Assembly: GCA_903858635.1 (NCBI GenBank)
Contig: CAIOJO010000097.1
Coordinates: forward strand, 1-64,000
Source: an uncultured Telmatospirillum sp.
GTDB lineage: Bacteria; Pseudomonadota; Alphaproteobacteria; Rhodospirillales; Magnetospirillaceae
Length of the DNA: 64,000 nt
Reading direction: 5' to 3'
Part shown: positions 1-64,000 of the stretch, one piece after another
How positions within the stretch are numbered: the stretch's first letter is position 1
How the letters are laid out: every line of letters starts with the position of its first letter
Translations under genes and position numbers: made by a program
Notes under the pieces: generated by a model
The model's input: only the letters and a program-made list of their open reading frames with translations
Database searches by the model: none
What the model was told of the DNA's origin: nothing

Positions 1-271
1 CGATCATCGCGTGCTGGACCAGTCCACGCGCGAGATCGTCAACACCGCCAAGCGCACGGGTGCGACGGTGCGGGGGCCGATTCCGTTGCCCACCCGCATC
101 GAGAAGTTCACCGTGAACCGCTCCCCGCACATCGACAAGAAGTCGCGTGAGCAGTTCGAAATCCGCACGCACAAGCGGCTCCTGGACATCGTCGATCCGA
201 CGCCCCAGACCGTGGACGCGCTGATGAAGCTGGATCTCGCCGCCGGCGTCGATGTCGAGATTAAGTTGTAA
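1..271 (+). CDS. rpsJ: 30S ribosomal protein S10 (5' truncated)
   Basis: This is the 3' part of rpsJ; the start lies before the window and the reading frame enters at base 2. The visible 89 residues contain the S10 signatures GPIPLPTR and [17 protein letters not shown] and end in AGVDVEIKL, as in E. coli S10. S10 binds in the 30S head and doubles as the antitermination factor NusE. It heads the S10 operon, with rplC following after 10 bases. Confidence 0.97.
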
Positions 272-281
272 GGAAGAGACG

Positions 282-1025
282 ATGCGATCCGGTCTCATCG
301 CCCAGAAGGTCGGCATGACCAGAATCTTCGCCGAGGACGGCAGTCACCTGCCCGTCACCGTGCTGAAGGTTGACACCTGTAAGGTGGTCTCGACCCGCTC
401 TGAGGAAAAAGACGGCTATTGTGCCGTACAGCTCGGCGCCGGGCTGGCCAAGGTCAAGAACGTGAACAAGGCCCTGCGTGGCCAGTTCGCCCAGGCCAAG
501 GTCGAGCCCGCCAAGCGGCTGGTGGAATTCCGTGTAACCCCCGACGCCATGCTGGAGGTCGGCACCGAGCTGTCGGCCGAGCATTTCGTCGCCGGCCAAT
601 ATGTGGACGTCACCGGCACCACCATCGGCAAGGGTTTTGCCGGCGTCATGAAGCGTCACCACTTCCGCGGCCTCGAGGCCAGTCACGGCGTGTCGGTGTC
701 GCACCGCTCGCACGGTTCGACCGGCCAGCGCCAGGATCCCGGCAAGGTCTTCAAGGGTAAGAAGATGGCCGGTCATCTGGGTGACGTGCAGGTGACCACG
801 CAGAGCCTGACGGTGGTCGCCACCGATCTGGCCCGCGGCCTGATCCTGGTCAAGGGCGCCGTCCCCGGCGCCGAGGGTGGCTGGGTTCTGGTCCGTGACG
901 CGGTCAAACGCAAGATGCCCGACGGCGTCCCGTTCCCCGCCGGGGTCAAGCAGGCTGCTGCAGCCAGCCAGCCGACCGCGACTCCGGCCAGCGACGCCGG
1001 CGCCGCCGACGAGCAAAAGGAATAG
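282..1025 (+). CDS. rplC: 50S ribosomal protein L3
   Basis: The 247-residue protein has the L3 signatures [13 protein letters not shown] at the N-terminus and [21 protein letters not shown] in the middle. L3 is an early 23S rRNA-binding assembly protein near the peptidyl-transferase centre. The ATG at 282 is chosen because AAGGAAGAGA lies just upstream; an in-frame earlier start would overlap rpsJ. The last 25 or so residues are an Ala/Pro/Asp-rich tail absent from E. coli L3, a common alphaproteobacterial extension. Confidence 0.97.
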
Positions 1026-1029
1026 GGTC

Positions 1030-1650
1030 ATGAAGATCGACGTGGTTAATCTCGACGCTAAGACGGTCGGCTCGGTCGAGCTGGCGGACGAGGTGTTCGG
1101 GGTGGAAGTGCGCCGTGACATCTTGGCCCGCATGGTGAATTACCAGCTGGCCAAGCGCCGCGCCGGGACGCACAAGACGAAGATCGTCAGCGAGGTCCAA
1201 GGCACGACCAAGAAGCCCTACAAGCAAAAGGGTACCGGTCGCGCCCGCCAAGGCTCCCTGCGCAGCGCGCAGTTCCGTGGCGGCGGGGTCATCTTCGGCC
1301 CGGTGGTGCGTTCACACGCCCATGACCTGCCGAAGAAGGTTCGCCTGATGGCCTTGCGGGTGGCGTTGTCGTCCAAGGCCGCCGCCGGCAAGCTGGTGGT
1401 TCTCGAGCAGGCCGTCGCGGCTTCGCCCAAGACCAAGGAACTGGCCGGCTGCCTGGCCAAGCTGAAGTTGAACGACGCCCTGTTCATCGACGGGGCCGAG
1501 CTCAACGTCAACTTCGCCCTGGCGTCGCGCAACCTGCCCCATATCGACGTGCTGCCCCAGCAGGGCGCCAACGTCTACGACATCCTGCGCTGCGATACGC
1601 TGGTGCTGACCAAGGATGCCGTCCAGGCTCTGGAGGCCCGACTGAAATGA
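1030..1650 (+). CDS. rplD: 50S ribosomal protein L4
   Basis: The 206-residue product carries the L4 core, including the stretch around [15 protein letters not shown], the basic loop that reaches into the peptide exit tunnel, and [17 protein letters not shown]. In E. coli L4 also represses its own operon. The ATG at 1030 follows the rplC stop by four bases. The gene overlaps rplW by four bases, which suggests translational coupling. Confidence 0.97.
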
Positions 1651-1955
1651 GCAAGGTCCAGATCAGCAAGATGCGGGCCTATGACATCGTCCGCAGCCCG
1701 GTGATCACCGAAAAGGCGACCATGGGCTCCGAGCACAACCAGGTCACCTTCCGGGTGCCCCTGGATGCCTCGAAGGGCGAGATCAAGGCTGCCATCGAGA
1801 TCGTCTTCAACGTCAAGGTGAAGGCGGTCAACACGCTCCGCCAGCTGGGCAAGACGAAGCGGTTCCGTGGCTTCGTCGGCAAGCGCGGTGATTACAAGAA
1901 AGCCATCGTCTCGCTGGCCGAAGGCCAGTCGATCGATGTGACGACAGGGGTCTGA
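1647..1955 (+). CDS. rplW: 50S ribosomal protein L23
   Basis: The 102-residue protein contains the L23 pattern [14 protein letters not shown] near the N-terminus and [20 protein letters not shown] near the C-terminus. L23 sits at the exit of the nascent-peptide tunnel and is the docking site for trigger factor and SRP. Its start codon overlaps the rplD stop (ATGA). Confidence 0.97.
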
Positions 1956-1959
1956 CGCG

Positions 1960-2790
1960 ATGTCCCTCAAGACTTTCAAGCCGACAACGCCGAGCCAGCG
2001 CCAGCTGGTCATCGTCGATCGCTCGGACCTGTGGAAAGGCAAGCCGATCAAGTCGCTGACCGAAGGTCTGCGCTCGCAGGGCGGCCGCAACAACACCGGT
2101 CGGGTCGTGGTGCGGTTCCGTGGCGGCGGGCACAAGCGGCGCTATCGGCTGGTCGACTTCAAGCGCACCAAGTTCGACATGGTGGCGACGGTCGAGCGGC
2201 TGGAATACGATCCCAACCGTTCGGCGTTCATCGCCCTGGTGCGTTACGAGGACGGGGAGCTGTCCTACATCCTGGCCCCGCAGCGTCTCGGCGCTGGCGA
2301 CCAGGTGGTGTCCGGCCAGCGCGTCGACATCAAGCCGGGCAATGCCCTGCCGTTGAAGAACATTCCGGTCGGCACCATCGTCCACAACGTGGAGATGAAG
2401 GTGGGCAAGGGCGGGCAGTTGGCCCGGTCGGCCGGGACCTATGTCCAGCTGGTCGGCAAGGACCAGGGCTACGCCCAGCTTCGGCTGTCCTCCGGCGAGT
2501 TGCGGATGGTGCGCGGCGAATGCATGGCCACCATCGGTGCCGTGTCGAACCCGGACCAGCAGAACATCAACTTGGGCAAGGCCGGCCGCTCGCGCTGGCT
2601 GGGCCATCGACCGCATGTCCGCGGCGTGGCGATGAACCCGATCGACCATCCGCATGGCGGTGGCGAAGGGCGCACTTCGGGTGGTCGCCATCCGGTGACG
2701 CCATGGGGCAAGCCGACCAAGGGCAAGAAGACTCGGAACAACAAGAAGACGGACAAGCTGATTATGCGCCGTCGTCAGCAAACTAAGTAA
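1960..2790 (+). CDS. rplB: 50S ribosomal protein L2
   Basis: At 276 residues it matches the usual L2 length. It contains [23 protein letters not shown] near the N-terminus and the strongly conserved [20 protein letters not shown] near the C-terminus, which includes the histidine linked to peptidyl-transferase function. It starts four bases after rplW, and a strong AAAGGAGG for rpsS follows its stop. Confidence 0.98.
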
Positions 2791-2801
2791 AGGAGGGACG
2801 G

Positions 2802-3080
2802 GTGGCTCGTTCCGTTTGGAAAGGTCCCTTCATCGACGGTTTCCTGCTGAAGAAGGCAGAGAAGGCGAGGTCGTCGGGACGCAACGAAGTGATCAAGATT
2901 TGGACACGTCGTTCGACCGTTCTGCCTCAGTTCGTCGGTCTGACGTTTGGCGTCTACAACGGCCAGAAGTACATTCCGGTGCTGGTCACAGAGAACATGG
3001 TCGGACACAAGTTCGGCGAGTTCTCCCCGACCCGGACCTATTACGGCCATGCGGTCGACAAGAAGGCGAAGAGGAAATAA
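2802..3080 (+). CDS. rpsS: 30S ribosomal protein S19
   Basis: The 92-residue protein starts [16 protein letters not shown] and contains [16 protein letters not shown], both typical of S19, which binds the 30S head next to S13. The start codon is GTG at 2802, supported by AAAGGAGGGA eight to ten bases upstream; no ATG fits the family start. Confidence 0.97.
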
Positions 3081-3084
3081 GGCG

Positions 3085-3480
3085 ATGAGCAAGAAGACCG
3101 CTCCGCGGGACTTGCCGGACACCGAGGCCAAGGCGTTTGCCGCCTCGATCCGGGTCAGCCCGCGCAAGCTGAATATTGTCGCCCAGTCGATCCGTGGCTT
3201 GAAGGCCGAGGCGGCGCTGGCGCAGCTTACCTTCTCGCGGCGCCGCATCGCGCAGGACGTGAAGAAGGTGTTGCAGTCGGCCATCGCCAATGCCGAGAAC
3301 AACCACCAGCTCGACGTCGATCGCCTGGTGGTGGCCGAAGCCTATGTCGGCAAGGCCCTGGTCATGAAGCGGTTCAGTGCTCGGGCTCGCGGCCGGGTGG
3401 GGCACATCGTAAAGCCGTTCAGCAATCTGACGGTGGTGGTTCGCGAACACAGCGAACGCGCCAGCGAGGAGAAGGCGTAA
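3085..3480 (+). CDS. rplV: 50S ribosomal protein L22
   Basis: The 131-residue protein has the L22 core ([16 protein letters not shown], then the loop with [25 protein letters not shown]), whose hairpin lines the exit tunnel. The ATG at 3085 is preferred because it follows rpsS by four bases; the longer open frame upstream lies inside rpsS. A short Ser/Glu-rich tail follows the conserved domain. Confidence 0.97.
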
Positions 3481-3482
3481 AC

Positions 3483-4169
3483 ATGGGTCAGAAAGTCAAT
3501 CCGATCGGGCTTCGCCTCGGCATCAACCGGACTTGGGATTCCCGCTGGTTCGCCGACAACGACTACGCCAAGATGCTGCACGAGGACCTGAAGCTGCGCG
3601 AATACCTGCGCTCCAAGCTGGTCCAGGCGGGCGTCTCGCGGGTGGTCATCGAACGCCCGGCGAAGAAGGCCCGAATTACCATCCACACGGCGCGTCCGGG
3701 CGTGGTCATCGGCAAGAAGGGCGCCGATATCGAGGTGCTGCGCAAGACCTTGTCGAAGATGACGGGGAACGAGGTGCACCTCAACATCGTCGAGATCCGC
3801 AAGCCCGAGCTCGACGCCCAGCTGGTCGCCGAAAACATCGGCCAGCAACTGGAGCGCCGCGTCGCTTTCCGTCGCGCCATGAAGCGCGCCGTGCAGTCGG
3901 CCATGCGCCTTGGCGCCCAGGGCATCCGGATCAACTGTTCGGGCCGCCTGGGCGGTGCCGAAATCGCCCGCATGGAGTGGTATCGCGAAGGCCGCGTGCC
4001 GCTGCACACGCTCCGCGCCGATGTCGATTATGGTGTCGCTACGGCGAAGACCACCTATGGCACCTGCGGTGTCAAGGTGTGGGTGTTCAAGGGCGAGATC
4101 ATGGCGCACGACCCGATGGCGCAGGATAAGCGTGCTCTCGAGCCGCAGACCGGCGGCCCGTCGCGTTGA
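3483..4169 (+). CDS. rpsC: 30S ribosomal protein S3
   Basis: The 228-residue protein begins [22 protein letters not shown], as S3 does. It contains the KH-domain GxxG loop [10 protein letters not shown] at about residues 75-85 and ends with the conserved [19 protein letters not shown] region. S3 forms part of the mRNA entry channel and its helicase site. Confidence 0.98.
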
Positions 4170-4193
4170 CCTCTTTGATGGACATACAAGGCA

Positions 4194-4613
4194 ATGCTTA
4201 GTCCGAAACGAACGAAATACCGCAAGGCGCACAAGGGCCGGATCAAGGGCCTCGCCAAGGGCGGTTTCGAACTGAACTTCGGGGCGTACGGCCTCAAGGC
4301 CCTCGAGCCGGAGCGCATCACCGCGCGCCAGCTGGAAGCGGCCCGTCGTGCCCTGACGCGTCACATGAAGCGCCAAGGCCGGGTGTGGATCCGTATCTTC
4401 CCCGACCTGCCGATTTCGACCAAACCGGCCGAAGTGCGGATGGGTTCGGGCAAGGGTGCGCCCGAATACTGGACGGCTCGGGTCGCTCCCGGGCGCATCA
4501 TTTTCGAGGTGGACGGCGTTGCCGAGGACATAGCCCGACAGGGCTTCATCCTGGCCGCCGCCAAGCTGCCGATCAAGACCAAGTTCGTGCAGCGTTTGGC
4601 TGGGGAGGCTTGA
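4194..4613 (+). CDS. rplP: 50S ribosomal protein L16
   Basis: The 139-residue protein begins [16 protein letters not shown] and carries [30 protein letters not shown], diagnostic of L16, which positions A-site tRNA. Its start lies 24 bases after rpsC, the widest spacing in this part of the operon. Confidence 0.98.
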
Positions 4614-4615
4614 TC

Positions 4616-4816
4616 ATGGCTTTGGCCGGCGAACTCCGGAGCAAGACACCCGACCAGCTCACCGAGCGGTTGGTGGAGCTCAAGAAGGAGCAGTTCAATT
4701 TGCGGTTCCAGCGGGCCTCGGGCCAGTTGGAGAACACCGCCCGGGTGCGTCAGGTGCGTCGCGAGATCGCGACCATCAAGACGGTCCTTGGCGAACGCAA
4801 CCGCGTTGCGTCTTAA
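4616..4816 (+). CDS. rpmC: 50S ribosomal protein L29
   Basis: The 66-residue helical protein contains [39 protein letters not shown], the L29 hallmark. The ATG at 4616 lies two bases after the rplP stop. The open frame extends upstream, but only inside rplP. Confidence 0.96.
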
Positions 4817-4830
4817 GAAGGGTCTTGGCA

Positions 4831-5076
4831 ATGCCGAAGCGCGTTCTCCAGGGTGTGGTCGTTTCCGACGCGATGGACAAGACGGTCGTCGTCCGCGTCG
4901 AACGCCGCGTCATGCATCCTGTCTACAAGAAGTTTATCCGGCGCTCGAAGAAGTACAGCGCCCATGACGAGACCAACAGCTGCAAGGTCGGCGACGTGGT
5001 GCGCATCGAAGAATGCCGCCCGATCTCCAAGACCAAGAGTTGGGCGGTGATCTCGGACGAAGCGGCCGCGTCGTAA
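4831..5076 (+). CDS. rpsQ: 30S ribosomal protein S17
   Basis: The 81-residue OB-fold protein begins [25 protein letters not shown] and contains [19 protein letters not shown], both S17 signatures. An in-frame TTG six bases earlier could add two residues. The ATG at 4831 is preferred because AAGAAGGG lies eight bases upstream of it. Confidence 0.97.
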
Positions 5077-5112
5077 GATCGCAGCCGTGAGTCAAGGAAA
5101 GGGAATGAGCAA

Positions 5113-5481
5113 ATGATCCAGATGCAAACCAACCTGGACGTCGCCGATAATTCGGGAGCCCGCCGGGTGCAGTGCATCAAGGTGCTGGGCGGTTCGCACC
5201 GCACCATCGCCAATGTGGGCGACGTCATCGTCGTGTCCATCAAGGAGGCGATCCCGCGGGGCCGCGTCAAGAAGGGCGACGTTCACCGCGCGGTGATCGT
5301 CCGCACGGCCAAGGAGATCCGTCGGGCCGACGGCTCGGCGATCCGCTTCGACCGCAATGCCGCCGTGCTGATCAACAAGCAGGGCGAACCCATCGGCACC
5401 CGCATCTTCGGCCCGGTGACCCGCGAATTGCGCGCGAAGAAATACATGAAGATCATTTCCCTGGCGCCTGAGGTGTTGTGA
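5113..5481 (+). CDS. rplN: 50S ribosomal protein L14
   Basis: The 122-residue protein has [27 protein letters not shown] at the N-terminus and [11 protein letters not shown] near the C-terminus, as in all bacterial L14. L14 lies at the 50S-30S interface. The AAAGGGAATGAGCAA ahead of the ATG contains the ribosome binding site. Its stop overlaps the rplX start. Confidence 0.98.
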
Positions 5482-5798
5482 TGGCTGCGAAGGTGAAGAA
5501 GGGCGATCAGGTCGTAGTGATCGCCGGCAAGGACAAGGGTAAGAAGGGCGAAGTGCTTCGCGTTCTGCCCGAGGACAAACGCGTGGTCGTGCAAGGCGTC
5601 AATATGGTGACCAAGCACACCAAGCCGAGCATGAGCAGCCAGGGTGGCCTGGTGAAGCAGGAGGCGGCCATTCACGTCTCCAACGTGTCGCAGGTCGATC
5701 CGAAGAGCGGCAAGCCGACCCGGGTCGGCTTCAAGACGCTCGAAGATGGCCGCAAGGTCCGCATCGCCCGCCCGTCGGGCGAGCAGATCGATCGCTGA
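5481..5798 (+). CDS. rplX: 50S ribosomal protein L24
   Basis: The 105-residue protein has the KOW motif ([20 protein letters not shown]) and the L24 pattern [15 protein letters not shown]24 starts 50S assembly. The ATG at 5481 shares its A with the rplN stop (TGATG); a GTG one codon earlier is less likely. Confidence 0.97.
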
Positions 5799-5811
5799 GG
5801 GGGTAAAGAAG

Positions 5812-6354
5812 ATGGCTGCGCGTCTGCGTGATCATTACGATCGGGTCGTCAAGAAGGCCCTCCAAGAGCAGTTCAAGTATCAGAACGTCATGGAAGTGCC
5901 GCGTCTCGAGAAGATCGTCATCAATATGGGCGTCGGCGAGGCGGCCCAGGATGCCAAGAAGATCGAGGGTGCGGTGGCCGACCTGACGGCGATCTCCGGC
6001 CAGAAGCCGGTGGTGACCCGGGCCAAGAATTCGATTGCGGCCTTCAAGCTGCGCGAGAACCAGGTGGTGGGCTGCAAGGTCACCCTTCGCAAGGATCGCA
6101 TGTACGAATTCCTCGACCGGCTGGTTTCCATCGCCCTGCCGCGCGTCCGCGACTTCCGCGGCATCAACGGCAAGAGCTTCGACGGCTGCGGCAATTATGC
6201 CCTGGGCCTGAAGGAGCAGCTCGTGTTCCCGGAGATCAACTATGACCGCGTCGACCGAGTGCGCGGCATGGACATCGTATTCGTGACGACGGCCAAGTCG
6301 GACGAGGAGGCCAAGGCGCTCCTCAAGGCCTTCGACATGCCGTTCGTCGCATAA
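5812..6354 (+). CDS. rplE: 50S ribosomal protein L5
   Basis: The 180-residue product contains [20 protein letters not shown] and the conserved [20 protein letters not shown] and RVRDFRGI segments of L5, which binds 5S rRNA in the central protuberance. The ATG at 5812 follows GGGGGTAAAGAAG; the open frame upstream is within rplX. Confidence 0.97.
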
Positions 6355-6376
6355 GCCGGTTGGAGAGAAGTAGGCA

Positions 6377-6682
6377 ATGGCAAAGACTAGCTCCGTCGAG
6401 CGCAACAAGAAGCGCGAGAGGATGGCCAGGCAGTACGCGAACCGCCGCGCCAGACTGAAGACTATCGTGAACAATCGTGAAACGGCTCCTGAAGAGCGCT
6501 TTGAGGCCGTGTTGAAGTTGGCCGAATTGCCCCGGAATTCGTCTCCGACCCGAATTCGCCTGCGGTGCGAAATTACGGGGCGTTCGCGCGGCAACTATCG
6601 CAAGTTCAAGTTGTGCCGCATACAGCTTCGGGAATTGGGCTCGAAAGGCCAGATTCCCGGCATGGTAAAGTCGAGCTGGTAA
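6377..6682 (+). CDS. rpsN: 30S ribosomal protein S14 (zinc-free form)
   Basis: The 101-residue protein ends with [40 protein letters not shown], the S14 C-terminal domain. Length and the absence of the CxxC...CxxC zinc ribbon place it in the long, zinc-independent (C-minus) class usual in proteobacteria. Confidence 0.97.
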
Positions 6683-6695
6683 GGAGACGCCGAAG

Positions 6696-7091
6696 ATGAT
6701 GACCGATCCCCTTGGGGATTTGCTGACGCGCATCCGTAACGGTCAGATGGCCAAGAAGGCCAGCGTGACCGCTCCGGCGTCCCGTCTCCGCGCCAACGTG
6801 CTCGAGGTTTTGAAGCGCGAAGGCTATATCCGCGGCTACAGCCAGGCCGAAAGCCGCCCTGGGGTTGCCTTGTTGACGATCGAGCTGAAATACCACGAGG
6901 GGGCGCCGGTGATCCGGGAGATCTCCCGTGTCTCGAAGCCCGGTCGCCGTGTCTATTCGAAGATCAAGGACTTGCCGAAGGTGTCGAGCGGCCTGGGGAT
7001 TTCGATTCTGTCGACTCCCCGTGGCGTGATGTCCGATGCCGAAGCCCGCGCTGCCAATGTCGGCGGCGAGGTCCTCTGCCAGGTGTTCTAG
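6696..7091 (+). CDS. rpsH: 30S ribosomal protein S8
   Basis: The 131-residue protein begins with [15 protein letters not shown] and ends with the conserved [36 protein letters not shown]8 binds helix 21 of 16S rRNA and represses the spc operon in E. coli. Two adjacent ATGs exist (6696 and 6699); the first has better spacing from AAGGAG at 6681. Confidence 0.97.
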
Positions 7092-7102
7092 GGAGCCCTC
7101 TG

Positions 7103-7636
<534 letters not shown>

Positions 7637-7645
7637 GGCCGCGCC

Positions 7646-8008
7646 ATGTCATCGTCGAAAGAGCTTTTCCTGCGCCGCCAGGAGCGTAACCGTTTCGTTC
7701 TTCGCAAGAAGGGCGGCGGCCGTCCACGCCTGTCGGTCTTCCGCTCGTCAAAGCACATCTACGCCCAGATCATCGACGACGTGAAGGGAGCCACCTTGGC
7801 TGCCGCCTCGTCGCTCGACAAGGATCTACGGACCGAGCTGAAGACCGGCGCCGATGCCGGCGCTGCAGCCCGGGTCGGCAAGTTGATCGCCGAACGGGCG
7901 GTCAAGGCCGGCATCACCCAGGTGGTGTTCGACCGCGGGGGCTATATTTATCATGGTCGGGTCAAGGCCCTGGCCGATGCCGCCCGCGAAGGCGGGCTGT
8001 CGTTCTAA
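7646..8008 (+). CDS. rplR: 50S ribosomal protein L18
   Basis: The 120-residue product has [20 protein letters not shown] and the C-terminal [26 protein letters not shown], diagnostic of L18, which binds 5S rRNA together with L5. The start lies nine bases after rplF. Confidence 0.97.
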
Positions 8009-8020
8009 AGGGACCAACAG

Positions 8021-8653
8021 ATGGCACGTACACCGAATCCTGAGCGTGGCGGCGAGCGGCCGGCCCGTGGCGAGCGTGGCGATCGCGCCCAGCGCGGCCA
8101 GCGCACCGACCAGCAAGGCGGCCGCGATCGCGAGGATAGCGATCTCGTCGACAAGCTGGTGCACATCAACCGTGTCGCCAAGGTGGTGAAGGGCGGGCGT
8201 CGTTTCGCTTTCGCCGCACTGGTGGTGGTGGGTGACGCCAAAGGGCGCGTCGGCTACGGCTCCGGCAAGGCCCGCGAGGTCCCCGAGGCGATCCGCAAGG
8301 CGACCGACCAGGCGAAGCGCAACATGATCCGCGTGGCGCTGCGCGAGGGTCGCACCCTGCATCACGATTCGCGGGGCCATTTCGGCGCCGGGCGGGTGGT
8401 GTTGCGGGCGGCTCCGGCCGGCACCGGGATCATCGCCGGCGGTCCGATGCGCGCCGTGTTCGAAACCATGGGCGTGCAGGACGTGGTGGCCAAGTGCATC
8501 GGCACCTCGAACCCGCACAACATGATCAAGGCGACCTTCGACGCGCTGGTCAATGTGGCCAGCCCGCGTTCCATTGCCGCCAAGCGCGGCAAGAAGGTGG
8601 GCGAGATCGTCGGCCGCCGTGACGGCGCTGCCGCTGCTGCCGCCAAGGAGTGA
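8021..8653 (+). CDS. rpsE: 30S ribosomal protein S5
   Basis: The 210-residue protein contains the S5 double-stranded-RNA-binding motif ([25 protein letters not shown]) and the C-terminal domain with [16 protein letters not shown]5 affects decoding accuracy. About 35 residues at the N-terminus are an Arg/Gly/Glu-rich low-complexity extension absent from E. coli S5; such extensions occur in alphaproteobacteria. Confidence 0.97.
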
Positions 8654-8658
8654 TGGTG

Positions 8659-8862
8659 ATGGCAAACAACAGCGCTGCGACGGACAAGAAGACCGTCAAG
8701 GTGACGCAGATCGGCAGCCCGATCGGTCGTCGCGACGACCAGCGGGCCACTCTGGTCGGTCTGGGGCTGAACAAGCTCCACAAGAGCCGCGAATTGGAGG
8801 ATACCCCTTCGGTGCGCGGGATGATCGACAAGGTGCGGCACCTGCTGCACGTCGACGACTAA
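8659..8862 (+). CDS. rpmD: 50S ribosomal protein L30
   Basis: The 67-residue protein contains [43 protein letters not shown], typical of bacterial L30. Several in-frame starts crowd the rpsE stop (GTG 8650, ATG 8653, GTG 8656, ATG 8659). The ATG at 8659 is preferred because it lies eight bases from AAGGAG. Confidence 0.95.
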
Positions 8863-8875
8863 TTGGAGAGCCCGC

Positions 8876-8941
8876 CCTGCCCGCCGTCGGCAGGCAGGGG
8901 TTGGGCACCGCGACCAGGCTTCTAAGCGGCCTCGCCGCTTA
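8876..8941 (+). other. Paired hairpins in the rpmD-rplO spacer
   Basis: The 92-base gap between rpmD and rplO holds two inverted repeats. The first is CCTGCC (8876-8881) facing GGCAGG (8889-8894). The second is a perfect 8-bp stem TAAGCGGC/GCCGCTTA (8923-8930 and 8934-8941) with a CTC loop, ending just before the AAGGGA ribosome binding site of rplO. They could set mRNA processing or rplO translation; no U-tract follows, so a terminator is unlikely. Confidence 0.5.
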
Positions 8942-8954
8942 AAGGGAACGTGAG

Positions 8955-9440
8955 ATGAAACTGAACGAACTTCGCGATAACGCCGGCGCCCGCAAGGAAC
9001 GTCTGCGCGTCGGCCGCGGCATCGGCTCCGGCAAAGGCAAGACCGCCGGCCGAGGCGTCAAGGGCCAGAGCTCGCGCACCGGCGTCGCCATCAACGGCTT
9101 CGAAGGCGGCCAGATGCCGATCTATCGGCGCCTGCCGAAGCGCGGCTTCAAGAACATCTTTCGCCGCGAGTATGCCGAGGTGAATCTCGATCGCCTGCAG
9201 ACGGCCATCGAAAGCGGCAAGCTCGACGCCGGTCAGACGATTACCGGTGCGTCGCTGGTGGCGGCGGGGGTTATCGCCCATGTGAAGGCTGGCGTGCGTC
9301 TGCTCGGCCGCGGCGTGTTGACGGCCAAGGTCACCATCGAAGCGGCAGGCGCCACCAAAGGCGCCATCGCGGCGGTGGAAAAGGCGGGCGGCTCGGTCGT
9401 TCTGCCGGCCCCGGCTCCGGCCGCGGAGGCTGGCGCCTAA
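8955..9440 (+). CDS. rplO: 50S ribosomal protein L15
   Basis: The 161-residue protein has the L15 N-terminus ([38 protein letters not shown]) and [17 protein letters not shown]. The ATG follows AAAGGGAACGTGAG, which abuts a hairpin in the upstream spacer. The C-terminus is an Ala/Pro-rich tail. Confidence 0.97.
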
Positions 9441-9484
9441 AGCGCCTCTTGCTGGCAGCACCCTCTTAGGTACCGGAGAACGGC

Positions 9485-10828
9485 ATGGCATCCGCCGCCG
9501 AGCAGCTTGCAGCCAATTTGAATCTGGGCGTCTTCGCCAAGGCGACCGAGCTCAAGAAGCGTATCTGGTTCACCTTGGCGGCGCTTGTGGTCTATCGCCT
9601 GGGCACCTGGATTCCGGTGCCCGGCGTGGACCCGCATGTGCTGGCCGAGATCTTCACCCGTTCGGGTGGCGGCATCCTCGGCATGTTCGACATGTTCGCC
9701 GGCGGCGCCCTGTCGCGCATGACCATCTTCGCGCTGAACATCATGCCGTACATCTCGGCATCGATCATCATGCAGCTGATGACCACCGTGGTGCCGAACC
9801 TCGAGGCCCTGAAGAAAGAGGGCGAGCAGGGTCGCAAGAAGATCAACCAGTACACCCGTTATGCCACCGTGGTGATCGCCGCGGTCCAGGCCTACGGCAT
9901 CGCCGTCGGCCTCGAAGGGATGACCGGCCGCAGCGGCGCGGCGGTGTTCGACCCCGGGATGTTCTTCCGCTTCACCTCGGTGGTGACGCTGGTCGGCGGC
10001 ACCATGTTCCTGATGTGGCTGGGCGAGCAGATTACCGCCCGCGGCGTCGGCAACGGCACCTCGCTGATCATCTTCGCCGGCATCGTGGCCAATCTGCCGC
10101 ATGCCATGGCCAGCACCTTGGAACTGGGGCGCACCGGCGCCCTGTCGGCGGTGCTGATCGTCTTCCTGCTGATCATGGCGGTCGGCATCGTTGCCTTGAT
10201 CGTGTTCGTCGAGCGGGCCCAGCGGCGGATCATCGTCCAGTATCCGAAGCGCCAGCAGGGCAACAAGATGTACGGCGGCGAGGCGTCCCATCTGCCGCTG
10301 AAGCTCAACACCTCGGGCGTCATCCCGCCGATCTTCGCCAGTTCGATCCTGTTGATGCCGATCACCGCGGCGGGCTTCATCGCCGGGCGCGGGCCCGAGT
10401 GGCTGAGCACCATGACCGCCTTGCTGGGCCGCGGGCAGCCTCTCTATCTGGCGCTCTACCTGAGTTTGATCGTCTTCTTCGCGTTCTTCTACACGGCCGT
10501 CGTCTTCAATCCGGTGGATACGGCCGACAACCTGAAGAAATATGGCGGATTCATTCCGGGCATCCGGCCGGGCAAGAACACCGCCGACTATCTCGACTAC
10601 GTGCTGACCCGTCTGACGGTGATCGGTGCGGCATATCTGGCGGGCCTGTCGGTGCTGCCGGAAATCCTCATCAGCCGCTTCTCGGTCCCCTTCTATTTTG
10701 GCGGCACCAGCCTGTTGATCGTGGTCACGGTGACGATGGATACCGTGGCGCAGATCCAGTCCCATCTTCTGGCGCACCAATACGAAGGCCTGATCAAGAA
10801 GGCCAAACTCAGAGGAAAGCGCAGCTGA
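9485..10828 (+). CDS. secY: Preprotein translocase subunit SecY
   Basis: The 447-residue protein shows ten hydrophobic segments and SecY signatures such as NIMPYISASIIMQL (transmembrane segment 2), the positively charged loop NKMYGGEASHLPLKLNTSGVIPPIFA, and KKYGGFIPGIRPGKNTADYL near the C-terminus. It forms the protein-conducting channel with SecE and SecG in the inner membrane. It lies in its usual place between rplO and adk. Confidence 0.98.
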   Translation: MASAAEQLAANLNLGVFAKATELKKRIWFTLAALVVYRLGTWIPVPGVDPHVLAEIFTRSGGGILGMFDMFAGGALSRMTIFALNIMPYISASIIMQLMTTVVPNLEALKKEGEQGRKKINQYTRYATVVIAAVQAYGIAVGLEGMTGRSGAAVFDPGMFFRFTSVVTLVGGTMFLMWLGEQITARGVGNGTSLIIFAGIVANLPHAMASTLELGRTGALSAVLIVFLLIMAVGIVALIVFVERAQRRIIVQYPKRQQGNKMYGGEASHLPLKLNTSGVIPPIFASSILLMPITAAGFIAGRGPEWLSTMTALLGRGQPLYLALYLSLIVFFAFFYTAVVFNPVDTADNLKKYGGFIPGIRPGKNTADYLDYVLTRLTVIGAAYLAGLSVLPEILISRFSVPFYFGGTSLLIVVTVTMDTVAQIQSHLLAHQYEGLIKKAKLRGKRS

Positions 10829-10830
10829 CC

Positions 10831-11490
10831 ATGCACCTGATCTTGTTGGGGCCGCCCGGCGGCGGCAAGGGAACGCAAGCCAAGCGGCTGCAGGACGAGT
10901 ACGGCCTGGTGCAGTTGTCGACCGGCGACATGCTGCGCGCCGCCGTGGCCTCGGGCAGCGAGATCGGCAAGCAGGCCAAGGCGGTGATGGAGGCCGGCAA
11001 GCTGGTCTCGGACGACATCGTCATCGGCATCATCGCCGACCGTATCAAACAGCCGGACGCCAAGAAGGGCTTTATCCTCGACGGCTTCCCGCGCACCGTG
11101 GCGCAGGCCGAGGCACTCGACAAGATGCTGACCGAGCGGAAGCTGAAGATCGATGCGGCGATCGAGGTGCGGGTGCCCGACACCATGATCGTCGAACGCA
11201 TTACCGGCCGCTTCACCTGCGCCAAATGCGGGGCCGGCTACCATGACAAGTTCCAGCGGCCGAAGGCCGACGGGGTGTGCGACGCCTGCGGTGGCCGGGA
11301 GTTCGTCCGCCGCGCCGACGACAATGCCGCCACCGTGCAGTCGCGGCTCGACGCCTACCACGCCCAGACCGCGCCGATCCTGCCTTTCTACGACAAGAAG
11401 GGTGTGTTGAAGGTGGTGGACGGGACGCTGCCCATCGAAGAGGTTACCAAACGGCTGAGAGACATCGTCGAGGGTTCAGCGGTCAGTTGA
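10831..11490 (+). CDS. adk: Adenylate kinase (long form, zinc lid)
   Basis: The 219-residue enzyme interconverts ATP + AMP and 2 ADP. The P-loop GPPGGGKGT is at residues 7-15, the AMP-binding STGDMLRAAV follows, and DGFPRT is present. The lid has four cysteines in CAKC...CDAC, so it is the zinc-binding long form, unlike E. coli Adk. It starts two bases after secY; its stop codon overlaps the -35 box of the next promoter. Confidence 0.97.
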   Translation: MHLILLGPPGGGKGTQAKRLQDEYGLVQLSTGDMLRAAVASGSEIGKQAKAVMEAGKLVSDDIVIGIIADRIKQPDAKKGFILDGFPRTVAQAEALDKMLTERKLKIDAAIEVRVPDTMIVERITGRFTCAKCGAGYHDKFQRPKADGVCDACGGREFVRRADDNAATVQSRLDAYHAQTAPILPFYDKKGVLKVVDGTLPIEEVTKRLRDIVEGSAVS

Positions 11491-11514
11491 CAGGGCGGTG
11501 AAACGCCCTATAAT
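11487..11514 (+). promoter_or_regulatory. Near-perfect sigma-70 promoter for rpsM-rpsK
   Basis: A TTGACA box (11487-11492) and a TATAAT box (11509-11514), both perfect consensus, are separated by 16 bases. The -35 box overlaps the adk stop codon. The spacer itself is an inverted repeat, GGGCG/CGCCC around GTGAAA (11493-11508). The likely start is near 11521, giving a leader of about 60 bases before rpsM. It would give the alpha operon an independent start. Confidence 0.8.
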
Positions 11515-11583
11515 CGCGCACCTTCGGATTCTGGCCGCGGATTCGGGTGCTTTAGTTCGTCTTGAGTGAAGGAGTAACCAGCC

Positions 11584-11961
11584 TTGGCGCGTATCGCTGG
11601 CGTTAATATCCCGACCAATAAGCGGGTTCTGATCGCGCTGACCTACATCCATGGGATCGGCCGCGCGAAGGCGCAGCAGATCGTTGCGAAGGTCGGCATT
11701 CCGGAGGCTAAGCGAGTTAGCCAACTGTCCGACGACGAGGTCCTGCGGATCCGCGAAGTGATCGACCGCGAGTATCAGGTCGAGGGTGACCTGCGTCGCG
11801 AAGTGGCGATGAACATCAAGCGTTTGATGGACCTAGGTTGCTATCGTGGCCTTCGGCATCGTCGCGGCCTACCGGTGCATGGCCAGCGGACACATACCAA
11901 TGCCCGTACCCGCAAGGGTCCGGCCAAGCCGATCGCCGGCAAGAAGAAGGTGACGAAGTAA
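11584..11961 (+). CDS. rpsM: 30S ribosomal protein S13
   Basis: The 125-residue protein reads [26 protein letters not shown] at its start and has the conserved [19 protein letters not shown] near its end. The start codon is TTG at 11584, supported by AAGGAG about ten bases upstream and by the family N-terminus. No L36 gene lies between secY/adk and rpsM, as is usual in alphaproteobacteria. Confidence 0.97.
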
Positions 11962-11962
11962 C

Positions 11963-12355
11963 ATGGCTAAGCCAGCAGCTGCGCGTCCCCGCCGGCGCGA
12001 ACGGAAGAATATTACGTCGGGCGTGGCGCATGTGAACGCCACGTTCAACAACACGATGATCACCATCACCGACGCGCAGGGCAACACCATCGCCTGGTCG
12101 TCGTCGGGGATGCAGGGCTTCAAGGGCTCGCGCAAGTCCACCCCGTACGCCGCCCAGGTGGCCGCAGAGGATGCCGGCCGCAAGGCGGCCGAGCACGGCA
12201 TGCGGACCTTGGAGGTTGAGGTCAAGGGGCCCGGTGCCGGCCGCGAGTCGGCTTTGCGCGCCCTGCAGGCTGTGGGCTTCGCCATCACGTCGATCCGCGA
12301 TGTGACGCCGATTCCGCATAACGGCTGTCGCCCGCGCAAGCGCCGTCGGGTCTGA
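11963..12355 (+). CDS. rpsK: 30S ribosomal protein S11
   Basis: The 130-residue protein includes [25 protein letters not shown] and the C-terminal [18 protein letters not shown], both diagnostic of S11, a platform protein next to the mRNA exit. It begins one base after the rpsM stop. Confidence 0.98.
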
Positions 12356-12459
12356 CGACCCCACGCGATTTCCCTGGCATGCCGGCGGCCCCCAGCGGGC
12401 CGGCGGCGTGCCGTCGCAATACGGCTTATATCTGCCGTTCCTAACATGAGGCCACGCTC

Positions 12460-13476
12460 GTGATTCAACGTAACTGGCAGGAACTGATCAAACCCAACAA
12501 GCTCAACATCGAAGCCGGTGCTGACGTGACGCGGAGCGCCACGGTGGTCGCCGAGCCGCTGGAACGCGGCTTCGGCCTTACGCTTGGCAACGCGCTGCGG
12601 CGCGTGCTCTTGTCGTCGCTGCAGGGTGCGGCGGTGACCGCGCTGCACATCGAGGGCGTGCTGCACGAGTTCTCGTCGATCCCCGGGGTGCGCGAGGATG
12701 TGACCGACATCATCCTCAACATCAAGACGCTGGGCCTGCGCATGCATGGCGAGGGGCCGAAGCGGATGGCGCTGCGCGCCACCGGTGCCGGCGAAGTGAC
12801 GGCCGGGATGATCGAGACCGGCCACGACATCGAGGTCATGGACCCGGAATTGGTGCTGTGCACCTTGGACGAGGGGGCCACCCTCAACATGGAGCTCACC
12901 GTCGAGTCCGGGAAGGGCTACGTGCCGGCTTCGCAGAACAGGCCCGAGGATTCGCCGATCGCCCTGATCCCGATCGACGCCATCTTCTCGCCGGTGCGCA
13001 AGGTGGCCTACAAGGTCGAGAACACCCGTGTCGGCCAGGTCACCGACTACGACAAGCTGTCGATGCAGGTCGAGACCAACGGCGCGGTGACTCCCGAGGA
13101 CGCGGTGGCTCTGGCCGCGCGCATCCTGCAGGACCAGTTGCAGCTCTTCATCAACTTCGAGGAACCGCAGGTGGTTGCCGAGGAGGAGAAGAAGGACGAG
13201 CTGCCGTTCAACAAGAACCTGCTGCGCAAGGTCGACGAACTCGAATTGTCGGTCCGTTCGGCCAACTGCCTGAAGAACGACAACATCATCTATATCGGCG
13301 ATCTGGTGCAGAAGACCGAAGCAGAAATGCTCCGCACGCCGAACTTCGGCCGCAAGTCGCTGAACGAGATCAAGGAAGTGCTGGCCCAGATGGGTCTGCA
13401 TCTCGGTATGGAAATCCCCAATTGGCCGCCTGAGAACATCGAAGAGCTGGCCAAGAAGCTGGAAGAGCCCTACTAA
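12460..13476 (+). CDS. rpoA: DNA-directed RNA polymerase subunit alpha
   Basis: The 338-residue protein begins with the alphaproteobacterial form [15 protein letters not shown] and contains [20 protein letters not shown] (dimerisation domain) and the C-terminal domain with [23 protein letters not shown], which contacts UP elements and activators. The start codon is GTG at 12460. The 104-base spacer before it is GC-rich and can fold (GGCCC/GGGCC around 12388-12402). Confidence 0.98.
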
Positions 13477-13491
13477 GCTCGACCGCGCCCC

Positions 13492-13560
13492 GTCGTGCAC
13501 GACCGTCCAAGGGGACGGTCGCGGCGGCGGGTTTCGACCACCGGCGTCGTGCGCGACGCC
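13492..13560 (+). other. Three consecutive inverted repeats between rpoA and rplQ
   Basis: The 107-base spacer contains a 12-bp palindrome GTCGTGCACGAC (13492-13503), a perfect 8-bp hairpin GACCGTCC/GGACGGTC with an AAGG loop (13501-13520), and a perfect 7-bp hairpin GGCGTCG/CGACGCC with a TGCG loop (13543-13560). None has a U-tract. They may be processing or stability elements separating rpoA from rplQ in the transcript. Confidence 0.5.
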
Positions 13561-13583
13561 ATGCCCAGAGGAGTGAGTGTCCC

Positions 13584-14003
13584 ATGCGTCACGGTATGAA
13601 CGGCCGCAAGCTGAACCGCCGGACTCAGGCCCGCAAGGCCTTGTTCGCCAATCTCGCCGTCGCCCTGTTCAAGCACGAGCAGATCCGCACCACGCTGCCC
13701 AAGGCCAAGGACCTGCGTCCGGTGGCCGAGAAGCTCATCACCTTGGGCAAGCGCGGCGACCTGCACGCCCGCCGGCAGGCCATCTCGTTCCTGCGCGACG
13801 AGAAGATCGTCGGCAAGCTGTTTGCCAGCCTGGCCGAGCGCTACAAGACCCGCCAGGGCGGCTATACCCGCGTGCTGAAGGCCGGGTTCCGTTATGGCGA
13901 TGCGGCGCCGATGGCGATCATCGAATTGGTCGACCGCGATCCCGAGGCCAAGGGCCAGGACAGCGGGCCGGTACAGACCGCCGAAGACTCCGCCGAGGAA
14001 TAG
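13584..14003 (+). CDS. rplQ: 50S ribosomal protein L17
   Basis: The 139-residue protein begins [25 protein letters not shown] and has [19 protein letters not shown], typical of L17. It is the last gene of the alpha operon. The conserved domain ends by about residue 118; the rest is an acidic tail. Confidence 0.97.
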
Positions 14004-14011
14004 GCCGGCGC

Positions 14012-14027
14012 GGGGGGCGCGCCCCCC
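14012..14027 (+). terminator. GC palindrome after rplQ, possible terminator
   Basis: Nine bases after the rplQ stop lies GGGGGGCGCGCCCCCC, a 16-base perfect palindrome. A short run of mixed A/T follows but no U-tract, so the call as end of the ribosomal operon rests on position and stem strength only. Confidence 0.3.
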
Positions 14028-14037
14028 CGATATCGTT

Positions 14038-14109
14038 ATTGCGAGCCGAAGGCGAAGCAATCCAGGTGTAGCCACATCTGGATTGCTTCTTCGCTTTGCG
14101 CCCTGCAAT
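14038..14109. repeat. Interspersed long-hairpin repeat (REP-like)
   Basis: Two arms of about 32 and 36 bases (ATTGCGAG...AATCCAGGTGT and its near complement ACATCTGGATT...CTGCAAT) surround a 4-base centre. The core AAGCAATCCAG/CTGGATTGCTT pairs perfectly. Elements of this form recur in many proteobacterial genomes. It may also end the rplQ transcript. Confidence 0.6.
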
Positions 14110-14155
14110 GGCGAATGCTCTACTAAGGGCCGGTAACCAGCGATCTCGGACCTGA

Positions 14156-15550
14156 ATGATGCGCGCTCTGCTTTCCCTTCTGATGGTGGCCCTCCTGTGG
14201 TCGGCGCCCACCTTCGCGCAAGCGGTGCCGCAATCGCGCGAGCAGTTGCAGTTCAGCTTCGCGCCGGTGGTGAAGCAGGCGGCCCCCGCGGTGGTCAACA
14301 TCTATACGAAGAAGGTGGTGAAGAACGTCTCGCCGATGTTCTCCGACCCCTTTTTCCGCCATTTCTTCGGCGACCAGATGGGCATTCCGCGTGACCGGGT
14401 GCAGCAGTCCCTGGGCTCGGGGGTCATCGTCAAATCCGATGGTACGGTCGTCACCAACAACCATGTGATTCGCGATTCCGACGAGATCACCGTGGTTCTG
14501 GCGGATCGCCGCGAATTCGAGGCGACGGTGGTCGGCGCCGACGAGCGGACCGATCTTGCGGTGATCAAGATCAATACCGGAGGGCAGGCCCTGCCGGTGC
14601 TACCCTTGGGCGATTCGGACGCGCTCGAGGTGGGCGACGTGGTGTTGGCGATCGGCAATCCGTTCGGCGTCGGTCAGACCGTCACCATGGGCATCGTCTC
14701 GGCCCTGGCCCGCACCTCGGTGGGCATCTCCGATTATCGCTCGTTCATCCAGACCGACGCGGCGATCAATCCGGGCAATTCCGGCGGCGCCCTGGTCGAC
14801 CTGCAGGGCAGGGTGGTCGGCATCAACAGCGCCATCTACTCGTCGGGCGATGGCGGCGGCTCGATCGGCATCGGGTTCGCCATTCCGGCGACCATGGTTC
14901 GGGCGGTTCTGGCCAGCATCACCAGCGGCGGCAAGGCGGTGCGTCCTTGGCTGGGCGCCGGTGGCCAGGCGGTGACCGCGGAGATGTTCCAGGCCCTGAA
15001 GATGCAGCGGCCGTTCGGCGTTCTGGTCAACGCGGTGCAGCCGGGCAGCCCGGCCGAACAGGCGGGGGTCAAGCTGGGCGATGTCATCACCGCGATCAAT
15101 GGCCGCGAAGTGGACGACCCGGAGGCGCTCCGGTTCCGCATCGCCACCCTGACGGTCGGCACCGCCGCCCAACTGACGGTGATCCGGGCCGGCCAGGAAC
15201 AGCAGCTGGCTGCCAAGCTGACGACGCCCCCCGACCTGCCGCCCCGCGACAGCGCCGAGATTGCCGGGCGCAACCCGTTCAGCGGCGCCACGGTGGCCAA
15301 TATGAACCCGGCGCTGGCCGACGAATTGGGCTTGGAGACGATGGATCCGGGAGTCACCATCATCCGCGTGCGGCCCGGCACCATCGCCCATCGCCTGCAG
15401 TTCCAGCCGGGCGACCAGATCCTCAAGGTGAACGGCCACGGCGTCGCGACGGTGGCCGAATTGCGCCCGGTCTTGGCCGGAGCGCAGCAGGGCTGGACGG
15501 TCACCATCCGCCGATCGGGCGAGACGATGACGCTGTCGATCGGCGGCTGA
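14156..15550 (+). CDS. degP: DegP/HtrA-family periplasmic serine protease
   Basis: The 464-residue protein has a signal peptide (hydrophobic residues 4-20, AxA-like site after APTFAQA). The protease domain has the triad His103 (NNHVI), Asp133 (RTDLAVIK) and Ser209 (INPGNSGGAL), followed by two PDZ domains at about 265-355 and 375-460. It degrades or refolds damaged envelope proteins. Two adjacent ATGs (14156 and 14159) could serve as start. DegP, DegQ and DegS cannot be told apart with certainty; two PDZ domains exclude DegS. Confidence 0.93.
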   Translation: MMRALLSLLMVALLWSAPTFAQAVPQSREQLQFSFAPVVKQAAPAVVNIYTKKVVKNVSPMFSDPFFRHFFGDQMGIPRDRVQQSLGSGVIVKSDGTVVTNNHVIRDSDEITVVLADRREFEATVVGADERTDLAVIKINTGGQALPVLPLGDSDALEVGDVVLAIGNPFGVGQTVTMGIVSALARTSVGISDYRSFIQTDAAINPGNSGGALVDLQGRVVGINSAIYSSGDGGGSIGIGFAIPATMVRAVLASITSGGKAVRPWLGAGGQAVTAEMFQALKMQRPFGVLVNAVQPGSPAEQAGVKLGDVITAINGREVDDPEALRFRIATLTVGTAAQLTVIRAGQEQQLAAKLTTPPDLPPRDSAEIAGRNPFSGATVANMNPALADELGLETMDPGVTIIRVRPGTIAHRLQFQPGDQILKVNGHGVATVAELRPVLAGAQQGWTVTIRRSGETMTLSIGG

Positions 15551-15595
15551 GTCGTAAGGACGCTGAAGGGCTGGTCAGAAATGAGCCAATTACAT

Positions 15596-15658
15596 CGTCA
15601 TTCCCGCGAAAGCGGGAATCCAGCCGGCGGCATGGATCCCCGCCTGCGCGGGGATGAC
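15596..15658. repeat. Double-hairpin interspersed repeat
   Basis: Two perfect 8-bp hairpins lie side by side: ATTCCCGC/GCGGGAAT with a GAAA loop (15600-15619) and ATCCCCGC/GCGGGGAT with a CTGC loop (15636-15655). The outer ends GTCAT and ATGAC are also complementary, so the whole 63-base unit can fold as one structure. This sequence type is widespread in proteobacteria. It ends nine bases before rarA. Confidence 0.65.
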
Positions 15659-15666
15659 CAAATAAG

Positions 15667-16968
15667 ATGACCGGCCTGTTCGACGCCCAGGCCCCACGTC
15701 CCCTGGCCGATCGCCTGCGGCCGCGCAGCCTGGCCGAAGTGGTGGGGCAGGATCATCTGGTCGGGGCGGACGGGCCGCTGGGGCGGATGCTGGCCCAGGG
15801 CCGGCTGTCGTCGATCATCCTGTGGGGGCCGCCGGGAACCGGCAAGACCACCATCGCCCGATTGCTGGCGGAACGGATCGACCTGGCCTTCGAGCCGTTA
15901 TCGGCGGTGTTCTCCGGGGTGGCCGATCTGCGCAAGGTGTTCGACGCGGCGGCCAAGCGCCGTGCCTTGGGCCAGGGGACGTTGTTGTTCGTCGACGAAA
16001 TCCATCGTTTCAACCGCGCCCAGCAGGATGGCTTCCTCCCCTTCGTCGAGGATGGCACGGTCACCCTGGTCGGGGCGACCACGGAGAACCCGTCCTTCGA
16101 GCTCAATGCCGCCTTGCTGTCGCGCTGCCAGGTCCTGGTGCTGCGCCGGCTCGACGACGACGCGCTGGAACAATTGCTGCTGCGGGCCGAAGCGGCGATG
16201 GAGCGGCCGTTGCCGGTCGACGGCGATAGCCGTTCGACCCTGCGCGCCATGGCCGACGGCGACGGCCGCTACCTGTTGAATCTGGTCGAACAGATCTATG
16301 CCCTGGCCCCGGCTCAGCCGCTCGACGCCAAGGGATTGGCCGCCGCCGTGCAGAAGCGGGCGCCGCTTTACGACAAGGGGCAGGAAGGCCACTACAACCT
16401 GATCAGCGCCTTGCACAAGTCGTTGCGCGGCTCGGATGCCGATGCGGCGCTTTATTGGATGGCCCGCATGCTGGCCGGCGGCGAGGACCCTCTGTTCATC
16501 GCCCGGCGGCTGACCCGTTTCGCCGTCGAGGATGTCGGGCTGGCCGATCCGCAGGCGGTCCAGCAGGCGTTGGCGGCCTGGGACGTCTATGAGCGTCTGG
16601 GCAGCCCCGAGGGCGAGTTGGCGCTGGCCCAACTGGTCATCTATCTGGGAACGGCGCCCAAGTCCAACGCTGCCTATTTGGCGTTCAATGCGGCGACCAA
16701 GGCGGCCCGCGAAACGGGCTCGCTGATGCCGCCGATGCATATCCTGAACGCGCCGACCCGAATGATGAAGGAGTTGGGTTACGGCTCCGGGTATGTCTAT
16801 GATCATGACACCGCGGATGGTTTCTCGGGACAGAACTACTTCCCCGACGGTATGCCGCGCCGCCATTTCTACAAGCCGGTGGACCGCGGCTTCGAGCGCG
16901 AGGTGAAGAAACGTCTGGATTACTGGGACAGGTTGCGTGGCCGCTCCCAAGAGGGCGACGAACAATAA
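15667..16968 (+). CDS. rarA: Replication-associated recombination protein RarA (MgsA)
   Basis: This 433-residue AAA+ ATPase has Walker A GPPGTGKT at residues 54-61, Walker B LLFVDEIH at 106-113, the sensor GATTENPSFELN, and the C-terminal tetramerisation region with GSPEGELALAQ and YLGTAPKSNAAY. It acts at stalled replication forks and resembles clamp-loader subunits. Length and motifs match the family throughout. Confidence 0.96.
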   Translation: MTGLFDAQAPRPLADRLRPRSLAEVVGQDHLVGADGPLGRMLAQGRLSSIILWGPPGTGKTTIARLLAERIDLAFEPLSAVFSGVADLRKVFDAAAKRRALGQGTLLFVDEIHRFNRAQQDGFLPFVEDGTVTLVGATTENPSFELNAALLSRCQVLVLRRLDDDALEQLLLRAEAAMERPLPVDGDSRSTLRAMADGDGRYLLNLVEQIYALAPAQPLDAKGLAAAVQKRAPLYDKGQEGHYNLISALHKSLRGSDADAALYWMARMLAGGEDPLFIARRLTRFAVEDVGLADPQAVQQALAAWDVYERLGSPEGELALAQLVIYLGTAPKSNAAYLAFNAATKAARETGSLMPPMHILNAPTRMMKELGYGSGYVYDHDTADGFSGQNYFPDGMPRRHFYKPVDRGFEREVKKRLDYWDRLRGRSQEGDEQ

Positions 16969-16987
16969 GATGAGCAATGAGGGAAAT

Positions 16988-17986
16988 ATGGCCGCCGTTC
17001 AAACAGTGGCCGTCGACCAGGACGAAGCCGAATTGCGGCTCGACCGCTGGTTCAAGCGGCGCTATCCGGCGCTTGGCCACGGCATGCTGGAACGGTTGCT
17101 GCGCACCGGCCAGGTGCGGGTCGACGGCAAGCGGGCGAAGGCCAATCAGCGTCTGGAATCGGGCCAGGTGATTCGGGTGCCGCCGCTGACCGGCGCTCAG
17201 GTCGCCGCCGTTGCGGCCAAGCCGACCTTGCGCGTCAGCGAGGCGGAGGCCAAGAGCCTGCGCGATGCCGTCCTCTATAAGGACGACGAGGTCATCGTGC
17301 TGAACAAGCCGCCCGGCTTGCCGGTACAGGGCGGAACCAATCTCGATACCCATCTCGACGCCATGCTCGACCTGCTGACCTACGACGCGGCCGAGCGTCC
17401 GCGTCTGGTGCATCGTCTCGACAAGGACACCAGCGGCGTCCTCGTGCTAGGTCGGACGGCAGCCGCCACGGCCAAGCTGGCCGCCGCCTTTCGCAGCCGT
17501 TCGGCGCATAAATGCTATTGGGCGCTGGTGGTCGGCGTGCCCCAATACCCACAGGGCCGGATCGACGCGCCCCTGGCCAAGATGGCCGGGCGCATGGGCG
17601 ACAAGGTGGCGGTGGACGAGGAAGAGGGGCGGCGTGCCGTCACCTACTACCGGGTGGTCGAGGCGGCGTTGAAGAAGGCGGCGTGGCTCGAGCTCGAGCC
17701 GCGCACCGGCCGAACCCACCAGTTGCGGGCCCATTGCGCGCTGCTCGGCACGCCGATCCAGGGGGACGGCAAATATGGCGGGCAGGAAGCCTATCTGAGC
17801 GGGCAAGGGATCAGCCGCAAGCTGCACCTGCATGCCCGGGCCATCGAGCTGCCGCATCCGAAGAAGGGGATCCTGCGTGTGGTTGCGCCCTTGCCGCCGC
17901 ATATGAAAGCCAGCCTGGCCTTCTTCGGCTTTGCCGAGAGTGCGGCCGGCGACCCCTTCACCGCATTTTCCGGAGACGAGCAATGA
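16988..17986 (+). CDS. rluC: RluC-type 23S rRNA pseudouridine synthase
   Basis: The 332-residue protein has an N-terminal S4 RNA-binding domain (residues about 15-70) and an RsuA/RluA catalytic domain with HRLDKDTSG at 142-150, whose Asp145 is the nucleophile. It makes pseudouridines in 23S rRNA. The ATG at 16988 has GAGGG a few bases upstream; an in-frame ATG at 16970 would add six residues but lacks a well-placed site. RluC is preferred over RluD from the N-terminal S4 layout and the sequence as a whole. Confidence 0.88.
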   Translation: MAAVQTVAVDQDEAELRLDRWFKRRYPALGHGMLERLLRTGQVRVDGKRAKANQRLESGQVIRVPPLTGAQVAAVAAKPTLRVSEAEAKSLRDAVLYKDDEVIVLNKPPGLPVQGGTNLDTHLDAMLDLLTYDAAERPRLVHRLDKDTSGVLVLGRTAAATAKLAAAFRSRSAHKCYWALVVGVPQYPQGRIDAPLAKMAGRMGDKVAVDEEEGRRAVTYYRVVEAALKKAAWLELEPRTGRTHQLRAHCALLGTPIQGDGKYGGQEAYLSGQGISRKLHLHARAIELPHPKKGILRVVAPLPPHMKASLAFFGFAESAAGDPFTAFSGDEQ

Positions 17987-18756
17987 GCGCCGAAGGCAGA
18001 GCCGAAATGCGCCAGATCGCCGAGCGGATGTTTTCCGCTTATCTCCGGCAGGTCGAAGAGCGGCATTCCGGCGCTGTCACCATCCCGCAATTGCGCTCGG
18101 TCCTGGCCACCTATTTCGCTTCGCCGGCCTTCCACACGGTCCTGCACCAGGCGCATGGGCGACTGCTCCAGGCGGCGGCGCTCGAGCTGCTGCGGCAACA
18201 GCGCGGCGACCCGTTTCAGCGCATGGTGGTCCATCCCCTGGCCGAGGCGTTCCAGGATGGGCGCCTAGCGCGCGACCTGCTGCCGAGCTATTTCTCCTTT
18301 CTGCACCTAGTGCTGGGCGATGCGCGGGACAAGTTCACCGCCCAATGCGCCGATATCCTGGCCGAGTTGCGCGATCCCGACCCGCTGGGCTTCTCGTGGG
18401 ACAGCTTCTACGAGGATCCGCGCACCAAGCTGATCCTGTGGAGCGTCCTGGTGCGTATCGCCGAAACCTTCCGCCGCTTCGAAGTCCGGCGCGAATGGTT
18501 CATCGGCTTGATGCAGAATCGGCCGCATTCCGTCAGTCTGGGATCGCATGCGTTCCAACCGCGGCCCCGCAGCGACGACGGGCGGGAGGCGAAGCAGTTC
18601 GATACCGAGGAATTCGCCATCCTGTTCGGGGCGCTATTCTCGCCGTTGCGGCAATTGCCGCCGCGCGATCAGGCCACCTTCCAGCGTAGCTTTGGCGCAA
18701 TGCCCGACGAGGTGCTGGGTCATCTGTTCGCCAATCTCGACGCCCAAGCGACGTAG
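17983..18756 (+). CDS. Conserved hypothetical protein
   Basis: The 257-residue protein overlaps the end of the rluC-type gene by four bases (ATGA), so the two are probably co-translated. It is soluble and largely helical by composition, rich in Arg/Phe/Leu, with no signal peptide, membrane segment or catalytic motif that I recognise. The segment with DPRTKLILWSVLVRIAETFRRFE looks like its most ordered part. No function is proposed. Confidence 0.8.
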   Translation: MSAEGRAEMRQIAERMFSAYLRQVEERHSGAVTIPQLRSVLATYFASPAFHTVLHQAHGRLLQAAALELLRQQRGDPFQRMVVHPLAEAFQDGRLARDLLPSYFSFLHLVLGDARDKFTAQCADILAELRDPDPLGFSWDSFYEDPRTKLILWSVLVRIAETFRRFEVRREWFIGLMQNRPHSVSLGSHAFQPRPRSDDGREAKQFDTEEFAILFGALFSPLRQLPPRDQATFQRSFGAMPDEVLGHLFANLDAQAT

Positions 18757-18762
18757 CAATTT

Positions 18763-18790
18763 GAGCCCGCTTCCGGCTCGTCGTTTTGGT
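18763..18790 (+). terminator. Possible intrinsic terminator after 257-aa gene
   Basis: GAGCC (18763-18767) and GGCTC (18775-18779) can pair around a 7-base loop, followed by GTCGTTTTGG. The short stem and interrupted U-run make this a weak call. Confidence 0.3.
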
Positions 18791-18852
18791 GGTGGGGCGG
18801 CGGAACATTGGGTAGACTGCGCCCCAATTCTGATCCCAAAAAAGAAGCGTCC

Positions 18853-19551
18853 ATGTCCGTTTCCAAGCGCTTGGCCATTTTCGACGTCGACGGCACGCTG
18901 ATCGACAGCCAGCACAATATCGTTGCCGCAATGACCGTCGCCTTCCGCGCCAATGACCTCGACGACCCCCGGCCCGAGGCGGTGCGCCGCATCATCGGCT
19001 TGTCCCTGGTCGACGCGGTGGCCCGTCTGTTGCCCGACGACGAAGGCGGGCGTCATCTCGCCGTCGCCCACGCCTACAAGGATGCGTTCCTGCAACTGCG
19101 GGCCCGGCGTGAACACAGCGAGCCGCTGTTCCCTGGCGCCCGAGCCGCCCTTGCCGCCCTGCAGGACGACGGGTGGTTGCTCGGCGTGGCCACCGGCAAG
19201 TCGCGGCGCGGCGTCGAAGCGATGATCGCCCGGCACGGCTTTGGCGAACTTTTCGTCACCCAACAGACGGCCGACGACGCTCCGAGCAAACCGCATCCGG
19301 CGATGCTGTTGCAGGCCCTGGAAGAAACCGGGGTGGCGGCGTCCAACGCGGTAATGATCGGCGACACGACTTTCGACATGGCGATGGGCCGCAGTGCGCG
19401 GGTCCATGCGGCGGGGGTGGTCTGGGGCTACCATCCGCCCGAGGACTTGGTGAGCGCCGGCGCGGAAATCCTGGTGGACAATTACGATGAGTTGCCGGCC
19501 CGGCTGGTCGAACTCGTCGAGGGACCGGTATGCGCTTTAGCACCATCCTGA
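18853..19551 (+). CDS. HAD-superfamily phosphatase, phosphoglycolate phosphatase-like
   Basis: The 232-residue protein has HAD motif I FDVDGTLID with Asp11 and Asp13 as nucleophile and acid/base, motif II in GVATGKS, and motif III/IV around KPHPAMLLQ and VMIGDTTFDMAMG. This is the pattern of Gph-like enzymes that hydrolyse 2-phosphoglycolate or other small phosphate esters; the substrate cannot be read from sequence. The ATG at 18853 is chosen over the longer frame because homologous HAD proteins start shortly before motif I. Its last 22 bases overlap the next gene. Confidence 0.85.
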   Translation: MSVSKRLAIFDVDGTLIDSQHNIVAAMTVAFRANDLDDPRPEAVRRIIGLSLVDAVARLLPDDEGGRHLAVAHAYKDAFLQLRARREHSEPLFPGARAALAALQDDGWLLGVATGKSRRGVEAMIARHGFGELFVTQQTADDAPSKPHPAMLLQALEETGVAASNAVMIGDTTFDMAMGRSARVHAAGVVWGYHPPEDLVSAGAEILVDNYDELPARLVELVEGPVCALAPS

Positions 19552-21707
19552 AACTGGCCGGTATCGGCGCTCTGCTCCTGATCGTCGCATTGGTCCAGGT
19601 GGTCAAATCGATCGATGCCAATGCCTACCGCGACGTCCTGGCCCAGGCCGCCCGTCAGGCTACCGGCCGCGAACTGCAGATCAAGGGCAAGCTGTCGCTG
19701 CAGATGTCGTTGACCCCGGCCTTGGTGGCCAATGAAGTCAGCTTTGCCAACGCCGCCTGGGGCTCGCGGCCGGCGATGGTGACGGTCGAGCGCCTCGAGG
19801 CCGATATCGGCCTGCTTCCCCTCTTGATGCGCGAGGTTCGGGTCGGCCGGCTGATTCTCAGCGGGGTCGATATTCTGTTGGAGCGCGACGGCAAAGGCCG
19901 CGCCAATTGGGATTTCGGTCCGGCGGCCGGGCAGTCGGCGCCGCCCTCCTCGTTCACCGCGGGCGGCACTCCGACCAACCTGAAAATCGCCCAGATTCGT
20001 CTCGACAACGCCCAGGTCGTCTACAAGGACGGTAGCAGGGTCGAGACCCTGCATATCGACCGCCTGACCGCGCAGGCCGACCATCCGACGGCGCCGGTCG
20101 GGTTGTCCATCGGCGGCAGCTGGAACAACCGGCATTTCGACATCAGCGGCGTGCTGGGCCGGTCCGGCGATCTGGTCGGATTCGGCAAGCCCTATCCGGT
20201 GAAGCTGAAGGCCGTGCTGCCGGGGCTGGTGGCGACCGCCAACGGCAATCTGGCGCCCGACCGCGCCGCCGGCCTCGCCCTGGCTCTCGACCTGACCGCC
20301 GAGGCGACGGAAATCGCCGAGGCGGCCAAGCTCGCCGGATTCAACCTGCCGCTGCTCGGGGCCGGGCGGGTCGCCCTCACTTTGGCCGGCCCATGGTCGG
20401 CACCCCGGGTCACGGCGCTGGATGCGGTGCTGGGCCGCCGCGACGCGGTGGCCTTGACCCTTAAGGGATCGATCAACAACCTGATGGCCGTCAAAGGGGT
20501 CGATCTGTTGCTGGCGGCCGAGGGCGACAACATCGCCGGCTTCAACAAGCCGCTGGATCTGTCGCTGCCGGTTCTGGGGCCGGTCAAGCTGGCCGGCCAC
20601 CTGACCGACGGCGAGAGTGGCTGGCGTCTCGCCGATTTCAGATTCGCCCTGGGGCATAGCGATTTGGCAGGTGACGCGCAACTGCGACTGGCCGGGCCAC
20701 GGCCCCTGTTCGAAGCCCATCTCGCCTCGGCCAATCTCGATCTGACCGAACTGACCTCGTCACGGGGCGCCGCCGCCAAGGGCCGGGCCGTCGAGAACCG
20801 GGTGTTCGGCGACGAGGCCTTGCCCTTCCGCTGGCTGGCGACGACCGATGCCGATCTATCCTGGAAGATCGACCGCATGGTCGACGAAGGCCTGGCTGCT
20901 TCGCGCATCGATCTGTCGGCGACGCTCAAGGATGGCCGGCTCGCCTTCACCCCGAAGATCGGCAGCCTCGCCTCGGGCAGTGTCGCCGGCACCTTGACCG
21001 TCGATGGCAGCGGCAAGCAGCCTTCCGTCCGGGTCGAGCTGAGCGTCGACAAGGTCGGCCTGGGCGAGGTGCTGAAAGGCCTGTCCATCACCCCCGCCTT
21101 GCACGGCGCGCCGACCGATCTCAGGATCTCGCTGAAGGGCAGTGGCGGTTCGCTGCGGTCCATCATGGCCAGGCTGAACGGGGAAACCGCGGTGGTGGTC
21201 GGCAAGGGGCGCATCGAGGGCACCAACGCCGATATGCTGGCTTTCGATGTGATCCGCCAATTGGCCGCTTGGCGTCACGACACCGATACCGACATGCAAT
21301 GCCTGGTCAGCCGCTTCGCCATTGCCGAGGGGATGGCCCGCAGCGAGGCCTTGTTGTTCGACACCAGCGAGATGACGGTGGCCGGACAGGGCAGCATCAA
21401 CCTGGCCAATGAGGACCTCGACCTGACCCTGTCGCCCAAGCCGAAGGAAGCGAGTCTGGTCAACCTGGCCGTACCGCTCGACATTTCCGGCAGCCTGGCC
21501 CATCCGTCGGTCGCCCCCAACAAGGGAGCCATCGTCAAAGGCATGGCCACGGCGGTCGGCGCCGTCGCCCTGGGGCCCTTCGGGGCGCTGCTGCCGCTGA
21601 TCACCGCCGGGGCGTCCGACGGCAATCCTTGTCTGGCCGCCTTGGCCCAGCCAAAGAAGCCGCCGCCGGCCAGGAAGCCGGTGAAGGGGGCAGGCAGCGT
21701 CCGATGA
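19530..21707 (+). CDS. AsmA-family envelope protein
   Basis: The 725-residue protein has one N-terminal membrane anchor (residues about 8-26) followed by a long periplasmic beta-rich region. It shows AsmA features: GRELQIKGKLSLQ near residue 45 and the C-terminal GQGSINLANEDLDLTLSPKPKE. AsmA-like proteins are thought to bridge inner and outer membranes and move phospholipid. It overlaps the HAD gene by 22 bases and the ATP12 gene by 4, so the three form one unit. Confidence 0.85.
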   Translation: MRFSTILKLAGIGALLLIVALVQVVKSIDANAYRDVLAQAARQATGRELQIKGKLSLQMSLTPALVANEVSFANAAWGSRPAMVTVERLEADIGLLPLLMREVRVGRLILSGVDILLERDGKGRANWDFGPAAGQSAPPSSFTAGGTPTNLKIAQIRLDNAQVVYKDGSRVETLHIDRLTAQADHPTAPVGLSIGGSWNNRHFDISGVLGRSGDLVGFGKPYPVKLKAVLPGLVATANGNLAPDRAAGLALALDLTAEATEIAEAAKLAGFNLPLLGAGRVALTLAGPWSAPRVTALDAVLGRRDAVALTLKGSINNLMAVKGVDLLLAAEGDNIAGFNKPLDLSLPVLGPVKLAGHLTDGESGWRLADFRFALGHSDLAGDAQLRLAGPRPLFEAHLASANLDLTELTSSRGAAAKGRAVENRVFGDEALPFRWLATTDADLSWKIDRMVDEGLAASRIDLSATLKDGRLAFTPKIGSLASGSVAGTLTVDGSGKQPSVRVELSVDKVGLGEVLKGLSITPALHGAPTDLRISLKGSGGSLRSIMARLNGETAVVVGKGRIEGTNADMLAFDVIRQLAAWRHDTDTDMQCLVSRFAIAEGMARSEALLFDTSEMTVAGQGSINLANEDLDLTLSPKPKEASLVNLAVPLDISGSLAHPSVAPNKGAIVKGMATAVGAVALGPFGALLPLITAGASDGNPCLAALAQPKKPPPARKPVKGAGSVR

Positions 21708-22399
21708 AGCGTTTCTATTCCGCCGTCGCCGTCGCCACGACGGCCGACGGTTCCGTCGTCACCCTGGACGGCCGGGCGGTGCGTACCCCGGTCGGCCAGC
21801 TGCTGTGCGTCGCCAACCCCCGCCTGGCCGAGGCGATGGCCGACGAATGGCAGGCGCAGCGGGAGCGGATCGAGCCACGCTCGATGCCGTTGACCCAGTT
21901 GGTCAGCACGGCGATCGACCGGGTGGCTGTGCATCGGCCCGCCATCATCCAGGAATTGGTCAATTACGGTGCCACCGACCTCCTGTGCTACCGGGCCGAG
22001 CTGCCCCGGGATTTGGCGGAACACCAGGAACGCGTCTGGCAGCCGGTGGTCGACTGGGCCGCGGTCGATCTGGGGGCCGAACTGGTGGTGACCGCCGGCA
22101 TCCTCCACATGGCCCAGCCGGCCGCCACGGTGGCCCGGCTGCGGGCCCTCATCGAGCGGTACGACGATCTGCCGCTCACCGCCCTGCAAAGCATCGTCGC
22201 CGCCACCGGCTCGCTGCTGCTCGGCCTGGCAATGATGGAGGGACGCCTCGGCGCCGACCAGACCTTCGCCGCCTCGCAGCTCGACGAGTTGTACCAGGTC
22301 GAATTGTGGGGCGAAGACCCCGAGGCGGTGACGCGCCGCGAGCTTCTCTACCAGGATATCCAGGCGGCAGCCCGGCTGATCGGCCTCTGCCAGGCTTGA
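21704..22399 (+). CDS. ATP12-family F1-ATPase assembly chaperone
   Basis: The 231-residue protein begins MKRFYSAVAVATTADG and has the ATP12 features LDGRAVRTPVG, EPRSMPLTQLVSTAIDRV and the C-terminal WGEDPEAVTRRELLYQDIQAAARL. ATP12 binds the alpha subunit of F1 during ATP synthase assembly in mitochondria, and alphaproteobacteria keep a homologue. The start overlaps the end of the AsmA-like gene. Confidence 0.9.
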   Translation: MKRFYSAVAVATTADGSVVTLDGRAVRTPVGQLLCVANPRLAEAMADEWQAQRERIEPRSMPLTQLVSTAIDRVAVHRPAIIQELVNYGATDLLCYRAELPRDLAEHQERVWQPVVDWAAVDLGAELVVTAGILHMAQPAATVARLRALIERYDDLPLTALQSIVAATGSLLLGLAMMEGRLGADQTFAASQLDELYQVELWGEDPEAVTRRELLYQDIQAAARLIGLCQA

Positions 22400-22438
22400 C
22401 GGCGGGCCGATGGCCGACCTGGGAAGTCGGGCGTTCCC

Positions 22439-22545
22439 TCAGCCGTCGCCAATCGAACGAATGACCCGCGCCGGATTTCCTCCGACAAGGATATTCGGCG
22501 GAACATCCTTGGTGACGACCGAGCATTCATTGTTTTCCTCGGGCT
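22439..22545 (-). pseudogene. 3' remnant of a hexapeptide (LbetaH) acyltransferase gene
   Basis: On the minus strand the last 29 codons before a TGA at 22439-22441 read as the C-terminus of a left-handed beta-helix acetyltransferase, with SVVTKDVPPNILVGGNPARV followed by IRS. An in-frame TAG cuts the frame about 35 codons from its end, and no start or hexapeptide repeats precede it. It is best read as the tail of a deleted sugar or maltose O-acetyltransferase-like gene. Confidence 0.65.
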
Positions 22546-22809
22546 ACAGTTGAGCCTGTGCTTCGGCGCATGAGGGCGGCACCGAGATTCGCTGAGTGTG
22601 GCCACAACGGAAGGCCAGGAATCCACCCATCTCGGCTGACCGGGTCAGAGTTGGCGAACGGCTGGAATTGGGTCAACTCCGGCCCGAAGCGAGTCAGCAA
22701 AGATATGGCGCGCTGGCCTCAGGCTGAACATATGGAACATGATGCCCGCCATAACGTTCGTCGCCGCTGTCGTCGTGAACCGGGCAGGTCGGCAAGCTGG
22801 GGGCGTGGC
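22546..22809. other. Non-coding spacer before the membrane methyltransferase
   Basis: Together with the acyltransferase remnant this fills the 410 bases between the ATP12 gene and the methyltransferase gene. An open frame runs through it into the methyltransferase, but its translation is Arg/His-rich, resembles no family, and is better explained as absence of stops in GC-rich DNA. I see no clear promoter or hairpin. Confidence 0.4.
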
Positions 22810-23487
22810 ATGATGCTCAAGGCACACCTCAAGAACCTCGTCTTTACCGTTTTTCTCTGCCTGCTGTTGTTCCTGCCCGCCGGGACCTTGGCCTGGGCGC
22901 AGGCCTGGATCTTTCTGGCGCTCTTCATCGGTTGCAGCCAGGCGATGGGATTATGGCTGCTGAAGACCAATCCGGAGCTGTTGGCCGAGCGGATGAAATC
23001 GCCGCTCAGCGCCGATCAAACAGCCCGCGACCGCCTGGTAATGGTGGCCATCCTGCTGTTCTTCTGCGCCTGGCTCGTCTTCATGGCTGTGGACGCCCGG
23101 CGCTTCGGCTGGTCGCATACGCCGCCCTGGGCGCAAGTCGTCGGTGCGGCGCTGATCGTGGGAGCGTTCTGGGGCTGGGTCGGGGTCCTGCGGGCCAACA
23201 GCTTCGCCTCGGCCACCGTGCGGCTGCAGGAGGAGCGGGGGCAGACCGTGATCTCCACCGGTCCCTATGCGGTGGTGCGCCATCCGATGTACGCCTATGT
23301 GGTTCCCTTGCTGATTGGCGTGCCGTTGCTGTTGGGCTCGCTGTGGGGCCTCCTGGGCATGGCCGTGGCCATGCCACTGATGGCGGCCCGCGCCCTCGGC
23401 GAAGAGTCCCTGCTGATGAACGGGTTGCCTGGCTACCGGGAATACGCCGCCAAGGTGCGCTTCCGTCTCCTGCCCGGTGTCTGGTGA
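22810..23487 (+). CDS. Isoprenylcysteine/PEMT-family membrane methyltransferase
   Basis: The 225-residue protein has five to six hydrophobic segments. Its C-terminal signature STGPYAVVRHPMYAY is followed by GEESLLMNGLPGYREYAAKVRFRLLPGVW, as in bacterial isoprenylcysteine O-methyltransferase and phospholipid N-methyltransferase homologues. It probably uses S-adenosylmethionine on a membrane-associated substrate, which is unknown. The start is one of two adjacent ATGs (22810 or 22813). Confidence 0.8.
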   Translation: MMLKAHLKNLVFTVFLCLLLFLPAGTLAWAQAWIFLALFIGCSQAMGLWLLKTNPELLAERMKSPLSADQTARDRLVMVAILLFFCAWLVFMAVDARRFGWSHTPPWAQVVGAALIVGAFWGWVGVLRANSFASATVRLQEERGQTVISTGPYAVVRHPMYAYVVPLLIGVPLLLGSLWGLLGMAVAMPLMAARALGEESLLMNGLPGYREYAAKVRFRLLPGVW

Positions 23488-23709
23488 CCTGCTCTCGCCA
23501 CCCACGGCGCCGTCCCGGCCCGCCGGTCGCCAATTCGCTGGATCGCCCCTGCGGTTGATGCTATCTCAAAACGTTCTGCCCCTAGACCCTGCCAGCAGAG
23601 CGGGTGACGATCTCGGGTCGATGTTCGGGCCGGCGAGCCGCGCGCCGCCCCATTAAAACGCGATCCCCGGTCCTAGCGGGTGCGGAGGACATTGATTCGA
23701 GGGGAACAG

Positions 23710-25242
<1,533 letters not shown>

Positions 25243-25254
25243 GGGGGGCGTCCA

Positions 25255-27249
<1,995 letters not shown>

Positions 27250-27261
27250 GTATAAAAAAGA

Positions 27262-27355
27262 GTGGCGCCGGCGTCCCTGCCGGCGTTCCGGCGGAGCCGG
27301 AAGACCAGCATTTCGCCGCTCCGCGGCGAAAGACCGGCAGGGACGCCGGTCCCAC
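27262..27355. repeat. Cloverleaf-like inverted repeat element
   Basis: Outer arms of 22 bases (27262-27283 and 27334-27355) pair with two mismatches. Inside them lie two perfect hairpins: TTCCGGC/GCCGGAA around GGA (27286-27302) and TTTCGCCGC/GCGGCGAAA around TCC (27311-27331). The unit therefore folds as a three-way junction. It sits 13 bases after pccA and may end its transcript, but its build suggests a mobile miniature element. Confidence 0.65.
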
Positions 27356-27381
27356 TACAAAGCATTCAGGACCCGGATCCG

Positions 27382-27677
27382 ATGCGTTCACCCTCGTCCG
27401 ACATTCTGACGCTGCTGGTTCGCATCGAGGGCCGCGTCCAAGGCGTGTGGTTCCGCGGCTGGACAGTTGCCGAGGCGACGCGCCGGGAACTGTCCGGGTG
27501 GGTGCGGAACCGGTCCGACGCAGTGTCGAGGCCTTGTTCAGCGGCGAGCGGCGGGAGGTCGAAGCGATGGTTGCCGCCTGCCGCCGCGGGCCACCGGGCG
27601 CCCAGGTGATCGAGGTGGTCAGCGGGCCAGCCGCTCGGCCCGAGGCCGGGGGTTTTCACCAACGCCCAAGCCTGTGA
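27382..27677 (+). pseudogene. Acylphosphatase, frameshifted
   Basis: The first frame gives the acylphosphatase N-terminus [20 protein letters not shown] with the catalytic Arg of the VQGVWFR loop and Asn in GWVRNRSD. After about 27520 the family sequence continues one frame over ([27 protein letters not shown], ending FHQRPSL). A single missing base near 27519-27522 explains both halves: one inserted G restores NRSDGSVEAL. This is either a real inactivating mutation or a sequencing error. The 3' end overlaps the convergent cyclase gene. Confidence 0.8.
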
Positions 27678-28581
27678 CCGGTTCCGGTTCGGTGTCGTCG
27701 TCCTCGGCTATGCAGATGCGGTTCCGCCCACCGGTCTTGGCGGCGTAAAGCGCATAATCGGCGCGGGCGATGCTGGCCTCGGGGGGCAGCTTGGGCGCCA
27801 GCGCGGCCAAGCCCATCGACATGGTCACCGGGATCCGCCGGCGGTCGGGCGAGCGCCATTGCTGCCTGGGCATCAGCACCCGCAGCCGCTCCAGGATTCG
27901 CCTGGCGCGCGGCAAGTCGGCATGGGGCAGGCAGAATAGGAACTCTTCGCCGCCGAACCGGTAGACCAGATCGTAGGGGCGCAGCCGACGCAGGAAGAAA
28001 CGGGCCGCCGCCGCCAGCATCTGGTCGCCGACCACATGGCCATGGATGTCGTTGATTTCCTTGAAGTGGTCGAGGTCGACCAGGGCGATGCAGCAGGGAT
28101 CGTTATTGCGCGTCGCCCGGACCCATTCGCGTCTGAGGTCGCGCATCATGCCACGCCGGTTCAACAGTCCGGTCAGCGGGTCGGTTTCCGCCAAGGCCTG
28201 GTGCAGCATCAGCTCGAGCCGCCGACCCTCGCTGTTATAGGTTTCCACCGCGGCCATGAAGGCGAGGTATCGCTCCTGGTGCAGCCGTTCGCCGAGGGCG
28301 GCCTTTTTGGTCAGGTCGGCGGCGATCTCCTCCATTCTTTGCCGCGCGTCCCTGAAGCATTTGAATGCCGCGTGCTTGTCGCCGGGCGCATCGGGCACCA
28401 GGGCTGCCAAGCCGTCCTCGACCGCCCGGCTCCGGCACGCCTGCCGTCGCTCGTCGCCCTGGAACAGCAGCGAGCAATGGATCTCCTTCAGCCATTCGAG
28501 ATGCTCGGTCGAGGCTTCCTCGAGCAGATGCAGTGCCTGTTCGGTCACCTGCGGCGCGGCGGTCGTCACTGGCGGCGTCAT
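27619..28581 (-). CDS. Diguanylate cyclase, DgcZ-like with helical N-terminus
   Basis: The 320-residue protein has a C-terminal GGDEF domain with DPLTGLLNRRG at 134-143, GGEEF at 210-214 and an inhibitory-site RxxD (Arg201, Asp204), so it should make cyclic di-GMP and be product-inhibited. The helical N-terminus (residues 15-90) resembles the zinc-binding CZB domain of E. coli DgcZ: His27 in EHLEW, Cys49 and His70 fall at ligand-like places, but one ligand is missing. The ATG at 28581 is chosen because upstream sequence is Arg/Pro-rich and unlike protein. Confidence 0.85.
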   Translation of the reverse strand: MTPPVTTAAPQVTEQALHLLEEASTEHLEWLKEIHCSLLFQGDERRQACRSRAVEDGLAALVPDAPGDKHAAFKCFRDARQRMEEIAADLTKKAALGERLHQERYLAFMAAVETYNSEGRRLELMLHQALAETDPLTGLLNRRGMMRDLRREWVRATRNNDPCCIALVDLDHFKEINDIHGHVVGDQMLAAAARFFLRRLRPYDLVYRFGGEEFLFCLPHADLPRARRILERLRVLMPRQQWRSPDRRRIPVTMSMGLAALAPKLPPEASIARADYALYAAKTGGRNRICIAEDDDTEPEPVTGLGVGENPRPRAERLAR

Positions 28582-28724
28582 GCCCCTCCCGTCCGTTCTA
28601 TTCTTATCCGGATGGAGATTATTCCACGGGGGTGCCGGCAGACGGGCGGCGCGGAGGACAGAGCAGCCAGCGCAAAAGGGATAGAGGCACCCCGATGGGG
28701 GTAGCTGCCGCCGGAAGGAAGGGG

Positions 28725-29387
28725 CTAGGCTGCGCCGCGTGGCGCTGCGAACACCTCGGCGAAGCTGGCCTTCAGGGCCATGTCGACCTCGTCCGGCGAC
28801 GGGGTGTGACCGAGGTCCCACAGCGAGGTGACGCCGTAGTCGCGGATGCCGCAGGGAACGATTCCGTCGAAATGCGAGAGATCGAGGTCGACGTTCAGGG
28901 CGACGCCGTGAAAGGTCACCCAACGGCGGACCCTGACGCCGATGGCGGCGATCTTGTCTTCACGACCGGCGCCGCGCGCGACCCAGATGCCGACGCGGCC
29001 TTGCCGTCGTTCGCCCTTCACCCCGAATTGGGCGAGGGTGCGAATCAGCCATTCTTCGAGATCGTGCACGAAGCGCCGGACATCCGAGCCGCGCCGTTGC
29101 AAATCGAGCATCACATAGCCGATCCGCTGGCCCGGCCCATGATAGGTGTACTGGCCGCCACGGCCGCTCTGGAATACCGGGAAACGCCCCGGTTCCAGCA
29201 GGTCCTCGGGCTTGGCCGAGGTGCCGGCGGTATAAAGGGGCGGATGCGACAACAACCACACCATCTCCGGCGCCTCGGCGCGGCGGATCGCGGCGACCCG
29301 CTCCTCCATCAGGGCGACCGCCGCCGGGTAGTCGACCGCCTGGTCGCTGATGCGCCATTCGACGGTCGTAACGCTGTTTTCCAACAC
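28725..29387 (-). CDS. lipB: Octanoyl-ACP:protein octanoyltransferase
   Basis: The 220-residue protein carries the LipB signatures [22 protein letters not shown], the catalytic Cys in IVPCGI and the Lys in [22 protein letters not shown]. It moves octanoyl groups from ACP to lipoyl domains of 2-oxoacid dehydrogenases. It is transcribed divergently from the tRNA-Leu gene. Confidence 0.96.
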
Positions 29388-29392
29388 TGCCC

Positions 29393-29421
29393 TTGAACCT
29401 TGCCTCTGGTTTTGGTATTGA
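29393..29421 (+). promoter_or_regulatory. Candidate promoter of tRNA-Leu
   Basis: TTGAAC (29393-29398) and TATTGA (29416-29421) are separated by 17 bases and lie about 40 bases upstream of the mature tRNA. Confidence 0.55.
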
Positions 29422-29462
29422 GGCCAACCTTACCGGCAACCAGGCCGGGCACCAACGACAAT

Positions 29463-29547
29463 GCGGTCGTGGCGGAACTGGTAGACGCGCAGCGTTGAGG
29501 TCGCTGTGGGGCAACCCGTGGAAGTTCGAGTCTTCTCGACCGCACCA
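29463..29547 (+). tRNA. tRNA-Leu (anticodon GAG)
   Basis: GCGGTCG (29463-29469) pairs with CGACCGC (29537-29543), followed by A and an encoded CCA. The D-arm has CTGGTAGACGCG, the anticodon stem is CAGCG/CGCTG with GAG at 29497-29499, and a long variable arm (type II tRNA) precedes TTCGAGT in the T-arm. It reads CUC and CUU codons. Confidence 0.95.
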
Positions 29548-29675
29548 TTCTCGAAGAGGCCCGGCGCTTGGCGTGCGGGCCTTTTTCGTTGCCTGCCCGT
29601 CGCGCCAAAGGCATATTGCCAGGCGCCTCCACGCCTAAAGTTGTCCTGCGTCGCCACCAGCGAAAGGCCTCCCCC

Positions 29676-31961
29676 ATGTCCGACGATCTTCGCGAGGCCG
29701 CCCTCGAATACCACCGTTTCCCCACCCCCGGGAAGATCAGCGTCACCGCGACCAAGCCCCTCGCCACACAACGCGATCTCGCCCTGGCCTATTCGCCGGG
29801 CGTCGCCGCCGCCTGCGAACTGATCAAGGCGGACGAGAGCCAGGCGGCCTCGGTCACCGCGCGCGGCAATTTGGTGGCGGTCATCACCAACGGCACCGCG
29901 GTGCTGGGGCTCGGCGCCATCGGGCCGTTGGCGGCCAAGCCGGTGATGGAAGGCAAGGCCGTGCTATTCAAGAAGTTCTCGGGCATCGATGTCTTCGACA
30001 TCGAGATCGATGAGCGCGACCCGGCCAAGCTGGTCGACATCATCGCCTCGCTCGAGCCGACCTTCGGCGGGATCAATCTTGAGGATATCAAGGCGCCGGA
30101 ATGCTTCGTGGTCGAGCGCCAGCTGCGCGAGCGGATGCGCATTCCGGTGATGCATGACGACCAGCACGGCACCGCCATCATCGTCGGCGCCGCCCTGTTG
30201 AATGCCTTGCGCGTCGTGAAGAAGGATTTCGCCGCGATCCGTCTGGTCTGCTCGGGGGCCGGGGCGGCTGCCTTGGCCTGCCTCAATCTGTTGGTCGAAT
30301 TGGGCGTACAGCGCCGCAACATCACCGTCTGCGACATCGAGGGCGTGGTCTACCGCGGGCGTACCGTCCTGATGGACCAGTACAAGGCGCCGTTTGCCCA
30401 GGATACCAACGCCCGCACGCTGGGCGAGGTGATCGAGGGGGCCGACGTGTTCCTCGGCTTGTCGGCGCCCGGCGTGCTGACCGGCGAGATGGTGGCGCGG
30501 ATGGGCGACAAGCCGGTGATTTTCGCCCTGGCCAACCCAACCCCGGAAATTCTGCCGGAGGAGGTGCGGGCGGCGCGCCCCGACGCCATCATCGCCACCG
30601 GCCGCTCCGATTATCCCAACCAGGTCAATAACGTCCTGGTCTTTCCCTACATCTTCCGCGGCGCCCTCGACGTCGGCGCCACCGCCATCAACGAGGCGAT
30701 GAAGCTGGCCGCGGTGAAAGCCTTGGCCGAGCTCGCCTTTGCCGAAACCGACGAGCGGGTGGCCGACGCCTATGGCGACGTCCAGCTGTCCTTCGGTCCC
30801 GACTACCTGATTCCCAAGCCGTTCGATTCACGGCTGATCCTCAAGATCGCCCCCGCGGTGGCCCGCGCCGCCATGGAAACCGGCGTGGCGACGCGGCCGA
30901 TTACCGATTTCGACGAGTATCTCGAGCGTCTCAACGCATTCGTGTTCCGCTCCGGCCTGGTGATGAAGCCGGTGTTCGACCGGGCGCGCAAAGATCCCCG
31001 GCGGGTGGTCTATGCCGAGGGGGAAAGCCGCCGCGTGCTGCGCGCCGTGCAGACCGTGGTGGACGAGAAACTGGCCAAGCCGATCCTGGTCGGGCGCCGC
31101 GAGGTGGTGGCGCAGTTGATCAAGGAACTCGACCTGCGCCTTCGCATCGACGAGCATTTCGAGCTGAGCGATCCCCGGGGCGATCCTCGCTTCGCCGATT
31201 ACTGGAAGACATACCACGGTTTGATGTCGCGGCGCGGGGTGTCGCCGGAAGCGGCCCGCGCGGTAGTGCAGACCAGGAATACCGTCATTGCCGCCCTGAT
31301 GCTGCATCGTGGCGAGGCGGATGCGCTGATCTGCGGCGTCATCGGACGCTATGACCGGCATCTCCAGCACATCACCGATGTGATCGGCCAGCGCCCCGAC
31401 GTGCGCCTCCCCGCGGCGATGAACTTGCTGATTCTCAACAAGGGCGTCTATTTCCTCTGCGACACCTATGTCAGCCACGACCCGAGCGCCGAACAGATCG
31501 CCGAGATGACCATGCTGGCCGCCGACGAAGTTCGACGGTTCGGCATCGAACCCAAGGTCGGACTGTTGTCCCATTCCAATTTCGGCAGCCGCCCCAGCCC
31601 CACCTCGGAAAAGATGCGGGCGGCATTGGAGTTGTTGCGCGACCGGGCTCCCCATCTCGAGGCGGAAGGCGAAATGCACGCCGATACGGCCCTGTCGGAC
31701 GAGATCCGCAATCGGCTGTTTCCCGATTCCCGGCTGAAGGGCGCCGCCAATCTGCTGATCATGCCCGGCCTCGACGCCGCCAACATCGCCCTCAACCTGA
31801 TCAAGATGCTGGGCGATGGACTATCGGTCGGTCCCATTCTGATGGGTATGGCCCAACCGGCCCATATCATCACCCCCTCGGTGACGGTGCGCGGTATCGT
31901 CAACATGACCTCGCTGGCCGTGGTCGATGCCCAGATGGCGGCCGCTCGCCAACCGCGTTGA
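29676..31961 (+). CDS. maeB: NADP-dependent malic enzyme with phosphotransacetylase-like domain
   Basis: The 761-residue protein joins a malic enzyme domain (about 1-420; YSPGVAAACELI, VMHDDQHGTAIIV, and the NAD(P)-fold VCSGAGAAALACLNL) to a phosphotransacetylase-like domain (about 430-761; VYAEGESRRVLRAVQ, ADALICGVIGRYDRHL). The second domain is regulatory in MaeB proteins and senses acetyl-CoA. The enzyme decarboxylates malate to pyruvate with NADPH formation. The ATG at 29676 is preferred because upstream sequence includes the tRNA 3' region. Confidence 0.95.
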   Translation: MSDDLREAALEYHRFPTPGKISVTATKPLATQRDLALAYSPGVAAACELIKADESQAASVTARGNLVAVITNGTAVLGLGAIGPLAAKPVMEGKAVLFKKFSGIDVFDIEIDERDPAKLVDIIASLEPTFGGINLEDIKAPECFVVERQLRERMRIPVMHDDQHGTAIIVGAALLNALRVVKKDFAAIRLVCSGAGAAALACLNLLVELGVQRRNITVCDIEGVVYRGRTVLMDQYKAPFAQDTNARTLGEVIEGADVFLGLSAPGVLTGEMVARMGDKPVIFALANPTPEILPEEVRAARPDAIIATGRSDYPNQVNNVLVFPYIFRGALDVGATAINEAMKLAAVKALAELAFAETDERVADAYGDVQLSFGPDYLIPKPFDSRLILKIAPAVARAAMETGVATRPITDFDEYLERLNAFVFRSGLVMKPVFDRARKDPRRVVYAEGESRRVLRAVQTVVDEKLAKPILVGRREVVAQLIKELDLRLRIDEHFELSDPRGDPRFADYWKTYHGLMSRRGVSPEAARAVVQTRNTVIAALMLHRGEADALICGVIGRYDRHLQHITDVIGQRPDVRLPAAMNLLILNKGVYFLCDTYVSHDPSAEQIAEMTMLAADEVRRFGIEPKVGLLSHSNFGSRPSPTSEKMRAALELLRDRAPHLEAEGEMHADTALSDEIRNRLFPDSRLKGAANLLIMPGLDAANIALNLIKMLGDGLSVGPILMGMAQPAHIITPSVTVRGIVNMTSLAVVDAQMAAARQPR

Positions 31962-31993
31962 AACATCACTCTCCCAACGGAAAAGGAGCCTTC

Positions 31994-32368
31994 ATGTCTC
32001 GTCGTCTGATCTCTTCCGGTTCGCCCTTCGAGGAAGTCGCCGGCTATTCGCGCGCCGTCGTCGACGGCCGCTGGGTGTTCGTCGCCGGCACCAGCGGCTT
32101 TGCCAACGGGCAGATCGCCGACGGGCTGGAGGAGCAGGCCGAGCAAGCCTTTGCCACCATCGCCGGGGCGCTCAAGGAAGGCGGCGCGACCATGGCCGAC
32201 GTCGTCCGGGTTCGGGTGTTCATCACCAAAGCCGAGGACTTCGAGCCGGTCGCCAAGATTTGCGGCAGGCATTTCAAAGGAGTCAGGCCGGCCAACACCA
32301 CCGTGGTCTGCGGCCTTGTCGATCCGCGGATGAAGGTAGAAATAGAGGTTACCGCCCGCAAAGCTTAA
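31994..32368 (+). CDS. RidA-family protein (YjgF/UK114 fold)
   Basis: The 124-residue protein has the RidA fold pattern (FVAGTSGFANGQIADGLEEQAEQAFATIAGALKEGG, then NTTVVCGLVDPRMKVEIEVTARKA). The position of the RidA Arg105 is Asn here (ANTTVV), while the Glu of the final strand is kept (VEIEV), so it may not deaminate imines like canonical RidA. It follows maeB by 32 bases with AAGGAG before the start. Confidence 0.88.
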   Translation: MSRRLISSGSPFEEVAGYSRAVVDGRWVFVAGTSGFANGQIADGLEEQAEQAFATIAGALKEGGATMADVVRVRVFITKAEDFEPVAKICGRHFKGVRPANTTVVCGLVDPRMKVEIEVTARKA

Positions 32369-32460
32369 GCACCGCGCGCTGACAACGCCGCAACAAAGGC
32401 CTATATTCCCTGCACGGCGGTGCCTTGCCGTCGCATTGTTTCGCTTCGTCAGGCGGTGGG

Positions 32461-32955
32461 ATGGCCCAGGAACCCCTAATCATCGAGGTCCCCAATCTAC
32501 TGAGAGACAAGGTCTCCTACGGCCCGGATGGGATGGATCAGAAAGCGCTGGAGCGCCTCGACGCCTCCATCGTCAATGACCTCAAGGCCGAGTATGTCGA
32601 CTGGGCACAGCGGGACTTGGCAAAGCTGCAGGAGGCTTTCGACCAAGCCCTCGCCGTCGGCCCGGGCGAACAGCGCCGTGCGGCGATGCAGGCGCTGTTC
32701 GCGGTGGCCCACGAGATCAAAGGCCAAGGCGGCAGCTTCCATTACGACCTGATGACGACCATTGGCAATCAGCTAGGCCAGTTCGTCGAGCACCGCGAAT
32801 CCTTCGACGAGGCGGAGATGAACGTCGTGCGGGTGCATATCGATGCATTGCGCATGGTGATCGCTCAGCATCTCGAAGGCGATGGCGGTGCCGCCGGCAA
32901 GGCCCTGGTCAGGGGGCTGCAACTGGTGATCGCCAAGGTCTCGGGGCAACCCTAG
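32461..32955 (+). CDS. HPt-domain phosphotransfer protein
   Basis: The 164-residue protein is helical. It contains FAVAHEIKGQGGSFHYDLMTTIGNQLGQF, an HPt motif in which His84 would accept phosphate. No kinase or receiver is attached, so it would relay between separate two-component proteins. The ATG at 32461 is chosen because the longer frame adds a short non-conserved stretch. Confidence 0.75.
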   Translation: MAQEPLIIEVPNLLRDKVSYGPDGMDQKALERLDASIVNDLKAEYVDWAQRDLAKLQEAFDQALAVGPGEQRRAAMQALFAVAHEIKGQGGSFHYDLMTTIGNQLGQFVEHRESFDEAEMNVVRVHIDALRMVIAQHLEGDGGAAGKALVRGLQLVIAKVSGQP

Positions 32956-33016
32956 GCAGGCGACCGGTGGAAGACCGGATCGCCCGGTCCTCCACCTGGC
33001 ATAAGGTCCAGCCGGC

Positions 33017-33526
33017 TTAGTGCGTGCCGCCGCCCGAAGGATTGGTCTGGCCGCCCGACGACGATCCGCCGCTCATGCCGCCACTGGTCGATCCGCCGGT
33101 CCCCATATTGCCGGTCGAACCGGTCGAACTGGTCGAACCGGTCGAACCGCTCGAAGAGCCGGACCGCCCGCTGTTGCTGGGCATCTGGCCTTGCTGGGTG
33201 CCGCTCGGATTGGTGTTGAGGGCGGCAAGGGTCTGCTGGTCGGGTTGGCCCGACGCCTGGATGCCCTTGTCTTCCTGGAATTGCCGCAGCGCCTGCTGGG
33301 TGTTCGGGCCAAGCTTGCCATCCACTTGTCCGACATCATATCCCTGCTGCTTCAACTTGCCCTGGATCTGTTTGACTTGGTCCTGGTTCCATGTCTGGTG
33401 CGACATGGTGGCCGAACCACCGGATTGGCTGTCTCCGGTGTTCATCGACGAACTGCTGCCGCTTGCGGCATAGGCTGTGCCGACCGCCAGGGCACCGACC
33501 AGAGCCAACGGTAACACCGCTTTCAT
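33017..33526 (-). CDS. Secreted peptidoglycan-binding-domain protein with Gly/Ser-rich tail
   Basis: The 169-residue protein has a signal peptide (MKAVLPLALVGALAVGTAYA) and a PG_binding_1 domain (residues about 50-105; VKQIQGKLKQQGYDVGQVDGKLGPNTQQALRQFQ). It ends in a low-complexity Gly/Ser/Thr tail. It probably binds cell-wall glycan in the periplasm. The tail is encoded by 9-base tandem repeats, so its length may vary between strains. Confidence 0.82.
   Translation of the reverse strand: MKAVLPLALVGALAVGTAYAASGSSSSMNTGDSQSGGSATMSHQTWNQDQVKQIQGKLKQQGYDVGQVDGKLGPNTQQALRQFQEDKGIQASGQPDQQTLAALNTNPSGTQQGQMPSNSGRSGSSSGSTGSTSSTGSTGNMGTGGSTSGGMSGGSSSGGQTNPSGGGTH
33112..33156. repeat. Short tandem repeat within the Gly/Ser tail gene
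   Basis: About five 9-base units close to GGTCGAACC lie head to tail, encoding a Gly-Ser-Thr type tripeptide repeat on the minus strand. Such arrays expand and contract by slippage without shifting the frame. Confidence 0.6.
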
Positions 33527-33694
33527 CCGAACCTCCTGTTTCCTCGGCTGCTGAGGCGACGACCGGCAGGGGCGCCGCCCTTGGCCGCGTATCGGCGCGG
33601 CCTATCTTGCACTAATGCCTGGAGCCTTCCGGTGTTCCCGCAAGGCGGAGGAATGTCGACCCAATCGGCCTGGGACGGAACCGATTCCGCCCGC

Positions 33695-35518
33695 TCAGCC
33701 GCGGCGGTCCTCGTAGAGTTCGGCCAGGGCCTTGCCGTAGCGCTCGATGATCACATGGCGGCGGATCTTCAAGGTCGGTGTCGACATCTCGTTGGTCACC
33801 GTGAAGGGTTCTGCCGTCAGCAGGAAGCGGCGCACCTTCTCGATCGGCGACAGGGACCGGTTGACCCGGTCGACCGCTTCGGCGATGTGCCGGCGGAACC
33901 CCAGATCGGACAGCAATCCGTCGAGGGCGCCCGGCTTTCCCTGGGCGGATGCCCAGGCGGCGGCGTGGTCCGCATCGGGCACCAACAGCGCCACCAGATG
34001 CGGCCGGCGGTCGCCGTAAACCATCGCCTGGGCGATCTCCGGCTGCAGCGAGAGCAGCCCTTCCACCCGTTGCGGCGAGATGTTGTCACCGCCCGAATTG
34101 ACGATGATGTCCCGCTTGCGGTCGGTGATCTGGATGAAGCCATCCTCGTCGAGGCGGCCGATGTCGCCGGTATGCAGCCAGCCATCGCGGACCGCTTGCC
34201 GGGTCGCTTCGGCATCCCGCCAATAGCCCAGCATCACCAATTCGCCGCGCACCAGGATCTCACCGTCTGCGGCGATGCGAACCTCGACGTCGCTGACCGG
34301 CGGCCCGACGGTGTGCAGCTTGACCCTGGCGGGCGGGTTGCAGCTGATCACCGGGGCCGATTCGGTCTGTCCATAGCCCTGCAGGATGCGCACGCCGAGC
34401 GCCGTGAAGAACAGCCCGACCTCGTAGTTGAGGGGGGCGCCGCCGGAGACCAGGGCCTTCAGGCGGCCTCCGAACCGTGCCGCGATCTTGCGCCGCACCA
34501 GAAGGCCGAGCAGGGGGTCCTGCAGCCGGTCGAGCAGGCTCAGGCTGTGCGGCGCCTCATAGCGCTTCGAGCCAAGCCGGACGGCCCGGTGGAACAGTTT
34601 GGCCTTGTGCCCGCCGGTCCGCTCGACCGCCGACAGGATGCGCGCCCGCATCATCTCGTAGAGACGCGGCACCGCGGTCATGATGGTCGGTTGCGCTTCC
34701 ACCATGGCGGCGCCGAGCTGCTCGATGCCTTCGGCGTAATAGATCTGGGCGCCGATCGAGATGGGGAAGAACTGTCCGGCAGTGTGCTCGTAGGAATGCG
34801 ACAGCGGCAGGAACGACAGGAAGACCTCGTTGTCGAGGCCGATGGTCTGCAGGAGGTCGTGCGCCCCCTTGCAGTTGCAGATGATCGACCCGTGGCTCAG
34901 CATCACGCCCTTGGGGGCGCCGCCGGTGCCCGAGGTGTAGATGATGCACGCCGTGTCGCCGCGTTTGGTCGCCGCCACGCGGGCCGCGACATCGTCCTCA
35001 TGGGCGCTGCCCAAGGTCTGCAGGTCATCCCACTGGCGCAGCTCCAGCCCCGGATGCTGGGTCAGCCCGAGCGGCTCGATGGCGATCAGTCCGGGCGGAT
35101 GGTCGGCCGACAGCGCCGCGCCGATCACCCGGTCGGCCAGCCCCCGGGTCGACACGATGGCCAGCATGGCACCGGAATTGTTGAGCAGATGCAGGTGGTC
35201 GGCCACCGTGTTGGTGGTGTAGGCCGGTACCGTGATGGCCCCCGCCGCCATGATGGCAAGATCGGCGATCAGCCATTCCGGCCGGTTCTCGGACACCAAC
35301 AGGACTCGATCGCCCTCTGCCACGCCAAGGGCCCGCAAGCCGCGCGCCACCAGGTTGACCTGGTTGGCCACTTCGGCCCAGGTCAGGGCGCTCCACAGCT
35401 TGTTTCGCTTGCTCCACAGGAAGGGGCGCTGGGCACCGGCGGCAGCCTGCTCGAAGAACATCGCGGTGAGGCTGGTGCAGGTCTCGTAGCGAACGACGCC
35501 CATCCGTTTCATCCCCAT
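33695..35518 (-). CDS. Long-chain acyl-CoA synthetase (AMP-forming)
   Basis: The 607-residue protein has the AMP-binding P-loop IIYTSGTGGAPKGVM, the motif GYGQTESAPVIS, and the adenylate site WLHTGDIGRLDEDGFIQITDRKRD followed by NSGGDNISPQ. These place it with FadD15/FAA-type ligases that activate fatty acids with ATP and CoA. Three in-frame ATGs lie close together (35518, 35512, 35503) and the exact start is uncertain; the long open frame beyond them runs over the divergent peptidase gene and is not coding. Confidence 0.9.
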   Translation of the reverse strand: MGMKRMGVVRYETCTSLTAMFFEQAAAGAQRPFLWSKRNKLWSALTWAEVANQVNLVARGLRALGVAEGDRVLLVSENRPEWLIADLAIMAAGAITVPAYTTNTVADHLHLLNNSGAMLAIVSTRGLADRVIGAALSADHPPGLIAIEPLGLTQHPGLELRQWDDLQTLGSAHEDDVAARVAATKRGDTACIIYTSGTGGAPKGVMLSHGSIICNCKGAHDLLQTIGLDNEVFLSFLPLSHSYEHTAGQFFPISIGAQIYYAEGIEQLGAAMVEAQPTIMTAVPRLYEMMRARILSAVERTGGHKAKLFHRAVRLGSKRYEAPHSLSLLDRLQDPLLGLLVRRKIAARFGGRLKALVSGGAPLNYEVGLFFTALGVRILQGYGQTESAPVISCNPPARVKLHTVGPPVSDVEVRIAADGEILVRGELVMLGYWRDAEATRQAVRDGWLHTGDIGRLDEDGFIQITDRKRDIIVNSGGDNISPQRVEGLLSLQPEIAQAMVYGDRRPHLVALLVPDADHAAAWASAQGKPGALDGLLSDLGFRRHIAEAVDRVNRSLSPIEKVRRFLLTAEPFTVTNEMSTPTLKIRRHVIIERYGKALAELYEDRRG

Positions 35519-35632
35519 TTTTCTTGCGCCCGCGTCCCGGCCGTGGACTATTGTCCCCCTTCCCGGGCCAGGCGGTTCTTGGCTGTCGGGTCCTTCATAC
35601 CCATATCGCTGGCCGGCGCAAGGAGTAATCGT

Positions 35633-37435
35633 ATGAACAAAAATGCGGCTGCCGTCGACACCTCGGCGAACGGGTTGGGGGTGATGCCGGAATGGGACCT
35701 GTCGGATCTCTACGAGGCTCCCGACTCGCCCAAACTGGAGGCCGATCTCAAGACGGGGGACGACGAGGCGCGCGCTTTTGCCGAAACCTATCAAGGCAAG
35801 CTGGCCGCTCTCGCACCCGACGACCTGGGCGAGGCCATCGCCCGCTACGAGGCGCTGACCGAACGGCTGTATCGGGTGCTGAGCTACGCCCAGCTGCGTT
35901 ATTCGGCCAATGTGTCGGATCCCGAACGGGGCCGCTTCTACCAATGCATGCAGGAGCGCGTCACCGACATTTCGACGCAGACCCTGTTCTTCACCCTTGA
36001 ACTCAATCGTCTCGACCAGGCCACCCTCGACGCCAAGCTGACATCCTCCAAGGTGGCGCATTACCGCCCCTGGCTGCGCGACCTCAGAATGTTCCGCGAT
36101 CATCAGCTGTCCGACGAGATGGAGCAGATTCTGCACGAGCGCGAGGTGGCCGGACGCGCCTCTTGGGTTCGCCTGTTCGACGAAACGATGGCCGGATTGC
36201 GCTTCACGGTGAACGGCAAGCAGCTGACCTCGGCCGAGACGCTCAACCTGATGAGCGACAAGAACGGCGCCACGCGCAAGGCGGCCGCCAAGGCCTTCGG
36301 CGCAGTCCTCGGCGAGAATGTGCGCCTGTTCTCCCTGGTGACCAATACCCTGATCAAGGACAAGGAGGTCGACGACAAGTGGCGCCACTACGCGAGTCCG
36401 ACCTCGTACCGCAACCTGTCGAACCAGGTCGAGGATGAGGTGGTCGACGCGCTGGTCGGGGCGGTCAAGGGGGCCTACGGCCAACTGAGCCACCGCTACT
36501 ATGCGCTGAAGGCCAAATGGTTGGGCGTCGATCAGCTCGACTATTGGGACCGCAATGCGCCATTGCCGGAAGACGAGGACCGCCGCATCAGCTGGCCGGA
36601 AGCCAAGGATATCGTCCTTGGCGCCTATCGCTCATTCTCGCCCGAGCTGGCGAAGATCGGTTCCCGCTTCTTCGAGGGCGGCTGGATCGATGCGCCGGCC
36701 CGTCCGGGCAAGTCGCCGGGGGCCTTTGCCCATCCCACCGTGCCCTCGGCCCACCCCTATCTGCTGTTGAACTTCCTCGGCAAACCCCGCGACGTGATGA
36801 CCTTGGCCCATGAGTTGGGGCATGGGGTGCATCAGGTGCTGGCGGCCAAACAGGGACAGCTGCTGGCCGACACCCCCTTGACCTTGGCCGAGACGGCCTC
36901 GGTGTTCGGCGAAATGATGACCTTCCGCGCCCTGTTGGACGGGGAAGCCAATCCAAGCCGTCGCCGCATCATGTTGGCGTCGAAGGTCGAGGACATGCTC
37001 AATACGGTGGTCCGGCAGATCGCCTTCTATGATTTCGAGCGGGCGCTCCACGAAGAGCGCCGGTTGGGCGAGTTGTCGGCCGAACGGATCGGCGAGATCT
37101 GGATGGACATCCAACGCCAGAGCCTGGGCCCGGCATTGCGCTTCGATCCGGAATACCAGTACTACTGGGCCTATATCCCGCATTTCGTGCACTCGCCGTT
37201 CTACGTCTATGCCTATGCCTTCGGCGACTGCCTGGTGAACTCGCTTTACGACGTCTACCGGTCCGGCGCCCCCGGCTTCGAGCGGAAATATCTCGATATG
37301 TTGGCGGCCGGCGGCACCCTGCGGCACCAGGACTTGCTGGCGCCGTTCGGGCTCGATGCCGGCGATCCGGCCTTCTGGCGGCGCGGCCTGGATGTCGTCC
37401 TCGGCTTCATCAGCGAGCTGGAGGCGGTCGGGTGA
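35633..37435 (+). CDS. pepF: Oligoendopeptidase F (M3 metallopeptidase)
   Basis: The 600-residue protein has the M3 zinc motif HELGH at residues 393-397 within LAHELGHGVHQVLA and a downstream Glu in LAETASVFGEMM. It would cleave short cytoplasmic oligopeptides. The ATG at 35633 follows AAGGAGTAATC at ideal spacing. The C-terminus overlaps the next gene by four bases. Confidence 0.94.
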   Translation: MNKNAAAVDTSANGLGVMPEWDLSDLYEAPDSPKLEADLKTGDDEARAFAETYQGKLAALAPDDLGEAIARYEALTERLYRVLSYAQLRYSANVSDPERGRFYQCMQERVTDISTQTLFFTLELNRLDQATLDAKLTSSKVAHYRPWLRDLRMFRDHQLSDEMEQILHEREVAGRASWVRLFDETMAGLRFTVNGKQLTSAETLNLMSDKNGATRKAAAKAFGAVLGENVRLFSLVTNTLIKDKEVDDKWRHYASPTSYRNLSNQVEDEVVDALVGAVKGAYGQLSHRYYALKAKWLGVDQLDYWDRNAPLPEDEDRRISWPEAKDIVLGAYRSFSPELAKIGSRFFEGGWIDAPARPGKSPGAFAHPTVPSAHPYLLLNFLGKPRDVMTLAHELGHGVHQVLAAKQGQLLADTPLTLAETASVFGEMMTFRALLDGEANPSRRRIMLASKVEDMLNTVVRQIAFYDFERALHEERRLGELSAERIGEIWMDIQRQSLGPALRFDPEYQYYWAYIPHFVHSPFYVYAYAFGDCLVNSLYDVYRSGAPGFERKYLDMLAAGGTLRHQDLLAPFGLDAGDPAFWRRGLDVVLGFISELEAVG

Positions 37436-38823
37436 GCCCGCCCACCCGCACCGACGCCGAACTGAACCGCATGGCGGATCAGGCGGGGAAGGGGGCTTCC
37501 GAGGTCAACCGACTGGGCGGCAGGGTGCGCCGTTATGCCCAGGTGTCGACCGCCGTCGGCGGATTGGCGGCTCGGCTGGCCGGTGAGAAGGTGCTGGGCA
37601 TCAAGCCGGATCGGGCCAGATCGGCGAGCGAACTGCGGACCGCCTTGGGCGGCCTCAAGGGGCCGCTGATGAAGGTGGCACAGATCCTGTCGACCATCCC
37701 GGATGCCCTGCCCAGGGAATACGCCCAGGAACTGGCCCATCTTCAGGCCAATGCGCCGCAAATGGGCTGGCTGTTCGTCAAACGCCGCATGGCCGCCGAA
37801 TTGGGCGCCAACTGGCAGCAGCGCTTCGCCGGTTTCGAGCACGAAGCGGCCGCCGCCGCTTCGCTCGGCCAGGTGCACCGCGGCGTCGGACTGGACGGGC
37901 GTCGGCTGGCCTGCAAGCTGCAATATCCCGATATGGCATCGGTGGTCGAAGCCGATTTGAAGCAGCTGCGGCTGATCCTGGCGCTCTACCGCGGTTACGA
38001 CAACGCGATCGATCCCGGCAACGTCCAGGACGAGCTGGCCGAACGCCTGCGCGAGGAACTCGACTACGGGCGAGAGTCGCGTCACATGCGCCTGTACGGC
38101 CGGATGCTGGGCGAAGAGACGGGGGTCCATGTTCCCGAGGTGGTGCCCGAGCTTTGCACGCAGCGCCTGCTGACCATGAGCTGGCTCGACGGCGAGTCGA
38201 TGATGAGCTTCGTCGATGGCCATCAGGAGGCCCGCAACGAAGTCGCCTGCAATATGTTCCGTGCCTGGTACGTGCCTTTTTATTATTACGGGATCATTCA
38301 CGGCGACCCGCACCTCGGCAATTACACGGTGCGTCCCGATCGAACCATCAACTTGCTTGATTTCGGTTGCATCCGGGTGTTCGCGCCCAGCTTCGTCGGT
38401 GGAGTGATCGACCTCTATCACGCCCTCGAGCGGGACGACCACGAGCTGGCGGTGCATGCCTACAAGACTTGGGGCTTCAAGGATCTGTCGCACGAAATGA
38501 TCGGCATCCTCAACCTGTGGGCCGAGTTCCTCTATGCCCCCCTGTTGGAGAACCGCAAGCGGCGGATCCACGAGACCGAGACCGGGATCTATGGTCGCGA
38601 TGTCGCCGAGAAGGTCCATTCCGAACTGCGCCGCGTCGGCGGCGTCAAGCCGCCGCGCGAATTCGTGCTGGTGGATCGCGCCGCCGTCGGCCTCGGCTCG
38701 GTGTTCATGCGGCTGAAGGCGGAAGTCAACTGGCACCAGATGTTCCAGGAGCTGATCCGCGATTTCGACCTGGATGCCCTGGCCAAGCGCCAAAGCCAAG
38801 CCCTGCAGGCGGTGGGGCTGTAG
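37432..38823 (+). CDS. ABC1/AarF/UbiB-family atypical kinase
   Basis: The 463-residue protein has the ABC1 features LKGPLMKVAQILSTIPDALP (the KxGQ-like segment), an Ala-rich loop AAAAASLGQVHRG, the ATP-site region LACKLQYPDM, and the catalytic HGDPHLGNYTV with LDFGCIRVF. Relatives (UbiB, COQ8) support ubiquinone synthesis, but the KxGQ motif here reads KVAQ. The start is GTG overlapping the pepF stop. No transmembrane tail is seen, unlike UbiB. Confidence 0.88.
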   Translation: MSPPTRTDAELNRMADQAGKGASEVNRLGGRVRRYAQVSTAVGGLAARLAGEKVLGIKPDRARSASELRTALGGLKGPLMKVAQILSTIPDALPREYAQELAHLQANAPQMGWLFVKRRMAAELGANWQQRFAGFEHEAAAAASLGQVHRGVGLDGRRLACKLQYPDMASVVEADLKQLRLILALYRGYDNAIDPGNVQDELAERLREELDYGRESRHMRLYGRMLGEETGVHVPEVVPELCTQRLLTMSWLDGESMMSFVDGHQEARNEVACNMFRAWYVPFYYYGIIHGDPHLGNYTVRPDRTINLLDFGCIRVFAPSFVGGVIDLYHALERDDHELAVHAYKTWGFKDLSHEMIGILNLWAEFLYAPLLENRKRRIHETETGIYGRDVAEKVHSELRRVGGVKPPREFVLVDRAAVGLGSVFMRLKAEVNWHQMFQELIRDFDLDALAKRQSQALQAVGL

Positions 38824-38945
38824 GGTTCGGCCCTACAACACAAACATGGATGCGGCGCACCCGGAACCAGGCGTCAGCCTGGTGACTGGCGCGTTGAGCG
38901 CCCCGGAGCTTTAGCGGAGGAGCCAAGGCCGCGGATGCGGCCGCC
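38821..38945. other. Hairpin-rich convergent spacer
   Basis: Between two convergent genes lie TAGGG/CCCTA around TTCGG (38821-38835, including the kinase stop codon), a perfect ACCAGGC/GCCTGGT hairpin (38866-38883), GGCGC/GCGCC around GTTGA (38888-38902) and a GGCCGC/GCGGCC pair. They probably limit read-through in both directions, though no U-tract is present. Confidence 0.4.
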
Positions 38946-38970
38946 CGGCGCTTGAGGGACTAAAGAAATC

Positions 38971-39780
38971 TTACGACGGCGGGCAAGGCCGGCTGCCGCG
39001 GCACAGGGCCTGCAGGCCGATCACCGTTTCCGCCGGGAAGGTGGTGGTGGCGACCTTGACCGGCAGGCCGAGCAGGCGGCCGACATAGACATCGAAGCCT
39101 GCATCGGTCCAGAAATCGAGATATCGCGGCTTGAAGCCGAACAAAGGTTTCATCACCGCCCGCAGGTCGAGCGTGTCGTAAATCTTCCCGCCGATGTCGT
39201 GACGCCCCGGGCCGACGGCGGTGACCTGCAGGTCGTAGCGCCGGCGCCCGTCGCAGACCGGCAGGACGAAGTTGGCCTCGCCGGCCATGGCGCGCCGGCC
39301 CATCTCGAACAGCGCGGTCACCGGGTCCAGCACATGCAGGCGCAATTGCTCGGGCAGCGGCGGATTGTCGTCGGGGTCGGGCGGCAGCAGAGAGGAATCG
39401 GCGCGCCGCTCTTCGTCCAGGACCTTTTCGGCCAGTTCGCCCTCTGCGACGAAGCGCATGTCCACCCGGCGCGTCTTGTCCTTCGATCTGGTCGACTGGC
39501 TGAAGCTGTCGGGATGGAAGCCGTTGGCCGTCACGGTTCCCCAGCCGTCGGACTCGACCGACAGCCCGGTCATAAAGTGGGTCAGACCATGCGTGTGAAT
39601 GGATAGATGGCCATGGTAGCGGCCGTCCTGCTGTTCCGCCGAGAAGGCGATCTCGGCGGCATCGAGGCCGCCCCAATAGGCTTGGAAGCTCAAGCTCTCA
39701 GGCTCGGCAGCGACGGCGGCGCCGCACCATGCCAGCACAGATATCAACGCCAAGGGGCAAGCGAAATCGAGCTGCTTCAT
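38971..39780 (-). CDS. DUF3108-type periplasmic protein
   Basis: The 269-residue protein has a signal peptide (MKQLDFACPLALISVLAWCGAAVAA) and a mature part with LSFQAYWGGLDAAEIAF and a later KPRYLDFWTDAGFDVYVGRLLGLPVKVATTT, the pattern of DUF3108 proteins of unknown function. The ATG at 39780 is preferred because it puts the signal peptide at the N-terminus. Confidence 0.78.
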   Translation of the reverse strand: MKQLDFACPLALISVLAWCGAAVAAEPESLSFQAYWGGLDAAEIAFSAEQQDGRYHGHLSIHTHGLTHFMTGLSVESDGWGTVTANGFHPDSFSQSTRSKDKTRRVDMRFVAEGELAEKVLDEERRADSSLLPPDPDDNPPLPEQLRLHVLDPVTALFEMGRRAMAGEANFVLPVCDGRRRYDLQVTAVGPGRHDIGGKIYDTLDLRAVMKPLFGFKPRYLDFWTDAGFDVYVGRLLGLPVKVATTTFPAETVIGLQALCRGSRPCPPS

Positions 39781-39852
39781 ATGCTCCCAGATGGTGGTCC
39801 GTGAGCCTGGAGTCGATCCACCCGTCAGGGTGGAGAAACCTCGCATTTGAGA

Positions 39853-39880
39853 CACTATAGCAGCTTATTTTGTAAAACCA
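39853..39880 (-). promoter_or_regulatory. Candidate promoter of the DUF3108 gene
   Basis: On the minus strand TTGGTT and TATAGT are spaced by 16 bases, about 73 bases upstream of the start codon. Confidence 0.4.
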
Positions 39881-39885
39881 ATTCG

Positions 39886-39913
39886 CTTGGCAAAACCTTG
39901 ACAATCGGTATTC
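39886..39913 (+). promoter_or_regulatory. Candidate promoter of pntA-pntB
   Basis: TTGGCA (39886-39891) and TATTCT (39908-39913) are spaced by 16 bases. A TTGACA lies between them but has no -10 partner. A leader of about 215 bases would precede pntA. Confidence 0.4.
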
Positions 39914-40136
39914 TGTCGCCAACCGCGAGCCCGCGTGCCTAACGACGAGCCCGTGCGTCGAGGAAGGGGACGTTTGGTGCAGCCCGCATTTCCCGAATGG
40001 CCGCGTCATCTCGGGGCAGGTCCAAGCTCATCTTCGACGCTGAACCGCGAGCCTACGGTCTGCTAAGCAAATCTACCGAGTCGAGCCGTGCCGCGCCGCG
40101 ACGGCACCGGGTAACCCCAGTCCTGCGAGAATAAAG
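39914..40136 (+). other. Leader region upstream of pntA
   Basis: This part of the 356-base gap has no open frame with family resemblance. It contains short direct repeats (CGAGCCCG near 39927 and 39949; ACCGCGAGCC near 39921 and 40043) and no obvious riboswitch-like structure. I see nothing else in it. Confidence 0.35.
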
Positions 40137-41723
40137 ATGCCTCTAGTCATTGGTATTCCCAAGGAGACGTACGCCGACGAGAAACGCGTCGCGACGGTTC
40201 CGGACGTCGTCGAGAAGCTGATCAAGCTCGGCTTCTCGGTGTCGGTCGAGAGTGGCGCCGGCGAAGGCGCCAATTTTACCGACGACAGCTTCGTCGCCGC
40301 CGGCGCCACCATCGTCGGCGACGCAGCACAGCTGTGGTCGAGTTCCGACATCATCTTCAAGGTACGCGCCCCCACCTCGGCCGAAGTTGGCCTGATGAAG
40401 GAAGGCGCAACGCTGGTCAGCTTCATCTGGCCGGCGCAGAACCCCGAGTTGATGGAACAGCTGGCCGCCCGCAAGGTGACCGTGCTGGCGATGGACTCGG
40501 TGCCCAGGATCTCGCGGGCGCAGAAGTTGGACGCGCTCAGTTCGATGGCGAACATTGCCGGCTACCGCGCCGTCATCGAAGCGGCCCATCACTTCGGACG
40601 CTTCTTCACCGGCCAGATCACCGCCGCCGGCAAGGTGCCGCCGGCCAAGGTGTTCGTCATCGGGGCCGGCGTGGCCGGTCTGGCGGCGATCGGCGCGGCC
40701 TCCGGCCTCGGTGCCATCGTGCGGGCCAACGACACCCGGCCCGAGGTGGGCGACCAGGTGAAGTCGATGGGCGGCGAATTCGTCCCGGTCGACTATGTCG
40801 AGGAAGGCGCCGGCGTCGGCGGCTATGCCAAGGTCATGAGCGAGGGGTTCCAAAAGGCCCAGCTCGAGACCTTTGCCAAGCAGGCGAAGGATGTCGACAT
40901 CATCATCACGACGGCGCTGATCCCGGGGAAGCCGGCGCCCAAGCTCATCACCGCCGAGATGGTGCGGTCGATGAAGGCGGGCAGCGTCATCGTCGATCTG
41001 GCCTCGGAGCAGGGGGGCAACTGCGAGCTCACCGAACCCGGCAAGGTCGTGGTGAAGCATGGCGTCACCATCATCGGCTATGCCGATCTGCCGAGCCGTC
41101 TGTCCAGGCAGTCGTCGACCCTCTATGCGACCAATCTGCTGCGGATGACCGAAGAGCTGTGCAAGACCAAGGACGGCATCATCGACGTCAACATGGACGA
41201 CGAGGTGATCCGGGGCGCCACCGTCGTCAAGGACGGGGCGATCACCTGGCCGCCGCCGGCGCCCAAGCTGTCGGCGGCGCCGCCGCAGGCAGCGAAATCG
41301 GCCGCTCCGGTGGCCGCCAAGAAGTCCGGTCATGGCCATGGGGCCAGTGGACCGATGCCGGCGCGCCAACTGGCCATCATCTTCGGCGTTGGCGCCCTGT
41401 TGTTCTGGTTGATCGGCGCCGCGGCCCCGGCGGCCTTCCTGGGCCATTTCACCGTCTTCGTGCTGGCCTGCTTCGTCGGCTACATGGTGGTGTGGAACGT
41501 CACTCCGGCGCTACACACCCCGCTGATGAGCGTCACCAACGCGATTTCCAGCATCATCGCCATCGGCGCCCTGGTGCAGATCTCTCCGCCGCTGCTCGAA
41601 GGGGTGCAGCGGCCGGGGTTCTGGATCGGCTTGCTGGCCTTCATCGGCATCGTGCTGACGTCGGTCAACATGTTCGGCGGTTTCGCCGTGACGCGTCGCA
41701 TGTTGGCGATGTTCCGCAAGTAA
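40137..41723 (+). CDS. pntA: NAD(P) transhydrogenase alpha subunit (full-length PntA)
   Basis: The 528-residue protein has the NAD(H)-binding dI domain ([20 protein letters not shown]; Rossmann [22 protein letters not shown]) followed by an Ala/Pro linker and four hydrophobic segments (residues about 410-525). It thus combines the soluble and membrane parts that are separate PntAA and PntAB chains in Rhodospirillum rubrum. With PntB it couples proton entry to NADPH formation. Confidence 0.95.
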
Positions 41724-41735
41724 GGGGGACCGAAA

Positions 41736-43142
41736 ATGTCTGCGAGTCTTGCAACGGTCTCCTATATCGGGGCCACCATTCTATTCATTCTCAGCCTGGG
41801 CGGTCTGTCCAACCCGGAATCTTCCCGGCGCGGCAATGTCTACGGCATCATCGGCATGACCATCGCCGTGCTGGCCACCATCCTCGGCCCGCGGGTGAGC
41901 GGGGGCGGCATCGCCTGGATCATCATGGCGATGGCGATCGGCGGCAGCGTCGGGCTTTACGCGGCGCGTAAGGTGCAGATGACGCAGATGCCGGAACTGG
42001 TGGCGCTGATGCACAGCCTGGTCGGTCTGGCCGCCTGCACGGTCGGCTTCGCCAGCTACATCGACCCCTCGATCGAGTTCACCGGGGCCGAAAAGACCAT
42101 CCATGAGGTGGAGATCTATCTCGGCATCCTGATCGGTGCGGTGACCTTCTCCGGCTCGGTGATCGCCTTCGGCAAGCTCTCGGGCAAGATCGGCGGCAAG
42201 CCGATGCTGCTGCCGGGCCGCCATTGGATGAACCTGGTCGGCCTGTTGCTGGTGATCTGGCTCTGCCGCGAGTTCCTGCATGCGGAAACCATCGGCGGCG
42301 GCGCCGTTCCGCTGGTGCTGATGACGTTCATCGCGCTTCTCTTCGGGGTGCATATGGTGATGGCCATCGGCGGTGCGGACATGCCGGTGGTGGTGTCGAT
42401 GCTCAACAGTTATTCCGGTTGGGCCGCCGCGGCCACCGGCTTCATGCTGTCGAACGACCTGCTGATCGTCACCGGGGCGCTGGTCGGCTCGTCCGGTGCG
42501 ATCCTGTCCTACATCATGTGCCGGGCGATGAACCGCAATTTCATCAGCGTCATCGCCGGCGGCTTCGGTACCGGCGGCGGCGAAGCGGCCAAGCCCGGCG
42601 AACAGCCGGCCGGCGAGGTGACGCCGATCAGTGCGGTGGAAACCGCGGAATTGCTGCTGGAAGCCAAGAACGTCATCATCGTCCCGGGGTACGGCATGGC
42701 CGTCGCCCAGGCGCAGCACACCGTGTACGAAATCACCAGCCATCTGCGGGCCAAGGGCATCAACGTGCGGTTCGGCATCCATCCGGTGGCCGGGCGCATG
42801 CCGGGGCATATGAACGTGCTGCTGGCCGAGGCGAAGGTGCCCTACGACATCGTCATGGAGATGGATGAACTCAACGACGACTTCCCGAACACCGACGTTG
42901 CCATCGTCATCGGCGCCAACGACATCGTCAATCCGGCGGCGCAGGAAGACCCGACCAGCCCCATCGCCGGCATGCCGGTTCTGGAAGTGTGGAAGGCGAA
43001 AACCTCCATCGTCATGAAGCGGTCCATGGCCTCGGGCTATGCCGGCGTCGACAACCCCTTGTTCTACAAGGAGAACAACCGCATGTTGTTCGGCGATGCG
43101 AAGAAGATGCTCGAAGAGGTCCTGGTCGCCATCATGGCCTGA
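41736..43142 (+). CDS. pntB: NAD(P) transhydrogenase beta subunit
   Basis: The 468-residue protein has about eight transmembrane segments followed by the NADP(H)-binding dIII domain ([49 protein letters not shown], and the C-terminal [24 protein letters not shown]). It follows pntA by 12 bases with AAGGGGGA before the start. Confidence 0.97.
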
Positions 43143-43158
43143 ATCGAGGCGACGAGAA

Positions 43159-43202
43159 AACCACCCCCCCTCTCCCGCTCGGCGCGGGGGAGGGGGGGTT
43201 CG
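43159..43202. terminator. Strong GC hairpin between convergent pntB and response regulator
   Basis: A C-rich arm (43162-43178) faces a G-rich arm (43183-43198) around TCGG. On the minus strand it is followed by GGTTTTC, on the plus strand by GGTTCGTTGG, so it can terminate both convergent genes, best on the minus strand. Confidence 0.65.
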
Positions 43203-43225
43203 TTGGTGCCGCGCGGATGGCGGTT

Positions 43226-43603
43226 TCAATGGGCGGTGACGCCAAGGGCCATCACCCGCTCGACCTCGGCGGCAAGATCGGAGGGGGTGACCGGCTTCAG
43301 CAGCATGCCGGCCGGACCGACCGAGCGCATGCGGTCGAGGGTTTGCGGCTCGCTCGACCCGCTGACGAAAACGATGGGTAGGACTCGCCGGGCGAGAATC
43401 CGTTGGGCCGCTTCCACCCCGTCCATCTTGCCCTTCAGGCGGACATCCATCAGGACCAGGTCCGGTCCTCGGTCGACCGCGACGTCGACGGCGTTCTGGC
43501 CGGTTGCTGCGACCGCCAGCACCTCATGGCCGCGCGATTCCAGATAGAGCCTCATGCCCATGGCTACCAGGGAATCGTCTTCGACGATGACGATGCGTGC
43601 CAT
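43226..43603 (-). CDS. Single-domain response regulator
   Basis: The 125-residue receiver has the acidic pair in VEDD (residues 7-10), the phospho-acceptor Asp53 in LVLMDVRL, the switch Ser in FVSGSS and Lys in LLKPVTPSD. There is no output domain, so it acts by protein contact or in a phosphorelay. It is divergent from a HisKA_2 histidine kinase gene, its likely partner. Confidence 0.9.
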   Translation of the reverse strand: MARIVIVEDDSLVAMGMRLYLESRGHEVLAVAATGQNAVDVAVDRGPDLVLMDVRLKGKMDGVEAAQRILARRVLPIVFVSGSSEPQTLDRMRSVGPAGMLLKPVTPSDLAAEVERVMALGVTAH

Positions 43604-43759
43604 TTTCGATCATGCCTCTTCGGTGATACCCCGCCCCAATGGATAGCTCCGTCTGGGGAGCGACACAGCCACGAAGAGGGGGTAGGGCGCTTGGCTAGCC
43701 GCATGCGGTCTGCCGCCCGGGGGGGGCGGGCGGCTATGGTCGCAGCGGGAGAACAATGC

Positions 43760-44665
43760 ATGCGGAAACCCCTTTTCGAGGCGCCGCCAGGCGTCGCTTC
43801 GGCCGTTACCAACCTGCTGGCAGCGATCAGCCTGGCCGGTTTCACCTGTCTGGTGATTTTGCTGCTTGGGGCCATGCAATGGAGCATGGGCGAGCGGGCC
43901 GGGGCCATTGCCGCGGCCACTTCGGCCGTCTGGCGTAACGGGATGTTCCCGTGGCTTCTGATCAGTCTGGTCGCGTTATCCGGCTTCTCGGTCCTCAGCG
44001 TGGTGGCGATGCGTCGAGCCCAGCTTGAGGAGGCGGCACAGCAGCGCCTGAGAAGGGCTGCGCAGGCGCTCGAGATCATGCTCGAAGAGAAGGACGTCCT
44101 GCTGGCCGAGATTCACCATCGGGTGAAGAACAACATGCAGGTGGTGGTCAATCTGTTGCAGATGGAGGCGGCGCAGCTGGCCGATCCGGGCAGTCGCCAA
44201 CGCCTCGATGCGGTGGGACGTCGGCTGGTCTTGATCGGCCATATTCACGAGCGGGTCTACGCGGCCGACCGCTTTGCCCGCATGGATGTGGCCGCCCATC
44301 TGGCCGAGCATTGCGATGAGCTGTCGCAGGAGCATCCCGCAGCGGTGCTACGAGTTGCCGCGGAACCGCTGCATTGCGGCCTCGATACGGCCCTGCCATT
44401 GGCCTTGATCGCCCATGAACTGGTCAGCAATGCATTGCGTTACGGCGGCGAGGCGGCGTGCGTCGCGGTTTCGATCCGGCGCAAGGGGGAGCGAGTCCTG
44501 CTGGCGGTGGCGGATGGTGGCAAGGGTCCCGCCCCGGATGCAATGCCGGGGATGGGCCTGATGCTGGTCGATCTGATGGTCGGGCAGATCGGCGGCAAGA
44601 TCGACAGAACCACGACGGACGGCCATTGCGTCCAGGTCTGGTTGTCGGCCGCGCTATTCTGCTGA
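43760..44665 (+). CDS. HisKA_2-type membrane histidine kinase
   Basis: The 301-residue protein has two transmembrane segments (about 18-40 and 63-82) with only a short periplasmic loop. A dimerisation domain follows, with EIHHRVKNNMQVVVNLLQME (His120 the likely phosphorylated residue), then an ATPase domain (ALIAHELVSNALRYG, VADGGKGP, GMGLMLVDLMVGQIGG). Kinases of this family often pair with single-domain regulators like the one next door. The ATG at 43760 has GGGAGAA seven bases upstream. Confidence 0.88.
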   Translation: MRKPLFEAPPGVASAVTNLLAAISLAGFTCLVILLLGAMQWSMGERAGAIAAATSAVWRNGMFPWLLISLVALSGFSVLSVVAMRRAQLEEAAQQRLRRAAQALEIMLEEKDVLLAEIHHRVKNNMQVVVNLLQMEAAQLADPGSRQRLDAVGRRLVLIGHIHERVYAADRFARMDVAAHLAEHCDELSQEHPAAVLRVAAEPLHCGLDTALPLALIAHELVSNALRYGGEAACVAVSIRRKGERVLLAVADGGKGPAPDAMPGMGLMLVDLMVGQIGGKIDRTTTDGHCVQVWLSAALFC

Positions 44666-44710
44666 AGGCGGCGTGTGGCTGTCACCGGTGCGAAGAGGTT
44701 GCACCAATGC

Positions 44711-44743
44711 AAAAGGCGCCCCCACCCGAAAGGCGTGGCGCCC
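44711..44743 (-). terminator. Intrinsic terminator of rpsU
   Basis: On the minus strand GGGCGCCACGCC and GGGTGGGGGCGCC form a long, slightly imperfect stem followed by TTTTGC, about 30 bases after the rpsU stop. Confidence 0.65.
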
Positions 44744-44771
44744 CATTACATCGCCAACACGCAAGCTTACG

Positions 44772-44975
44772 TCAGAAGCCCTCGCGCTCGAGGCGCTTGC
44801 GTTCCAGCTTGCGGGCCCGGCGCACCGCCTCGGCCTTCTCGCGCGCCCGCTTCTCCGAGGGTTTCTCGTAGTTGCGGCGCAGCTTCATCTCGCGGAACAC
44901 GCCCTCACGCTGCATCTTCTTCTTGAGGGCCTTCAGGGCTTGGTCGACATTGTTGTCACGAACGAGAACCTGCAC
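44772..44975 (-). CDS. rpsU: 30S ribosomal protein S21
   Basis: The 67-residue basic protein begins [31 protein letters not shown], the S21 hallmark. The start codon is GTG, preceded on the minus strand by AAAGGAGCGG. S21 joins the 30S subunit last and affects initiation. A terminator-like structure lies in its leader. Confidence 0.96.
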
Positions 44976-45005
44976 GTTGCGCCACCGCTCCTTTCTACTG
45001 CACCC

Positions 45006-45063
45006 AAAAAAAGCCAGGGACGGCCTGTGCGCCGTCCCCGGGCTATGAATTGCTGCGGACGGC
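45006..45063 (-). promoter_or_regulatory. Candidate transcription attenuator in the rpsU leader
   Basis: On the minus strand GGGACGGC (45038-45031), a 6-base loop and GCCGTCCC (45024-45017) form a perfect 8-bp hairpin followed by TGGC and seven T (45012-45006): an intrinsic terminator about 30 bases before the rpsU start. An upstream GCCGTCC (45063-45057) is identical to the terminator's second arm and can pair instead with GGACGGC, giving a mutually exclusive antiterminator. A -10-like TATCTA lies near 45087-45092. It could alternatively be the end of a small RNA of about 75 bases. Confidence 0.65.
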
Positions 45064-45174
45064 TCCTGCCATCCAAGAGCGGCTTAGATAGCACAACCGT
45101 TTGACAATGGGAAGACCTGGCTTGGGGTTGGCTTTGGTCTTTACCGGAGAAGGGGCCCCGCCCATATTGGCTGC

Positions 45175-45711
45175 ATGGCCGTACTCGACATCGCCCTGAT
45201 GGGCAATCCCATTCTCGCCCGCCCGGCGGCACCGGTGGAAGATCCCACCGATCCGCAAGTGAGCGAACTCGTCGCCAATATGCTGGAGACCATGGTGGCC
45301 GCCCACGGAGTGGGCTTGGCCGCGCCCCAGGTGAAGCAGGGGCTCCAACTGGTCGTCTTCGAAGTGCCCGCCGAACGGCTGGCCGAAGGCCGGGCGCTGC
45401 CCTTGACCGTGCTGTTCAATCCGGTGATCGAGGCCCTCGACGAGGCGATGGACGAAGCCTATGAGGCCTGCCTGTCGGTCCCCGGTTTGACCGGGCGCGT
45501 GCCGCGCTGGCGGCATATCGGCTATCGCGGTCTTGGTGTCGACGGCAAGGTGATCGAGCGGGAGGCCATCGGATTTCATGCCCGTGTGGTGCAGCATGAA
45601 TGCGACCATCTGTTGGGCCGGCTCTACCTGACCCGGATGCCGGACCTGGCCAGCCTGGCCTATGGACAAGAATTGCGCCGTCTGGTGCAGGCGGAAGGAG
45701 AGGGGTTATGA
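45175..45711 (+). CDS. def: Peptide deformylase (variant motif 2)
   Basis: The 178-residue metalloenzyme has motif 1 GVGLAAPQ at 45-52, motif 2 EACLS with metal ligand Cys99, and motif 3 QHECDHL with His141, Glu142 and His145. It removes formyl from nascent proteins. Classical Def has EGCLS, so the Gly to Ala change puts it in a divergent subgroup, perhaps a second copy besides the housekeeping def-fmt pair. It overlaps the next gene by four bases. Confidence 0.88.
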   Translation: MAVLDIALMGNPILARPAAPVEDPTDPQVSELVANMLETMVAAHGVGLAAPQVKQGLQLVVFEVPAERLAEGRALPLTVLFNPVIEALDEAMDEAYEACLSVPGLTGRVPRWRHIGYRGLGVDGKVIEREAIGFHARVVQHECDHLLGRLYLTRMPDLASLAYGQELRRLVQAEGEGL

Positions 45712-46388
45712 GCGATTCGAGCCACGAGCCGATGCGCGAGGTTCGCGACCGCCTGGTCTTGGCCGCCCTTCCCCATGTGCCGTTCGATGGCTGGAGCCGG
45801 CACGCGCTGAGCGAAGCGGCGAAGGACGCCGGCTACGACCAGACCATGGGCGAGCGCGCCTTCCCGGGCGGCCCGGTCAACGCGGTCGAGCATTTCAGCG
45901 AAATGGCCGACCGTCGGCTGGCCGAGGCGGCGGCGGTGGCCGGGCTCGACAAGCTGCGGCTACCCCAGCGGCTCAGTTGGCTGGTCATGCACCGGCTCGA
46001 GGACTGGGCCGGTCACCGCGAGGCGATGCGCCGGGCGGTCACCTTTCTCAGTCTGCCCAACAACAGTTTGGCGGCGCTGCGCTGCACCTGGCGGACGGTC
46101 GACACCATCTGGTATGCCGCCGGCGATCTGTCGGCCGATTTCAGCTTCTATACCAAGCGGGCGACGCTCGCGGCTGTTTACAGCTCGACCCTGTTCTATT
46201 GGATCGAGGACGAATCGGACGATTTCGCCGACACCCGGGACTTCCTGGAGCGGCGATTGGCCGAAGCCGGACAGTTGCCGAAGCTCCGGGCCACGTTGCG
46301 CCAGCGATTCGAGCAGCTGCCCAATCCGTTACACCTTTTGTTCGAAAAGGGCGCCGTCCGCCGCCATTTCGGCGTCAAGCGGCTCTAG
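45708..46388 (+). CDS. COQ9-family ubiquinone biosynthesis protein
   Basis: The 226-residue protein has the COQ9 fold pattern: a TetR-like helical N-terminus (HVPFDGWSRHALSEAAKDAGYD) and the lipid-binding C-terminal region (AVTFLSLPNNSLAALRCTWRTVDTIWYAAGDLSADFSFYTKRATLAAVYSSTL...). COQ9 binds isoprene lipids and helps the COQ7 hydroxylase. The start overlaps the def stop; the gene end overlaps the convergent DedA gene by four bases. Confidence 0.92.
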   Translation: MSDSSHEPMREVRDRLVLAALPHVPFDGWSRHALSEAAKDAGYDQTMGERAFPGGPVNAVEHFSEMADRRLAEAAAVAGLDKLRLPQRLSWLVMHRLEDWAGHREAMRRAVTFLSLPNNSLAALRCTWRTVDTIWYAAGDLSADFSFYTKRATLAAVYSSTLFYWIEDESDDFADTRDFLERRLAEAGQLPKLRATLRQRFEQLPNPLHLLFEKGAVRRHFGVKRL

Positions 46389-47002
46389 GGGTTCTGTTCC
46401 GGCGAGGCGGTAACGGCGGCGGCGACGATGCGGCGCCGCTGCCTGAACCAGTTGATCGCGGCGCTGCCGACGGCGACCAGGATGATCAGTCCAAGCACCA
46501 GCTGGGATGATTCGCCGAGGTAGCAATCCAGCGCCTTGCCCAGATAGAAGCCGCCCCAGGCGAATGTATTCGCCCAAACGGCGGCGGCGATCAGATTGAG
46601 CACCAGGAATTTGACGCGCGACACGCCGCTCATCGCGATGATGAACGGACTGATGTTGCGCAGTCCGTAGATGAAACGGAAGGACAGGATGAACACGTCC
46701 TCCTGCTTGCGCAGCAGGCGGAACCCCCATTCGACCTTGCCGGCCATGGTCGGCCAGCGTTTGAGCAAGGGCGTTCCGTATTTGCGGCCGATGTAGAACC
46801 ACATCTGGTCGCCGCCGAAGCTGCCCAGGAAGGCGGCGAACGCCAGCAGCAGGACGCTGAGATGCACGTCCCCGCGCGAGATCAGTGCCCCCGTGACCAG
46901 GACCACCGTTTCGCCCTCGAGGAAGGTCCATACCAGGATGACCAGGTAGACCAAAACCCCGTAATTGTTTGCGAAGTTAACAATCCATTGGTCTAATGAC
47001 AT
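46385..47002 (-). CDS. DedA-family membrane protein
   Basis: The 205-residue protein has about five hydrophobic segments and the DedA/VTT pattern: FLEGETVVLVTGALIS with the membrane Glu, GSFGGDQMWFYIGRKYG, and FRFIYGLRNISPFIIAMSGV with conserved Arg residues. Family members act as phospholipid scramblases or carriers. Its C-terminal codons overlap the convergent COQ9 gene. Confidence 0.9.
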   Translation of the reverse strand: MSLDQWIVNFANNYGVLVYLVILVWTFLEGETVVLVTGALISRGDVHLSVLLLAFAAFLGSFGGDQMWFYIGRKYGTPLLKRWPTMAGKVEWGFRLLRKQEDVFILSFRFIYGLRNISPFIIAMSGVSRVKFLVLNLIAAAVWANTFAWGGFYLGKALDCYLGESSQLVLGLIILVAVGSAAINWFRQRRRIVAAAVTASPEQNP

Positions 47003-47123
47003 TGTCTGACGTTGCCCATCCCCGTTGGTTCAAAATCTCCGCAACAGCCCAGGGCGTCAATCAAAGAATATGATCGAGCCGGGATGCCCGGAGCCTTGCA
47101 GGCGGGCCTTATTCAGGTCCTGT

Positions 47124-48218
47124 TCATAGTTGCCGGTCAGCCCGGGGCATTAGGCGAGTCACATGGCCCATCTTGCGGCCGGGCCGGGCCTCGGCCTTGC
47201 CGTAAAGATGCAGCCGGGCGCCAGGTTCCTGAAGGATGTCGAGCCATTGGTTCACGTCATCGCCGATCAGATTGGTCATCACCGCATCCGAATGGCGTAG
47301 GGGACTGCCAAGCGGCAAGCCGCACACTGCCCGAACGAATTGTTCGAATTGGTCGGTCAGGCAGGCGTCCATGGTCCAGTGACCGGAATTATGTGGGCGC
47401 GGGGCCATCTCGTTGGCCAACAGGGTGCCGTCGGTGGTGACGAAGAACTCGACCGCCAGAAGCCCGACCAGTTCCAGCTTGGCCGCTGCCGCCAAGGCAA
47501 TGTCTTGGGCCTGCCGGGCGAGGTGCGGAGCAATCGGGGCCGGGGCAATGGTGACGTCGAGGATGTGGTTGCGATGGCGGTTCTCGACCACATCGAAGCA
47601 GACCGCGGCGCCATCCAAACCGCGCGCCACCACGACCGATAATTCCCGCTCGAACGGGACGAAGCGCTCGAGGATGGCCGGCCGTTCGCCGATCGCCGCC
47701 CAAGCGCGATCGAGCTCGCGCGGATCGTCGATTCGCACCTGGCCCTTGCCGTCATAGCCGAAGCGGGCCGTCTTGAGGATCGACGGCAATCCCAATTCCG
47801 CCGCGGCAGCGCCCAGGCCGGCGCGGTCGAGGACCGGCCGCCAGGCTGCGGTGGCGATCGCCATGTTGTTGAAGAAGCCCTTCTCGACGATGCGGTCCTG
47901 GGCCGTTTCCAGGACACGCCAGCAGGGACGGACCGGCACATGGCGCGACAAGATGCGGACGCTCTCGGCCGGCACGTTTTCGAATTCGAAGGTGATCACG
48001 TCGACCGCGGCGGCGAAAGCGGTGAGCGCGGCCTCGTCGGCATAGGAGGCGAGGGTCGAGGCGGCGACCTGGAAGGCCGGACTGTCGGTCTCGGGGCAAT
48101 AGATATGGCAGCGATAACCCAGCCGTGCAGCCGCCAGCGCCGTCATGCGGCCCAACTGGCCGCCGCCGATGATGCCGATCGTACCGCCGGGTGGAATGAC
48201 CTTGGCGTCAACCGGCAT
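47124..48218 (-). CDS. purK: N5-carboxyaminoimidazole ribonucleotide synthase
   Basis: The 364-residue ATP-grasp enzyme has the N-terminal [12 protein letters not shown], the ATP-site [13 protein letters not shown], and the metal-binding [13 protein letters not shown]. It makes N5-CAIR from AIR, ATP and bicarbonate in purine synthesis. The ATG at 48218 is chosen so that it overlaps the end of purE by 11 bases; the longer frame is inside purE. Confidence 0.96.
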
Positions 48219-48723
48219 TGGGTGCGTTGCCGCTCTCGTCGTTTCGAGGCGTTTCGGTGACGGCCGCCGTTTGCCGGAGGCGCCATTCGTCGAGCCGGTC
48301 GGCCAGGGCGGGATCGGACAAGGCGAGGACCGATGCGGCCAGCAGCGCCGCATTGATCGCTCCGGACTTGCCGATGGCCAGGGTGCCGACCGGCACGCCG
48401 CCCGGCATCTGAACGATCGACAACAGGCTGTCCATGCCGGACAGGGCTTTGCTCTCGATCGGGACCCCGAACACCGGCAGCGGTGTCATTGAGGCGGTCA
48501 TGCCCGGCAGATGGGCGGCACCGCCGGCTCCGGCGATGATCACCTTGAGACCGCGATCCCGCGCCGTGCGCGCAAACTCGAAGAGGCGTTCGGGGGTGCG
48601 ATGGGCCGAAACGATGCGGGACTCATACGGGATGTCCAGCGCTTCCAAGGTCTGGGCGGCATGGCGCATGGTCGGCCAATCCGATTGGCTGCCCATGATG
48701 ATGCCCACCTGCGCCTGTCTCAT
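48208..48723 (-). CDS. purE: N5-carboxyaminoimidazole ribonucleotide mutase
   Basis: The 171-residue class I PurE has [13 protein letters not shown], the catalytic His in [25 protein letters not shown] and [17 protein letters not shown]. It converts N5-CAIR to CAIR. It is first in the purEK operon, as its position and the upstream promoter suggest. Confidence 0.97.
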
Positions 48724-48764
48724 ATCGTCAAACCTGGCATACGCTCTGACGCGCGAAAGGCGGC

Positions 48765-48792
48765 ATTATAGGCAGCAGGGTCGCGAACGCAA
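48765..48792 (-). promoter_or_regulatory. Candidate promoter of purE-purK
   Basis: On the minus strand TTGCGT (48792-48787) and a perfect TATAAT (48770-48765) are spaced by 16 bases, about 42 bases upstream of the purE start codon. Confidence 0.6.
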
Positions 48793-48926
48793 GCAAACGC
48801 GCTATCGACGGCAAACGCGCCGCGGCCCGGCGCCTGCGGCATTCTTGATCATCTTCTAAGGAAACGTTAACGAATCCGGTGCAAGATGATTCGCGATTGC
48901 TATTCAATTAATAGGCGAAGGCGGTC

Positions 48927-49682
48927 GTGGACAAGTTCGAGGTGGCAGTAATTTTACCGGCGGTACTGGTGACGCCGCCCGACCGCTCCGGGTCGGATGC
49001 CGGCAAGCGTCGCTTTCCCTCGCAGGATCAGACGAAGCGTCGGCGCGAGGTCGATGTCGCGTCGATGCTGGGTGTACCGCTGGGCACGATTGCCCCGGCT
49101 GTCCAAGATTGCGTCACCGCCCTGGTCGAAGAGGTCGAGCGCCTGCGCGACGAGTTGGAGCAAGCGCGGCACATTGAATCCTTCTTGGCGATCGAGGCCG
49201 ATCACCATCCCCTGTTGCCGATGTTGAACCGGCGCGCCTTTCTCAGGGGACTTACCCGGCTGGTCGATACCTCGGAACGGGCCAGCCTGCCTGGAAGCCT
49301 GGTCTACGTCCATTTGGCGGGAATCGAAACGTTGCGGGCCAAGCATGGTCTGGCCGCCAGCGATGGGGCGCTCAACCATGCCGCGCAGCTGATCGGCTCG
49401 CATCTCCGGCAGACCGACTTGGTCGGCTATCTCGATGGCGGCGATTTCGCCGTCGGCTTGGCACTGGCCGAGGCCGAAGCGGCGGAAGAAAAGGCGCGTA
49501 AAATCGCCGCCCTGTTGCTCCAGACACCGTTCGACTGGAATGGCGGTGGCGTGGCATGGGCGATCCGCCTGGGAATCGCCCATTTCCGCCCGGGGGTAAC
49601 CGCCGAAGACCTGCTCATCGCCGGGGATGCGGCGCGCCGCGGCATCCTGACCGAAGGCACCCAGGTCATCCTGCCCTGCTGA
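48927..49682 (+). CDS. Degenerate GGDEF-domain protein
   Basis: The 251-residue protein has an N-terminal half with a short coiled coil (VTALVEEVERLRDELEQARHIESF), then a GGDEF-like domain (HPLLPMLNRRAFLRGLTRLVD; ASDGALNHAAQLIGSHLRQTD). The signature motif reads DGGDF, lacking the Glu of GGDEF, and the I-site is absent, so it probably does not make cyclic di-GMP and may bind nucleotide or protein instead. The start is GTG at 48927. Confidence 0.75.
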   Translation: MDKFEVAVILPAVLVTPPDRSGSDAGKRRFPSQDQTKRRREVDVASMLGVPLGTIAPAVQDCVTALVEEVERLRDELEQARHIESFLAIEADHHPLLPMLNRRAFLRGLTRLVDTSERASLPGSLVYVHLAGIETLRAKHGLAASDGALNHAAQLIGSHLRQTDLVGYLDGGDFAVGLALAEAEAAEEKARKIAALLLQTPFDWNGGGVAWAIRLGIAHFRPGVTAEDLLIAGDAARRGILTEGTQVILPC

Positions 49683-49704
49683 GAGCGGTCAGGTCGGATC
49701 GGCG

Positions 49705-50460
49705 CTACAGCTGCCGTTCGATCCGTTCCACACAGTCCCTGACGGCGTCCAGCACCATGGCATCCGCGGTGCGGCCGCCGCCCGCCTCGATGCGCGAGGC
49801 GGAAATGGCGGCAACGACGCGATGCCGCCGGTCGTGCAGCGGCACGGCGATGCAGCGCAGCTGTTCCGTCACCTCTTCGTCGTCCACTGCATATCCGGCC
49901 TCGGCGACCGCGGTCAGTTCGCGGTGCAGGAGGGTGGGGTCGGTGATGGTTCGCGGGGTCAGGGCAACGAAGGGGCCGGCCCCGACGTAGCGGTCGCGCT
50001 CGGCAGCGGGCAGGTGGGCCAGCAGCACTTTGCCGATGGCCGAGCAATAGGCCTCGAGCTGGCAGCCGACCTGAGTGAAGACCGGTGGGCCGCCGCCTTG
50101 CTCCTTGAGCAGATAGGTCACCATCTCGTCTTCGAGCACCCCCAGATGGGCGGTGAGGCGCAGGCGCCTGGCCAGTCGCCGCAGATGGGGCCGGGTGGCG
50201 GCCGCCAGAATGGCTCGCCGGTCGACCCGACGCAGCAGCTCCGCCAGTTCCAAGCCCGGCCCGTAGAAGCCGCGCCCGGCCCGGGCGACCAAGCCGTCGC
50301 GGCAGAGCGCGGCGACCAGGCGATAGGCCGTCGACAACGGAATGTCGAGCTCCCTGGCCTGCTCACGCAACACTCGGCTCGCGCCATCGCGGAGGATGGC
50401 CGAAAACAGCTGCAGCCCCCTCTGCAAAGGGGCCGGGCCGGCCGGATCGCGTTGCGTCAT
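49705..50460 (-). CDS. IclR-family transcriptional regulator
   Basis: The 251-residue protein has a winged helix-turn-helix (residues about 11-67; LDIPLSTAYRLVAALCRDGLVAR) and an IclR effector domain (about 80-250; YCSAIGKVLLAHLPAAERDRYV, EEVTEQLRCIAVPLHDRRHRVVAAIS). It is divergent from the lower-pathway operon beginning at 50561 and shares the 100-base spacer, so it probably controls that operon. The effector is unknown, likely a pathway intermediate or the starting aminophenol. Confidence 0.92.
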   Translation of the reverse strand: MTQRDPAGPAPLQRGLQLFSAILRDGASRVLREQARELDIPLSTAYRLVAALCRDGLVARAGRGFYGPGLELAELLRRVDRRAILAAATRPHLRRLARRLRLTAHLGVLEDEMVTYLLKEQGGGPPVFTQVGCQLEAYCSAIGKVLLAHLPAAERDRYVGAGPFVALTPRTITDPTLLHRELTAVAEAGYAVDDEEVTEQLRCIAVPLHDRRHRVVAAISASRIEAGGGRTADAMVLDAVRDCVERIERQL

Positions 50461-50560
50461 TGCAAATTCCCACCCGCTGAGAAGATCAGACTAGCGCCGG
50501 TTGGAACGCCAAGGCGAGCAAAACCACCTATGAACCGAACCCTCGAGCGACTGGACCACC

Positions 50561-51346
50561 ATGTTGTCCCACCGGAACGCCGCGGAACGCCTGCGCAGCG
50601 CCTATCGAAACGGCCCGGTGGCGCCCCTGCGGGACCTTCTCGATCCCACCGACTCGGCCGGCGCCTATGCCGTCCAGGCCATCAATACGGCGTTCTGGCG
50701 CGCCGCCGGACGGTTCATCGTCGGGCGCAAGATCGGCCTGACGGCCAAAACCGTGCAGGCCCAACTCGGGGTCGACCAGCCCGACTATGGCGTGCTGTTC
50801 AACGACATGCAGATCCCGTCGGGCGGCATCTTGCCGTTCGGCCGGCTGCTGCAGGGCAAGGCGGAGGCCGAGGTCGCCCTGCTTCTCGGGCGCGATCTCG
50901 ATTGTCCTGATGCCGGTCCCGACGACGTCGCCGCCGCCACTGACTGCGCGCTGGCGGCCATCGAAATCGTCGACAGCCGCATCGCCGATTGGAAGATCAC
51001 CTTCGCCGACACCGTCGCCGACAACGGCTCTTCGGCCTTCTTCGTCCTGGCGGACGAAGGAAAGCCGCTCGACGGCCTCGACCTCTACAGCTGCGGCATG
51101 GTGCTGGAGGTGAACGGCGAGATTGCTTCGTTGGGGGCCGGGGCGGCCTGTCTCGGCCATCCGCTGAAGGCGGCGGCCTGGCTGGCGCGTACCTTGGCGG
51201 CGGCGGGGCAGCCGCTGCGGGCCGGCGAGGTGGTGCTGACCGGCGCGTTGGGGCCGATGGTCCGGCTGTCGCCGGGCGACCGGGTGGAGGCCAGGATCGG
51301 CGGGCTGGGCTGCCTGAGCTTCCAGGTCGGGGAGGACCGGCAGTGA
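50561..51346 (+). CDS. amnF: 2-oxopent-4-enoate (2-hydroxypentadienoate) hydratase
   Basis: The 261-residue protein has the MhpD/DmpE pattern [63 protein letters not shown] and [16 protein letters not shown]. It hydrates 2-oxopent-4-enoate to 4-hydroxy-2-oxovalerate. The related decarboxylase is encoded at 58938, and the two are told apart by [13 protein letters not shown] here against [13 protein letters not shown] there. It opens the lower-pathway operon; its stop overlaps the next start. Confidence 0.93.
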
Positions 51347-52284
51347 GCGGCAAGGTCAAGGTGGCCATTATCGGTTCGGGCAATATCGGCACCGACCTGA
51401 TGGTCAAGATCATGCGAGGTTCGTCGCTCTTGGAGATGGCGGCGATGGCCGGCATCGACCCCGCCTCGGACGGTCTGGCACGGGCGGCGCGGCTGGGAGT
51501 GGCGGCGTCCGACCAGGGCATCGAAGGCCTGACCCGGCTGTCCTGCTGGCCCCAGATCGGCATCGTCTTCGATGCCACCTCGGCGGCCGCCCATCGGCGC
51601 CACCACGCCGTGGTGACGGCGGCTGGCAAGACCATGATCGACCTGACGCCGGCGGCGATCGGCCCCTATGTGGTGCCGGTGGTCAACGGCGAGCAGTACG
51701 CCGATGCCGGCAACGTCAACATGGTCAGTTGCGGCGGCCAGGCGACCATTCCCATCGTCGCCGCCATTGCGGCCATCGCCCAGGTCCACTACGCCGAGAT
51801 CGTCGCTTCGATCGCGTCGCGTTCGGCCGGCCCGGGGACCCGCGCCAACATCGACGAATTCACCCGGACGACGGCACGGGGCCTGGAAGAGGTGGGGCTG
51901 GCCGACCGTGGCAAGGCGATCATCGTGCTCAATCCAGCCGAGCCGCCGATGGTGATGCGCGACACCGTTTTCACCTTGTCGTCCGGTGCCACCGAACGCG
52001 CCATCGCAATGGCGATCGAGGCGATGGTCGAGAAGGTGCAGGCCTATGTGCCGGGTTACCGCCTCAAGCAGACGGTGCAGTTCGAGCGCTTCGGCGCCAA
52101 CAACCCGGTGACCATTCCCGGGCTCGGCGACTTTGCCGGGGTGAAGAGCAGCATCTTCCTCGAGGTTGAAGGGGCCGGACACTATCTGCCTCGCTATGCC
52201 GGCAACCTCGACATCATGACTTCGGCGGCGCTGGCCACCGCCGAGACCATGGCTCGGCATCGATCATCCAACGGAGCCGCCTGA
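51343..52284 (+). CDS. amnH: Acylating acetaldehyde dehydrogenase
   Basis: The 313-residue protein (MhpF/DmpF family) has the NAD site [11 protein letters not shown] at 10-19, the catalytic Cys130 in [13 protein letters not shown] and [27 protein letters not shown] near the end. It oxidises acetaldehyde to acetyl-CoA and works in a channelled complex with the aldolase encoded next. It starts with GTG overlapping the hydratase stop (GTGA) and ends overlapping the aldolase start (TGATG). Confidence 0.96.
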
Positions 52285-53327
52285 TGGCGTTCGATCCCAC
52301 CCGGAGCAAACTCTATATCCAGGACGTCACCTTGCGTGACGGCATGCACGCCATCCGCCACAGCTACGGCCTCGACACGGTGCGGCAGATCGTCCGAGCC
52401 CTCGACGACGCCAAGGTCGACGCCATCGAGATCGCCCATGGCGACGGCCTCAACGGGTCCAGCTTCAATTATGGTTTCGGCGCACATACCGACTGGGAGT
52501 GGATCGAGGCGGTGGCGGGGGTGGTTCGCCATGCACGGATCGCCACCCTGCTGCTGCCCGGCATCGGCACCATCGAAGACCTGCGCCAGGCCCGCCGGCT
52601 CGGGGTGGCCTCGGTGCGCATCGCCACCCACTGCACCGAGGCCGACATCGCCCGGCAGCATATCGGCGCGGCCCGCGATCTCGGCATGGACACGGTCGGC
52701 TTCCTGATGATGAGCCATATGATCGAGCCCGAGGCGCTGGCCCACCAGGCCAAGCTGATGGAAAGCTATGGCGCCCAATGCATTTATGTGACCGACAGCG
52801 GCGGGGCCCTCGACATGGACGGCTTCCGGGCCCGGCTCGACGCCTATGACCGGGTGCTGAAGCCGGAAACCGAGCGCGGCGTTCACGCCCACAACAACCT
52901 GTCGCTGGGGGTGGCCAACTCGCTGGTGGCGGTGCAGAGCGGCGCCATCCGGGTCGATGCCAGCCTGGCGGGAATGGGGGCCGGCGCCGGCAACGCGGCC
53001 CTCGAGGTGTTCATCGCCGCCGCTGACCGCAAGGGCTGGAAGCACGGCTGCGACCTGTTCAAGCTGATGGACGCGGCCGAGGCAATCCGCCCGTTGCAGG
53101 ACCGGCCGGTGCGGGTCGACCGCGAGACCCTCAGCCTGGGCTACGCCGGCGTCTATTCCAGCTTTCTCCGTCACGCCGAGAAGGCTGGCAAGGATTACGG
53201 CGTCGATGTACGCGACATCCTGGTCGAACTTGGTCGGCGCCGCATGGTCGGGGGGCAGGAGGACATGATCGTCGATGTCGCCCTCGACATTTGTCGCGCC
53301 CGTACCGGCGGCGGGAAGAAACAGTAA
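52284..53327 (+). CDS. amnG: 4-hydroxy-2-oxovalerate aldolase
   Basis: The 347-residue protein (MhpE/DmpG/BphI family) contains [12 protein letters not shown] with Arg18, Asp19 and His22, the metal-binding [13 protein letters not shown], and [15 protein letters not shown]. It cleaves 4-hydroxy-2-oxovalerate to pyruvate and acetaldehyde. The three lower-pathway genes are translationally coupled. A 166-base gap with its own promoter separates it from amnC. Confidence 0.97.
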
Positions 53328-53406
53328 CGGCACTGAGGGCCGCCCGGCCGGAATTTTCGATCCGGACGAAGACTCCTTTTCTCCGCCGGTTCTGACCTTC
53401 GGCTTA

Positions 53407-53436
53407 TTGACCGGAAAAGATGCGGCTTTGTATTAT
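53407..53436 (+). promoter_or_regulatory. Promoter of the upper-pathway (amnC) operon
   Basis: TTGACC (53407-53412) and TATTAT (53431-53436) are spaced by 18 bases in a locally A/T-rich stretch that stands out from its surroundings. The expected start is near 53443, just before the inverted repeat at 53453. Confidence 0.65.
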
Positions 53437-53452
53437 TAAAATATGAGAGTTG

Positions 53453-53471
53453 CTTCTCAATATTTGAGAAG
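53453..53471 (+). promoter_or_regulatory. Perfect 19-bp inverted repeat, candidate operator of the amnC operon
   Basis: CTTCTCAA (53453-53460) and TTGAGAAG (53464-53471) are perfect complements around TAT. Related half-sites flank it: TGAGAG just upstream (53444-53449) and CTCTTC just downstream, so the DNA from 53444 to 53479 is a cluster of alternating GAGAA/TTCTC arms. It lies right after the expected transcription start, where a bound regulator would block the polymerase. The half-site TGAGAAG also occurs at 50478-50484 in the other regulated spacer. Confidence 0.65.
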
Positions 53472-53493
53472 TCCTCTTCCGAGGAGGTGCCGC

Positions 53494-55921
<2,428 letters not shown>

Positions 55922-55957
55922 CGCCGATTGCGCCCCCTCCAGCCGGGAGAATGGTCC

Positions 55958-56770
55958 ATGACCGTCGTTTCCGCCTTCCTGGTCCCCGGTTCGCCGCTGC
56001 CCTATCTGCGCCCCGACAATCCTCCCTGGCGGCCGATCGCCGAGGGCTACGAAGCGGCGGCGCAGCGTCTGAAGGCGTCCGATCCGGATGTGGTGATCGC
56101 CTATTCCACCCAATGGATCGCCGTGCTGGATGCCCTGTGGCAGACCCGCGGGCGGGTCCAGGGCGTGCATGTCGACGAGAACTGGCATGACCTTGGCGAC
56201 CTGCCGTTCGACCTCGCGGTCGACACCCCGCTTGCCATGGCCTGCGTCGCGGGCTGCCGGAGCATCGGGGTCAATGCCAAGAGCGTCGACTACGACGATT
56301 TCCCGATCGACACCGGGACGATCGTCATGTCGGCGCTGCTCAATAAGCAGCGCACGCCCTTGGTGATCACCGCGAACAACCTGTACCACGACCCCGCGGC
56401 GACGGAGCGTCTTGCCAAACTGGCCGTCGACCAGGCGGCCAGCCAAGGCAAGCGGGTCGCCCTGGTGGGCATCGGCGCGCTGTCCGGTTCGATCTTCCGG
56501 GACGAGATCGACATCGCCACGGACAAGATCCGCGATGCCGCCGACGACGCCTGGAATCGCCGGATGCTCGACCTGATGGTTGCCGGGGCGGTGGATGAAT
56601 TGCGCCAATGCGCGCCCGCCTTTGCGCAGGAAGCCAGGGCCGACATGGGCTTCAAGCATTTCTTCTGGCTGTTGGGCGGTCTCGGCGGAGGGTTTGCCGG
56701 GGCCAAGCTGCACGCCTATGGGCCGGTCTACGGCAGCGGCGCCGCCATCGTCGAATTGATCCCCAGCTAG
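55958..56770 (+). CDS. amnA: 2-aminophenol 1,6-dioxygenase alpha (non-catalytic) subunit
   Basis: The 270-residue protein is of the LigB fold but lacks the metal ligands: where the beta subunit has APHPPH it has VPGSPLP, and where beta has HSPHW it has YSTQW. This is the known division of labour in AmnA/AmnB, with alpha stabilising the heterotetramer. The ATG at 55958 is preferred over an in-frame ATG ten codons earlier because AGCCGGGAGA lies upstream and the family starts VVSAFLVPG. Confidence 0.88.
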   Translation: MTVVSAFLVPGSPLPYLRPDNPPWRPIAEGYEAAAQRLKASDPDVVIAYSTQWIAVLDALWQTRGRVQGVHVDENWHDLGDLPFDLAVDTPLAMACVAGCRSIGVNAKSVDYDDFPIDTGTIVMSALLNKQRTPLVITANNLYHDPAATERLAKLAVDQAASQGKRVALVGIGALSGSIFRDEIDIATDKIRDAADDAWNRRMLDLMVAGAVDELRQCAPAFAQEARADMGFKHFFWLLGGLGGGFAGAKLHAYGPVYGSGAAIVELIPS

Positions 56771-56781
56771 GTGGAGCAGGG

Positions 56782-57984
56782 ATGGCGACGCCCAAGAACG
56801 AGTCGATCGGCAAGGCCTTCAAGATCCTTGGCGTGCTCGCCGCGCAAGGCGGCGAAATGAGCGCCACGGCGGTGGCGCGCCGAGTCGGCTGCAGCGTTCC
56901 GACCGTTCATCGCCTTCTGCTCACCCTGGAGGACTGGGGGGCCGTGGCGCGCACCAGCCAGGGCCTGTTCCAGCCCGGGGTGGTGCTGGCCACCCTGGGC
57001 GGCAGCGTCCGCCACAACAAGTTGCTGATCGATGCCGCGCAGCCCGAGTTGGACGGCCTGACGGCGGAGTTCCGAGAGGTCAGCCACCTCCGGGTGTTGA
57101 ACGGCAAGCGGGCGGCCTGTCTTGCCAAGAGCGTGCCGGCCCGCTCGATGCAGGTCGGGTTCGGGACCGAGGGGGGCGTGCCGCTGCATTGCACCGCGTC
57201 GGGCAAGGTATTGCTGGCCGGGCTGCGCCCGGCGGCGCGGCACAAGCTGCTCGATGACCTCGACCTGACCCGCTACACCGACCGGACTCTGACCGCGACC
57301 GACACCCTGGCGGCGCTGCTCGACGAGGTCGAGGTCCAGGGTTACGCCACCGACGACGAGGAGTGGGACGAGGGATTGCGTTGCCTGGCGGTGCCGGTGC
57401 GCGACGGCCAAGGCCAGGTGCTGGCCGCCCTGGTGGTCTCGTACCCGGCCTCGCGCATGGCCCCGGGGCTCGATGCTGCCTACCGGGTGGAGCTCCTGAA
57501 GCGGAGCGGCCGCATCACCCACAAGCTGTTTGGCGAAAGCCGGATCTTTCCCAATCACGCTCGCCCACGGGCCAGTTTTCCGCACATGAAACGCGTCGGC
57601 GACTTCATCTTCATTTCGGGCACCAGTTCGCGACGTCCGGATGACAGCTTCGACGGCGCCGCCGTCGACCGCAACGGCGAGGTGCTCCTCGACATCCGCG
57701 TCCAGACGCGGGCCGTCTGCGACAACATCAAGGACATGCTGGAGGACATCGGCCTTGGCTTGGGCGATGTGGTCGACCTGCAGGCCTATCTGACCGACAT
57801 GAAGGACTACGATGCCTTCAACGAAGTCTATGCGGAATTTTTCGGCGCCGACGGGCCGGCCCGCACCACCGTGGCGGTCAAGCAACTGCCGCATCCCCAT
57901 CAGTTGCTGATGATCAAAGCCATGGCCTACAAGCCCGACCAGTTCGAGCGGAACGGATCGGGGCCGCGGCCGATCAGTCCATGA
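56782..57984 (+). CDS. IclR-family regulator fused to a RidA (aminomuconate deaminase-like) domain
   Basis: One continuous frame of 400 residues joins two folds. Residues 1-65 are an IclR winged helix-turn-helix (VARRVGCSVPTVHRLLLTLEDWG), 75-245 the IclR effector domain (HCTASGKVLLAGL, DEEWDEGLRCLAVPVRD), and 260-390 a RidA domain (FPHMKRVGDFIFISGTSSRRPDD; ARTTVAVKQLPHPH). The RidA half resembles the free deaminase encoded at 59711. It keeps the conserved Arg (Arg361), but the position of RidA Glu120 is Met377, where the free enzyme has Glu126. I infer a regulator whose RidA part binds a pathway imine/enamine without turning it over. It sits inside the operon, 11 bases after amnA. There is no frameshift or repeat at the junction. 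Confidence 0.92.
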   Translation: MATPKNESIGKAFKILGVLAAQGGEMSATAVARRVGCSVPTVHRLLLTLEDWGAVARTSQGLFQPGVVLATLGGSVRHNKLLIDAAQPELDGLTAEFREVSHLRVLNGKRAACLAKSVPARSMQVGFGTEGGVPLHCTASGKVLLAGLRPAARHKLLDDLDLTRYTDRTLTATDTLAALLDEVEVQGYATDDEEWDEGLRCLAVPVRDGQGQVLAALVVSYPASRMAPGLDAAYRVELLKRSGRITHKLFGESRIFPNHARPRASFPHMKRVGDFIFISGTSSRRPDDSFDGAAVDRNGEVLLDIRVQTRAVCDNIKDMLEDIGLGLGDVVDLQAYLTDMKDYDAFNEVYAEFFGADGPARTTVAVKQLPHPHQLLMIKAMAYKPDQFERNGSGPRPISP

Positions 57985-58011
57985 CCAACCTTCACCGCAA
58001 GGACGTCAAAG

Positions 58012-58941
58012 ATGGATGACTATCCGACATCGCTTATCCAGCCTGGTCATGACACCGATTATTCGATTTGGCCGCTGGCATATTGTCAGGCCGACATGCC
58101 GTACGATTTCTTTGGCGGTTCGGGGCCGTTCAGCAATCGGGGCACATGTTGCATTCCGATGATCTACACCCTTCTGGTCGGCGGCGAGGTGGGCGGCAAG
58201 ACGCACATCGCCTTGGTCGATTGCGGCTTCAAGCAGGAGAAGTGGCTGAGGCGCTACGCATTTTCGACCTGGGAGGATCCGCGGACGGTGCTTGGCCGGG
58301 TCGGCTATGCGCCCGAGGATGTCGAGGCGATCCTGGTCACCCACATGCATTTCGATCACATGGGAAATTTCGAAGCCTTCCCCAATGCCAAGCTTTACGT
58401 CCAGCTCGACGAATACGTCGGTTGGGCCCAGGCGGTCAGCCTGGCGCGCGAGCTCGGCGACCAGGAGGAGACCTCGTGGATCTTTTCCTCGTTCGACCCC
58501 GATGACCTGGTGCGCGCCTCCCAAGGCATCGCCGATGGCAAGATCCGTTTCCTGCGTGGGGATGCCGAGGTGTTGCCGGGTATCACCGCCCATCTGGCCA
58601 AGGACTCGCACACCTTCGGCACCCAGTGGTTCCTTGTCCGCACCAGGAACGGCCCCTTCGCTGTGGTCGGGGATACCGTCTACTGGTATTCGAACGTCGA
58701 GATGATGTGGCCACCCGGCTACAACCAGGGCAACGCCTTCAACCAGATCCACGCCTACCAGCGCCTGAAGACCGTGCTGAAAGGGGAGACCCAGAGGATC
58801 ATTCCCGGCCACGACCCGTTGATCTGGGAACGGCACAGCTCATGGGCGCCGCAGAAGATCAACCAGGTCGGCGAGGTCAATCTGGGTCTTGGCGAGGCGT
58901 CGAGGCGGCCGAACCGGCCGAAACTTGGCACGCTGGCATGA
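58012..58941 (+). CDS. Metallo-beta-lactamase-fold hydrolase in the aminophenol operon
   Basis: The 309-residue protein has the dinuclear-metal motif HMHFDHMG (His111, His113, Asp115, His116), a third-site His200 in KDSHTFG, the bridging Asp221 in VVGDTVYW and His267 in IPGHDPLIW. The overall build recalls AttM/AHL-lactonase-like enzymes, but the substrate is not readable. Its place between the fused regulator and amnE, overlapping amnE by four bases, says it serves this pathway, perhaps opening a lactam, ester or carbamate that yields the aminophenol. Confidence 0.85.
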
Positions 58942-59714
58942 ACGGGGAGCTGGAGGGCCTGGCCACGGTGGTCGACGCCGCGGCGCGGAGCCACTGCGCC
59001 ATCGAGCAATTGTCGATCCGCCGGGACCTGTCGGTCGCCGACGCCTATGCGATCCAGCATGCGGCGATTCAACGGCGGATCGACCGCGGCGAGATGCCGG
59101 TGGGGGTCAAACTCGGCTTCACCAGCCGCGAAAAGGCCCTGCAGATGGGCGTGCACGACGTCATCCTCGGGCATTTGACCGACGCCATGCGCCTGGCCGA
59201 CGGCGGCAGGCTGGAACTCGCCGCCTATATTCATCCGCGCATCGAACCGGAGATCGCCTTTCTGCTGAATCGGCCTTTGCGCGGCCAGCTGTCCGAGATC
59301 GAGGCCCTGGCAGCGGTGGCGGCGGTGGCCCCGGCGCTGGAAGTGATCGACAGCCGCTATCGCGACTTCAAGTTCGCGCTCTCCGACGTGATCGCCGACA
59401 ACAGTTCGGCGGCGGCGTTCGTCATCGGTCCATGGATGCCGCCGCCGCTCGACCTGTCCGATCTCGCCATGGCCATGGAGTTCGATGGCCAGGTGGTGCG
59501 GGCCGGGGTCTCCTCGGCCATTCTCGGCCACCCGCTGAAGGCCCTGGCGGCCGCCGCCAGAATCGCCGATGGGCTGGGCGAGACCCTGGAGGAAGGCTGG
59601 ATCGTCATGGCGGGGGCGGCGACGGCGGCGGAGCCGCTTCGTCCGGGACTCACCGTCCGCAACGTCGTCAGCCAGCTTGGCTCGGTCTCGATCCGGGTGG
59701 GAGGTGCAGCATGA
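58938..59714 (+). CDS. amnE: 4-oxalocrotonate decarboxylase
   Basis: The 258-residue protein has the DmpH-type pattern [65 protein letters not shown] and [15 protein letters not shown]. It decarboxylates 4-oxalocrotonate (2-oxohex-3-enedioate) to 2-oxopent-4-enoate, the substrate of the hydratase encoded at 50561. Starts and stops overlap by four bases with both neighbours (ATGA), so three genes are translationally coupled. Confidence 0.92.
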
Positions 59715-60124
59715 AAGGCATCGTCGCCGGGAAGGCATTTCCCCGCGGCCGCTATCCGCATATCCGGCGGGCGGGCGATTTCCTGTTCGTGTCCGGCACT
59801 AGCGCGCGACGCCCCGACAACAGCATCGCCGGCGCCGAGGCCGACGCGATGGGGGGCAGCCGGCTCGACATCGCGGTCCAGACCCGGGCCGCCATCCAGA
59901 ACATCGCCGATATTCTGGCGTCGGAAGGGGCTGGGCTGGGGGACCTGGTCGACGTGACGGTGTTCCTGGTCGATATGAACGACTTCGAGCCCTACAACAA
60001 GGTCTATGCTGAATACTTCGATTACGAGGGGCCGACCCGCACGACCGTGGCGGTCCACCAGTTGCCGCATCCCCATTTGCGGATCGAGATCAAGGCAACG
60101 GCCTACGCTCCGCCTCAGCGCTAG
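59711..60124 (+). CDS. amnD: 2-aminomuconate deaminase (RidA fold)
   Basis: The 137-residue protein has [28 protein letters not shown], Arg110 in GPTRTTVAV and Glu126 in [10 protein letters not shown], the residues matching Arg105 and Glu120 of RidA. It is the AmnD/NbaF type that hydrolyses 2-aminomuconate to 4-oxalocrotonate and ammonia. It ends the operon and shares the bases CTAG with the convergent DUF465 gene, so each strand reads TAG as stop. Confidence 0.92.
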
Positions 60125-60327
60125 GCGATGATGTCCGGCAGAAGGACGTTCTCCAACGCCTTGATCTGATCCTTCAGCACCAGCTTCCGCTTCTTCAGGC
60201 GGGATAGCTTGATCTGGTCGAACGGCACGTCCTCGGACAGGCGTGTGATCACGTCGTCAAGGTCGCGATGTTCTGAACGGAGATCCGCCAGACGGCGGTG
60301 CAATTCCTGGGTACTTTCGTCGATCAT
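60121..60327 (-). CDS. DUF465 (YdcH-type) small coiled-coil protein
   Basis: The 68-residue protein has [22 protein letters not shown] followed by [17 protein letters not shown], the DUF465 pattern of two helices. Function in the family is unknown. The ATG at 60327 is preferred; a longer frame upstream is not conserved-looking. Its stop overlaps the amnD stop by four bases. Confidence 0.85.
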
Positions 60328-60422
60328 GCCGCGGCTCGTTATCCGTCGATGACAGTAGCAGAAAACACCCGCAAACTGTATGGCTAGTTGTTCCGACAGC
60401 ATACAACGACCGGCGAGGATCC

Positions 60423-61544
60423 ATGGGTAATATCTGGCGGCTCGGCATCCTGACCAGCGGCGGCGATTGCGCCGGGCTCAATGCGGCGATCCGCGCCGTG
60501 GTGCATCGGGCAATCCACACCTATGGCTGGACTGTCTACGGCATCAAGGATGGCTCCCTCGGTTTGATGAGTCGGCCGCTGCAGTATCAGGAACTCAGCC
60601 TCGACCTGTTCAACGGCAACATGCTGCGCATGGGCGGGACCGTCTTGGGGACCACCAACAAGGGCGACCCGTTTGCCTTCCCGATGCCCGACGGCAGCAA
60701 GAAGGACCGCTCCGGCGAGTTCGTCGAAGGATTCCATATGCTGGGGCTGGACGCTCTCATCGTCATTGGCGGCGACGGTTCGCTGCGCATTCTGAACAAG
60801 TTGTGCGCCCAGGGCAGCTTGCCGATGGTGGGGATCCCGAAGACCATCGACAATGATGTCCACCAGACCGAATTCGCCATCGGCTTCACCACCGCCGTCA
60901 ATGTGGTGGTCGATGCCCTGGACCGCCTGCAGCCGACGGCGGCCAGCCACCATCGGGTGATGATCCTCGAAGTGATGGGGCGCGATGCCGGCCATATCGC
61001 CCTCTCCGGCGGGATCGCCGGCGGCGCCGACATCATCCTGATTCCCGAGATCCCCTACAGCCTGGAGGGGATCGCCGCCAAGATCGAGGATGTGCGCAAG
61101 GAGGGACGGAACCATGCCCTGGTGGTCGTTGCCGAGGGCTGCAAGACGGAAGACGGTCGGCCGGTGACCGTGGCCTGGGGTGAGCAGGCGCGCTACGGCG
61201 GGATCGGCCATTATCTGTCGGAACAGATCTCCCAACGGGTCACCGCCGAGACTCGGGTCACCGTTCTGGGACATGTCCAGCGTGGCGGTCAGCCGTCGAT
61301 GCGGGATCGGCTGCTGGCCTCGGCGTTCGGGGTGCACGCGGTCGACCTGGTGGCCGAAGGCAAGTTCGACCGGATGGTGGCCTGGCAGGATCGCGGCGTG
61401 GTGGAAGTGCCGATCAGCGAAGTGGTCGTTGGCGCCCGCTGCGTCGACCCGGCCGGCCCGATCGTCCATACGGCGCGCGGTCTCGGCATTTACGTCGGCG
61501 AATTGGTCGACATCGTGTCGGCGCACACCCCGTTGGTCGGATAA
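60423..61544 (+). CDS. pfkA: 6-phosphofructokinase, phosphoryl donor uncertain
   Basis: The 373-residue enzyme phosphorylates fructose 6-phosphate. It has LTSGGDCAGLNAAIRAV, the donor-site GGDGS at 116-120 and PKTIDND at 139-145, and GHVQRGG. Gly119 matches the ATP-type Gly104 of E. coli PfkA, but Lys140 matches the Lys typical of PPi-dependent enzymes, where E. coli has Gly. This mix is that of the group III PFKs, whose donor may be ATP or PPi. Confidence 0.92.
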   Translation: MGNIWRLGILTSGGDCAGLNAAIRAVVHRAIHTYGWTVYGIKDGSLGLMSRPLQYQELSLDLFNGNMLRMGGTVLGTTNKGDPFAFPMPDGSKKDRSGEFVEGFHMLGLDALIVIGGDGSLRILNKLCAQGSLPMVGIPKTIDNDVHQTEFAIGFTTAVNVVVDALDRLQPTAASHHRVMILEVMGRDAGHIALSGGIAGGADIILIPEIPYSLEGIAAKIEDVRKEGRNHALVVVAEGCKTEDGRPVTVAWGEQARYGGIGHYLSEQISQRVTAETRVTVLGHVQRGGQPSMRDRLLASAFGVHAVDLVAEGKFDRMVAWQDRGVVEVPISEVVVGARCVDPAGPIVHTARGLGIYVGELVDIVSAHTPLVG

Positions 61545-61675
61545 GCCTGGCCGGGGGCCTACCCCGTTCGGCCGTGCCAGGACTCTTGGCAATCCGCCGG
61601 TTTGGCCGCGAGGCTATCCTTGTGGGGGAGGATGAATCGCCAAAAACGGTAGGGGTATTGTCCGTATTTTAGCTA

Positions 61676-61705
61676 CTGACAATCACCGTCGCATGGTCAT
61701 AGTAT
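61676..61705 (+). promoter_or_regulatory. Candidate promoter of the small DUF465 gene
   Basis: CTGACA (61676-61681) and TAGTAT (61700-61705) are spaced by 18 bases, about 35 bases upstream of the ATG at 61740. The spacer of 195 bases after pfkA otherwise holds nothing clear. Confidence 0.45.
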
Positions 61706-61739
61706 CGTCATGGGCACTCACCTTAATGGGAGGATATAG

Positions 61740-61907
61740 ATGAGCCTTCTCGATCGTGCCGAGTCCCTTAAAGCAAAACATGCGGCTCTTGAGGCTGCCA
61801 TCGAAGACGAAGCGCGGCGGCCAATGCCGGATAACTCTGCGGTCGCGGATCTCAAACGAAAAAAGCTTAAGATAAAGGACGAGCTGGAGCGCATCGCACC
61901 ACACTGA
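61740..61907 (+). CDS. Small DUF465-type protein
   Basis: A 55-codon gene with GGGAGGATATAG before its ATG encodes MSLLDRAESLKAKHAALEAA followed by an acidic turn and VADLKRKKLKIKDELERI. This is the DUF465 two-helix pattern seen in the gene at 60121, in shorter form. The two paralogues flank pfkA in opposite directions. Role unknown. Confidence 0.8.
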   Translation: MSLLDRAESLKAKHAALEAAIEDEARRPMPDNSAVADLKRKKLKIKDELERIAPH

Positions 61908-61926
61908 GCTCAAGCTTCGGACCATT

Positions 61927-61955
61927 CCGGTTTCCCGGAACGTCCGGGAAACCGG
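61927..61955. terminator. 13-bp perfect hairpin after the DUF465 gene
   Basis: CCGGTTTCCCGGA and TCCGGGAAACCGG are perfect complements around ACG, 20 bases after the stop. No U-tract follows, so it could be a terminator of the GC-only kind or an mRNA-stabilising hairpin. Confidence 0.5.
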
Positions 61956-62011
61956 GGCGGCGTGAGCCCAGGTATTCCAGCCCCCAAATCCCCCTTTCCT
62001 GTCTGATCGAG

Positions 62012-62269
62012 ATGCTTCCTGATTTGTCGGGAGCGACGTTGATTCCCTTTCTGCCAAGTGACCAGCAGGAACCTCGGTCCCGGCCGTTCGGCCGCAGTGA
62101 ACACGGTAACGCGATCACCTTGGCACTGAATTGGCGGCCCCTCGACTGGTGCCGGGTAACCGGCGAGGTCTTGCGGGTCGACAGCTGGCAGTTACAGCGG
62201 TTGGTCACCGGCGACAGCCCGCATTCGATCGACACCCAGGGGCAACTGGCGGGCCGGTTGACCTATTAG
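62012..62269 (+). pseudogene. 3' remnant of an outer-membrane beta-barrel gene
   Basis: An 85-codon frame ends in amphipathic strands: GNAITLALNWRPLDWCRVTGEVLRVDSWQLQRL, then GQLAGRLTY. This alternation and the terminal aromatic residue are the C-terminal barrel signal of outer-membrane proteins. No signal peptide or further strands precede it, and the first 30 residues do not look like barrel. I infer a truncated gene; a start at 62012 used as such would give no stable barrel. Confidence 0.55.
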
Positions 62270-62278
62270 ACCGGACTC

Positions 62279-62312
62279 ATGCCCGCTCGGGCGCGACGGC
62301 CCGAGCGGGCAT
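62279..62312. terminator. 14-bp perfect hairpin, bidirectional
   Basis: ATGCCCGCTCGGGC and GCCCGAGCGGGCAT pair perfectly around GCGACG, between the barrel remnant (plus) and the coiled-coil gene (minus). It lacks a U-tract but lies where both transcripts should end. Confidence 0.55.
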
Positions 62313-62325
62313 GGTCCGCCCGTCG

Positions 62326-62676
62326 CTAGCGCTGGCGCGGCAGGCTGTCCCGGGCATCGGCATGCTGTTCGCGGTATTTCCGGTACTGGTCGCGCTGTTC
62401 GGCCTTCAACTTGTCGTATTGTTGCTTCTGCTCGGCTTTCAGCTTGGCCCGCTGATCCTTCTGCTCGGCTTTCAACTGGTCGCGCTGGTCCTTCTGCCGG
62501 GACCGCAACTGGTCCAGGCTCGTATCATCCTTGGTCGTGGCCGGGGCCGACACGGTGGTTGGTGGAGCGCCGACGGTTGCCGTGTCGGGCTTGCCGGCAG
62601 CGGCAAAACTGGCTGTCGCCATGCCGCAAACGAGCAGGGCGCCAAGGGTGAGAGCTCTGATGGTCGATGTCGTCAT
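62326..62676 (-). CDS. Small secreted Lys/Gln/Glu-rich coiled-coil protein
   Basis: The 116-residue protein has a signal peptide (residues 1-26, ending ATASFAA), a Thr/Pro/Ala linker, and about 60 residues of highly charged helix built from repeats close to LKAEQKDQRA (four copies), ending in Arg-rich sequence. It is probably a periplasmic helical protein. No family function is known to me. The ATG at 62676 is chosen because it places the signal peptide first. Confidence 0.75.
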   Translation of the reverse strand: MTTSTIRALTLGALLVCGMATASFAAAGKPDTATVGAPPTTVSAPATTKDDTSLDQLRSRQKDQRDQLKAEQKDQRAKLKAEQKQQYDKLKAEQRDQYRKYREQHADARDSLPRQR

Positions 62677-62706
62677 GGTTTCCCCTATGGAAAATACGGA
62701 CACATT

Positions 62707-62725
62707 TGTATCCAAAATGGATACA
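62707..62725. promoter_or_regulatory. Perfect 19-bp inverted repeat, candidate operator
   Basis: TGTATCCA (62707-62714) and TGGATACA (62718-62725) are perfect complements around AAA. It lies 31 bases upstream of the secreted coiled-coil gene (minus) and 129 bases upstream of prpE (plus). The form suits a dimeric repressor of GntR or TetR type, but none is encoded nearby. Confidence 0.6.
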
Positions 62726-62853
62726 TAACATGGCCGCCCGCGCAACGCCAGCCTCACCTCCGTCGCGCCTAGCAAAACCCCGAATTTTTCTGCAAACTTA
62801 GCCATCCGGACAACCGATCCGGTCGGGGAAGCCCAAGAAGGAAGAAACCAATC

Positions 62854-64000
62854 ATGACCACGGCCTACGACGCTGCCTATCGACGTTCGCTACAAGATCC
62901 ATCGGGGTTTTGGGGGGACGCTGCCGCCGATATCAAATGGTACAAGGCTTGGGACAAGGTGCTGGACGATTCGCGCCCGCCCTTCTTTCGCTGGTTTACC
63001 GGCGGTCAGGTCAATACCTGTTACAACGCGGTGGATCGCCATGTCGAAGAGGGGCGCGGCGAGCAGGTGGCGATCATCTACGACAGCCCGGTCACCCAGA
63101 CGGTGCGCCGCCTGACCTATGCCCAGCTGCAGGACCAGACGGCGCGCTTCGCCGGGGTGCTGGCCGGTCTCGGGGTCGGCAAGGGCGACCGGGTGATCGT
63201 CTATATGCCGATGGTGCCCGAGGCGGCCATCGCCATGCTGGCCTGCGCCCGCCTGGGCGCGGTGCATTCGGTGGTGTTCGGCGGCTTTGCCGCCAATGAA
63301 TTGGCGACCCGAATCAACGACGCGCAACCCAAGGTGATCGTTTCCGCGTCCTGCGGCATCGAGGGGCAGAAGGTCATCCCGTACAAGCCCCTGCTCGACC
63401 ACGCCATCGAACTGGCCAGCCACAAGCCGGCGCATACGGTGATTCTGGCCAGGCCGCAGGTGGCGGCCGAGCTGCTGTCCGGCCGCGATGTCGACTGGCA
63501 TGATGCGCTGGCCAAGGCGGTGCCGCATGACTGCGTGCCGGTGGCGGCCACCGATCCCCTCTACATCCTTTACACCTCGGGCACCACCGGGCAGCCGAAG
63601 GGTGTGGTGCGCGACAACGGCGGCCACATGGTCGCGCTCAAATGGTCGATGAAATACGTCTACAACGTCCAGCCGGGCGAGGTGTATTGGGCGGCCTCGG
63701 ATGTCGGCTGGGTGGTCGGCCACAGCTATATCGTCTATGGGCCGCTGCTGCACGGCTGCACCACCGTCCTTTACGAAGGCAAGCCGGTCGGCACGCCGGA
63801 CGCCGGTGCCTTCTGGCGGGTCATCGCCGAACACAAGGTCGAGACGCTGTTCACCGCGCCCACCGCGTTCCGCGCCATCAAGCGCGACGATCCCGAGGCG
63901 GCCTTGCTCAAGAAATATGATCTCAAGCATTTCCGCACCCTGTTCCTGGCCGGCGAACGCTCCGATCCGGATACCCTGCAATGGGCCGAACGTCATCTCG
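62854..64000 (+). CDS. prpE: Propionyl-CoA synthetase (3' truncated by window)
   Basis: The 382 visible codons begin TAYDAAYRRSLQDPSGFWGD and contain WFTGGQVNTCYNAVDRHVE, VHSVVFGGFAANELATRI, the AMP-site YTSGTTGQPKGVVRDNGG and SDVGWVVGHSYIVYGPLLHG. These match PrpE rather than acetyl-CoA synthetase. It activates propionate to propionyl-CoA, the substrate of the PccAB enzyme encoded at 23710-27249. The ATG at 62854 follows AAGAAGGAAGAAACC. The C-terminal adenylate domain is outside the window. Confidence 0.92.
   Translation, partial: MTTAYDAAYRRSLQDPSGFWGDAAADIKWYKAWDKVLDDSRPPFFRWFTGGQVNTCYNAVDRHVEEGRGEQVAIIYDSPVTQTVRRLTYAQLQDQTARFAGVLAGLGVGKGDRVIVYMPMVPEAAIAMLACARLGAVHSVVFGGFAANELATRINDAQPKVIVSASCGIEGQKVIPYKPLLDHAIELASHKPAHTVILARPQVAAELLSGRDVDWHDALAKAVPHDCVPVAATDPLYILYTSGTTGQPKGVVRDNGGHMVALKWSMKYVYNVQPGEVYWAASDVGWVVGHSYIVYGPLLHGCTTVLYEGKPVGTPDAGAFWRVIAEHKVETLFTAPTAFRAIKRDDPEAALLKKYDLKHFRTLFLAGERSDPDTLQWAERHL

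Follow-up and report, generated by a model that had tools for sequence, protein, structure and literature searches.

A metallo-beta-lactamase-fold hydrolase in a 2-aminophenol operon as a candidate entry enzyme for benzoxazolinone-type compounds

We describe a metallo-beta-lactamase-fold hydrolase encoded within a 2-aminophenol (amn) operon of an uncultured Telmatospirillum sp., and propose that it is the entry enzyme of that operon. In the proposed scheme the hydrolase would open a benzoxazolinone-type cyclic carbamate, either 2-benzoxazolinone or a substituted form, to a (2-hydroxyphenyl)carbamate, which would lose CO2 to give 2-aminophenol. The ring would then be cleaved by AmnBA, the semialdehyde oxidised by AmnC and ammonia removed by AmnD, with AmnE, F, G and H carrying the product on to pyruvate and acetyl-CoA. 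On balance we favour this assignment, if only slightly. Judging from gene content and arrangement, we are fairly confident that the hydrolase works at a stage preceding ring cleavage, on a substrate taken up from outside; that this compound is of the benzoxazolinone type, as analogy with known enzymes suggests, we consider about evenly balanced.

No earlier description of such a hydrolase in an amn operon was found in the open-licence literature searched. If the assignment is right, the operon would represent a gene set carrying a defence compound of maize, wheat and rye through cleavage of the 2-aminophenol ring into central metabolism. A 2023 study of Actinobacteria noted that nitrobenzene degraders with the 2-aminophenol pathway come mostly from polluted sites, and stated that for the soil and sediment bacteria it examined the natural precursor was unknown (PMC10470539). 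A putative entry hydrolase that travels with 2-aminophenol pathways and suits benzoxazolinone-type ring compounds makes this question of the natural precursor directly testable.

The hydrolase gene and its operon

The window, by which we mean the whole stretch of 64,000 nucleotides that was analysed, carries an operon-like run of genes on the plus strand (50561-60124) in the order amnF, amnH, amnG, amnC, amnB, amnA, an IclR-RidA fusion, the hydrolase, amnE and amnD (Table 1). Both AmnB and AmnA have counterparts among solved structures, namely 2-aminophenol and 2-amino-5-chlorophenol 1,6-dioxygenases, and the assignment to the 2-aminophenol pathway is therefore firm; on the strength of its sequence matches the run is a complete amn operon. 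AmnD, AmnE and AmnF, which score under the curated cut-offs, were identified from their place in the run and from counterparts in the Burkholderia, P. poae and B. hinzii clusters, which they match at 49-73%.

Table 1. Coordinates of features in the window and, by L number, at other loci
Feature	Locus	Coordinates	Strand	Details
Second IclR-family regulator, unfused, divergent from operon	Window	49705-50460	-	IclR_C 127 bits (cut-off 24), HTH_IclR 26 bits (cut-off 22)
amnF, 2-oxopent-4-enoate hydratase-like	Window	50561-51346	+	PRK11342 model 299 bits, below cut-off 350
amnH, acetaldehyde dehydrogenase (acetylating)	Window	51343-52284	+	TIGR03215 445 bits, cut-off 282
amnG, 4-hydroxy-2-oxovalerate aldolase	Window	52284-53327	+	TIGR03217 566 bits, cut-off 286
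amnC, 2-aminomuconic/2-hydroxymuconic semialdehyde dehydrogenase	Window	53443-54981	+	TIGR03216 822 bits, cut-off 693 (scanned from 53485)
amnB	Window	55016-55921	+	3vsg_B E 5.7e-167, 8ihg_A E 1.6e-163; 78.7% to CnbCb
amnA, 2-aminophenol 1,6-dioxygenase alpha subunit	Window	55958-56770	+	3vsg_A E 4.5e-98, 8ihg_B E 4e-95
IclR regulator fused to RidA (2-aminomuconate-deaminase-like) domain	Window	56782-57984	+	single ORF
Metallo-beta-lactamase-fold hydrolase	Window	58012-58941	+	309 aa; PF00753
HMHFDHMG metal-binding motif, residues 111-118	Window	58342-58365	+	codons; other ligands H200, D221, H267
amnE, 4-oxalocrotonate (2-oxo-3-hexenedioate) decarboxylase-like	Window	58938-59714	+	TIGR03218 211 bits, below cut-off 350
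amnD, RidA-family 2-aminomuconate deaminase-like	Window	59711-60124	+	overlaps amnE by ATGA
IclR-RidA fusion, SZAS-87	L011	5778-6974
IclR-RidA fusion, N. humi	L015	16060-17220
IclR-RidA fusion, Ensifer	L018	11674-12843
TonB-dependent receptor	L011	7542-9944		one family with the next two, 57-70% identical
TonB-dependent receptor	L013	12485-14953
TonB-dependent receptor	L015	25964-28309
Alpha/beta hydrolases, P. poae	L003	8944-9843, 10966-11946		hormone-sensitive-lipase type
Alpha/beta hydrolases, B. hinzii	L004	10933-11793, 11940-12812		hormone-sensitive-lipase type
Alpha/beta hydrolase	L028	17158-18015		hormone-sensitive-lipase type
Alpha/beta hydrolase	L029	17269-18126		hormone-sensitive-lipase type
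Alpha/beta hydrolase	L031	1287-2150		hormone-sensitive-lipase type
Alpha/beta hydrolase	L032	837-1715		hormone-sensitive-lipase type

The hydrolase matches Pfam PF00753 with an E value of 1.3e-15 (58.3 bits, cut-off 22.7). All seven metal ligands (H111, H113, D115, H116, H200, D221 and H267) are present, as the sequence-only reading had claimed for HMHFDHMG, His200, Asp221 and His267, and they do not vary in an alignment of 13 sequences that comprises the query plus 12 relatives. Y224, three residues past D221, is likewise invariant in all 13 and occupies the aligned place of the tyrosine in AiiA-type lactonases; a tyrosine three residues after the bridging aspartate has a known role in AiiA. 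The protein thus has the features of a metallo-beta-lactamase-fold dinuclear lactonase/hydrolase, namely HxHxDH, a third histidine, the bridging aspartate, a fourth histidine and the tyrosine. Its metal centre is probably dinuclear zinc, and its location probably cytosolic, no signal peptide being seen by eye. An AlphaFold model built with 11 sequences was poor (mean pLDDT 51.9).

The reading frame is an intact gene under selection. It is more than a chance ORF because relatives 57-73% identical to it are found in other lineages, because dN (~0.23) is far below dS (~2.3, near saturation) in the comparison with the relative in MAG SZAS-87 (L011), and because of the solved structure 8x78. A chance ORF or shadow gene was ruled out by the conserved relatives, by dN against dS and by the antisense ORF at 58006-58836 on the minus strand, which has no Pfam match and was taken for the usual GC-rich shadow. 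The TGA stop (58939-58941) overlaps the ATG of amnE as ATGA at 58938-58941, so the four-base overlap noted earlier from the letters is borne out; since ATGA overlaps occur at both junctions, the hydrolase, amnE and amnD are probably translated together.

Linkage to aminophenol genes and exchangeable front ends

A scan of 84,980 species genomes returned 10 relatives of the hydrolase; these were found via exact peptide patterns (20 stretches), so that distant relatives are under-sampled. A plasmid scan gave two records above 60% identity, and a scan of viral contigs no relative. The family is rare: it was found in 1 of 385 Alphaproteobacteria, 1 of 398 Pseudomonas, 1 of 128 Binatota and 1 of 65 Burkholderia genomes, each single positive in these draws being the own or an already known centre genome. 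The near-identical loci of Burkholderia BCC0506 (L002) and B. cenocepacia CMCC(B)23006 (L012) were counted as one lineage, as were six Binatia hydrolases that are more than 90% alike.

Linkage between the hydrolase and amn genes is seen in six lineages of Proteobacteria, namely in the window, in MAG SZAS-87, in Burkholderia, in P. poae, in B. hinzii and on a plasmid of N. humi. In five of the six it lies no more than 4.4 kb from amnB or another core amn gene. The distance to a core gene is at most 2.1 kb in Burkholderia (L002, L012), P. poae (L003) and B. hinzii (L004); in SZAS-87 it is 4.3 kb to amnB, while both an IclR-RidA gene and a RidA gene are closer than that, and on the N. humi plasmid amnG is 7.5 kb and amnB ~21 kb away. 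The flanks fetched around the relatives in six Binatia MAGs (L005-L010) hold no amn gene, and this separation speaks against an entry role. Nonetheless, amnB (at least 75% identity) was found in 10 of 10 relative-bearing genomes searched, including the six Binatia MAGs at 80-82%, and in the Binatia genome behind L008 amnC, amnB and amnA lie ~2.4 Mb from the hydrolase. Counted by lineage, amnB is present in seven of seven that bear the hydrolase, and unlinked in the seventh. The survey of homologue neighbours that had been suggested alongside the original reading thus places the homologues not mainly away from aminophenol genes, with six lineages linked and Binatia, though unlinked, having amnB elsewhere in the genome.

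The gene for the dioxygenase subunit AmnB occurs in 7 of the 385 Alphaproteobacteria and 1 of the 128 Binatota, the centre genome being included in both; these base rates cover the alphaproteobacterial and Binatota draws. For Alphaproteobacteria the hydrolase and amnB counts are taken as one draw of 385 genomes, since the listed handles agree. The sole amnB-bearing Binatota genome also has the hydrolase. At an E value of 1e-30, six of the seven amnB-bearing alphaproteobacterial genomes have no hydrolase. Of the five plasmids with amnB, three (pCNB, P. veronii and Ensifer) have no hydrolase in the neighbourhood and none above 60% identity. A core pathway step was ruled out on these absences. 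The initial view of the hydrolase as an extra outside the described 2-aminophenol pathway agrees with the core LB400 cluster, given as amnRJBACDFEHG in the available text of PMC3790839.

The position of the hydrolase gene varies. In the window it is inside the 3′ part of the operon; Burkholderia has it upstream, B. hinzii and P. poae have it downstream, and in SZAS-87 it is divergent. In a mirror test of only seven lineages, the pairwise identities of the hydrolase and AmnB correlated at r = -0.06, a value equalled or exceeded in 2485 of 5040 permutations; because the identities do not co-vary, the pairing was probably assembled more than once and not inherited as one unit. The hydrolase genes of SZAS-87 and N. 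humi each lie directly 3′ of a TonB-dependent receptor gene that has the same orientation. These two receptors are orthologues, 70% identical over 774 residues, and a further N. humi receptor of the same family (57-60% identical) is encoded just 3′ of amnD. This receptor family is a candidate uptake system for the precursor. Because amnB is often found without the hydrolase, because the position varies and because a TonB receptor gene precedes it in two lineages, the hydrolase would best be read as an exchangeable entry step for an imported compound.

Other genes recur at these loci. In P. poae the hydrolase gene is downstream of an alpha/beta hydrolase gene, one of two at the locus, and of a Phenol_MetA_deg gene, whose product is presumably an outer-membrane type of protein. 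An alpha/beta hydrolase gene is also found near the dioxygenase genes in four of the six alphaproteobacterial genomes that have amnB and no metallo-hydrolase; in a fifth (L030) the fetched stretch ends at the corresponding place. In the one of these genomes that was checked for it, a periplasmic binding protein gene stands beside amnBA. The recurrent alpha/beta hydrolases are perhaps another entry enzyme. The fetched stretches of pCNB and Ensifer hold nitroreductase and amidase genes, and N. humi has a Cyclase-family gene with a weak arylformamidase match. These neighbourhoods suggest that the loci share a 2-aminophenol module whose front end can be exchanged, and the hydrolase would be one such front end.

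Candidate substrates

Benzoxazolinone is the leading candidate because both BxdA and Fusarium MBL1 act on such compounds. Purified BxdA of Microbacterium degrades MBOA while AMPO accumulates, and growth on MBOA is severely impaired in a Sphingobium mutant that lacks three homologues; the reaction proposed is an opening of the ring that gives 2-amino-5-methoxyphenol, and the same study reports bacteria growing with MBOA as their carbon source as well as bxdA-like genes in Burkholderia and Pseudomonas (PMC11297187). This MBOA lactonase of Microbacterium and Sphingobium has an AHL-lactonase-family annotation and a size of ~34 kDa, and acts on a benzoxazolinone via a proposed aminophenol; its gene belongs to a 15-gene bxd cluster. 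An aldehyde dehydrogenase, a VOC protein and also an NAD(P)-dependent oxidoreductase are among the cluster members named, whereas the available text mentions no amn genes (PMC11297187). The ten operon proteins of the window hold an aldehyde dehydrogenase (AmnC), no VOC protein and no oxidoreductase besides AmnC and AmnH. Our hydrolase is likened to BxdA by description, not by sequence, and is not filed as BxdA. CbaA of Pigmentiphaga has a different fold from the metallo-beta-lactamase hydrolase. It is a 6-chloro-benzoxazolinone hydrolase, cited in PMC11297187.

Deletion of MBL1, at the FDB1 locus of Fusarium, stops BOA metabolism (PMC4726666). This fungal enzyme is a metallo-beta-lactamase with HxHxDHxG that is needed for conversion of BOA to 2-aminophenol; amidase and dienelactone hydrolase genes adjoin it, and the 2-aminophenol is malonylated to HPMA, in contrast to the ring cleavage expected of the Amn enzymes (PMC4726666). 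Neither an amidase nor a dienelactone hydrolase is among the ten operon proteins. The hydrolase and its relatives may form a clade of dedicated benzoxazolinone hydrolases, repeatedly plugged into 2-aminophenol operons at varied positions and sometimes with their own TonB receptor, a broader proposal to which we give somewhat less than even weight. Such a clade would amount to a well-defined way for bacteria to take a plant defence chemical via 2-aminophenol ring cleavage to acetyl-CoA, and would offer a natural reason for 2-aminophenol pathways of unknown precursor.

The amn clusters of B. xenovorans LB400 and C. testosteroni pCNB have the core amnBAC and the lower pathway in common with the window; they differ in having a MarR regulator, and no hydrolase of this family was seen in them. 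The word 'lactamase' does not occur in the available text of the LB400 cluster paper (PMC3790839). In Actinobacteria, the ARO microcompartment loci combine the 2-aminophenol pathway with an IclR-type regulator, as does the window, but are encapsulated, and the sole upper-pathway candidate named in the available text, where 'lactamase' has 0 mentions, is HyuB with its partner HyuA (PMC10470539).

The structure 8x78, from P. poae, is 67-68% identical to the hydrolase over 277-280 aligned columns and has the same metal ligands. Its sequence is that of the P. poae relative (290 of 290 compared residues identical, both 306 aa), and the gene encoding it in P. poae DSM 14936 has a complete amn cluster at a distance of 2.1 kb and is accompanied, unlike in the window, by the Phenol_MetA_deg gene and the two alpha/beta hydrolase genes. 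In contrast to the role proposed here, the depositors gave it the title 'Crystal Structure of N-Acyl Homoserine Lactone Lactonase from Pseudomonas poae'; no paper naming the structure was found in the open-licence literature searched. The title would fit a quorum-quenching N-acyl homoserine lactonase merely situated in an amn operon, as would the lactonase-type tyrosine and the best NCBIfam models for the hydrolase, which are AiiA, 4-pyridoxolactonase and AttM. Yet all five curated AHL-lactonase cut-offs are missed widely (AiiA 66 of 375 bits, AttM 54 of 390, AidB 31 of 360, AhlS 28 of 475 and YtnP 23 of 425), and assignment to the AHL lactonases by family was rejected as the main reading on that ground, a rejection that concerns the family and not the activity itself. 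Nor does quorum quenching give any obvious reason for the recurrent linkage to amn genes, and we judge it distinctly unlikely as the function here.

Hydrolysis of some other 2-aminophenol derivative, such as a benzoxazinone lactam, an N-acyl or formyl aminophenol or a synthetic benzoxazolone (chlorzoxazone, a herbicide residue), seems unlikely too. It would be in keeping with the further hydrolases that gather near amn genes in P. poae, B. hinzii, four alphaproteobacterial genomes, N. humi and Ensifer. However, these other enzymes look better suited to open-chain amides or esters, whereas the closest characterised relatives of the metallo-hydrolase fold open rings. The enzyme might instead act after ring cleavage in the repair of a lactonised or cyclised side product, given that pathway intermediates are reactive and that 2-aminomuconic semialdehyde cyclises to picolinic acid (PMC10470539). 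The six alphaproteobacterial genomes and three plasmids with amnB that manage without the hydrolase argue otherwise, as does the outer-membrane receptor gene directly 5′ of it in two lineages, which points to an imported substrate, and we regard such a repair function as very unlikely.

Fusion regulators and other loci

Fusions of an IclR regulator to a RidA domain, as in the window, are also encoded in SZAS-87, N. humi and Ensifer. The four fused RidA domains have a methionine near the C-terminus where the four free AmnD proteins compared have a glutamate, and they keep the arginine of the RTT motif. That glutamate is catalytic in RidA; since it is replaced by methionine, the fused copy may sense 2-aminomuconate instead of deaminating it, and the fusion is possibly an enzyme turned ligand sensor.

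Two aminophenol dioxygenase gene pairs lie ~7 kb apart on the N. humi plasmid (L015 11659-13373 and 20001-21709). The clusters of the alphaproteobacterial genomes and Binatia at L028-L033 and L020 have amnBA, some with amnC, and no match to the lower-pathway genes of the window in the fetched stretches; their end product is perhaps picolinate.

A sister group annotated as 'N-acyl homoserine lactonase family' proteins, with ~26-34% identity to the hydrolase, is found on rhizobial, Sphingobium and Sodalis plasmids, and BxdA-like enzymes may be among its members. By 16S, there was no Sphingobium among the 385 alphaproteobacterial genomes, the best match to Sphingobium 16S being 88-89%. Plasmid pEP1 of Sphingobium sp. 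EP60837 (L036 1-20864) carries two AHL-lactonase-family genes and a further MBL-fold gene, with genes for an aminomethyltransferase, folD, folB, a dioxygenase and maleylacetate reductase nearby; the gene content resembles that of a catabolic cluster acting on some methoxylated aromatic compound, possibly MBOA.
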